Origin: Allokutzneria sp. NRRL B-24872
GTDB lineage: Bacteria; Actinomycetota; Actinomycetes; Mycobacteriales; Pseudonocardiaceae
Direction of reading: 5' to 3'
Assembly: GCF_002155965.1 (NCBI RefSeq)
Contig: NZ_MUMH01000131.1
Location: 1-39,930, forward strand
DNA length: 39,930 nt
Below the pieces are notes generated by a model that worked only from the letters and a program-made list of their open reading frames with translations, was not told where the DNA came from and made no database searches. This document shows, in pieces, positions 1-39,930 of this stretch (its first letter is position 1; each line of letters starts with the position of its first letter). A program made the translations under genes and the position numbers.

Positions 1-1777
<1,777 letters not shown>

Positions 1778-1888
1778 CCCGGTCACTCCCCCTCGTTGTA
1801 GGTTCCTCAGCGCCGGGGCATTGGAACCCGCTCGCAGAGCGGTCGTCCAACAACCGGCACACGGCGCTGACAACCACCAGGAGTGACC

Positions 1889-2821
1889 ATGGAGCTGGAC
1901 CTCGGCGCCGTGCGCGCGTTCGTCGTGGTGGCGGAGGAGCGGCACTTCGGCGAGGCCGCGATGCGGCTCGGGCTCTCCCAGCAGGCGGTGTCCAAGCGGA
2001 TCGCCCGGCTGGAGGACGACCTGGCGACGACGTTGCTGCACCGTTCGCGCAGCAGCGGAACGAGCCTCACCAACGACGGCGACGCGTTCCTGCCGCACGC
2101 CCGCGCGCTGCTCACGATCGCAGACCAGGCGACGGCGGCGCTGCGAGCCAGGAAACGACCGCTGCGGATCGACGTGCTGCACACCTGGCTGGCCTCGACC
2201 GAGCTGGTCCGGGAGTTCTACCAGGCCACCGGCGTGGAGGTGGAAATCGTGACCTCCCAAGGACTTCGCGACGCACGACCGGCCCTTGCCGATCGCAGTG
2301 TGGACGCGGCGTTCGCCCGCGTGATCGGCACGCTCGACGAGTCCGTCGCGCACCACCCGGCCTACCTCGAACCTCTGCACCTGCTGGTGGGGCGCAAGCA
2401 CCCGCTGGCGAAGCGGCCCGCCGTCACCGTGGCGGAGCTGGCCGGGGGCACGGCGTGGATGCCGGACAACCAGCCCGGCAGCGAGTGGGCCGACTACTAC
2501 GAGGCGTTCCAGGAGGAACTGGGTATCAGGATCGACACCTCCGGCCCGCACTTCGGCTTCGACCACCTGCTCGAACGGCTGAGCGAGTCGACGGACTGGT
2601 TCGCCTTCGCGGCCGAGCGGATGCGGGTGCCGTGGTACCCCGACGTCGTCCAGATCCCCATCGTGAAGCCGATCCCGGTCTACCCGTGGTCACTGCTGCT
2701 GAACCGGCACCACCCGCACCCCGCGCTGCCGACGCTCGTCCGGCACGTCGAGGAGCACTTCACGCCACTGGACCCCGCACGCCACTGGGTTCCACCTGCC
2801 GACCGTGCGAGTTTCAGCTGA
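1889..2821 (+). CDS. LysR-family transcriptional regulator
   Basis: About 310 residues, the normal LysR length. Residues 1-60 form the DNA-binding helix-turn-helix ([20 protein letters not shown], then [19 protein letters not shown]), followed by the linker helix ([12 protein letters not shown]) and a periplasmic-binding-protein-like effector domain. The ATG at 1889 is preferred because AGGAG lies 5 nt upstream; a GTG two codons earlier would overlap that site. LysR proteins usually control a divergent gene, but here the divergent neighbour is dnaE, so the target is not evident. The 3' end overlaps the convergent TetR gene by 8 nt. The effector is unknown. Confidence 0.9.
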
Positions 2822-3425
2822 TACCGAGTCCGCGCAGCACGATCTCGAAGCCCTTGCGGAACTCCTCCTCCGGCGCGACCGCTCTGGCGCGCGCGGCGGT
2901 TTCGGAGAGCAAGGGGAACTCCTCGGCCGGCAGCTCCGCCAGCGCGGCGGTCCCGGGCCCGGAGAGCGGGCCGAAGTGCGCGACCTGGAGCGCGCCGAAG
3001 ACCTGGCTGAGCACCGCGCGGAAGGCGATCACTCGCGGCTTTCCGGTCAGCCCCGCATCGGTGAGCACGGTCAGCACCGCCTCGCCCCAGCGGCGCGAAC
3101 TCGGCGAGCTGTGCCGGTGGACCAGCAGCAACGGCACGACCGCTGGATGGCCGGACACCGCGACGCGCACGCGATCGGCGAGCACGGTGAGCCGCTTCGC
3201 CGCCGCGCCACGGGGGGCTTCGGTGTCCACCGCCCCGAGCACGAGGTCGACGACCAGTTCCTCCACCTGGCCGCGATCGCTGACGTAGCGGTACAGCGAC
3301 ATCGTGCCCATGCCCAGCTCCTGGGCGAGTGCGCGCATGGACAGGCCGTCGAGACCGTCACGGTCGAGCACGCTCAGCGCGGCCGTCGCGATCTGTTCCG
3401 AGGTCAGGGATCGGGGTCGAGGCAT
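2814..3425 (-). CDS. TetR-family transcriptional regulator (TetR_C_1-like)
   Basis: A 203-residue repressor. The N-terminal helix-turn-helix reads LTSEQIATAALSVLDRDGLDG, then MRALAQELGMGTMSLYRYV. The C-terminal part resembles the tetracycline-repressor-type ligand domain, with VDLVLGAVDTEAP after the HTH. The start is the ATG at 3425 (MPRPRSLTS); the frame stays open upstream, but that stretch would lie on top of the promoter region and the next gene. The gene is divergent from the peroxiredoxin-like gene at 3499, and a perfect 8-bp inverted repeat (3462-3484) sits between them, so autoregulation and control of that neighbour are likely. The 3' end overlaps the LysR gene tail-to-tail by 8 nt. 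Confidence 0.9.
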   Translation of the reverse strand: MPRPRSLTSEQIATAALSVLDRDGLDGLSMRALAQELGMGTMSLYRYVSDRGQVEELVVDLVLGAVDTEAPRGAAAKRLTVLADRVRVAVSGHPAVVPLLLVHRHSSPSSRRWGEAVLTVLTDAGLTGKPRVIAFRAVLSQVFGALQVAHFGPLSGPGTAALAELPAEEFPLLSETAARARAVAPEEEFRKGFEIVLRGLGIS

Positions 3426-3430
3426 GGTGT

Positions 3431-3460
3431 TTGACAGCGTACAACATACGCGCATACCGT
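3431..3460 (+). promoter_or_regulatory. Promoter of the peroxiredoxin-like gene
   Basis: A consensus -35 TTGACA (3431-3436) is followed after 18 bp by TACCGT (3455-3460), which fits the actinobacterial TANNNT -10 pattern. The expected start of transcription falls inside the inverted repeat at 3462-3484. Confidence 0.6.
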
Positions 3461-3461
3461 C

Positions 3462-3484
3462 GTAGGCGTACATCGCACGCCTAC
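3462..3484. promoter_or_regulatory. Probable TetR operator (8-7-8 inverted repeat)
   Basis: GTAGGCGT, a 7-bp spacer, then ACGCCTAC: the arms are perfect reverse complements. The element covers the expected transcription start just after the -10 box and lies between the divergent TetR and peroxiredoxin-like genes, where a TetR dimer would block transcription. Binding by the adjacent TetR protein is inferred. Confidence 0.6.
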
Positions 3485-3498
3485 AGAGGAGTGAGCCC

Positions 3499-4038
3499 GT
3501 GCACGAGGTCACCGCGCGTGAACTGATCGCCGTCTCCGGAGAGCGCGTCCGCGTCCCCGACCCGGATCGCTTGGTACACCTGCAGTTCCGCCGCTTCGCC
3601 GGCTGCCCGATCTGCAACCTCCACCTGCGCTCGGTGGTACTGCGGCACGATGAGATCACCGCCGCGGGTGTCCGCGAGGTGGTCTTCTTCCACTCCCCCG
3701 CCGACGAACTGCGCCAGTACGACCTGCCGTTCGTGGTGATCGCCGACCCGGAACGGCGCTACTACCGGGAGTTCGGCGTGGAGGCGGGCCGTCGCGCGCT
3801 ACTGCACCCGAAGACGTGGGGCGCGATCCTGAGCGGTACCGCGTTCACACTGCTGGGGAAGTTCCGGCCGCCCGCCGCCAAGCAGGAGGGCGGGCGGCTC
3901 GGCCTGCCCGCGGACTTCCTCATCGACCAGGACGGCCGCGTGCTCGCCGAGAAGCACGGCGAGCACGCGTACGACCAGTGGTCGGTCGACGAACTGCTCG
4001 CGCTGGTCAGTCGCGCAGCTCGACCGAGACGCTGCTGA
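3499..4038 (+). CDS. Peroxiredoxin-like (AhpC/TSA-type) protein with CPIC motif
   Basis: A 179-residue protein with a thioredoxin fold of the AhpC/TSA type. The motif C36-P-I-C39 follows the beta strand VHLQFRRFAG, at the place of the active cysteine in thiol peroxidases. The parts VVFFHSPADELRQYDLPFVVIADPERRYYREFGVE and LPADFLIDQDGRVL also match this family (probably the AhpC-TSA_2 subgroup). It may reduce peroxides or act as a thiol-disulfide oxidoreductase; the substrate is unknown. The GTG at 3499 is chosen for the GAGGAG 8 nt upstream. It sits divergent to a TetR gene with a perfect inverted repeat between them, suggesting inducible expression. The last 32 nt overlap the convergent small secreted protein gene. 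Confidence 0.8.
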   Translation: MHEVTARELIAVSGERVRVPDPDRLVHLQFRRFAGCPICNLHLRSVVLRHDEITAAGVREVVFFHSPADELRQYDLPFVVIADPERRYYREFGVEAGRRALLHPKTWGAILSGTAFTLLGKFRPPAAKQEGGRLGLPADFLIDQDGRVLAEKHGEHAYDQWSVDELLALVSRAARPRRC

Positions 4039-4297
4039 CCGAGTCGGCGCCGACATTGGGACAGAACGCCAGCGAGCCGATGCGCACCCGAGCCCAGGCG
4101 CCGTAGACGACCGAGCCGTTCTTGCAGACCGCGCGGGCGCGGTGCAGCCCGGTGCCACCGGAGCAGTCCGACATCCCGACCTCCATCAGCTTCCCCGTCC
4201 TGCACCCGGTCGGCAGGGCCTCGGCGGACGGCGAGGCGACACCCATCAGGCCAATGCTGAGAACGGCACTGGCACCGAGAACCATCAGAGCACGCAT
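4007..4297 (-). CDS. Small secreted four-cysteine protein
   Basis: 96 residues. The N-terminus is a clear Sec signal peptide: MRALMVLGASAVLSIGLMG, then cleavage probably after SAEA (residue 27). The mature part of about 69 residues has four cysteines (in TGCRTG, SDCSG, VCKNG and FCPNV), compatible with two disulfides. I recognise no family or function. The ATG at 4297 has AAGGAG about 7 nt upstream; upstream in-frame codons lack the signal peptide. It is convergent with, and overlaps by 32 nt, the peroxiredoxin-like gene. It resembles in size and style the secreted protein at 6800-7132, though the sequences are not obviously related. Confidence 0.75.
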   Translation of the reverse strand: MRALMVLGASAVLSIGLMGVASPSAEALPTGCRTGKLMEVGMSDCSGGTGLHRARAVCKNGSVVYGAWARVRIGSLAFCPNVGADSVSSVSVELRD

Positions 4298-4439
4298 GCG
4301 ATTTCTCCTTTGTCCGAAAGGTGGCACGCGGACCGTAACCCTGATTCCGGTTAACGTGAGAAAAGTTCAGCACAATCACGCAGCCGCAGCGCCAGCGACC
4401 CACAGAGTTGTTGGCGCATAAGAAAAATCGCGCCATCGG

Positions 4440-5003
4440 TCAACTGGGTTCAAGTGCTCCCGAAACAGATTCGGCCAAATGCCGCGCGTAGGCGGCGTCG
4501 GTCCCGGGGACGGAGAACACGACGCGGAAGTACAGCGGCGCGACGACCCGGTCCACGACCTCGGTGAGCGTCGGCGGTTCGTGACCGGCTTCGCGCGCCC
4601 GGTCGAGCAGGGCCTCGATGGTGGCGCTCGTGCGCCTCAGGCATTCCCGGAGCCCGGCCCTGCGGTCGTCGACATCGGCGGCGACCTCGGCGCGGAAGAA
4701 CGCGATACCGCCGGGGCGGGAGAGGTCCACCAGTGTCCACTCGGCGAAGTCCGCCAGGTCCGCGCGCAGGTCCCCGGTCGGCGCGGGCGCTCCGCCTTCC
4801 GCCGCCGCGGCGACCTCGGCGAGCAGCGCGGGGATCGTCCCCCAGCGGCGGTAGACCGTCGTCGGGTTGACCTCGGCGCGCTCCGCCACGGCCGGGATCG
4901 TCACCTGGTCCGCCCCGCGCTCGACGACGAGTTCGGTGACGGCGCGGTGCACCGCGGCCTGGACGCGCGCGCTGCGACCGCCGGGACGACGGGTGGTGGC
5001 CAT
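4440..5003 (-). CDS. TetR-family transcriptional regulator
   Basis: 187 residues. The helix-turn-helix is VQAAVHRAVTELVVERGADQ, then TIPAVAERAEVNPTTVYRRWG, the NPTTVYRRW form seen in TetR proteins with a TetR_C_16-like ligand domain. The C-terminal half is helical. The start is the ATG at 5003. It is divergent from the MFS transporter at 5093 with 89 bp between the starts, the usual arrangement for an efflux repressor, so it probably controls that transporter. The ligand is unknown. Confidence 0.9.
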   Translation of the reverse strand: MATTRRPGGRSARVQAAVHRAVTELVVERGADQVTIPAVAERAEVNPTTVYRRWGTIPALLAEVAAAAEGGAPAPTGDLRADLADFAEWTLVDLSRPGGIAFFRAEVAADVDDRRAGLRECLRRTSATIEALLDRAREAGHEPPTLTEVVDRVVAPLYFRVVFSVPGTDAAYARHLAESVSGALEPS

Positions 5004-5026
5004 GCGACGAGCTTAACGCAGAGCCC

Positions 5027-5081
5027 TTTGCTTTAGTCGCCGACGTGCCGTAGCGTCGAGAAAGCCAAGATGTTTGCTTTA
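5027..5081. promoter_or_regulatory. Possible operator: direct repeat TTTGCTTTA in the tetR-MFS gap
   Basis: The 9-mer TTTGCTTTA occurs at 5027-5035 and again at 5073-5081, 46 bp apart, in the gap between divergent tetR and MFS genes. The second copy runs into the MFS ribosome binding site (AAGGAGG). The repeat is AT-rich in a very GC-rich background. Use as a regulator site is inferred. Confidence 0.3.
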
Positions 5082-5092
5082 AGGAGGCGGGC

Positions 5093-6277
5093 ATGACGCG
5101 AGCCCTCGCGTTCTGGACCCTTGCGGCGACCCTGTTCACCTTCATGGCCGCCGCCGCGGCTCCGTCGCCGCTTTACGTTGTGTACCAAGCACAGTGGGGA
5201 TTCACCGGGACGACGCTGACCGTCGTGTTCGGCGTGTACGCGCTGGCGCTGCTGGCCGCGCTGGTGACGGTCGGCGCGGTGTCGGACCACGTCGGCAGGC
5301 GCCCCGTCCTGCTCGCCTCGCTCGCCGTCCAGCTCGTCGCGCTCATCGTGTTCGTCAGCGCGGACGGCGTCGGCTGGCTGCTCCTCGCGCGCGTGCTCCA
5401 GGGTCTGGCGACCGGTGCCGCGACGGGAGCGATCACCGCCGGGCTGGTCGACGTGCAGCCAACGCGGCGGCCCGGGCTCGCGTCGCTGGTCACCAGCGCC
5501 GTGCCCGGCCTGGGCCTCGGTCTCGGCGCGCTCGGGTCCGGGTTGCTCGTGGAACACGCACCCGCGCCGACGACGCTGGTGTTCGTGCCGCTCATCGCGG
5601 TGACGGTGCTCATGACGGCGGGCATCGCGCTCGTGCCGGAGACCTCGACGCGGCGTCCAGGAGCGCTCGCGTCGCTCCGCCCTCGGCTGGCGGTGCCGGT
5701 CGCCGGGCGCGCGACGTTCTTCGGCACCGTTCCGATCTTCGCCGCGACGTGGGGCGTCGCCGGGCTCTACCTGTCGCTCGGGCCGTCGCTCGTCGCGGAG
5801 GTCCTGCACCTGCGCGACCACCTCGTGAGCGGTGCCGTGGTGTGCACGCTGATGATCGGCGCCGCGGTCGGCTCAGTGCTGGCGCGCGGCCGGGAGCCCC
5901 GGTCGGCGATGATCACCGGCGCGCTCGGGCTCGCGCTGGGCCTGGCGCTGACCCTCGTGGGGCTGCACTCCGGCTCACTCGGAACTCTGTTCCTCGGCAG
6001 CGCGGTATCGGGCCTCGGGTTCGGGTTCTCCTTCCTCGGCGCGTTCGCGACAGCGGCGGCACTCGCCGCCCCGGAGCACCGCGCCGCCCTTTTCGCAACC
6101 ATCTACACGGTGAACTACCTTGCCTTCAGCCTGCCCGCGATCGCCGCCGGCGCGGCGGCGACCTCGTTCGGCCTGGCCGCGACCGCGGACGTGTACGGCG
6201 TCGTCGTCATCGTGATTTCCCTGGCAGCGGCCGCTTTCCTGACCAGGAGACAGCCAGCGCCCGTCCACTGTGGATGA
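5093..6277 (+). CDS. MFS transporter, probable drug or metabolite exporter
   Basis: A 394-residue protein with about 12 hydrophobic segments, the normal size of a major facilitator. The conserved loop 2-3 motif is present as GAVSDHVGRRPVLLASL (consensus GxLaDrxGrRxxl), and LLLARVLQGLATGAATG matches the fourth-helix region. It should act as a proton-driven antiporter in the cytoplasmic membrane. AAGGAGG lies 6 nt before the ATG at 5093. The divergent TetR gene suggests substrate-inducible export. The substrate cannot be told from the sequence. Confidence 0.9.
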   Translation: MTRALAFWTLAATLFTFMAAAAAPSPLYVVYQAQWGFTGTTLTVVFGVYALALLAALVTVGAVSDHVGRRPVLLASLAVQLVALIVFVSADGVGWLLLARVLQGLATGAATGAITAGLVDVQPTRRPGLASLVTSAVPGLGLGLGALGSGLLVEHAPAPTTLVFVPLIAVTVLMTAGIALVPETSTRRPGALASLRPRLAVPVAGRATFFGTVPIFAATWGVAGLYLSLGPSLVAEVLHLRDHLVSGAVVCTLMIGAAVGSVLARGREPRSAMITGALGLALGLALTLVGLHSGSLGTLFLGSAVSGLGFGFSFLGAFATAAALAAPEHRAALFATIYTVNYLAFSLPAIAAGAAATSFGLAATADVYGVVVIVISLAAAAFLTRRQPAPVHCG

Positions 6278-6292
6278 TCGCCGTTGCCGACT

Positions 6293-6306
6293 CGTTGTCG
6301 ACAACG
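6293..6306. promoter_or_regulatory. 14-bp perfect palindrome upstream of hypothetical gene
   Basis: CGTTGTCGACAACG is a perfect palindrome. It ends 26 bp before the ATG at 6333. It could be a regulator site for that gene; no regulator is adjacent, so the role is open. Confidence 0.25.
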
Positions 6307-6332
6307 GACGCGCGTGCCGTCATCGTGGACGC

Positions 6333-6803
6333 ATGGGTTCAGCTGCCGTTCGAGACGTGGTGCGCGATGTGGTGGCCAAGGTCGCGCCGGAGGAACTGCC
6401 GGTCGTGGACGGCCTCGTGCTCTTCGACGACGCCACCGTCGTCCGGCGGCTGCGCCGGGGCGGCAACCGCCGGGACCCGCTGGGCTTCGGGCTCGGTGAG
6501 ATCGTCGTCATGGTGACGCCGGTGGTGTGGCTGGTGATGGAGCAGATCGCCGAGAAGGCGGCGGGCGCGGCGGTCGACGGCACCGCCAAGGGCGCGAAGG
6601 CGTTGCTGCGCAAAGTCTTTCGCAAGCGCTCGGCGCCCGTGGTGATCCCGCCGCTGTCCAAGGACCAGCTCGCCGAGGTGTGGCGGAGAGTGCAGGAGGC
6701 AGCCCTGCAGCGCGGCATGTCCGAGGATCGTGCCAAGCAGGTGGCCGACGAGGTGGTCGCGCGGCTGTTCCTGGAGTCTCCCGATTCCGACGAGTCGAAC
6801 TAG
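6333..6803 (+). CDS. Hypothetical protein with one hydrophobic segment
   Basis: 156 residues; not a family I recognise. The N-terminal third is charged (GSAAVRDVVRDVVAKVAPEELPVV), a central hydrophobic stretch IVVMVTPVVWLVM could be a membrane segment, and the C-terminal half is helical and charged (LSKDQLAEVWRRVQEAALQRG) ending in DSDESN. The ATG at 6333 is used; the frame is open from 6270 but that would overlap the MFS gene and include unlikely residues. No clear ribosome binding site is seen. A perfect 14-bp palindrome lies just upstream. Its stop overlaps the convergent secreted-protein gene by 4 nt. Codon use is normal for the window, supporting a real gene. Confidence 0.6.
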   Translation: MGSAAVRDVVRDVVAKVAPEELPVVDGLVLFDDATVVRRLRRGGNRRDPLGFGLGEIVVMVTPVVWLVMEQIAEKAAGAAVDGTAKGAKALLRKVFRKRSAPVVIPPLSKDQLAEVWRRVQEAALQRGMSEDRAKQVADEVVARLFLESPDSDESN

Positions 6804-7132
6804 ATCTCGATGGGCGCGGGCTTCTTCGGGCCCCAGAGGTAGACGACGTTGCCCCGCTTCGGCAGGTAGTAGCCGGTCGGGCAGTTCGCCTCGACCACCT
6901 TGCCGTCGCTGCGCACCTTGCTCTTCACCGTCTTCGGTTTCCCGGTGAGTGGACCCTGGAGCGGGCAGACGGCGATGACGCCGTAGACGCCGGAGCTGCA
7001 CACGAGGCTGACACCCCGTGAGTCGCGCGCCGCGAGGCACGGAACCGCCCCCGATGCCGAAGCCGGGGAGCCGACGAGCAGGCAGCTCGCGACCACGACA
7101 CCACTCATTGCGATCTTGCTGATGCGTCTCAT
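6800..7132 (-). CDS. Small exported four-cysteine protein (signal peptide or lipoprotein signal)
   Basis: 110 residues beginning MRRISKIAMSGVVVASCLLV and continuing GSPASAS. Cleavage by signal peptidase I after ASA (residue 26) is likely; however VASC at 14-17 also fits a lipobox, so a lipoprotein is an alternative. The remaining cysteines are in PCLAA, LVCSS, VCPLQ and NCPTG. The mature part is basic, with KPKTVKSKVRSDGK. No family is recognised. The start is the ATG at 7132; no good ribosome binding site is seen. It overlaps the convergent gene by 4 nt. It follows the P450 gene on the same strand after 91 bp, but nothing shows that the two are functionally linked. Confidence 0.65.
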   Translation of the reverse strand: MRRISKIAMSGVVVASCLLVGSPASASGAVPCLAARDSRGVSLVCSSGVYGVIAVCPLQGPLTGKPKTVKSKVRSDGKVVEANCPTGYYLPKRGNVVYLWGPKKPAPIEI

Positions 7133-7223
7133 GCCCCAGGAGACTAGGGCTCGTTCGGATGCTCTGGCGGCGCCATCGAGCCTTCGCAAGAAGGACCTCC
7201 GAGCATGCGAAACGCAGACACGT

Positions 7224-8237
7224 TCACGATTCCACGCAGATGCGGAGTTTGCGCGGCGCGTGCAGGACGCCGCGCGAGGGAACGGGAGCCCTGTGGGGCA
7301 CAAGCCGATGTGACTGGAGCACCGTGCTGAGGATGACGGTCAGCTCGGTCAGCGCGAGCTGCGAACCGGGGCAGAAACGTGGTCCGAGCGCGAACGGGAA
7401 GTAACTCCCGGAGGCTGGACGAGCACCCGAAAGCCAACGCTGCGGCCGAAACTCGTCCGGCTCGGCGAACGCGCTCGGGTCGCGCTGGTTGAGGTAGGGG
7501 CTGAACAACAACGTCGCGCCCGCCGGGTAGTCGCCGACCGGCTCGGCGAGCTGCCGGGGCAGTTGCCAGACCGGCGGATGCAGGCGCAGCACCTCGCGCA
7601 CAACCGCTTCGCAGAACCGCGATTCCGCACGCGCCCGCTCTTGGACGTCTGGGCGGGTCGACACCTCGTGGAAGCACCACGCGAGCGCCGCGCCCGGAAC
7701 GTTGTGGCTGGACAACAACATCGTGCGCACGGCCAGCGTGATCGTGCGCTCGTCGAAGCCGTGTTCCCTGAGATGAGCGGGAAATCCCGTGCCGCTGACG
7801 CGGACGTGCTGCCGAATCGCTTCGAAGGTCGCGCGCTGCGCCCGCCTTCGCCGCGACCTGAGTTCTTTGTCCACCAGGGAGGAGAGCCCCGGCGCCGCTT
7901 CACCGAGCACGTGGCGGACATTGATCGCCGACACCAGCCGAACAGCCTCGCCCATCGCGTCGACCACGCCACTGTTGATCTTCTCGACCGGCTCGACGGT
8001 CTCGACCGTCGCTGACAGCAGCGGTCGCAGTGCCCGGCGGACCGCCATCCACGTCGCCAGCCCGTCCGACCCCCACGACGTCACCTCCGTGCGCAGATCG
8101 CCGCGCGGAGCCAGCGCCGCCTTGCTCGCGAGAAGCCGTTCCGTGGCAAGTGGATCGGTCACCAGCCAGACCCCGGGCTCGACCTCCGCACCCGACCGTG
8201 CGGCGGCCGCGGACAGGGCCGCCGCACGCGGGTTCAT
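7224..8237 (-). CDS. Short cytochrome P450, likely RiPP-modifying
   Basis: A 337-residue heme monooxygenase, shorter than the usual 390-420 because the N-terminal region before helix C is reduced. The heme loop FALGPRFCPG (axial cysteine C289), the K-helix ExxR (EVLR, 215-218) and the helix-C type WMAVRR (63-68) are all present. The I-helix reads LLSSHNVPGAALAW (174-187) instead of the usual acid/threonine motif AGxET, so the standard proton-relay pair is missing. The ATG at 8237 shares its A with the TGA stop of a 24-codon gene directly upstream, so translation is probably coupled. P450s paired with tiny precursor genes cross-link aromatic residues in ribosomal peptides (biarylitides, cittilins, tryptorubin-type atropopeptides are established cases). 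That assignment is inferred from context; the P450 assignment itself is firm. Confidence 0.9.
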   Translation of the reverse strand: MNPRAAALSAAAARSGAEVEPGVWLVTDPLATERLLASKAALAPRGDLRTEVTSWGSDGLATWMAVRRALRPLLSATVETVEPVEKINSGVVDAMGEAVRLVSAINVRHVLGEAAPGLSSLVDKELRSRRRRAQRATFEAIRQHVRVSGTGFPAHLREHGFDERTITLAVRTMLLSSHNVPGAALAWCFHEVSTRPDVQERARAESRFCEAVVREVLRLHPPVWQLPRQLAEPVGDYPAGATLLFSPYLNQRDPSAFAEPDEFRPQRWLSGARPASGSYFPFALGPRFCPGSQLALTELTVILSTVLQSHRLVPHRAPVPSRGVLHAPRKLRICVES

Positions 8238-8311
8238 CACACAGCCGGATAGGCGTAGTAGCCCGGCGACGCGAACCGGCGACGGCGGACGAGGCGCTTG
8301 AGGAGTTTCAT
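8237..8311 (-). CDS. Candidate RiPP precursor peptide (24 aa) with YYAY core
   Basis: A 24-codon frame, too short for normal gene calling. The N-terminal half is MKLLKRLVRRRR, a strongly basic leader; the C-terminal half is FASPGYYAYPAV, with Tyr18, Tyr19 and Tyr21 close to the end. AAGGAG lies 7 nt before the ATG, one of the better ribosome binding sites in the window, and a TTGACA promoter stands 36 nt further upstream of the start. The stop overlaps the P450 ATG by one base. Three aromatic residues within four positions at the C-terminus, next to a P450, resemble the precursors of cittilins (YIYY core) and biarylitides (YxH-type core). The core sequence itself matches no product I know. 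An alternative is a mere coupling leader for the P450, which would not explain the aromatic tail. Confidence 0.7.
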   Translation of the reverse strand: MKLLKRLVRRRRFASPGYYAYPAV

Positions 8312-8346
8312 GGCGGTCTCCTTCGTGCTCGGGGAAATCACCACGG

Positions 8347-8375
8347 AATATCGGGCGGCGGAGCACGGGTGTCAA
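8347..8375 (-). promoter_or_regulatory. Promoter of the precursor/P450 unit
   Basis: On the minus strand a consensus -35 TTGACA (8375-8370) is followed after exactly 17 bp by GATATT (8352-8347), a 4 of 6 match to TATAAT. Transcription would begin about 30 nt before the precursor start codon, leaving room for the AAGGAG site. Confidence 0.6.
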
Positions 8376-8880
8376 GGAACCGTTGCCGCGGAAGGGGAAG
8401 TCAATCGACTGGAAGCTGGTTGGAGTTGGCGGGACTCCGCATCTTTTGCGGGGGCGTGTCCTGGTTGTGTCTCGACGCTGTCGTTGTCGTGATGCTGGGC
8501 ATCCTTGGTCGGGGACGGCTGGGCTTCCAGCTGGTGTCGGTATCTGCGGCGGGTGCGGTTGGTCTTGGGGGCGCGGGGGTTGCTGCGTGGGGTCGGCTTG
8601 ACCTGGGGACCCCTTGCGCGTGCCGAAAAGGGCCGGGCGGCACGGTGATGAAACACCGGCCCCCGCGCGAGCGTATGGCACGCGCACCCCAGGTAAAGCC
8701 GACGGTTTGTTGCGCGGCTTACGTTTCGCGGGGGTTGCGTTCTCGGCGTGGCGGACGCCTGGGCGTGTGAGGTCGACGAAGTCGACGAACCCCTTGTCAC
8801 GCAACGTGTTCACCCTATGGGGAGAGGATGTCGATCTTCGCATTTGGGACAATGGAAGGAGGGAGAAGAGGGGGAGAAAG
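8376..8880. other. Gene-free stretch upstream of the DUF222/HNH gene
   Basis: About 500 bp between the divergent P450-unit promoter and the DUF222 gene. Frames are open in several phases, but their translations are rich in Pro, Arg and Ser without family features, and no ribosome binding site supports a gene. CTGGAAGC (8409-8416) and GCTTCCAG (8523-8530) form an 8-bp inverted repeat, probably by chance. The part from about 8780 on is purine-rich and less GC-rich than the surroundings, like the 5' part of the DUF222 gene. Confidence 0.4.
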
Positions 8881-10098
8881 TTGTTTGATACCAAGGGTTT
8901 GATCGCATCGTTGCAGGCTCATCTTCGTGAGCGGGATGCCTACAAGTTGACCGGTGATGGGTTGTTGGATTGTCTGCGTGAGCACGAGAAGCTCATCAAC
9001 ATTGTGACCGCTTCGGCGATCGAGGTCGCGGCCGAAGCGGAAGCGCAGGGTGTGCCCGCACGTCAGGGTTGTAAGGACCTGGCAGTCTTGTTGCGCACCA
9101 CTTTGAAGATCGCGCCGGAGGACGCGGCTCGGCGTAGTCAGTTGGTGCAACGGTTGCCGGGGTTGGACAGAACCCGGAAGAAGCTGCACGCGGGGAAGAT
9201 CAGCGTGCGGCATGCGCAGATCATCGCCAACACCGTCGAGAAAGTCCCTGCCGACAAGGCGAAGAAGGTCGAGAAGGTTCTCTGCCGTCACGCACCCCGG
9301 TTGAATCCTCGACAGTTGATGTACGCGGCGAAGGTCGCGCGGGCCACGATCGATCCGGAGGGCACGTATCGGGACGAGAAGGAGGGGGTGGCGCAGCGGT
9401 CGGTGAAGATGGGCACCAACGAACACGGCCACCTGCACCTCATCGGCAGCTTCGACACCCTGACCGGGCAGAAGATCCAAGCCCTGCTGCACGCCCTGGC
9501 CAAGAAACGCGCCGGAGACGACCGCACGACCGAGCAGCGGTACGCGGATGCCTTCGCGGAAGTGGTCGACCTTGCCCTCACGGCGAAAGCGTTGCCAACG
9601 CATGGCGGGGCACGGCCGCAGGTGATCGTCACGATCTCCTACGCCGACCTGATGGCCAGCCTCGGCACCGGCTTCACCGCCTGGGGCGACCCGATCAGTG
9701 CCGGACTCGCCCGACAGATCGCCTGCGACGCCAACATCCTGCCCGTCCTCCTAGGAAGCGAAGGCAGACCACTCGATGTCGGACGAAGCAACCGCACCGC
9801 GACACCGGCCATGCGCAAGGGATTGGCGGTGCGGGACAAGGGGTGTGCGTTCCCGGGGTGTGATCGGCCCCCGGCGTGGACGGAAGCTCATCACGTCGTG
9901 CACTGGCTTCACGGCGGGGAGACGAAGATCGACAACCTGGTTCTGCTCTGCTCGCACCATCATCACGTGATGCACGACGAGGGCTGGGAGATCGTCTTCC
10001 AAGACGGGCTGCCGACGTTCATTCCGCCGAGGTGGGTGGACCCGGATCAGAACCCGATGCGCAACATCAGGGTCGACGACCAGCTCGCACGCTGCTGA
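8881..10098 (+). CDS. DUF222 / HNH endonuclease-domain protein (13E12 repeat family)
   Basis: 405 residues from the TTG at 8881, chosen because a long purine run with GGAG precedes it; an in-frame GTG at 8806 is the alternative. The N-terminal two thirds is the helical DUF222 domain (LREHEKLINIVTASAIEVAAEAE, then KISVRHAQIIANTVEKVP). The C-terminal HNH nuclease domain reads CAFPGCDRPPAWTEAHHVVHW, then GGETKIDNLVLLCSHHHHVMH, with zinc-binding cysteines and catalytic histidines in place. These proteins occur in many copies in actinobacteria; their cellular role is not established. The 5' half uses more TTG, GAT, GGT and CGT than the 3' half and the neighbours, which suggests recent arrival or recombination between copies. 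Confidence 0.85.
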   Translation: MFDTKGLIASLQAHLRERDAYKLTGDGLLDCLREHEKLINIVTASAIEVAAEAEAQGVPARQGCKDLAVLLRTTLKIAPEDAARRSQLVQRLPGLDRTRKKLHAGKISVRHAQIIANTVEKVPADKAKKVEKVLCRHAPRLNPRQLMYAAKVARATIDPEGTYRDEKEGVAQRSVKMGTNEHGHLHLIGSFDTLTGQKIQALLHALAKKRAGDDRTTEQRYADAFAEVVDLALTAKALPTHGGARPQVIVTISYADLMASLGTGFTAWGDPISAGLARQIACDANILPVLLGSEGRPLDVGRSNRTATPAMRKGLAVRDKGCAFPGCDRPPAWTEAHHVVHWLHGGETKIDNLVLLCSHHHHVMHDEGWEIVFQDGLPTFIPPRWVDPDQNPMRNIRVDDQLARC

Positions 10099-10202
10099 GC
10101 GGCGGAGAGAACATGCCGCGCGGATCACTCGCGTTTCGCGGCGCGTTGGCGTCCGAGCTTCATTAGGATCACGGACGAATCCGACAAATAGCCGGAGGCG
10201 GC

Positions 10203-11207
10203 ATGCTCGACATCAGCGTTCTCACGTGGGTCCTGACGATCGGTCTGATCGTCGCCCTGCTCGCCATCGACCTGATCGTCGCGGCGGTCCGGCCGCACAA
10301 GGTCGGCTTCGGCGAGGCCACGGCGTGGTCGGTGTTCTACATCCTGGTCGCGGTGGGCTTCGGGGTGTGGTTCGCGCTGAGCCACGGCGGGGACTTCGGC
10401 ACGGAGTACTTCGCGGGCTACATCGTCGAGAAGAGCCTCTCGGTCGACAACCTCTTCGTCTTCGTGATCATCATGACGACGTTCGCGGTACCCGAGGAGC
10501 ACCAGCACAAGGTCCTGACGTTCGGCATCGTGCTCGCGCTGATCATGCGCGCGATCTTCATCGCGCTGGGCGCCACGCTGCTGTCGCTGTTCTCCTTCAT
10601 GTTCCTGATCTTCGGCCTGCTCCTCGTCTTCACCGCCGTGCAGCTGTTCCGGCACCGCAACGAGGACCCGGACGTCGAGAACAACGTCATGGTGAAGACC
10701 GCGCGGCGGCTGTTCCCGAGCACGGACGGCTACGTGGGCGGCAAGCTCGTCGTCCGCGAGAACGGGCGGCGACTGGTCACACCGCTGTTCGTCGTGCTCC
10801 TGGCGATCGGCAGCGTGGACCTGCTCTTCGCGCTGGACTCCATCCCGGCCGTCTTCGGCGTCACCGAACAGCCCTACATCGTCTTCACCGCCAACGCCTT
10901 CGCGCTGCTGGGCCTGCGCGCGCTCTACTTCCTGGTGAAGGGCCTGCTCGACCGGCTGGTCTACCTCTCAACCGGGCTCGCGCTCATCCTGGCCTTCATC
11001 GGCGTCAAGCTGATGCTGCACTGGGCGCACGTGGACATCGACGCGCGCGTGCCGGAGATCTCCACGCCGGTCAGCCTCAGCGTGATCATCGGGGTGCTGG
11101 TGATCGTGACCGTGGCGAGCCTGCTGAAGACGCGCAAGGACCCCACGGCGAAGGCCCACCCGGGCTCGTTGCGCGGATCGCGGGACAACGAGCCCAAGCG
11201 GGACTGA
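10203..11207 (+). CDS. TerC/Alx-family integral membrane protein
   Basis: 334 residues with about nine hydrophobic helices. The family hallmark is seen twice: EKSLSVDNLFVFVIIMTTF and IGSVDLLFALDSIPAVFGVT, each with an acidic residue inside a membrane helix. TerC/Alx proteins are linked to metal (manganese) export or to tellurite resistance; which applies here is not shown. GGAGG lies 4 nt before the ATG at 10203. No yybP-ykoY-like manganese riboswitch is visible in the 104-bp gap upstream. It is convergent with the aldo/keto reductase gene, only 3 bp apart. Confidence 0.9.
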   Translation: MLDISVLTWVLTIGLIVALLAIDLIVAAVRPHKVGFGEATAWSVFYILVAVGFGVWFALSHGGDFGTEYFAGYIVEKSLSVDNLFVFVIIMTTFAVPEEHQHKVLTFGIVLALIMRAIFIALGATLLSLFSFMFLIFGLLLVFTAVQLFRHRNEDPDVENNVMVKTARRLFPSTDGYVGGKLVVRENGRRLVTPLFVVLLAIGSVDLLFALDSIPAVFGVTEQPYIVFTANAFALLGLRALYFLVKGLLDRLVYLSTGLALILAFIGVKLMLHWAHVDIDARVPEISTPVSLSVIIGVLVIVTVASLLKTRKDPTAKAHPGSLRGSRDNEPKRD

Positions 11208-11210
11208 GCC

Positions 11211-12218
11211 CTACCAGCGGTCGGCGACCTGCGGAGCGATCAGCTCGTCGTAGACCTCGCGCACGGCCTCCAGCTGCTCAGCGGTCAGCGGCTGGAGGTC
11301 GGCGGCGGCGGCGTTCGCCCGAGCCTGCGCAGCAGTGCGGGCGCCGGGGATCACCACGCTGACACCGGGCTGGTCGACGATCCAGCGCAGCGCGAACGCG
11401 GCCATGCCCGCACCGGACGGGACCAGCGGAGCGAGGCGGCGCACGGCTTCGAGGCCGGTGCCGAACTCGACACCGGAGAAGGTCTCGCCGACGTCGAAGG
11501 CCTCACCGTTGCGGTTGTAGCTGCGGTGGTCGTTGTCGGCGAACGTGGTGTTCGCGTCATAGCGGCCGGAGAGCAGACCGCTGGCCAGCGGCACGCGCGC
11601 GATGATGCCGACACCGGCGGCGCGCGCGGCGGGCAGGACCTCGGCGAGCGGACCGAGCCGCAGCGCGTTCAGGATGATCTGCACGCTGGCCACACCGGGC
11701 CGGGCGATCGCGGTCAACGCCTCGGCACGGGTCTCCACGCTCACGCCGTAGGCGGCGACACGGCCCTCCTGCACGAGGGTGTCGAGCCCGTCGAAGACCT
11801 CGTCAGCGGAGTAGACCGGCGTCGGCGGGCAGTGCAGCTGCACGAGGTCCAAGGTGTCGACACCGAGGTTCTCCCGGGAGCGGTCGGTCCACGCGCGGAA
11901 GTTGTGCAGCGCGTAGATCGCGGGGTCCTGCGGCGCGATCCTGCGCCCCATCTTGGTGGCTACGGTGATCCCGGAGTCCTTGCGCCCCTTGAGGAATCGG
12001 CCGACGAGCCGTTCGCTGCGACCGTCGCCGTAGACGTCGGCGGTGTCGATGAACGTGACACCCGCGTCGGCAGCGGCGGAGAGCACGCCGAGCGCCTGGT
12101 CCTCATCGACCTCGCCCCAGTCGGCGCCGAGCTGCCACGCGCCGAGCCCGACGACGCCGACCTGCCTGCCAGTCCTGCCAAGCTCTCGTTTCTGCACGTC
12201 AACGACGCTAACACTCAC
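11211..12218 (-). CDS. Aldo/keto reductase
   Basis: 335 residues, a TIM-barrel NADPH-dependent oxidoreductase. The catalytic tetrad is visible: Asp and Tyr in GVTFIDTADVYGDGRSE, Lys in ITVATKMG and His in LVQLHCPP. The C-terminal cofactor site is VSVVIPGARTAAQARANAAA. The GTG at 12218 overlaps the stop of the CGNR gene as GTGA, so the two are translationally coupled; a GTG at 12197 would begin at the conserved strand (VQKRELGRTG) and cannot be ruled out. The carbonyl substrate is unknown. Confidence 0.9.
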   Translation of the reverse strand: MSVSVVDVQKRELGRTGRQVGVVGLGAWQLGADWGEVDEDQALGVLSAAADAGVTFIDTADVYGDGRSERLVGRFLKGRKDSGITVATKMGRRIAPQDPAIYALHNFRAWTDRSRENLGVDTLDLVQLHCPPTPVYSADEVFDGLDTLVQEGRVAAYGVSVETRAEALTAIARPGVASVQIILNALRLGPLAEVLPAARAAGVGIIARVPLASGLLSGRYDANTTFADNDHRSYNRNGEAFDVGETFSGVEFGTGLEAVRRLAPLVPSGAGMAAFALRWIVDQPGVSVVIPGARTAAQARANAAAADLQPLTAEQLEAVREVYDELIAPQVADRW

Positions 12219-12745
12219 CCCTTGCGTGCGCGGTAGGCCGCGACGGCGAGACGGTTGCCACACGTGGTGCTGCAATACCGCCGCGAGCGGTTGCGGGAGA
12301 GGTCGAGCACCAAGCCCTCGCAGACGTCGCTGGCGCACAACGACAGCCGGCCCATCTCGTCGGCGCGGATCAGGTCGACCATCGCCATCGCGGTCTCCAC
12401 GGCGATCCGCTCGGCGAACGGCCGGTCGGCGCTCACCGCGTGCAGGTGGTAGTCGAGCGCGTCGTGCCGGACGAGCTGCGGCAGCGCGCGGAACTCGGCG
12501 AGCATCCGGTTGACGATCTCCACGGCGGTGTCGCGGTCGCTGGTCAGCAGGGTCCGCAGCGGAGCGCGCAGCGCACGCACCTCGGCCAGTTCTTCGGCGT
12601 CGCGGGAGCGGGAGCCGGTGTAGCCGTGCTCGGCGAAGAAGGCGTCGAGCTGGTCGAGGCCGGTCAGCGTGTCCGGCTCCTCGGCCGAGTTCACCAGCGC
12701 GACCGCCGCGGCCAGCGCTCCTGCGGTGTCATCAGTGAAAAGCAC
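12215..12745 (-). CDS. CGNR zinc-finger protein (ABATE domain)
   Basis: 176 residues. The C-terminal CGNR zinc finger is complete: LCASDVCEGLVLDLSRNRSR, then YCSTTCGNRLAVAAYRARK, with four cysteines. The N-terminal part is the helical ABATE domain common in putative stress-induced transcription regulators of actinobacteria. The start is the GTG at 12745; a GAGG lies 12 nt upstream, which is far. It shares a 38-bp gap with the divergent EamA gene, so its own promoter must overlap that of EamA. It is the first gene of a two-gene operon with the aldo/keto reductase. Confidence 0.85.
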   Translation of the reverse strand: MLFTDDTAGALAAAVALVNSAEEPDTLTGLDQLDAFFAEHGYTGSRSRDAEELAEVRALRAPLRTLLTSDRDTAVEIVNRMLAEFRALPQLVRHDALDYHLHAVSADRPFAERIAVETAMAMVDLIRADEMGRLSLCASDVCEGLVLDLSRNRSRRYCSTTCGNRLAVAAYRARKG

Positions 12746-12746
12746 G

Positions 12747-12775
12747 TTGACACATTACCTCACCGGCCATACCGT
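12747..12775 (+). promoter_or_regulatory. Promoter of the EamA transporter, probably giving a leaderless mRNA
   Basis: TTGACA (12747-12752), a 17-bp spacer and TACCGT (12770-12775) make a near-ideal actinobacterial promoter. The expected transcription start, 7-9 bp after the -10 box, falls at or next to the ATG at 12784, and no ribosome binding site precedes that ATG. Confidence 0.6.
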
Positions 12776-12783
12776 CATGTGCC

Positions 12784-13752
12784 ATGATGCCTTTGACTCA
12801 TGACATGCGCACGGGGTGGGGCTCCGCGCTGCTGGCGGCGGCCACCTTCGGGTTGTCCGGGCCGCTGGCCAAGGGGTTGATGGACGCGGGCTGGTCGTCG
12901 GCGGCAGCGGTGGCGGTGCGCGTGCTGCTGGCCGCGGTGGTGCTGGCGCCGATCGCGGCGCGTCAGCTGCGCGGACGCTGGACGCTGTTACGCCGCAACG
13001 CTTCCTTCATCACCGTGTACGCGATGCTGGCGATCGCGGGCTGTCAGCTGGCGTACTTCAACGCGGTGGCGCACATGGAGGTCGGCGTCGCACTGCTGAT
13101 CGAGTTCACCGCCCCGATCGCCGTGGTCGGCTGGCTGTGGCTGAGCAAGGGGCAGCGCCCCACCAGGCTGACCGTGCTGGGCGCGGGGCTCGGCGTGGTC
13201 GGGCTGCTGCTCGTGCTGGAGGTGACCTCGGGAGCCCGGGTCAGCCTCGTCGGCGTGCTGTGGGCGCTCGGCGCGATGGTCGGAGCCGCCGCCTACTTCG
13301 TGCTCTCCGCGCGCGAGGACGACGCCTTGCCCGGCACGGTCCTCGCCGCGGGTGGCCTGCTGATCGGCGGCATCGCGCTGCTGCTGGCCGGACTGGCCGG
13401 GATCGTGCCGTTCACGGTCTCGACCGCGCCCGTGACCTTCAGCGGGTTCACCGCGCCGTGGTGGCTACCGGTGCTCGCGCTCGGAGTCGTGACCGCAGCG
13501 CTGGCCTACGTCGCCGGGATCGCGGCGACGCGACGGCTCGGCTCGCGCCTGGCGTCCTTCGTCGCTCTCAACGAGGTCCTGATGGCGCTCGTCTTCGCCT
13601 GGTTGCTGCTCGGCGAGGTCCCGCGAACCTCACAGCTCCTCGGCGGCGCGCTAATCCTGGCCGGAGTCGTCGCAGTCAGGCTCGGCGAACCCGTCGTGGT
13701 CGTTGACGAAGCGCAGGATGCGGGCGTTCAGCTCGGCAGGCCGCTCGGCTGA
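12784..13752 (+). CDS. EamA/DMT-family transporter
   Basis: 322 residues with ten hydrophobic helices in two EamA repeats: the first around GWGSALLAAATFGLSGPLAK to LLLVLEVTSG, the second from VSLVGVLWALGAMVGAAAYF to GALILAGVVAVRLGE. It is likely an inner-membrane exporter or permease of small metabolites (RhtA-like). It begins ATGATG directly at the predicted transcription start. The membrane domain ends near RLGE; the last 25-30 residues (PVVVVDEAQDAGVQLGRPLG) are coded in DNA that also encodes, on the other strand, the end of the alpha/beta hydrolase: a 102-nt convergent overlap. Confidence 0.9.
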   Translation: MMPLTHDMRTGWGSALLAAATFGLSGPLAKGLMDAGWSSAAAVAVRVLLAAVVLAPIAARQLRGRWTLLRRNASFITVYAMLAIAGCQLAYFNAVAHMEVGVALLIEFTAPIAVVGWLWLSKGQRPTRLTVLGAGLGVVGLLLVLEVTSGARVSLVGVLWALGAMVGAAAYFVLSAREDDALPGTVLAAGGLLIGGIALLLAGLAGIVPFTVSTAPVTFSGFTAPWWLPVLALGVVTAALAYVAGIAATRRLGSRLASFVALNEVLMALVFAWLLLGEVPRTSQLLGGALILAGVVAVRLGEPVVVVDEAQDAGVQLGRPLG

Positions 13753-14550
13753 CAAGCCGTGGCTCGCCGCAGGCCACAACTCCGCATTCAGGTTGGGGCC
13801 CAAGGCATTCGCACGAGCGTAGGCAACCCCCGCGTCGTGCATGACGCTGCGCCCGGCGACGATCGCCAGCACGGGCAGCTTGATGCCGCGCAGTTGCTCG
13901 TCGGAGAAGAGGGACGGCAGCGGGGTGCCGAGCCGGAAGGTCCGCATCCCCCTGATGATCACGTCGCCGACCGGATCGCCCTCCGGCATCACGGCACCAC
14001 CGGAAACCCAGCTCAGGAACGCGCGCCAGCCGCTCACCTCGGCGACGGCCACCCGGAACACCAACCGCGCCGAGAAGCGGGCGAAGGTGCTCACCGCGTC
14101 GACCAAGATCACCGAAGCGAGCCGGGACGGCGCGCGCACGGCCTGGTTGCAGGCGAGCCACCCGCCGAAGGACACGCCGACGAGGTGCACTCCGCGCAGG
14201 TCCAACGACTCCAGCACCGCCGACAACCACTCGGCCTGGTCGGCGGCGCTGGTGATCGGCGCGGTCTGGGTGCTCTGGCCGGGTTCGCCGAGCGGTTCCA
14301 CCGCGTACACCGAGCGGTGCTCGGCGAGCGCGAAGATGTTGGGCCGCCACATGACCGTGGCTCCCGCGCGCCCCGGCAACAGCACGATCGGCGCACCCTC
14401 CGCCGCACCGAAGCGGTACACGCGAACGGAGCCGTAGGCCGTGGGGACGTCGTGCACGGCGGTCGGCTCCGGCAGCATGCTCATCCCCGCCCGGTAGCTG
14501 ACCTCGTACTCCACGCCGGCTCTGGCGGACCGGAAGCCCCCGATCCTCAC
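13651..14550 (-). CDS. Alpha/beta hydrolase
   Basis: 299 residues. The nucleophile elbow is HLVGVSFGGWLA (GxSxG with the catalytic Ser), the oxyanion region is APIVLLPGRAGATVMW, and a C-terminal histidine lies in WPAASHGLSAERPAE. It is a soluble enzyme of unknown substrate. The GTG at 14550 overlaps the stop of the upstream kinase gene as GTGA, and GGAGG lies 7 nt upstream inside the kinase gene, so the start is well supported. It is the last gene of the run nfeD to hydrolase. Its 3' end overlaps the convergent EamA gene by 102 nt. Confidence 0.85.
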   Translation of the reverse strand: MRIGGFRSARAGVEYEVSYRAGMSMLPEPTAVHDVPTAYGSVRVYRFGAAEGAPIVLLPGRAGATVMWRPNIFALAEHRSVYAVEPLGEPGQSTQTAPITSAADQAEWLSAVLESLDLRGVHLVGVSFGGWLACNQAVRAPSRLASVILVDAVSTFARFSARLVFRVAVAEVSGWRAFLSWVSGGAVMPEGDPVGDVIIRGMRTFRLGTPLPSLFSDEQLRGIKLPVLAIVAGRSVMHDAGVAYARANALGPNLNAELWPAASHGLSAERPAELNARILRFVNDHDGFAEPDCDDSGQD

Positions 14551-16526
14551 GGTGCCACCTCCAGTGCCTGCACGGGAAAGCTGGCCCGGACCGCCGTGCC
14601 CGAGGACGACGTGTCGACGCTCAACTCCCCTCCGGTCGCGGCGACGCGCTGACGCATCGACACCATGCCCACGCCAACGCCCGTCGGCTCCTCGATCCCC
14701 CTGCCGTCGTCGCGAACCTCCAACAGGACGCACTGCGACTCGACGGTCACGGTAAGGCTGATCGAGGTCGCGGCGGCGTGGCGCGCGGCGTTGGTCAGCG
14801 ACTCGGCGGCGACGTGGAAGACGGCGTCCTCGCTCAGCGGCGGCAGCTCCGCCGGGATGTGCGCGACGACCGGGGTCGCACTGGTGGACAGGCGGCGGCA
14901 CAGCTCGACCAATGCGCCGCGGAGCGCGTACTGCTCCAGCAACAACGGCCGCTGATTCCTCGTCACACGGCGGAAATCATCGAGTATCTGTCTCATGTGG
15001 ACAGACGTGCTCTCCAGCAGCGCGGCCTCTTCGGAGCGCGGCGCCAGCATGGTGCGCACGGCGCTCAGTTGCAGGGTCACGCCCGCCAGCGCCGGGCCGA
15101 GGCCGTCGTGCAGGTCCCGGCGGAGCCGCAGCCGCTCCTCCTCGATGTTGCGCTCCAACCGCTCGCCGATCAGCATCGTGTTGATCACGGTCGCGGTCTG
15201 CTCCACGAGGGGCTCCAGTGCCGCGATGTCCAGCTCGTCCAACGACGTCTGTCCGGAGCGCGGCCACACGAGCAACCGGCCGGTCTCGCCGAGCGCGAAC
15301 GCAGTCGGTTCCCCTGCCGAAGCTCCGATGCTCGCCAACCGCGTGCCGTTGACCTCGATCGCCGCGGCGGGCAGGCGCAGCACGGTGACCACCGTCTGGC
15401 ACACCGCCAACGGGATCTCGCCCGCCGACAAACCCTCGTTGAGCTTGCTGGGCAACGCCCTCAGCACCCGGTACGGCTCCGCGCGGTCACCGTAGAAGGC
15501 ACGGTCGACGCGACGGCGGACCGCTCCGACGGCATCGCGCAGGCCGAAGCCCGCCAAGCCCGTGGCCAGCGCGACGACCAGTGCGCCCCACGACGCCGCG
15601 CCGGGCAGCACCCGCGACAGCACGGCTGTGATCAGCGTGTAGGACAGCACCAAACCGCCGATCACGGTCACCGCGATCACCGCGACGCGGGCCGCCCGGT
15701 CGATCTGGTGCAGGTGCGTCCTGGTCATCGCGAAGCCCAACGCTGGCAGGCCGACCAGGGCGATCACCAGGCGCAGCACGTCGAGCACCGCGTCCGGCAC
15801 CGTCACCACGGCCCGCGCGAAGGACTGGTCGGTGAACCACATCTCCAGGAAGAACGAGGCGTAGCCGACCGAGAAGATCGTCAGCACCACCGTGATCTGC
15901 CTGCGCCGCAACCCCTTCGGCCGCTTGCGGAGGTCCAGGTAGGTGGCGACCAGGCACACCGCCCAGAGCACCTGGAACGCCAGGATCGCCGTTCGCAGCA
16001 CGAGCACGCCCAGCCCGGAGAAGCCGGGAACGAGCGCTTGACCGCCGGGCACCGGCACCATCAACAGCAGGCCGATGACCTGAGCGGCCGCGATGAGGCC
16101 GAGCACCGGGTAGACCCACCGCCACCGCCGTCCCGGCAGCACTCCGTCCGGCGTGAACAACGTCAGCAGCGGGAACAGCACCACACCCGCGACGTTGAAG
16201 ACGAGCCAGGCCAGGAACGCGGTGGTGCGCAAGCCCTGCGGCAGCTCGTGGCGCAGCACGGCGCCGAGGAACGGGTACATCGCGTCGCTGACGCCGAGCA
16301 CGACGAACAGCCACCCCAACGGCAGCCGTGGCATGTGCGCTACCAGGAACATGCCGATGACCGCGAAACCCAGGCCCTCAACGGATTTCTCCCCGGTCAG
16401 CAACCAGTACCACAGCGGCCGGGGCGGTCCGGGCGGCGCGGTGGCGTAGAGCACCCACGCGGCCACGCACAACACCAGGCACACGAAGCTGATCGAGGCC
16501 GCGATGACCACGCGAGCCGATTTCAC
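14547..16526 (-). CDS. Membrane sensor histidine kinase (NarL type), second of a tandem pair
   Basis: 659 residues. About nine hydrophobic helices fill residues 1-330 and hold the likely sensor; a GAF-like region follows (AAIEVNGTRLASIGASAGEP). The kinase core has the HisKA_3 phosphorylation box LRRDLHDGLGPALAGVTLQL (phospho-acceptor near His473) and a HATPase domain with NAARHAAATS and VRDDGRGIEEP. Such kinases phosphorylate LuxR-type response regulators, but none is encoded nearby. It is a clear paralog of the kinase upstream, with identical stretches such as DDFRRVTRNQRPLLLE, and some DNA identity, so a tandem duplication. Its GTG at 16526 overlaps the upstream stop as GTGA. Confidence 0.9.
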   Translation of the reverse strand: MKSARVVIAASISFVCLVLCVAAWVLYATAPPGPPRPLWYWLLTGEKSVEGLGFAVIGMFLVAHMPRLPLGWLFVVLGVSDAMYPFLGAVLRHELPQGLRTTAFLAWLVFNVAGVVLFPLLTLFTPDGVLPGRRWRWVYPVLGLIAAAQVIGLLLMVPVPGGQALVPGFSGLGVLVLRTAILAFQVLWAVCLVATYLDLRKRPKGLRRRQITVVLTIFSVGYASFFLEMWFTDQSFARAVVTVPDAVLDVLRLVIALVGLPALGFAMTRTHLHQIDRAARVAVIAVTVIGGLVLSYTLITAVLSRVLPGAASWGALVVALATGLAGFGLRDAVGAVRRRVDRAFYGDRAEPYRVLRALPSKLNEGLSAGEIPLAVCQTVVTVLRLPAAAIEVNGTRLASIGASAGEPTAFALGETGRLLVWPRSGQTSLDELDIAALEPLVEQTATVINTMLIGERLERNIEEERLRLRRDLHDGLGPALAGVTLQLSAVRTMLAPRSEEAALLESTSVHMRQILDDFRRVTRNQRPLLLEQYALRGALVELCRRLSTSATPVVAHIPAELPPLSEDAVFHVAAESLTNAARHAAATSISLTVTVESQCVLLEVRDDGRGIEEPTGVGVGMVSMRQRVAATGGELSVDTSSSGTAVRASFPVQALEVAP

Positions 16527-18511
16527 TGTCCCTCCAAAGGGAACTCAGCGCGAACGGTCGTGCCCGCTGGCCCGCTGTCGATCTCACAACACCCGCCGAC
16601 CGCCGCCGCGCGCTCGCGCATCGAAGCGAGGCCGATCCCCGGAGACCCGAACGCGATGCCCGCCCCGTCGTCGCGGACCTCCACGGTGATCCACTCCCCG
16701 GTCACCTCGATCCGCAACGAGATCGAGCGCGCTCCGGCGTGCCGCACGGCGTTCGCCAACGCCTCGGCGGCCACGTGGAACACGACCTCCTCATGCACAG
16801 CGGGCACCACGTCCGGCAGCTCAGCGACCACCGGAATGTCCGATGTGGACAGACGACTGCACAGCTCGGCGAGCGCGCCGCGCAACCCGTGTTCCTCCAA
16901 CAACAGCGGTCGCTGATTCCTCGTCACACGGCGGAAATCGTCCACGATCTGTCTCATGTGGACCATCACGGACGCCAGCAGCGACGACGCCTCCGTGCGC
17001 GGCGGCAGCATCGTCCGCACCGCCCCCAGCTGAAGCGTCACTCCGGCCAGCGACGGCCCCAGGCCGTCGTGCAGGTCCCGCCGCAGCCGCAGGCGCTCCT
17101 CCTCGACGCTGCGCTCCAACCGCGCCCCTGCCACCAGAGCCGTGATCGCCGACGCGGTCTGCTCGGCGACCGGCTCCAGCACCGCGATGTCCAGCTCGTC
17201 CAACTCCTGCTGCCCCGCGCGCGGCCACACGAGCAACCGGCCGGTGCTCCCGAGCGCGAACGCGGTCGGTTCCCCCTCCGAGGTACCGACGCACGCCAGC
17301 CACCGGCCCTCCACCTCGATCGCGGCGGCCGGCAGGCGCAGCACGCTGACCACCGTCTGGCACACCGCGAACGGGATCTCGTTGGGCGGCAAGCCTTCGC
17401 TGAGTCGACGCGGCAGCGCGCGCAGCACCCGGTACGGCTCCGCGCGGTCGCCGTAGAACGCCCGGTCGACCCGCCGTCGCACGAAGCGCACCGCGTCGCG
17501 CAACCCGAAGCCCGCCAAGCCCGTCACCAGCGCGACGACCAGCGCTCCCCACGACGCCGCACCGGGGAGCACGCTCGACAGCAGCGCGGTCACCACCGCG
17601 TAGGCCAGCGCCAGCCCGCCGATCACCGTGACCGCGATGACCGTCGCTCGCGCCGCCCGATCGAGCTGGTAGATCCGCGTGCGGGTGAGCACGAACCCGA
17701 GCGCGGGCAGCCCGACCAGGGCGATCAGCGCTCGCGACACCAGGAACAGCCAGTCGGGCAGCGTCGGCCCGAACCAGACGAAGGAGCCCCGCGCGAACCA
17801 GATCTCCACCGAGTACGCCACGAAGATCAGCAGGTAGATCGCCAGCCCGGCGCGGTTCTGCCTACGCGCCAGGCCACCCGCGCGCTTGCCCCTGGCGTAC
17901 AGGGAGTACAGGCACATCGCCCAGAGCACCTGGTGCACGGCGACGGCGATCCGGACGAGGCCGATGCCGGGCCAGCCCTGACCGGGTTCGTGCACGGCGG
18001 CCGGGATGAGGCTGCCGGTCAGCGGGATCGAGTTCAGCAGCGCGTACAGGTCGAACACCGCGATGGCGGGCAGCGCGACCAGCATCGCCCGCCACCGCTT
18101 CCCCGGCAGCCAACCGTCCGGGGAGAACAGGGCCAGCGCGGGGAACACCACGATGTTGAGGAAGTTCGTGCCCAGCCACGGCACGAAGACCGCCGCCCGC
18201 GCCCACGCGGGCAGGTCGTAGAGCATCGTCGCGCTGAACAGCGGGTACAGCGAGGCGGTGCACCCGGCGACGAGGAACAGCCAGGCCAGGCGGTTGTTCG
18301 GCACGCGCGCGACGACGAGCGCGCCCATCGTCGAGAACGCCAAGCCCTCGACGGACTGCTCGACCATCAGCACCCAGAACCACGCCGACCGGGCGGCCGC
18401 GCCCGGGGCCGAGGCGTTGAGCAGCCACGCCAGCACGGTCACGACGACGCAGCCGAAGGTGATCGCCGTGGCGAGGGCCGTCGCGCGGCCGGAGAACCGC
18501 TCCCCCTGCAT
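16523..18511 (-). CDS. Membrane sensor histidine kinase (NarL type), first of a tandem pair
   Basis: 662 residues with the same plan as its neighbour: about nine membrane helices (residues 10-340), a GAF-like region, the HisKA_3 box LRRDLHDGLGPSLAGVTLQL (phospho-acceptor near His481) and a HATPase domain (NAVRHAGARS, VRDDGAGIAFGSPGIGL). In the membrane part the two paralogs differ most, suggesting different signals or partners, while the core is close enough for heterodimer formation. The ATG at 18511 follows GGAGG without spacing; AAGG 7 nt upstream may serve instead. It follows the membrane protein gene by 26 bp. No response regulator gene is in the window. Confidence 0.9.
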   Translation of the reverse strand: MQGERFSGRATALATAITFGCVVVTVLAWLLNASAPGAAARSAWFWVLMVEQSVEGLAFSTMGALVVARVPNNRLAWLFLVAGCTASLYPLFSATMLYDLPAWARAAVFVPWLGTNFLNIVVFPALALFSPDGWLPGKRWRAMLVALPAIAVFDLYALLNSIPLTGSLIPAAVHEPGQGWPGIGLVRIAVAVHQVLWAMCLYSLYARGKRAGGLARRQNRAGLAIYLLIFVAYSVEIWFARGSFVWFGPTLPDWLFLVSRALIALVGLPALGFVLTRTRIYQLDRAARATVIAVTVIGGLALAYAVVTALLSSVLPGAASWGALVVALVTGLAGFGLRDAVRFVRRRVDRAFYGDRAEPYRVLRALPRRLSEGLPPNEIPFAVCQTVVSVLRLPAAAIEVEGRWLACVGTSEGEPTAFALGSTGRLLVWPRAGQQELDELDIAVLEPVAEQTASAITALVAGARLERSVEEERLRLRRDLHDGLGPSLAGVTLQLGAVRTMLPPRTEASSLLASVMVHMRQIVDDFRRVTRNQRPLLLEEHGLRGALAELCSRLSTSDIPVVAELPDVVPAVHEEVVFHVAAEALANAVRHAGARSISLRIEVTGEWITVEVRDDGAGIAFGSPGIGLASMRERAAAVGGCCEIDSGPAGTTVRAEFPLEGQ

Positions 18512-18537
18512 CCTCCGACCTTAGGGCGGGCGGCAAA

Positions 18538-19314
18538 TCAGCTGGACGGCTCGTCGTGCCTGCCGGAGAGCAGCTCCTGAAACCAGATCTTCACCTTGAT
18601 CACCGGCACCCGCAGCCGCCGTTCCCGCCAGCGCGAGCGGACCACCTTGCGCCGCCCGGCCGGGGTGTCCACGCGGTAGCGCCACCGCGCCCACGGCGAG
18701 GACGGCCGGGCCAGCCGCAGCGCGCCGACCACCAGCAGCACCGGGACGAACAACCCGAGCAGCCCGGACCAGACCTTGCCCTTGAACAGGGTCACCACGG
18801 CCAGCGCCAGGTCCGCGAGGATCACCAGCACGGTCAGCGCGAGGGCTCCGGGCTCGTCGGGGGCCAGCAGGGCGGCGGCCTCGTCCAGGCCGAGCGGGCG
18901 CAGGCCCAGCAGCAGCATCCCGGTCAGCGCGAAGGCGACGAACAGCGCGTCGACGGAGATCCGGCCCTCTTCGGTCCAGTACACATCGCGCAGGTGCAGA
19001 ATCAGCGCGAACTCGTCGAGCACCAGCGCGGAGCCGATGCCGAACACCACCGCCGCCGTCGCCCGCCACCCCTCGTGGTCGTCGGGGATGGCGAGCGCGG
19101 CGACGCCGCCGATCATCATGAACACCACGCCGAAGACCACGTGGTGGATGTGCAGCCCGCCCGGTGTGAAGTTGCCGGGCCACCAGCGAACCTTGGCGCG
19201 GATCAGCCGCACCGACATGCGGATGAAGGCGAAGCCGAACACCATGCCGACGAAGAAGCACAGCAGGGGCAGCCTGCCGGTCTCCACGAACGTGCGCTGG
19301 AACCACTCCGCCAT
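18538..19314 (-). CDS. Integral membrane protein of unknown function
   Basis: 258 residues with about six hydrophobic helices (for example PLLCFFVGMVFGFAFIRMSV, HHVVFGVVFMMIGGVAAL, VFGIGSALVLDEFALIL, ALTVLVILADLALAVVTLF) and a basic cytoplasmic tail (RWRYRVDTPAGRRKVVRSRW). A histidine/acid-rich patch GLHIHHVVFG and the motif LDEFALILHLRDVYW stand out. I do not recognise the family. The ATG at 19314 has GGGGAAG upstream. It lies 26 bp after the flotillin gene and 26 bp before the first kinase, so it is probably co-transcribed with both and may work at the same membrane site. Confidence 0.75.
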   Translation of the reverse strand: MAEWFQRTFVETGRLPLLCFFVGMVFGFAFIRMSVRLIRAKVRWWPGNFTPGGLHIHHVVFGVVFMMIGGVAALAIPDDHEGWRATAAVVFGIGSALVLDEFALILHLRDVYWTEEGRISVDALFVAFALTGMLLLGLRPLGLDEAAALLAPDEPGALALTVLVILADLALAVVTLFKGKVWSGLLGLFVPVLLVVGALRLARPSSPWARWRYRVDTPAGRRKVVRSRWRERRLRVPVIKVKIWFQELLSGRHDEPSS

Positions 19315-19340
19315 GTCGGCTTCCCCGCGCCCCGCGCCCG

Positions 19341-20810
19341 TCAGTCCTTGGTCGGCAGGTCGACCGGGATCGGGGTGACGCCGTTGCTCTTCTGCGGCGC
19401 CGGCTGCTCGTTCTGCATGGCCTGCATCAGGGTGCGCGCCAGGCCGAGCCCGGTGCCGCCCATCGACAGCGCCTTGGTGAACAGCTCGGACATGCCCTCG
19501 GCGCCGTTGAGCACCACCATGTTGTCCACGTTGGCGAAGGCGCCCGCGCCCGCCGAGACGATCTCCGGCCAGCGCTCGGCGAGCTGCTGGGCCACGACCG
19601 CCTCCTGGTTCTCCGCGAGCGCGGTCGCGCGCGCCTTGATCGCGTCGGCCTCGGCGAGGCCCTTCGCCTTGGCGGCCTCGGCCTCGGCGAGGCCTCGGGC
19701 CCGCGCGCTGGCCGCGTCGGCCTCACCGGTCAGCCTGGTCGCGGTCGCCGCGGCCTCACCGCGGGCCTTGGTGGCCTCGGCCTCGGCGATCGCGGCGGTC
19801 TTCACCCTCGTCGCGTCCGCGGCGGCGCGCAGCTCGGTCTCCTTGGCGTCGGCCTCGGCCCTGGCGACGCGGGCGTCGCGGTCGGCCTCGGCGGAGATCC
19901 TGGTGTCGTAGGCCTTGGCGTCGGCGGGCTTGCGGACCTGGGACTGCAACCGCTGCTCGGCCAGGTCGGCCTCCAGTTGCGCGGCCCTGGTCTCCTGCTT
20001 GACGACCTCCTGCCGAGCGGTGGCGTCGGCCAGCGGCCCGGACTGCTTGGTCTTGGCGTTGGCCTGGTCGATCTCGGCCTGGTAGGAGGCCTGCTTGATC
20101 TTGCTGTCGCGCAGCGCGGCCGCCTTGTTGGCCTGGGCGATCTGCTCGGCCTCGGTGGCCTCCTGGTCGCGCTGGGCCTCGGCGATGCGCGCGGAGGCGG
20201 CGACGGCGGCGGCGTGCGGCTTGCCCAGGTTGAGGATGTAGCCGGACTCGTCCTCGATCTCCTGGATCTGCAGGGAGTCCACGACCAGGCCGAGCTTGCT
20301 CATCTCGATCGCCGAGGACTGGCGCACCTCACCGGTGAGCGCGTCCCGGTTGTGGATCATCTCCTCGATGGTCAGCCCGCCGACGATGGAGCGCAGGTGA
20401 CCGGAGAACAGCTCGTGGATGGTGTCGTTCATGTTGCCCTGCTGGGCGAGGAAGCGGCGCGCGGCGTTGGCGATGGACACGAAGTCGTCGCCGACCTTGT
20501 AGATCACCACGGCGCGCACGGTGACCGGCAGCCCCTGCTTGGTGACGCAGGAGACCTCCAGGTTCGCCGAGCGGGTGTCCAGCGACAGCCTGCGCGCGGT
20601 CTGGAAACCGGGCACCACCATGACGCCCTTGCCGGTGATGATCTTGAAGCCCATGCTGTCGGCGGCCTCGGAGACCTTGCTGCGCGCGCCGAGCCCGGAA
20701 ATGATCAGCGCCTCGTCCGGTTCGGCGACCTTCCACACCATGCGCAGCAGGAGCAGCAGCACCAGCACGCCGAGCGCGATGCCGCCGATCGTCCACAACG
20801 TCGAGTTCAC
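19341..20810 (-). CDS. Flotillin-like SPFH-domain protein
   Basis: 489 residues: an N-terminal membrane anchor (TLWTIGGIALGVLVLLLLLR), an SPFH/band-7 domain (about 30-200: EPDEALIISGLGARS, VPGFQTARRLSLDTRSANL, ISKLGLVVDSLQIQEI-like), then a long Ala/Glu-rich coiled coil (about 215-430, with repeated AEADA, AEAEAAKAKG) and a C-terminal tail with VDNMVVLNGAEGMSELF. Flotillins scaffold membrane microdomains and influence kinases and transport proteins there. The start is the GTG at 20810 (VNSTLWTI) after AGGGGGGAAAC. The NfeD-like gene lies 23 bp upstream, the standard pairing. The co-directional kinases downstream are an unusual and suggestive context. Confidence 0.9.
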   Translation of the reverse strand: MNSTLWTIGGIALGVLVLLLLLRMVWKVAEPDEALIISGLGARSKVSEAADSMGFKIITGKGVMVVPGFQTARRLSLDTRSANLEVSCVTKQGLPVTVRAVVIYKVGDDFVSIANAARRFLAQQGNMNDTIHELFSGHLRSIVGGLTIEEMIHNRDALTGEVRQSSAIEMSKLGLVVDSLQIQEIEDESGYILNLGKPHAAAVAASARIAEAQRDQEATEAEQIAQANKAAALRDSKIKQASYQAEIDQANAKTKQSGPLADATARQEVVKQETRAAQLEADLAEQRLQSQVRKPADAKAYDTRISAEADRDARVARAEADAKETELRAAADATRVKTAAIAEAEATKARGEAAATATRLTGEADAASARARGLAEAEAAKAKGLAEADAIKARATALAENQEAVVAQQLAERWPEIVSAGAGAFANVDNMVVLNGAEGMSELFTKALSMGGTGLGLARTLMQAMQNEQPAPQKSNGVTPIPVDLPTKD

Positions 20811-20833
20811 GTTTCCCCCCTTGTGTTCTGGCC

Positions 20834-21046
20834 TCAGCCGAGGTCGACCGACAACCACGGCTGCACGTGCACGCTGCGCGGCGGGTCGTAGCCCACCACC
20901 AGCACCTCGGTCCCCGGCTCGATGAACTCCCCGGGATCGGCGGGGTAGGCGTAGAAGGCCTCGATCCCACCCCGGATCTCGATCATGACCTCGCCGACGA
21001 GGCCGGGGCCGACGCGTCCGCTCACCCTGCCGGTCCTGCCGATCAC
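20834..21046 (-). CDS. NfeD-like short OB-fold protein
   Basis: 70 residues resembling the soluble OB-fold part of NfeD proteins: MIGRTGRVSGRVGPGLVGEV, then EPGTEVLVVGYDPPRSVHV. It lacks the membrane helices and protease domain of full NfeD. NfeD family members are encoded beside flotillins and are thought to act with them at membrane microdomains. The GTG at 21046 has AAGGA 5 nt upstream. It heads the six-gene minus-strand run and follows the cspA terminator. A TACGAT -10-like box at 21080-21085 (minus strand) could be its promoter; no good -35 is seen. Confidence 0.7.
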   Translation of the reverse strand: MIGRTGRVSGRVGPGLVGEVMIEIRGGIEAFYAYPADPGEFIEPGTEVLVVGYDPPRSVHVQPWLSVDLG

Positions 21047-21121
21047 GGGAGTCCTTTCACGAGCGCGGACGGTGCGGGGATCGTATCGGGCGGGACCGAC
21101 ACCCGGACGCCGAACACGAAA

Positions 21122-21151
21122 GGGCCCGCACCACCGAAGTGGTGCGGGCCC
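21122..21151 (-). terminator. Terminator of cspA with UUCG tetraloop
   Basis: GGGCCCGCACCAC and GTGGTGCGGGCCC form a perfect 13-bp stem. On the minus strand the loop is TTCG, the very stable UUCG tetraloop, and the stem is followed by TTTCGTGTT. It lies 26 bp after the cspA stop and separates cspA from the nfeD operon. Confidence 0.85.
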
Positions 21152-21177
21152 CCGCGTCAGTACAGACCGTCCGAGGC

Positions 21178-21381
21178 TCAGATGACCCGGATGTTGTTGG
21201 CCTGCGGACCCTTCTGGCCCTGGCCGATCTCGAACTCGACCTTCTGGCCCTCGTCGAGGGACTTGTAGCCGTTGCCCTCGATCGCCGAGTAGTGGGCGAA
21301 GACGTCAGCGCCGCCGCCGTCCGGGGTCAGGAAGCCGAAGCCCTTTTCCGCGTTGAACCACTTGACAACACCAGTAGCCAT
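21178..21381 (-). CDS. cspA: Cold shock protein, CspA family
   Basis: 67 residues, the full length of a CspA domain. Both RNA-binding motifs are present: RNP1 as KGFGFL (13-18) and RNP2 as DVFAHY (26-31). It binds single-stranded RNA and DNA and acts as an RNA chaperone. The ATG at 21381 ([10 protein letters not shown]) has GGAG 5 nt upstream; a GTG two codons earlier would crowd this site. About 100 bp upstream hold an imperfect hairpin around 21400-21425 (arms CAGG and CCTG at its ends), which might be part of a structured 5' leader. A strong terminator follows the gene. Confidence 0.95.
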
Positions 21382-21475
21382 TTTCACTCCATGTAGAACA
21401 AACCGTCAGGACCCGCTTCGCGAGCCCTGAGTCGCGGCATGCTCACCCTAGAACCCCGGACATATCACACCCCGG

Positions 21476-21511
21476 CAAAACAAAACGCCTGCGGATGAAA
21501 CCTCGCAGGCG
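21476..21511 (-). terminator. Terminator of the EamA gene
   Basis: CGCCTGCG and CGCAGGCG (21486-21493 and 21504-21511) form an 8-bp stem with a 10-nt loop. On the minus strand it is followed by TTTTGTTTTG. It stands 50 bp after the stop of the EamA gene. Confidence 0.65.
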
Positions 21512-21560
21512 CCCTAAATCCATGGGTAACACAACTGCAACTAGGGCAACCCTAGCACGG

Positions 21561-22457
21561 TCAGCGGGCGCGCTGGGTGAGGGCGACGCATATCAAAACG
21601 ATCACGGCCGCGCCGACCGCGGCGATGCCCGGGTGCTCGCCGAGGAATAGGGCCGACCAGAGCAACGTGAGAACCGGTTGGACTAGTTGGAGCTGCCCGA
21701 TCCTCGCGACACCGCCCCTGGCCAAACCCGCGTACCAGGCGAAGAATCCGAGGAACATCGAGATCGCGCTGACGTAACCGAAGCCGAAGAGCGAGGAAGC
21801 GTTCACCTTCGCGAAATCTCCGAGCGCCAGCGACGCCGCCGTGACGGGAACGGTGACCGGCAGCGACACGACCAGCGCCCAGCAGATCGTGCGGGCCCCG
21901 CCGAGCTCCCGCGAGAGCGCGCCGCCCTCGGCGTACCCGAGCGCGCAGGCCAGGATCGCGGCCAGCAGCAACAGGTCCGCGGGTTCGAAGCCGCCCCCGG
22001 CGCCGCCCGCCACCACGAAGAAGCCCAGCACCGCGAGCAGCCCGCCACCGCTGGCCAGCCAGAACACCCGCGACGGCCGCTCCCCCGCGCGCAGCACCGC
22101 GAACACGGCGGTGGCGGCGGGCAGCAGCGCGACCGCGACGGCTCCGTGGGAGGCGGTCTGCGTGACGAGAGCGAGCGAGGTGAACAGCGGAAAGCCCACC
22201 ACCACACCGAAAGCGACCACGGCAAGGCGCAGGAGCTGGCTCCGGCTCGGCATGGGCGCACGGGTGAGGCCGAGGTAGGCGATGGCGAGCACGGCGGCGA
22301 CGACCGCGCGCCCGAACGCCACGAACCAGGGGTCCATGCCCGCCACCGCCAGGCGCGTCGCGGGCAACGAGAAGCTGAACGCCAGCACGCCCAGCGAACC
22401 GAGCACCAGGCCGGGCGTTATCCGGTTGCGCTCGATAACGTTACTCTGCTCTCTCAT
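21561..22457 (-). CDS. EamA/DMT-family transporter, divergent from MocR regulator
   Basis: 298 residues with ten hydrophobic helices in two EamA repeats (PGLVLGSLGVLAFSFSLPAT to LGFFVVAGGA, and LLLLAAILACALGYAEGGAL to GIAAVGAAVIVLICVALTQR). It is probably an inner-membrane exporter or permease for an amino-acid-like or vitamin-like solute, as is usual for DMT genes beside MocR regulators. The ATG at 22457 overlaps the ATG of the divergent MocR gene within CATG, so no space lies between the genes. Two CGTTATC/GATAACG boxes lie inside its first codons. A terminator with a T-run follows. Confidence 0.9.
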   Translation of the reverse strand: MREQSNVIERNRITPGLVLGSLGVLAFSFSLPATRLAVAGMDPWFVAFGRAVVAAVLAIAYLGLTRAPMPSRSQLLRLAVVAFGVVVGFPLFTSLALVTQTASHGAVAVALLPAATAVFAVLRAGERPSRVFWLASGGGLLAVLGFFVVAGGAGGGFEPADLLLLAAILACALGYAEGGALSRELGGARTICWALVVSLPVTVPVTAASLALGDFAKVNASSLFGFGYVSAISMFLGFFAWYAGLARGGVARIGQLQLVQPVLTLLWSALFLGEHPGIAAVGAAVIVLICVALTQRAR

Positions 22458-22488
22458 GAATGAGGATAACGCGCTGACCGGCGTTATC
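22416..22488. promoter_or_regulatory. Symmetric set of four GTTATC boxes around divergent start codons
   Basis: CGTTATC at 22416-22422, GATAACG at 22434-22440, GATAACG at 22465-22471 and CGTTATC at 22482-22488. The order forward, reverse, reverse, forward is symmetric about position 22452, next to the overlapping start codons (22455-22458). Steps between box starts are 18 and 17 bp. The layout suits binding by the adjacent MocR/GntR dimer; binding is inferred. Confidence 0.55.
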
Positions 22489-23859
22489 GGCGAGCTTCGC
22501 GCGGAGATCACAGCGGGGCGCCCCGGCGACCGGCTGCCCTCGGTGCGCGAGCTGATGGGGCGGCACCACGTCTCGCCGGTCACCGTGCAGCGGGCGATCC
22601 GCGTGCTCGTCGCGGAGGGCTTGGTCGAGTCCGTTCCCGGCAAGGGCAGCTTCGTCGCGCGCCCGCCCGCTCCCCCGGCCGCGCCGGACCTGTCGTGGCA
22701 GGCCGTTGCGCTCGGCGACCAGCCGCGCGGCGAGGAGGCGCTGCCGGAACTGCTCGCGGTGCCGCGCGCGGAGGCCATCCCGCTGTCCAGCGGCTACCTC
22801 GACTCGGCGCTGCAACCCGTCGGCCCGCTCGGCGCCGCGCTCGCCCGCGCCGCGCGCAAACCCACGTCCTGGGAGCGGGGGCCGGTCGAGGGCCGCGACG
22901 CGCTCCGCACGTGGTTCGCCGCCGAGGCCGGTGGCGCGCTGCGCGCGGGCGACATGGTCGTGTGCCCCGGCGGGCAACCCGCGCTGACCACTGCCTTCCG
23001 CGCGCTCGCGAAGCCGGGCGATCCGATCCTCGTCGAGGCTCCGACCTATCTCGGCGCGATCGCCGCCGCGCGCCACGCCGGGCTCCGCGTCGTACCCGTC
23101 CCCAGTGACGCGCACGGCGTGCGACCCGACCTGCTCCGCTCCGCGCTCGATCGGACCGGGGCGCGGTTGTTCTACTGCCAGCCGCTCTACGCGAACCCGC
23201 ACGGCGCCGTGCTGTCCGCCGAACGACGACCGCAGGTGCTCGACGCCGTGCGCGAGGCCGGAGCTTTCCTGCTGGAGGACGACTGGGCGCGCGATCTCAC
23301 CATCGACCCCGGCCCGCCGCGTCCCTTGGCCGCCGACGACACCGACGGCCACGTCGTCTACCTGCGGTCACTGACGAAGTCCGCCGCACCGGGCCTGCGC
23401 GTGGCCGCTGTCGGGGCTCGCGGAGTGGCCGGAGCCCGGCTGCGCACCGCGCGCGTGCTCGACGACTTCTTCGTCGCGGGACCGTTGCAGGCCGCGGCAT
23501 TGGACTTCGTGACATCGCCCGCGTGGCAACGGCATCGGCGCAAGCTCCAGGGCGCTCTGCGGGAACGCCGCGACGCCCTGCTGGACTCCCTCCGCCGACG
23601 GCTCCCCTCCGTCGAGCCCGTGATGGTCCCGCAAGGCGGCCTGCACGTGTGGGCGCGCCTGCCCGACGGCGTCGACGACACCGCCCTCACCGCCGCCGCG
23701 GCCGCGCGCTCGGTGATCGTCTTCCCCGGGCGCCCGTGGTACGCCGCCGAATCCCCCGCCGCGCACCTCCGCCTCACCTACGGCGCCGCCGCCCCCGAGG
23801 TCCTCGACGAAGGCGTCCGCCGCCTGGCCGAAGCCCTCACAGCCGTCCTTACCGGCTGA
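22456..23859 (+). CDS. MocR-type regulator: GntR domain fused to PLP aminotransferase domain
   Basis: 467 residues. Residues 1-70 form a GntR winged helix (GDRLPSVRELMGRHHVSPVT, then VQRAIRVLVAEGLVESVPGKG). Residues 80-467 form a fold-type I aminotransferase-like domain with the PLP lysine in SLTKSAAPGLR (K308), the aspartate/tyrosine site FLLEDDWARDL and YCQPLYANPHGA. MocR proteins sense PLP or amino-group effectors and usually control a divergent gene; here this is an EamA transporter. The ATG at 22456 overlaps that gene's ATG on the other strand, and GTTATC-type boxes flank both starts. The TGA stop is the first triplet of a 30-bp periodic palindrome array. Confidence 0.9.
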   Translation: MNEDNALTGVIGELRAEITAGRPGDRLPSVRELMGRHHVSPVTVQRAIRVLVAEGLVESVPGKGSFVARPPAPPAAPDLSWQAVALGDQPRGEEALPELLAVPRAEAIPLSSGYLDSALQPVGPLGAALARAARKPTSWERGPVEGRDALRTWFAAEAGGALRAGDMVVCPGGQPALTTAFRALAKPGDPILVEAPTYLGAIAAARHAGLRVVPVPSDAHGVRPDLLRSALDRTGARLFYCQPLYANPHGAVLSAERRPQVLDAVREAGAFLLEDDWARDLTIDPGPPRPLAADDTDGHVVYLRSLTKSAAPGLRVAAVGARGVAGARLRTARVLDDFFVAGPLQAAALDFVTSPAWQRHRRKLQGALRERRDALLDSLRRRLPSVEPVMVPQGGLHVWARLPDGVDDTALTAAAAARSVIVFPGRPWYAAESPAAHLRLTYGAAAPEVLDEGVRRLAEALTAVLTG

Positions 23860-23931
23860 ACGACTCGTTCAGGTGGCCCAACCACCTCAATGACTCGTTC
23901 AGCACGCTCAACCACATGAACGAGTCATTGA
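23857..23931. repeat. Three 15-bp near-palindromes at exact 30-bp steps
   Basis: Units: TGAACGACTCGTTCA (23857-23871), TCAATGACTCGTTCA (23887-23901), TGAACGAGTCATTGA (23917-23931). Spacers are 15 bp each: GGTGGCCCAACCACC, itself nearly palindromic, and GCACGCTCAACCACA. Units 2 and 3 are exact reverse complements, so together they can form a 15-bp stem with a 15-nt loop. The array lies between the convergent MocR and PlsC genes and may act as a two-way terminator. The same units and one spacer recur at 32823-33148. Confidence 0.8.
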
Positions 23932-23950
23932 GGTGGAAAACGCGCGTGGG

Positions 23951-24616
23951 CTAGGCGGCCTTGCGCTGGTGGTAGGTGTCGACGTACTCCTGGCCGGAGA
24001 GCTCCAGGATGGAGTACATGATCTCGTCGGTGACGGTGCGGTGGATGACCGTGGAGTGCGACATGCCCTCGTAGCGCGAGAAGTCCAGGGGCTCGCCGAA
24101 GCGCACGGTGACGCGGTACGGGCGCGGCAGCTTCTTGCCGATGGGCTGGATGCGCTCGGTGCCGATCAGCGCGACGGGGACCACGGGGGCGCCGCTGGCC
24201 AGCGCGATCCGGCCGACGCCGGTCTTGCCGCGGTAGAGGCGGCCGTCCTCGGAGCGCGTGCCCTCGGGGTAGATGCCGAAGGCACCGCCCTCGTCGAGCA
24301 CCTTGATGGCCACGTCCAGCGCGTCCTTGGCGGCCCTACCGCGCCCGCGCTCGACGGGGATCTGGCCGATCATCGTGAAGAACCAGCGGGAGATCGCGCC
24401 CTTGACGCCCTTGCCGTGGAAGTACTCCGCCTTGGCCAGGAAGGCGACCTTCCTCGGCACGATCAGCGGGATCACCAGACTGTCCACAAAGGACAGATGA
24501 TTGCTCGCGAGGATGACGGCGCCGTGCTGCGGCACGTTGTCCAGTCCCTCGATGCGCGGGCGGAAGATCAGCCGAGCCAGCGGGCTCAGGACCCGTCTCA
24601 TCAGCTGGTAGAGCAC
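23951..24616 (-). CDS. 1-acyl-glycerol-3-phosphate acyltransferase family protein
   Basis: 221 residues of the PlsC/LPLAT family. The catalytic NHxxxxD is NHLSFVD in ILASNHLSFVDSLVIPLIV, and the substrate-binding motif is GIYPEGTRSEDG. It transfers an acyl chain to the sn-2 position of lysophosphatidic acid, or to a related lysolipid or mannolipid acceptor; actinomycetes have several paralogs, so the exact acceptor is open. The GTG at 24616 has AGGAGG about 5 nt upstream. It follows the small membrane-protein gene by 28 bp and may be co-transcribed. Its 3' end faces MocR with the palindrome array between them. Confidence 0.88.
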   Translation of the reverse strand: MLYQLMRRVLSPLARLIFRPRIEGLDNVPQHGAVILASNHLSFVDSLVIPLIVPRKVAFLAKAEYFHGKGVKGAISRWFFTMIGQIPVERGRGRAAKDALDVAIKVLDEGGAFGIYPEGTRSEDGRLYRGKTGVGRIALASGAPVVPVALIGTERIQPIGKKLPRPYRVTVRFGEPLDFSRYEGMSHSTVIHRTVTDEIMYSILELSGQEYVDTYHQRKAA

Positions 24617-24644
24617 GTGGCCTCCTGGGGTGAGGCCACTGACT

Positions 24645-25103
24645 CTAATCCTGCCCGGTGACCGCGCGGTTTCCTCGGGCCCGCTCCGACAGCCCGCGCC
24701 GCAGCGAACCGACCACCCGGCGGGGGCCCGTCAGGGTGAGTTCGCGGTCGTCGACGCGCACGCTCAGGTACCGGCAGCGGGTCCGGCTGCGGCGGGCCGG
24801 GGCGTAGCCGAGGGTGTGCTCGCCGATGCGCTCCGCTTCCCCGTACCCGAGGCCCCTGAGCAGGTCGTTCACCGAGTCCACGAGCGCTTCGCCGCCGGCT
24901 CCGGCGACCGGGACGCGCCGGGTCACGCTGATCACCAGCGGGGTCACCAGCAGGCCGAACACCACGCCGAAGCCGAGCCCGAACGGTAACCCGATCAGGG
25001 GTGCGCATTCCCACACCGCGATGCTGAACACGGCGGCGGAGGCACCGGCGGTGCCGGCGATGAAGGCGAAGGTGTCGCGGAACCCGCGGTGGTGGTGGGA
25101 CAT
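24645..25103 (-). CDS. Small membrane protein, hypothetical
   Basis: 152 residues. Two hydrophobic segments (FAFIAGTAGASAAVFSIAV and LPFGLGFGVVFGLLVTPLVI) are followed by a basic cytoplasmic domain of about 90 residues (RRVVGSLRRGLSERARGNRA at its end) with strands LSVRVDDRELTLTGPRR. No family is recognised. The ATG at 25103 has GGAG 5 nt upstream. It lies 28 bp before the PlsC-type gene on the same strand, so it may be expressed with it. Confidence 0.65.
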   Translation of the reverse strand: MSHHHRGFRDTFAFIAGTAGASAAVFSIAVWECAPLIGLPFGLGFGVVFGLLVTPLVISVTRRVPVAGAGGEALVDSVNDLLRGLGYGEAERIGEHTLGYAPARRSRTRCRYLSVRVDDRELTLTGPRRVVGSLRRGLSERARGNRAVTGQD

Positions 25104-25228
25104 GAACGCTCCAGGCGGTCTCGTCGGAGCCTGATGCCTGAATCGTCGGCGATTCCGCCGTCCGTGTTAATGGCCGTGACCCATTGGTGTCCCAACGGTG
25201 AGCTGCGGTCAGCCGTCACCCGAACGCA

Positions 25229-25819
25229 CTAACGCTGTGCGACGATCCCCTGACAGAGAATCGTCAGGTACTGGGCGGCGATCTCCTCGGCGCCGAGCGT
25301 GCCCTCCGGGTCGTACCAGCGGACCGCCACCCACACGGTGTCCCTGATGAAGCGGTAGACCAGCGGCACGCGCAGGTCCGCGCGGAACACGCCGTCCCGC
25401 TGCCCGCGCTCCAGCACGCCCAGCCAGCAGCGCTCCAGCTCCGCCGCGACCTCGGCCAGGTAGCCGAAGCGCTCGAACTGCGCCAGGTGCGCCGCCTCGT
25501 TCTGGAAGATCGCGATCGCGTCGCCGTCGCTGTCCATCGACTCGAAGGACACCGTGACCAGCGCGGTCAGCGCGGCGCGCGGGTCGGGCCGCTCGGCGAG
25601 CACCCGCTCGTAGGCGGCGCGCAACCGGTCGAGGAACCCGCGCAGGATCTCGTCCACCATCGACTCCTTCGAGTCGAAGTGGTGGTAGAGGCTGCCGGAG
25701 AGGATGCCCGCGGCGTCGGCGATCTCGCGCACCGTCGTGGTGGCGAAACCGCGCTCGGCGAACAACCTCCCCGCGATGCCGAGCAGCTCGGCCCTGCGGT
25801 CCTGTCTGACGGCTCCCAC
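25229..25819 (-). CDS. kstR2: TetR-family regulator closely resembling KstR2
   Basis: 196 residues. The helix-turn-helix region TTVREIADAAGILSGSLYHH, then FDSKESMVDEILRGFLDRL, and the C-terminal PLVYRFIRDTVWVAVRWYDP follow mycobacterial KstR2 nearly position by position. KstR2 represses genes for late steps of cholesterol ring degradation and is released by a HIP-type CoA thioester. None of those degradation genes is in the window. The start is the GTG at 25819. It is divergent from the small frame and GGDEF gene beginning at 25920. I see no KstR2-type operator (AnCAAGnnCTTGnT) next to it. The family is firm; the exact name is by resemblance from memory. Confidence 0.75.
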   Translation of the reverse strand: MGAVRQDRRAELLGIAGRLFAERGFATTTVREIADAAGILSGSLYHHFDSKESMVDEILRGFLDRLRAAYERVLAERPDPRAALTALVTVSFESMDSDGDAIAIFQNEAAHLAQFERFGYLAEVAAELERCWLGVLERGQRDGVFRADLRVPLVYRFIRDTVWVAVRWYDPEGTLGAEEIAAQYLTILCQGIVAQR

Positions 25820-25910
25820 GCCCCAATCCTGGCCTACCCGCGCGCTGGCGCGTCACCCAACCGCATCTTCGCCAATGCCCTACGCGGACCCCACTGGAGA
25901 TCGCTAGACT

Positions 25911-25927
25911 TTTGCCACCATGGCAAA
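25911..25927. promoter_or_regulatory. Inverted repeat at the start of the GGDEF transcript
   Basis: TTTGCCA, 3-bp spacer, TGGCAAA: perfect 7-bp arms. A TANNNT-type box TAGACT (25905-25910) precedes it directly, so the repeat would cover the transcription start. It lies between the divergent KstR2-like and GGDEF genes. No good -35 is seen. Confidence 0.4.
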
Positions 25928-26006
25928 GCCGTGGGGTGTGTTCGTGGCACCGCTCGTCGCCCGTCCGCCGCGGGCACCGACGCCGGAGACCGCCAGAGCA
26001 GCATGA
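25920..26006 (+). CDS. Possible 28-codon upstream frame overlapping the GGDEF start
   Basis: The frame starts MAKPWGVFVAPLVARPP and ends PETARAA. Its stop overlaps the ATG of the GGDEF gene as ATGA, so it could couple translation. The ATG lies within the inverted repeat at 25911-25927 and about 10 nt after a TAGACT box, which would fit a leaderless start; no ribosome binding site is present. No homology is recognised. It may be only a chance frame in the 5' leader. Confidence 0.3.
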   Translation: MAKPWGVFVAPLVARPPRAPTPETARAA

Positions 26007-28201
26007 GTGCACCGAGCCCGGCAGAGTCCGGGCCGACCGCCGCCACCGAGGTGACCCGCGAGAGCGCGGTGTCCGCCCCGGCGCACAGCCCTGCCCCGGC
26101 ACTGAGCCCTGCCCGCACCTGGGGACTCGCCAGGAGCTGGGCCGCCGCGGTCACCTCGGGCACCTACACCCCGCTGACCAGGGGCGAGGTCGAGCGGCTG
26201 ACCCACGAGCTGCTGACCCTGCTGGTCTCGGCGATGGAGGCGGGGGCGGACACCGGCGGGCTGCTCGACGAGGTCGCCGAGCGCATGGTGCGCGCGAACT
26301 TCACCGGACCGGACAGCCTCAGCCGCAGCGTCGAGGTGCTCGGCGAGGGCCTGCTGGAGGTCTTCGGCGACGGCGCTGACCGGCTCACCACGCGCGTGCT
26401 CGCCCTGATCGGCGGCCTCGCGACGAGCTACACCAAGGCGATGCGCGAGCGCACGTTGCACCAGCAGCAACAGATCACCGACGCGCTGCTGCGGGCGAAG
26501 CAGGAGGCCGAGCGGCACCTGCGCGCTTCGGAGGCCCGCTTCCGCGAGGTGTTCACCTCCTCCGGCGTCGGCATCGCGCTGACCGACTTCAACGGCCGGA
26601 TCGTGCAGGCCAACCCGGCGCTGACGGAGATCCTGGGCTACTCCGAGGAGGAGCTCGGCGGGCTGAACCTGTACGAGCTGTTCCAGGAGGAGGGCTCGGA
26701 CACGCTGCGCGGCGCCTACCGCGAGCTGGCCGACGGCGAGCGGGACCGGTTCCGGGTGCGGCGGATGCTGGCGACCAGGGACGGCGACGCGGTGCTGGCC
26801 TACCTCGCGGTGTCGGCGCTGCACGAGATGCCCGGCCACATCGTGACCATGGTGGAGGACGCCACCGAGGTCCACATGCTCACCCAGCGCCTGCGCCAGC
26901 AGTCCCTCAACGACGCGCTGACCGGGCTGGCCAACCGGCAGCTGTTCAGCTCGCGGTTGCAGTCGGCGCTGGCGCGCATGGACTCCCGGCTCGGCGTGAC
27001 CGTGCTCCAGCTGGACCTCGACGGTTTCGGCGTGATCAACGCGGGCATGGGTCCGCGCGTCGGCGACCAGCTGCTCCAGGTCACCGGCAAGCGGCTGGAG
27101 CACGTCTTCGCCGACGAGCGCAACGCCGTCGTCGCGCGCTTCGGCGGCGACGAGTTCGCCGTGCTGCTGGAGAACACCGAGGACACGCCCTACCCCGGCA
27201 AGCTCGCCGTGCTGATCAACACCGCGCTCGCCGAGCCGACCTACGTCGACGGGGTCGGCGTCGCGGTCTCGGCCAGCATCGGCGTGGTGCGGGCCAACAG
27301 CCAGAACCTGCGCCCCGAGGAGGTGCTGCGCGCCGCCGACATCACCCTGCGCCGGGCCAAGGCGTGCGGCAAGGGCCAGTGGGAGGTCTTCGACGCGCAG
27401 CACGACAGCGAGGCGAGGCTGCGCACCCGGCTGGCCGCCTCCATCCCCGGCGCCGAGGAGAACGGCGAGTTCGAGGTCGTCTACCAGCCCGTGGTGCGGT
27501 TGGCCGACGGGCAGGTCGCCTTCGTCGAGGCGCTGCTGCGGTGGAACCACCCCGAGCACGGCGCGCTGCCGCACACGCGCTGCGTCGAGCTGGCCGAGGA
27601 GACCGGCATGGTCCTGCCGCTCGGCCGGTCCGCGCTGCGCGAGGCGTGCGTGATCGCCGCGTCCTGGCCCGCCGGCGCGGACGGCGAGGCGCCCGGGCTG
27701 TGGCTGAACCTGACGCCGTTGCAGGCCCGTGACCCCGACCTCGCCGCAACCGTGCGGATGGCGCTGGCGGACTGCGGGATGAGCGCGGCGCGGCTGCGGC
27801 TGGGCATCCCGATGGCCTCGCTGCGCCAGCACCGCGACGAGGCCGAGGAGAACGCCGAGGTGCTCGGCGACATGGGCGTGCGCACGGCGCTGCACGAGTT
27901 CGAGGGCGGGCTGGCCAACCTCAGCGTCTGCGGCCCGCTCAAGGCCGACCTGGTCAGGATCGCGCCGTGGGTGGTGCACCGTCTGTCCACAGAGGACAGC
28001 GAGGCCGACGCGCTGCGGGTGAGCGTCCACTTCCTCATCCCGTCGCTGGAGCGCTCCGGCGCGCGGGTGGTCGTCGGCGACGTCGCCTCCGCCGAGCAGC
28101 TGGCGTGGTGGCAGCGCGCCGGAGCGGCCTTCGCGCAGGGCCCGCACTTCGGCGAACCGGTCTCTTCTCAGGAGATAGCCAAAATCCTGTCCTCCCCCTA
28201 G
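26003..28201 (+). CDS. PAS-GGDEF-EAL protein: diguanylate cyclase with degenerate EAL domain
   Basis: 732 residues. Residues 1-170 are helical (a long sensory-type N-terminus), a PAS domain covers about 174-290 (ASEARFREVFTSSGVGIALTD), the GGDEF domain has the intact active site RFGGDEFAVL (GGDEF at 381-385), and the EAL domain has EALLRW (509-511). The cyclase inhibitory RxxD site is absent (RNAV in its place). In the EAL domain several catalytic residues are lost: LRLGIPMASL where LEITES is expected, ALHEFEGG for the DDFGTG loop, LVRIAPWV for the KiD motif, and VVGDVAS for AEGVE. It probably makes cyclic di-GMP but does not degrade it; the EAL domain may only bind nucleotide or a partner. 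The protein looks cytosolic. Confidence 0.9.
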   Translation: MSAPSPAESGPTAATEVTRESAVSAPAHSPAPALSPARTWGLARSWAAAVTSGTYTPLTRGEVERLTHELLTLLVSAMEAGADTGGLLDEVAERMVRANFTGPDSLSRSVEVLGEGLLEVFGDGADRLTTRVLALIGGLATSYTKAMRERTLHQQQQITDALLRAKQEAERHLRASEARFREVFTSSGVGIALTDFNGRIVQANPALTEILGYSEEELGGLNLYELFQEEGSDTLRGAYRELADGERDRFRVRRMLATRDGDAVLAYLAVSALHEMPGHIVTMVEDATEVHMLTQRLRQQSLNDALTGLANRQLFSSRLQSALARMDSRLGVTVLQLDLDGFGVINAGMGPRVGDQLLQVTGKRLEHVFADERNAVVARFGGDEFAVLLENTEDTPYPGKLAVLINTALAEPTYVDGVGVAVSASIGVVRANSQNLRPEEVLRAADITLRRAKACGKGQWEVFDAQHDSEARLRTRLAASIPGAEENGEFEVVYQPVVRLADGQVAFVEALLRWNHPEHGALPHTRCVELAEETGMVLPLGRSALREACVIAASWPAGADGEAPGLWLNLTPLQARDPDLAATVRMALADCGMSAARLRLGIPMASLRQHRDEAEENAEVLGDMGVRTALHEFEGGLANLSVCGPLKADLVRIAPWVVHRLSTEDSEADALRVSVHFLIPSLERSGARVVVGDVASAEQLAWWQRAGAAFAQGPHFGEPVSSQEIAKILSSP

Positions 28202-28212
28202 GGGAAGGGGAT

Positions 28213-28241
28213 TTGACCGCTCCTGGCGGGGTGAGTATGTG
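28213..28241 (+). promoter_or_regulatory. Promoter of the winged-helix regulator gene
   Basis: TTGACC (28213-28218), 17-bp spacer, TATGTG (28236-28241). The start of transcription would be near 28248, about 19 nt before the GTG at 28267. Confidence 0.5.
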
Positions 28242-28266
28242 TGGTCGGGACACGCCAGGAGGCCCT

Positions 28267-28578
28267 GTGAAGACCCGTCCCGCGTTCAACGCGATCGTTC
28301 ACCCCGCGCACCGGCTGCAGATCTGTTCGTTCCTGGCGGCGGTCAAGGAGGGCGAGTTCCGCCCGCTGCGCGAGGAACTGGGTGTCAGCGACTCGGTGCT
28401 GAGCAAGCAGCTGCGCATCCTGGAGGAGGCGGGCTACGTCGAGCTGCGCAAGGCACCCGTCGCGGGCAAGGGCCGCGTGCGCACGTGGATCACGCTCACC
28501 CGCTCCGGCAAGCGCGCCCTGGAGAGCCACATCGCCGAGCTGCACCGGATGACCCGCGGCGCCCTCCCCGTGGCGTGA
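28267..28578 (+). CDS. Winged-helix transcriptional regulator (HTH_34/MarR-like, short)
   Basis: 103 residues making a single winged-helix domain: HPAHRLQICSFLAAVKEGEF, LGVSDSVLSKQLRILEEAGY as the recognition part, then VRTWITLTRSGKRALESHI as wing and last helix. Such stand-alone proteins resemble the PF13601-type regulators that bind DNA as dimers; there is no ligand domain or metal-binding cysteine set. AGGAGG lies 4 nt before the GTG at 28267. It is monocistronic, with its own promoter, and convergent with the tRNA-Arg unit. Targets are unknown. Confidence 0.85.
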   Translation: MKTRPAFNAIVHPAHRLQICSFLAAVKEGEFRPLREELGVSDSVLSKQLRILEEAGYVELRKAPVAGKGRVRTWITLTRSGKRALESHIAELHRMTRGALPVA

Positions 28579-28630
28579 GCCCCGGGCTCGGGAAGCTTGG
28601 TCGCCGACCGCGGTGGTGAACCCCGTCGGC

Positions 28631-28670
28631 TCTACCGGCCCCCGCCTCCCCCTCAAGGCGGCACCTGGCC
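28631..28670 (-). terminator. Possible U-less terminator after tRNA-Arg
   Basis: CCGCCT (28642-28647) and AGGCGG (28656-28661) form a 6-bp stem with flanking GGCC blocks that can extend it. It stands 12-50 bp after the tRNA 3' end, between the tRNA and the convergent regulator gene. There is no T-run, which is common in GC-rich actinobacteria. Confidence 0.35.
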
Positions 28671-28681
28671 GTGCAGCAGCG

Positions 28682-28755
28682 CATCCCCAGCAGGATTCGA
28701 ACCTGCGACCTCGACGTTCGTAGCGTCGCGCGCTGTCCAGCTGCGCCATGGGGAT
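28682..28755 (-). tRNA. tRNA-Arg (anticodon ACG)
   Basis: A complete 74-nt cloverleaf: acceptor ATCCCCA paired with TGGGGAT, D stem GCGC/GCGC, anticodon stem CGACG/CGTCG with loop CTACGAA (anticodon ACG), T arm GCAGG-TTCGAAT-CCTGC, discriminator G. CCA is not encoded. With A34 changed to inosine it reads CGU, CGC and CGA. A T-tailed terminator ends only 15 nt upstream of the 5' end and no promoter fits between, so expression seems to depend on readthrough from the promoter at 28918-28946. Confidence 0.95.
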
Positions 28756-28770
28756 AGGTGGTGGTGCGCA

Positions 28771-28801
28771 AAGAAAAACCGCCCAGAACGTCCTCGGGCG
28801 G
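28771..28801 (-). terminator. Terminator between the Arg-rich leader frame and tRNA-Arg
   Basis: On the minus strand CCGCCC (28801-28796) pairs with GGGCGG (28784-28779), followed by TTTTTCTTT: a classical intrinsic terminator. It lies 25 bp after the leader stop and 15 bp before the tRNA, so it would stop transcription into the tRNA unless relieved. The stretch CCGCCCGAGG that includes its first arm can also pair with CCTCGCGG inside the leader frame (28849-28842), giving an 8-bp antiterminator with a 2-nt bulge. Confidence 0.7.
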
Positions 28802-28826
28802 CTCGCGTGGCGGGGCGATCAGCCCA

Positions 28827-28874
28827 TCACGTGCGAGAGCGCCGCGAGGAGTGGCGTCGGCGATTCACCGTCAT
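28827..28874 (-). CDS. Arg-rich 15-aa leader peptide upstream of tRNA-Arg
   Basis: The 15-codon frame encodes MTVNRRRHSSRRSRT. Six of 15 codons are Arg: CGC CGA CGC (5-7), CGG CGC (11-12), CGC (14); five of the six are read by the tRNA-Arg(ACG) encoded just downstream. AAGGAGG lies 6 nt before the ATG, a near-perfect ribosome binding site. It has its own promoter (28918-28946), and an intrinsic terminator follows the stop before the tRNA gene. This is the arrangement of a ribosome-mediated attenuator. Alternatively it is a tiny functional peptide downstream of the AfsR gene, somewhat like AfsS downstream of AfsR, though far shorter. Existence of the frame and signals is seen; attenuation is inferred. 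Confidence 0.6.
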   Translation of the reverse strand: MTVNRRRHSSRRSRT

Positions 28875-28917
28875 GGCCGTCCTCCTTCGCTGGTCGTTGT
28901 CATGCTCGCTGCGGAGA

Positions 28918-28946
28918 ACTATCCCGGCCGCGACGGGCTTCGTCAA
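28918..28946 (-). promoter_or_regulatory. Promoter of the leader-tRNA-Arg unit
   Basis: On the minus strand TTGACG (28946-28941), 17-bp spacer, GATAGT (28923-28918; 4 of 6 to TATAAT). The -35 box includes the stop codon of the AfsR-type gene. Transcription would begin about 35 nt before the leader ATG. Confidence 0.6.
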
Positions 28947-31870
28947 CGGGGTTTTCCTCCACCGTCCACTTGGGACAGTGAGCGCAGGCGGGCGCGGACG
29001 CGGTCGACGTCGCCGCGTTCGGCCGAGGGCAGCGGGGCACCGGCGGTGTTGCGCGCGGCGGCGGCCTCGGCGAGCAGGCGGGAGGCGTACTCGTGGTCGC
29101 CGGTGAGGGAGTGCGCCCCGGCGAGGCCCTCCTGGGCGAGCGCGATGGCGCGGGGGTCGCCGATGTGGCGCGCGACGGCGAGGCCCTTGGTGTGCAGCGC
29201 GAGCGCGGCGTCGGCGTCACCGCGGAGTTCGGCGACGAAGCCGAGTTCGGCGAGGATGAGCGCGTTGCCGGGGTCGAAGGCGGCGTGCCGGTTCCACTCG
29301 TAGACCTCGCGCAGGTGGTGCTCGGCGGCGTCCAGCTCCCCCTGCCTGCGCGCGCCGAGGGCCAATCCGATCTCGGCGTGGATCTCCCCGGCCCGGTAGC
29401 TCTGCCGCGCGGCGAGCTTGCGGGCGCGTTCGTGCAGCTCATCGGCCGCGGCGAAGTCGCAGGTCAGCAGCGCGAGCCTGCCGAGCCCGGTGAGCCGGTC
29501 GGCGGCCTCGGACCACAGCTGGAGTTCCTCGGCGATCCGCAGGCCGTCGCGGTTGAGGCGTTCCGCCCGCGCGTAGTCGCCGGAGATCTCGGCGAGCGCG
29601 GCCAGCGGGTACACGGTCTGCAACCGCCCCCACTGATCACCGAGCGCCCGGAACAGCGACTGGGCTCGCTCGCCGTCGGCGCGGGCGCGGTCGAGGTCGC
29701 CGCGAACGAGCGCTTGGCTCGCGCGCACGCTCAGCGCGGCGGCGATCCCCCACTCATCGCCCAGTTCGGTGTAGCCCGCGAGCGCGCGTTCGATCAACCG
29801 CTCGCTGGCGCCGAGGTCCATGCCGCCTCGGTACAGTGCGAAGCCGAGGAACCACTGGCTCTCCGGGTCGTCCGCCTCCGGGATCTCGACGTTCTGTCCA
29901 CTGAGGACAGACATGCCCGCGAGGCACGCGCTCGACTGGGGGTCAAGGGGTGCGCCAGCGCCTTCGAACGCGCGCCGAGCCTCGCTGATGCGCCCGCTGA
30001 GGTACCAGTACCAGGACAGCACCTTCGCCAGCCGGATGTCTCCGGCGAAGTCCAGCGCCTGCCGCAGGTTCGCGTTCTCGCGGTCGAGCCGCAGCACCCA
30101 GTCGCGCTGCTCGGGTCCGCGCAGCTGCGCGCTCGCGGCCAGTCCGGCGTAGTAGTCGTGGTGACGCTGACGGACGACGTCCAGCTCACCGGCCTCGGCA
30201 AGGCGCTCGGCGGAGTACGCGACGACGGACTCCAGCAACCGGTAGCGCGGGCCGTCGAGCACCACGACGAGAGAGCGATCCACCAAGCGCGCCAACGGGT
30301 CCAGGACCTCCGCCGCGCACACCGCCTCGGCGGCCTCCAGCGTGCAGCCGTCGATGTGGACGGCGAGCCTGCGCAGGACGACGCGCTCCGGCTCGGAGAG
30401 CAGCTCCCAGCTCCAGTCGATCATCGCGCGCAGGGTCTGCTGCCGTGACGGGGCGCCCCGGTGGCCGGAGGTGAGGACGCTGAAGCGGTCGTCCAGGCGC
30501 GCGAGCAGTTCGTGCACGCCGAGCACGCGCACGCGGGTCGCGGCGAGTTCGAGGGCGAGCGGGATGCCGTCAAGGCGTTCGCACAGCCGCGCGACCTCCG
30601 GCGAGGACGGGTCGACCGCGTAGCCGCTCGCGGCGGCGCGCTCAGCGAAAAGCTTTGTGGCATCAGCGTTGTCCAGCGTCGGCACGCTCCACAGGGTCTC
30701 CCCCGCGATGCCGATCGGCTCCTGGCTCGTCGCGAGCACGCGCAGCGACGGAGCCGTCCGCAGCAGCAGCTCGACCAGGCGCGCCACCGGCTCCACCACG
30801 TGCTCGCAGCTGTCCAGCACGAGCAGGATGTCCTTGTCGCGCAAAGAGTCCACGAGACGGTCGAACAGCGACACGGGCGCGGCGTCATCCCGGATGCCGA
30901 GCGCCGAGGCGACCGCTTCGACCACCGCGTCGTTGTCCCAGAACTCAACGAGCCAGACACCGTCCACAAAGGACCCGATGAGCTGGGCGGCGGTTTCCAC
31001 CGCGAGGCGGGTCTTACCGACTCCCCCAGGGCCGGTGAGCGTGACAAGTCGTTTCACCGCAAGGAGTTCGCGCACCTCGGAGACAGCGGCTGAGCGGCCG
31101 ACGATCTCCGTCACCGGCGCGGGGAGGTTGGTGCGGCGCACGGAGGAGGAGCGCGTGAGCGCGGGGTCTTGACGCAGGATCGCGGTGTGCAGTTCGGCCA
31201 GTTCCGGGCCGGGGTCGAGCCCAAGTTCGTCGGCAAGGCGCGCGCGGAGGTCTTCGTACTGCTCGATCGCCTCGTTCTGCCTGCCCGCCAGGTACAGCGC
31301 ACGGATGTGCGCGGCGCGCAGGCGTTCCCGCAGGGGGTGCTCGGCGACGAGCTGCGCGAGCTCCGGCTGTTCGCCCAGTTCCAGGCGTGCCTCCGCCAGC
31401 GATTCCACCGCGCTCAGCCGCTGCTCCTCCGCGCGCTCTGCGGCCGCTCGGACGAACTCCTCGTCGGCGAAGCCCGCGAAGGCGGGACCGCGCCACAGAT
31501 CCAGGGCTTCGGTGAGGAAGTCGGCCCGGACGCGGGCGTTGTCGGCCCTTCGGGCGCGCAGCACCAGGGCCTCGAAGCGGCCGAGGTCCACCGCTTCCGG
31601 CTCCGCGAGCAGCACGTAGCCGGGCGGGCGGGCTTCGACGAGGCCGCCGAGCGCGCGGCGCAGCCTGGACACCTTGGTCTGCAACGACGCCGTCGGGTTC
31701 GCGGGCTGGCGCTGCGCCCACAGGTCCTCCGCGAGTCGGTCCGCCGACACCACGCGGCCCCGGTGCACGAGCAGGTCGACGAGCAGCGCCCGGACCTTGG
31801 TCTCGGGAACGCCGACCGGCTCTCCATCCGCAGACCACACCTCAAGCGGGCCCAGCACCCCGAAACGCAC
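28943..31870 (-). CDS. AfsR/SARP-family ATPase transcriptional regulator
   Basis: 975 residues. An OmpR-type winged helix (1-95, with VDLLVHRGRVVSADRLAEDL and TASLQTKVSRLRRAL) is followed by the bacterial transcriptional activation domain (about 100-240), an NB-ARC ATPase (from 255; Walker A GPGGVGKT at 280-287, ILLVLDSCEHVVEPVARL as Walker B) and C-terminal TPR-like helical repeats (about 560-960). Proteins of this plan switch on secondary-metabolite or differentiation genes. No biosynthetic cluster surrounds it apart from the distant peptide/P450 pair. The start is the GTG at 31870; the upstream ribosome binding site is weak. It is divergent from the imine-reductase-like gene. Confidence 0.92.
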   Translation of the reverse strand: MRFGVLGPLEVWSADGEPVGVPETKVRALLVDLLVHRGRVVSADRLAEDLWAQRQPANPTASLQTKVSRLRRALGGLVEARPPGYVLLAEPEAVDLGRFEALVLRARRADNARVRADFLTEALDLWRGPAFAGFADEEFVRAAAERAEEQRLSAVESLAEARLELGEQPELAQLVAEHPLRERLRAAHIRALYLAGRQNEAIEQYEDLRARLADELGLDPGPELAELHTAILRQDPALTRSSSVRRTNLPAPVTEIVGRSAAVSEVRELLAVKRLVTLTGPGGVGKTRLAVETAAQLIGSFVDGVWLVEFWDNDAVVEAVASALGIRDDAAPVSLFDRLVDSLRDKDILLVLDSCEHVVEPVARLVELLLRTAPSLRVLATSQEPIGIAGETLWSVPTLDNADATKLFAERAAASGYAVDPSSPEVARLCERLDGIPLALELAATRVRVLGVHELLARLDDRFSVLTSGHRGAPSRQQTLRAMIDWSWELLSEPERVVLRRLAVHIDGCTLEAAEAVCAAEVLDPLARLVDRSLVVVLDGPRYRLLESVVAYSAERLAEAGELDVVRQRHHDYYAGLAASAQLRGPEQRDWVLRLDRENANLRQALDFAGDIRLAKVLSWYWYLSGRISEARRAFEGAGAPLDPQSSACLAGMSVLSGQNVEIPEADDPESQWFLGFALYRGGMDLGASERLIERALAGYTELGDEWGIAAALSVRASQALVRGDLDRARADGERAQSLFRALGDQWGRLQTVYPLAALAEISGDYARAERLNRDGLRIAEELQLWSEAADRLTGLGRLALLTCDFAAADELHERARKLAARQSYRAGEIHAEIGLALGARRQGELDAAEHHLREVYEWNRHAAFDPGNALILAELGFVAELRGDADAALALHTKGLAVARHIGDPRAIALAQEGLAGAHSLTGDHEYASRLLAEAAAARNTAGAPLPSAERGDVDRVRARLRSLSQVDGGGKPR

Positions 31871-31952
31871 GGCCGACAGCCTAGCGACAGGAAACCGACA
31901 GCGCCCCCGAGCACGGTGGTCTTACCAACGGAACACGAACTAGGGAGACACC

Positions 31953-32825
31953 GTGAAGGTCACCGTGATCGGCCTCGGCAACATGGGCTCGGCGCTGGCC
32001 GCAGTACTGCTGCGCGGCGGTTACGAGGTCACCGTGTGGAACCGCACACCGGAAAGGGCCGAAGCCCTTGTGGCGCAGGGAGCCGTCCGCGCCGACACCG
32101 TGGCTGACGCTCTCGCGGCCAGTCCCGTCGCGATCGTGTGCGTCTTCGACACCGCCACCTTCGCGGAGCTGCTGGAGCCCGTCGAGGCCGGTCAGACCGT
32201 GATCAACCTGACCACCGGCTCCCCCGAGGAGGCCCGCTCGCTCGCCGCGTGGGCCGCCGGGCGCGGGGTCGACTACCTCGACGGCGCCATCATGGCCGTG
32301 CCGGAAGCCATCGGGACCCCGGCCGCGTTCGTCATCTACAGCGGCTCCCGGTCGGCCTTCGACGAGCACCGCGCCGCACTGGACACCTTCGGCGGCAGCC
32401 ACTTCCTCGGCACCGACGCCGGTGTCGCGGAGTTCCACGACCTCGGGCTGCTCTCCGCCGGGTACGCCACGCTCGGCGGGTTCGTGTACTCCGCCGCGCT
32501 GCTGGAGACCGCCGGGGTGAAGGCCGGGGACTTCCTGCCGCTGGCCACCACGTGGCTCACCGGCATGGTCGCCTTCCTCGCCGACATCGCCCGCGAGATC
32601 GACGCCAACGACTACTCCAACGGCGCGTCCAGCGTGGCCATCAACCAGGTCGCCCTCGGCACCATCATCCGCGACAGCGCCGCCGCGGGCGTTCCCGCCG
32701 AGATGCTGCTGCCCTTCAAGGACCTCCTCGACCGCCGAGCCGCCGACGGGCACGCCCAGTCCAGCGCCAGCGGCATCATCGAAGTCCTCCGCGCCCGCAT
32801 CGCCCCGCCCCGCCTTTCGCCCTGA
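31953..32825 (+). CDS. NADPH-dependent imine-reductase-family oxidoreductase
   Basis: 290 residues. The N-terminal Rossmann fold begins VTVIGLGNMGSALAAVLLRG and has VTVWNRTPERAEAL, the NADP-preferring form (Arg after Asn). The imine-reductase signature DGAIMAVPEAIGTPAAFVIYSG follows, and the long inter-domain helix contains FHDLGLLSAGYATLGGFVYS, where the candidate proton donor lies. The C-terminal helical domain mediates the dimer. Members reduce cyclic imines or carry out reductive amination; some are annotated as 6-phosphogluconate or beta-hydroxyacid dehydrogenases. Start at the codon reading GTGAAGGTC with GGGAG upstream. A strong terminator and the palindrome array follow. Confidence 0.85.
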   Translation: MKVTVIGLGNMGSALAAVLLRGGYEVTVWNRTPERAEALVAQGAVRADTVADALAASPVAIVCVFDTATFAELLEPVEAGQTVINLTTGSPEEARSLAAWAAGRGVDYLDGAIMAVPEAIGTPAAFVIYSGSRSAFDEHRAALDTFGGSHFLGTDAGVAEFHDLGLLSAGYATLGGFVYSAALLETAGVKAGDFLPLATTWLTGMVAFLADIAREIDANDYSNGASSVAINQVALGTIIRDSAAAGVPAEMLLPFKDLLDRRAADGHAQSSASGIIEVLRARIAPPRLSP

Positions 32826-32867
32826 ATGACTCGTTCATGTGGTTGAGCGTGCTGAACGAGTCATTCA
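32823..32867. repeat. Palindrome pair at the end of the oxidoreductase gene
   Basis: TGAATGACTCGTTCA (32823-32837), spacer TGTGGTTGAGCGTGC, TGAACGAGTCATTCA (32853-32867). The two units are exact reverse complements, and the spacer is the exact reverse complement of spacer 2 of the array at 23857-23931. The first unit contains the stop codon of the oxidoreductase gene. Confidence 0.8.
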
Positions 32868-32877
32868 GGTGCTTGGA

Positions 32878-32912
32878 CCCGCCCCCAGTGCTGGTCGACC
32901 ACTGGGGGCGGG
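32878..32912 (+). terminator. Strong hairpin terminator after the oxidoreductase gene
   Basis: CCCGCCCCCAGTG (32878-32890) and CACTGGGGGCGGG (32900-32912) form a perfect 13-bp stem with a 9-nt loop. There is no T-run. It can act in both directions between convergent genes. Confidence 0.65.
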
Positions 32913-32950
32913 GGTTCGCGTGCTCGAAGACCAGCAGGTGTGGAAGCGCC

Positions 32951-33025
32951 TCAATGACTCGTTCATGTGGTTCACCGTGCTGAATGAGTCATTGAGGTAC
33001 TTCAACTCCCTCAATGACTCATTCA
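32951..33025. repeat. Three further 15-bp near-palindromes at 30-bp steps
   Basis: TCAATGACTCGTTCA (32951-32965), TGAATGAGTCATTGA (32981-32995), TCAATGACTCATTCA (33011-33025), separated by 15-bp spacers TGTGGTTCACCGTGC and GGTACTTCAACTCCC. The first spacer is a variant of the shared spacer sequence. Confidence 0.8.
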
Positions 33026-33073
33026 GCACATAAGCGTGGGGTTGGTGTGGCTGGTGGGGCGCGTGGGGTTGCG

Positions 33074-33148
33074 CGAACGGCTCGTTTGACGCGTTGAGCG
33101 CACTGAACGGGTCGTTCAGTGCGTTCAAGTACCTGAAAGGGTCGTTCA
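33074..33148. repeat. Degenerate palindrome units at 30-bp steps
   Basis: CGAACGGCTCGTTTG (33074-33088), TGAACGGGTCGTTCA (33104-33118), TGAAAGGGTCGTTCA (33134-33148), again exactly 30 bp apart. Units are less regular than in the earlier sets, suggesting older copies. The stretch 32826-33177 has no gene; these arrays and the hairpin at 32878-32912 fill most of it. Confidence 0.6.
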
Positions 33149-33177
33149 GGGCTTCAGCGGCGCGCGCGGGCGGAGTG

Positions 33178-33594
33178 CTAGAAGTCGGATTCCTGCCAGG
33201 AGACGCAGGTGGGGCGGGTCTGGGTGTCGAAGAACTCGGCGAGCGCGTGGGCGAGGTTGATCAAGGAGATCTCGCAGTGCGCGGGGAACTCGAGGTCGGC
33301 GTAGACGAGTTCGTCGGGCGAGGCGGGGGTGGGGCCCCGGCTGTACCAGGCGCCGGTCTCGTCGGTGTAGTAGAGCGCGGCGCGGCCGTTGCGCACGCCG
33401 AAGATCAGCTCGCGCTCGGAGGGGTCGCGGTCGTCGACGGGGCGGTGCCGGTGGCGGATGATCGCGCCGTGCTTGCCGACCTCGGGCAGCCGCCCGGCGA
33501 GCATCCGGTCGAAGAGGGTGGCGTTGATGCGCTCCAGGTGCTCCAGCCACTTGCCGCCGACCTCGCTGCGGTAGCTGACGTCCACGCTGGTCAT
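33178..33594 (-). CDS. Imm1-family immunity protein, orphan
   Basis: 138 residues. The C-terminal part ALAEFFDTQTRPTCVSWQES matches the Imm1 signature (a hydrophobic helix, then RPTCVxWQ), and ELIFGVRNGRAALYYTDETG, then YSRGPTP, matches its central strands. Imm1 proteins bind and neutralise polymorphic toxins of the deaminase or nuclease type. No toxin gene is adjacent, so it could defend against toxins delivered by competitors, or be left from a lost pair. The start is the ATG at 33594 with only a weak GGGTGGG upstream. It lies 68 bp after ctaB on the same strand and faces the palindrome arrays. Confidence 0.7.
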   Translation of the reverse strand: MTSVDVSYRSEVGGKWLEHLERINATLFDRMLAGRLPEVGKHGAIIRHRHRPVDDRDPSERELIFGVRNGRAALYYTDETGAWYSRGPTPASPDELVYADLEFPAHCEISLINLAHALAEFFDTQTRPTCVSWQESDF

Positions 33595-33662
33595 GTGCCC
33601 ACCCGGAAAGAGATGATCTTGGCGTCCATGGTGCCCCGCGAACAGGCCTCCCGCAAGGAGGT

Positions 33663-34613
33663 CTACCAGGTCCAGGGCCAGTTCAGCACCGGGAGGCCGA
33701 TCGCGGAGTCCACCGCGAGGGCCACGAACACCAGCATCAGGTAGGTGTTGGACATGTGGAACAGGCGCATCGGGTTGGCCTTCTCGCCGCGCCGGACCTG
33801 GCCGTGCAGGCGGTGGGTCAGCACCGCGAACCACACACCGGCCACGACGGCGGCCGACAGGTACAGCCAGCCGGAGGCCGGGACGAGCAGCAGCGACCAG
33901 GCGACCATGAGCCAGGTGAAGATCACGATCTGCCGGGTGACGTAGGCGGGCTCGGCGACGGCGGGCAGCATCGGCACGCCTGCGGCCTTGTAGTCGTCGC
34001 TGAACTTCATCGCCAGCGCCCAGGTGTGCGGCGGCGTCCAGAAGAAGATCACGCCGAACATGACGAAGGCGGGCCACTCGACGGTGCCGGTCACGGCGGC
34101 CCAGCCGATCACCACGGGCATGCAGCCGGCCGCGCCGCCCCAGATGATGTTCTGCGCGGTCCGCCGCTTCAGGACCAAGGTGTAGACGAAGACGTAGAAC
34201 AGGATCGTCGCCACGGCGAGCACCGCGGAGAGCAGGTTGGTCGTGGCGTAGAACCAGGCGAAGGACCCCAGGCCCATCAGCACGCCGAAGATCAGCGCGT
34301 TGCGCCGGGGCACCGAGTGCGTGGCGAGCGGGCGGGCCTTGGTCCGCTTCATCACCGCGTCGATGTCGGCGTCGGCGACGCAGTTCAGCGCGTTGGCGCT
34401 GCCCGCGGCCATGATCCCGCCGACCAGGGTGGTGAGCACCAGCAGCGGCGACGGCAGACCCCGCTGGGCCAGCAGCATCGCCGGGATCGTGGTGACCAGC
34501 AGCAGTTCGATCACGCGCGGCTTGGTGAGGGCCACGTACGCGCGGACGCTGCTCTTCCAGTCGGGCCGCGGGTGGTGGTGGCTCCGGGCCGACGCGTCAG
34601 CGGTGATGCTCAT
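33663..34613 (-). CDS. ctaB: Protoheme IX farnesyltransferase
   Basis: 316 residues with about nine membrane helices. It converts heme b to heme o for cytochrome oxidase, the first step to heme a. The prenyl-diphosphate-binding aspartates are in [20 protein letters not shown] (NxxxDxxxD), and the second motif is [35 protein letters not shown] is the family N-terminus. The ATG at 34613 has GGAGG 7 nt upstream. Divergence from the tkt operon is the standard actinobacterial arrangement. Confidence 0.95.
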
Positions 34614-34909
34614 CGCGTCCCCTCCGCAACGATCACCGGCGGCATGGGGCTCCTTCAAGATCGGACCGGGCAGTCAGTTCGGTTTCGACCCTGGGAACGC
34701 GGGTCACCCAAATGGTAGGCACGCTACTGAAGCGACGCGCGCGGGGGGTCGTGTGACGTGCCTTAAGCGACGTTCGCCACCGGCCACTACTAGGCTGATC
34801 GGTGGACGAGGGAGAACGAGCGGCAGCGCTAGTAGTTCCCCGCGCGCAGACGCTCCGCCCTCCTCGCGCGCGACCTTGCGGAACCTCAAGCGAAAGTGGG
34901 ACAGCGTCC
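34614..34909. other. ctaB-tkt divergent intergenic region
   Basis: 296 bp without a gene; it must hold the promoters of both operons. TANNNT boxes are seen for tkt (TAGGCT, 34791-34796) and, on the minus strand, for ctaB (TAGCGT near 34720-34728), without clear -35 partners. AAGCGACG occurs twice, at 34730-34737 and 34765-34772, 35 bp apart. Confidence 0.4.
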
Positions 34910-36993
<2,084 letters not shown>

Positions 36994-36997
<4 letters not shown>

Positions 36998-38106
36998 GCA
37001 ATCCCAACCTCATCGCACTGAGCGAGGCCGGTGTCTCGGTCTGGCTGGACGACCTTTCGCGCGAGCGGTTGGAGTCCGGCAACCTGGTCGAGCTGATCAC
37101 CGAGTCCTCGGTGGTCGGCGTGACCACCAACCCGACGATCTTCGCGGGCGCGCTGTCCAAGGGCTCCGCCTACGACGCGCAGGTCGGCGAGCTGGCCGCG
37201 CGCGGCGCCTCGGTCGACCAGGCCGTCCGCGAGATCACCACCGCTGACGTGCGGCAGGCGTGCGACGTCTTCCGCGCCACGTGGGAGTCCACCGGCGGTC
37301 TCGACGGCCGGGTCTCGCTGGAGGTGGACCCGCGCCTGGCGCACGACACCGAAGCCACCGCCGCCGAGGCGCAGGAGCTGTGGAAGGCGGTGGACCGGCC
37401 GAACCTGATGGTGAAGATCCCGGCCACCGTGGCGGGTCTGCCCGCGATCACCCAGACCCTGGCGCAGGGCATCAGCGTGAACGTGACGCTGATCTTCTCC
37501 GTCGAGCGCTACCGCGCGGTGATGGACGCCTTCCTGGAGGGCCTGGAGCAGGCCAAGGCCAACGGCCACGACCTGTCCAAGATCGCCTCCGTCGCCTCGT
37601 TCTTCGTGTCCCGTGTGGACAGTGAGATCGACAAGCGCATCGAGGCGTTGGGCACCCCCGAGGCGGAGGCGCTGCGCGGGCAGGCCGCGATCGCCAACGC
37701 TCGCTTGGCTTTCGGTGCTTACGAGGACGTGTTCGCCTCTCCGCGCTGGACCGCGCTGGCCGAGGCGGGCGCTCGTCCGCAGCGCCCGCTGTGGGCCTCC
37801 ACCGGCGTGAAGGACCCGAACTACTCCGACACCCGCTACGTCGACGAGCTGGTCGCGCCGGGCGTGGTCAACACGATGCCGGAGAAGACGCTGCACGCGG
37901 TCGCCGACCACGGCAAGATCACCGGCGACACCGTCACCGGCACCGCCGAGTCGGCCCAGGAGGTCTTCGACGCCCTGGCCGACGCGGGCATCGACCTCGA
38001 CGACGTCTTCGTGGCACTGGAGACAGAGGGCGTGGACAAGTTCGAGAAGTCCTGGGCCGAGCTGCTGGAGACCGTGACCGACCAGCTCGACCGAGCGAAG
38101 GGTTGA
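36994..38106 (+). CDS. tal: Transaldolase
   Basis: 370 residues, the actinobacterial long form. It transfers a dihydroxyacetone unit between sugar phosphates via a Schiff base; the lysine is in [12 protein letters not shown] (K141). [15 protein letters not shown] is the family N-terminal signature, and [12 protein letters not shown]-like [20 protein letters not shown] is also conserved. The GTG at 36994 overlaps the tkt stop (GTGA), so translation is coupled. One base separates its stop from pgi. Confidence 0.96.
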
Positions 38107-38107
38107 G

Positions 38108-39751
38108 ATGACTGACATTTCGGTCACACTCGTCCACAGTGGACTGACGGCTGAGGCCGCTCCGCTGGTGGACAGACTGGTCGCCGACCAGTTCGCGAGC
38201 AAGCTGACGGCGAAGGACGCCACGCTGTGGGGTCCGGCCGCCGAGTCCGAGGCCGCCATCCGGCTGTCCTGGACCACGCTGCACGAGACCTCCCGCCCGC
38301 TGCTCGCCGAGATCGACGCCCTGCGCGCCGAACTGCACGGCGAGGGCGTTGACCGCGTCGTGCTCGCGGGCATGGGTGGCTCCTCGCTGGCGCCGGAGGT
38401 GATCTGCGCGACCGCTGGAGTCAACTTGGTGGTGCTGGACACCACCGATCCAGCGCAGGTGGCGGACGCGCTCTCCGGGGACCTTGAGCGCACGGTGCTC
38501 GTGGTCTCCTCCAAGTCCGGCGGAACGGTGGAGACCGACAGCCACCGCCGCGTGTTCGAGAAGGCGTTCCGGGACAAGGGGATCGACGCTGCCTCGCGCA
38601 TCGTCGTCGTCACCGACCCCGGCTCCCCGCTGGCCAAGGCTTCGGCCGAGGCGGGCTACCGCAAGGTGTTCCTGGCCGACCCGCACGTGGGTGGCCGCTA
38701 CTCGGCGCTGACCGCTTTCGGTTTGGTGCCTAGTGGTTTGGCCGGCGCGGACATCGCGACGCTGCTCGACGACGCGGCTTCGGCGGCTCCGGCGCTGTCG
38801 GCGGATTCCGCTGACAACCCGGCGCTGCTGCTGGCTTCCGTCTTCGCCGCCGCGCACGCGCGCGGCGCGGAGAAGATCGTCATCGCCGACGCGGACTCCG
38901 GCATCAACGGTTTCGGCGACTGGGCCGAGCAGCTGATCGCCGAGTCCACCGGCAAGGAGGGCACCGGCCTGCTCCCGGTCGCGGTCGAGGGCATCGACGC
39001 GCCCGGCTTCGCCGACGCCGGTGAGGACGCGACGACGGTCAGCGTCGGCGGCGTCGGCGGCGCGGCGGCCCTCGCGGTCTCCGGTTCGCTCGGCGGCCAG
39101 TTCCTGTTGTGGGAGTACGCGACCGCCGCGGCGGGCAGGCTGCTCGGGATCAACCCGTTCGACCAGCCCGACGTCGAGGCGGCGAAGAAGGCGGCGCGCG
39201 CGCTGCTGGACGCTCCCGCCGACGAGACCACGGCGGCTCCTGCCATTTCCGACGGTCCCATCGACGTGTACGCGTCCGGGCTCGCCGGCGAGGCCGCGGG
39301 CTGGGCGGACAAGCTGTTCTCGCCGGAGACCGAGACCGTCGGCGCCGCGCTCAAGGCGCTGGTCGACGCGGCCCCCGAGCACGGCTACATCTCGATCCAG
39401 GCCTACCTCGACCGGCTCGACGACGCCTCGATCGCGTTGCTGCGCAAGGAGATCGCGCGGCGCACCGGGCTCCAGACCACCTTCGGCTGGGGTCCCCGGT
39501 TCCTGCACTCCACGGGCCAGTACCACAAGGGCGGCCACCAGAACGGCGTGTTCCTCCAGATCACCGGCTACTCGCCGGAGGACCTGGAGGTGCCGGAGCG
39601 CCCGTACACCCTTGGCGTGCTGCAGAAGGCGCAGGCGCTCGGCGACGGACAGGTGCTCGCCGAGCACGGTCGTCCGGTGCTGCGCCTGCACCTCACCGAC
39701 CGGGCAGAGGGCCTGGTCCACCTGGTGAAGGCGGTGCAGGACTCGCTGTGA
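38108..39751 (+). CDS. pgi: Glucose-6-phosphate isomerase (actinobacterial operon type)
   Basis: 547 residues. It interconverts glucose 6-phosphate and fructose 6-phosphate. The SIS-fold phosphate site [20 protein letters not shown] and [15 protein letters not shown] are clear, and [20 protein letters not shown] near the C-terminus holds the catalytic histidine region. This divergent form is the one found between tal and zwf in actinobacteria and was once named as part of a tal-pgi fusion in some genomes. The ATG at 38108 directly follows the tal stop; the zwf GTG overlaps its own stop. Codon use is typical of highly expressed genes here. Confidence 0.92.
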
Positions 39752-39930
39752 GTGCCAAGAGCTGGCGCAACCCGCTGCGCGACGAGCGGGACAAGCGACT
39801 GCCCAGGATCGCCGGGCCCTGCGGCCTGGTGATCTTCGGCGTGACCGGTGACCTCAGCCGCAAGAAGCTGATGCCGGCGATCTACGACCTGGCCAACCGC
39901 GGGCTGCTGCCGCCGGGCGAAGCCGGTGAG
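39748..39930 (+). CDS. zwf: Glucose-6-phosphate 1-dehydrogenase, N-terminal fragment (cut by window end)
   Basis: Only the first 61 codons are in the window. [20 protein letters not shown] is the usual actinobacterial N-terminus, and [20 protein letters not shown], then [13 protein letters not shown], is the NADP-binding Rossmann motif (GxTGDLxxxKLxPA) of G6PD. It carries out the first oxidative step of the pentose phosphate pathway. The GTG at 39748 overlaps the pgi stop as GTGA. opcA and a 6-phosphogluconolactonase gene would be expected next, outside the window. Confidence 0.95.

Follow-up and report, generated by a model that had tools for sequence, protein, structure and literature searches.

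A tiny tyrosine-rich peptide gene conserved beside a cytochrome P450 in Pseudonocardiaceae, a candidate two-gene family of P450-modified RiPPs

The window, that is, the whole stretch of 39,930 nucleotides of Allokutzneria sp. NRRL B-24872 that was analysed, carries on its minus strand a very short open reading frame followed by the gene of a cytochrome P450 (Table 1). The 24-codon frame and the translation proposed for it in the original prediction were confirmed, together with the overlap of a single base between the two genes, the TGA at 8239-8237 sharing a base with the P450 ATG at 8237-8235. The promoter-like element TTGACA-17-GATATT is found exactly as it had been described; the AAGGAG motif is present too, but its spacer is 6 nt instead of 7. 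A longer in-frame start is available at GTG 8344 and would give 35 aa, but the start common to the homologs is that of the 24-aa frame. Compared with the NCBIfam models, the peptide has zero matches. Moreover, the pattern TTGAC-N17/18-NANNNT occurs in all 11 homologous upstream regions, its first base lying 56 to 64 nt ahead of the start codon of the peptide, and single-base shuffling of these stretches yields it in 0.25% of cases; the pattern was defined post hoc from the sequences, and the 11 loci are related.

Table 1. Features of the peptide-P450 locus and of its flanks in the window
Feature	Position	Strand	Remarks
Cytochrome P450, 337 aa	8237-7224 (protein to 7227, then stop)	minus	Pfam p450, 8.2e-31
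Putative precursor peptide gene	8311-8237	minus	ATG...TGA, 24 aa and stop; translation MKLLKRLVRRRRFASPGYYAYPAV
Ribosome-binding site AAGGAG	8318-8323	minus	6 nt ahead of the ATG
Promoter-like TTGACA-17-GATATT	8347-8375	minus	TTGACA 8375-8370, GATATT 8352-8347
Putative basic leader, residues 1-12	8276-8311	minus	Hydrophobic/basic pattern retained; residues 2-8 pN/pS 0.64
Arg block R9-R12	8276-8287	minus	pN/pS 0.09; R10 and R12 invariant in ten rows
Putative core GYYAYPAV, residues 17-24	8240-8263	minus	pN/pS 0.24; G17, Y18, Y19, Y21, P22 and V24 invariant in ten rows
MFS transporter	5093-6274	opposite to the unit	Assigned by Pfam; outside the widely shared set
DUF222-HNH endonuclease-like gene	8614-10098	plus	Upstream of the promoter of the unit; outside the widely shared set

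Within the same family, 297 genomes were searched with the P450; ten had a match at E <= 1e-35, the genome of the window included, and the P450s of these ten genomes are 54-79% identical in the alignment. When the DNA upstream of them was read, a frame of 21-24 codons of the same make was found directly upstream in ten out of ten. An eleventh locus, that of Saccharothrix luteola (L022), encodes the peptide MKLLRMILRRRRPATTGYYAYPPV with the tail GYYAYPPV, bringing the pairing to 11 of 11 close homologs. This locus comes from a scan of the genome contigs of 84,980 species, based on two short peptide patterns, in which 80 loci were kept, 7 of them close (E <= 4e-88) and 73 more distant. The close loci belong to Goodfellowiella (n=1), Saccharothrix (n=4) and Actinokineospora (n=2), all Pseudonocardiaceae; six were already among the ten genomes and the seventh is L022. 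The scan is not exhaustive, as at least three members known from the search of the 297 genomes were missed by it. Searches of 298 genomes from the order and 345 from the class gave no new members and returned 4 and 2 known ones, respectively. On plasmids, 21 records match the P450, and none of the best 20 of these 21 covers more than 47% of it. So far, the family is known from Pseudonocardiaceae only.

A profile of the peptide was run over the same 297 genomes. It was built from the ten peptides, which are therefore recovered by construction (the window peptide, itself a row of the profile, at E 7.4e-15), and the actual result is the absence of others: the worst true match stands at 4.4e-9 and the next best at 0.0064, and in no genome among the 297 was the peptide found without the P450. 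Both peptide and P450 are missing from G068, the third genome of the genus to which the window belongs. As the frame is present beside all 11 close P450 homologs and the profile finds no genome that carries it without this P450, a chance open reading frame is ruled out, also by the gap in the profile and by the constraint on codons reported below. In other words, a gene so short, which would be hard to credit from one sequence, becomes credible because it is tied to the enzyme in all close relatives found. The check that had been proposed, namely to collect homologs of the P450 and look for the same small frame with a conserved aromatic tail, gave the expected outcome on both points, with a frame of 21-24 codons directly upstream at every locus and the tail residues G, Y, Y, Y, P and V invariant in the ten aligned peptides. 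Homologs of the P450 devoid of the frame or of its aromatic residues, which would have spoken against the proposal, were not encountered among the 11.

Selection along the peptide was estimated from 55 pairs of the 11 genes, pairs that are not independent of each other. The pN/pS ratio is 0.56 over residues 2-24 and is unevenly distributed, being 0.64 for residues 2-8, 0.09 for the Arg block (9-12), 1.38 for the linker (13-16) and 0.24 for GYYAYPAV; synonymous change is also low in the core, with a pS of 0.20 vs 0.37 in the whole gene. Across the ten aligned peptides, M1, R10, R12, G17, Y18, Y19, Y21, P22 and V24 are invariant, and the tail conforms to GYY[AS]YP[APS]V. The expectation of a varying leader holds for the four residues ahead of GYY, which drift, but not for the Arg block, the most constrained part of the gene. 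Likewise, the core YYAY that had been singled out is constrained, yet the constraint extends on to the C-terminal P-x-V. Such a pattern, two blocks under constraint with a linker drifting between them, is to be expected of a recognition element and a core.

To assess the size of the unit, frames of at least 50 aa were compared over the 11 loci. The comparison covered about 10 kb on each side or, for the window, 7 kb on one flank and the entire remainder on the other. Apart from the P450 and frames overlapping it, no frame is matched at three or more of the other loci. As no other gene is common to at least four of the 11 loci, the unit, judged by gene content, is one of two genes; a larger gene cluster is unsupported, there being no third widely shared frame. 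The absence of a protease and of a transporter from the unit, already noted in the original prediction, extends to redox partners, none of the three being among the frames widely shared by the 11 loci. The neighbors named by Pfam in the window (17 frames) include LysR, TerC and aldo/keto reductase genes, none of which is widely shared.

The spacing between the two genes varies. The overlap of one base is found in the window and in the sister genome G034, and at the other nine loci the nearest likely P450 start is placed differently, overlapping by 4 bases at one and lying up to 118 nt downstream at the rest. At these loci (L010-L017 and L022) a GC-rich hairpin directly follows the peptide stop in 9/9 folded stretches; it is better than shuffled sequences in six (z -2.3 to -4.6) and not in three (z -0.3, -1.6 and -1.8). 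The window and G034 have no spacer and no such hairpin. A hairpin located after a precursor gene often lets the precursor exceed the enzyme.

Regarding the enzyme, the heme-binding Cys, the ExxR motif and the C-helix WxxxR are invariant across the aligned homologs. An AlphaFold model obtained from the ten-row alignment (mean pLDDT 76.8) has a P450 fold, and the first three matches of a fold search are CYP175A1-type Thermus structures. The N-terminus of the family is short: according to which start is assumed, about 24-40 residues precede the LVTDP stretch. The PPGP hinge is absent from the family; it is present in the more distant L032. The I-helix reads SSHNVPG in the window (P0002 residues 176-182) in place of the usual AGx(E/D)T. 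In the 11 proteins the corresponding pattern is [SA][SG]H[HN]VP, with N in the window only: the acid and the alcohol are gone, and a Pro follows.

In the C-D region and ahead of RRRRAQ, the window P450 lacks, in frame, residues that each of the nine aligned homologs has. The shortenings, approximately at residues 75-92 and 126-128, lie beside a local GGTCGAG-like repeat. They represent either a lineage-specific loss of loops or an assembly fault and, because of them, the window copy could be impaired; a pN/pS of 0.26 between this P450 and that of G034 runs counter to impairment. Among NCBIfam models the best match of the P450 is ApyO (NF050147), with 89 bits against a curated cut-off of 525. 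As 11 other P450 places in the same genome outscore the window P450 on this model, which is therefore not specific, ApyO was rejected as the nearest family. The genome has 23 matches in the P450 search, and 40 places in it are matched by one P450 model.

We consider it probable that the locus encodes a two-gene P450-modified RiPP, in which the P450 couples tyrosines of the core and a protease of the host cuts the leader. The peptide is very probably the substrate of the P450, by association, since the frame accompanies the enzyme in every close relative found. Specifically, the tiny gene would give rise to a precursor in which a short basic leader precedes the C-terminal core GYYAYPAV. The Arg block R9-R12 would act as the element recognized by the enzyme, a role that is probable by analogy: for ApyO, an Arg upstream of the Y-x-Y core is described as required for the reaction (PMC13192836). 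The distal pocket of the P450 would receive the tail of the precursor, and the enzyme would oxidatively couple Tyr side chains in Y18-Y19-A20-Y21; we infer that Tyr18, Tyr19 and Tyr21 are the sites of modification to be expected. The most likely link would be Y19-Y21, a three-residue Y-x-Y ring, with or without a second one via Y18. The rings described for P450Blt (Y-x-H; PMC10929621) and ApyO (Y-x-Y; PMC13192836) have the same spacing as Y19-A20-Y21. The redox partners would be supplied from elsewhere in the cell, as would the protease that trims the leader and, perhaps, P-A-V at the other end; for tryptorubin, two genes and a protease outside the cluster are described (PMC11450843).

The main chemical alternative to cross-linking is nitration. 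RufO and P450Blt are described as sharing one pentapeptide substrate, which is nitrated by the first and cross-linked by the second (PMC12186263); therefore, the reaction is not settled by sequence. That the P450 of the window nitrates or hydroxylates a Tyr, as RufO does on MRYLH, and that the peptide is a carrier of a modified amino acid destined for use elsewhere, is in our judgment improbable. As the unit has no widely shared neighbor at the 11 loci, no NO synthase, amidase or NRPS accompanies it. In addition, three Tyr and the flanking G, P and V are all invariant in the ten rows, which exceeds what one nitration site needs, and the replacement of the acid and alcohol of the I-helix by H or N and V would disfavor an ordinary hydroxylation.

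Still less probable is a regulatory role of the frame, as a leader peptide functionless as a product, in which ribosomes pausing at Tyr or Arg codons would control a hairpin that attenuates the P450 gene. A Tyr-rich tail followed by GC-rich hairpins in nine relatives is consistent with attenuation (six at z <= -2.3, three no better than shuffles), but the window and G034, which have no spacer, share identical last 12 residues of the peptide. Furthermore, the non-Tyr residues G17, P22 and V24 are invariant although their codons vary, and the tails associated with other P450 groups in the clade contain Trp and His. There is only a slight chance that MKLLKRLVRRRR, short, basic and apparently amphipathic, is a free-standing cationic peptide with a membrane-active or signalling role and linked to the P450 for another reason, as at the thresholds used neither the peptide nor the P450 occurs alone in any of the 297 genomes and the same layout recurs beside other P450s with unrelated tails.

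With the known P450-modified RiPPs the family shares a short precursor gene beside a P450, conserved together at 11/11 loci, and conserved aromatics near the C-terminus of the precursor, Y18, Y19 and Y21 being the same in all ten rows. Atropopeptides (tryptorubin type, group 1/2 'cyptides') are described as having a similar two-gene unit and a leader followed by a C-terminal aromatic core, and are defined by a KSLK-type motif (KSLK, RSLK, ESLK, KSRK, KPLK, PSLK) and by a Trp at core position 2 (PMC11450843). In contrast, none of the 11 precursors has a KSLK-type leader motif and none contains Trp at that position or elsewhere, the core here being all-Tyr and followed by P-x-V. A DNA pattern for the tryptorubin core was found in none of 296 genomes. 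The core of cittilin is Y-I-Y-Y and, going by its description, cittilin differs from the present family, with its Y-Y-A-Y, in this as well as in its leader. The likeness lies in the Tyr-Tyr biaryl and aryl-ether links described for cittilin and CitB (PMC11450843).

Biarylitides (P450Blt and BytO, with RufO as a nitrating paralog) resemble the family in the minimal peptide gene joined to a P450 and in the Y-x-aromatic motif. According to the descriptions, the Arg of their MRYXH directly precedes the first Tyr (PMC10929621), and their precursors consist of five residues, the search criterion being a length of 5-8 aa and aromatics at positions 3 and 5 (PMC13417212); here, precursors are 21-24 aa long and have a separate basic leader. 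No entry named P450Blt appears in the best 60 of 236 PDB profile matches or among the 50 fold matches listed, some entries being titled simply 'Cytochrome P450'. The aminopyruvatide enzyme ApyO, acting on a YLY motif, is alike in the Y-x-Y core and upstream Arg (PMC13192836), but the apy cluster as described includes an MNIO and other modifying enzymes, with a precursor ending in YLYD, while only two genes are found here. Other P450-RiPPs came from genome mining, namely kitasatide, micitide, strecintide, gristide, roseovertin, rubrin and lapparbin (PMC12299652), and 11 categories are attributed to Liu 2024 in the same source. Among the matches listed for open-licence PMC papers, nothing relevant turned up for a YYAYP or YYAY tail, and YGAYG in combination with RiPP led to unrelated titles only. 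As the definitions of atropopeptides and biarylitides do not apply and the ApyO model is unspecific, the best placement of the locus is in a new family of the known P450-RiPP ('cyptide') kind, the comparison with cittilin, kitasatide, micitide and the categories of Liu 2024 being by description only.

A further possibility, which we put forward tentatively and consider rather doubtful, is that of a separate P450 RiPP class, with a near-invariant mono- or bicyclic Tyr-cross-linked YYAYPxV product, a short, hingeless P450 free of the acid and alcohol, and Pro-x-Val as a built-in follower. If so, a product kept across several genera would point to a conserved function, such as a signal, a metal or redox ligand or an enzyme inhibitor, and not to a diversifying weapon. 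In any case, a Tyr-only, two-gene family would be added to the macrocyclic peptides made by P450s, and its near-fixed core, unlike that of a diversifying natural product, raises the question of the benefit to its maker.

The more distant set of the 84,980-species scan (73 loci, L025-L097) places the family in a wider context. Thirty-eight of these 73 P450s have a Pro one residue past the position of the conserved Thr of the I-helix; among the 38, 25 retain the Thr itself, chiefly those of a Streptomyces group, and 13 have lost it. The 38 leave out L056 and L094, whose Pro pattern lies elsewhere and whose aligned I-helices are AGHETT and AGHHTS. The other 35 mostly read AGHET, two having no aligned I-helix and one being an odd archaeal protein. 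Upstream peptides were counted by a strict rule (14-45 codons, a ribosome-binding site, at least two Tyr/Trp in the last 16 residues and at least three Lys/Arg), drafted after an initial look at twelve of the loci. Under this rule a basic-aromatic frame is found upstream of 34/38 Pro-bearing P450s vs 0/35 of the others; a match of L033 is a different frame and was left out of the count. In the remaining four (L025, L031, L033 and L061) the frames resemble the peptides of their relatives. A relaxed rule, without the ribosome-binding site, finds frames also in 12/35 of the other loci, and the strict rule alone was therefore used for counts. Six further P450 places of the window genome, five readable and one a fragment, gave a peptide frame in 0/5.

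In most cases the I-helix Pro is accompanied by a small peptide gene upstream of the P450, L004 being an exception. This P450 of the window genome (AGVETP) has the Pro and no peptide, so that the Pro alone is no predictor of a peptide; as a sign of Thr loss it does not hold for the Streptomyces group, Thr being kept in 25/38, and L004 is again a counter-example. It is the clade, and not the Pro, that bears the argument. In a tree of 40 hand-chosen P450 rows (11 of the GYYAYP family, 15 peptide-associated and 14 others including L004), the peptide-associated P450s split from the others at 97/96 and the GYYAYP family forms one clade at 100/100 on a long stem; the tree is midpoint-rooted and carries a long-branch warning, and it supports the grouping, not the order. 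Basic-aromatic peptide genes upstream of P450s throughout this clade offer a way of picking likely RiPP P450s in actinomycete genomes.

As many of the 38 are near-copies, mostly from one Streptomyces group, they perhaps represent some six or seven independent peptide types. Group-specific tails are RPYPTWT, ARAYLYYTCDQWPPVN, HYGAYGEHDW, RYIYWPYH(TR) and GYYWG, with RYVWYH in a genome of the same family as the window. Basic-aromatic peptides linked to P450s were observed in Nonomuraea and Microtetraspora (L026, L028), Nocardia (L029, L031, L033), Streptomycetaceae (L025, L032), Nocardioides (L034) and, in the same family as the window, at L135. In Streptomyces and Kitasatospora, at L030, L036, L040 and many of L042-L083, a P450 with ATFE[TA]P is joined to a peptide of the type MIAKLLGKLSFTRHYGAYG(E/A)H(D/E)W..., a widespread pairing that possibly constitutes another P450 RiPP family. 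Some of the MIAKLLGKLSFTRHYGAYG-type peptides have an acidic C-terminal extension.
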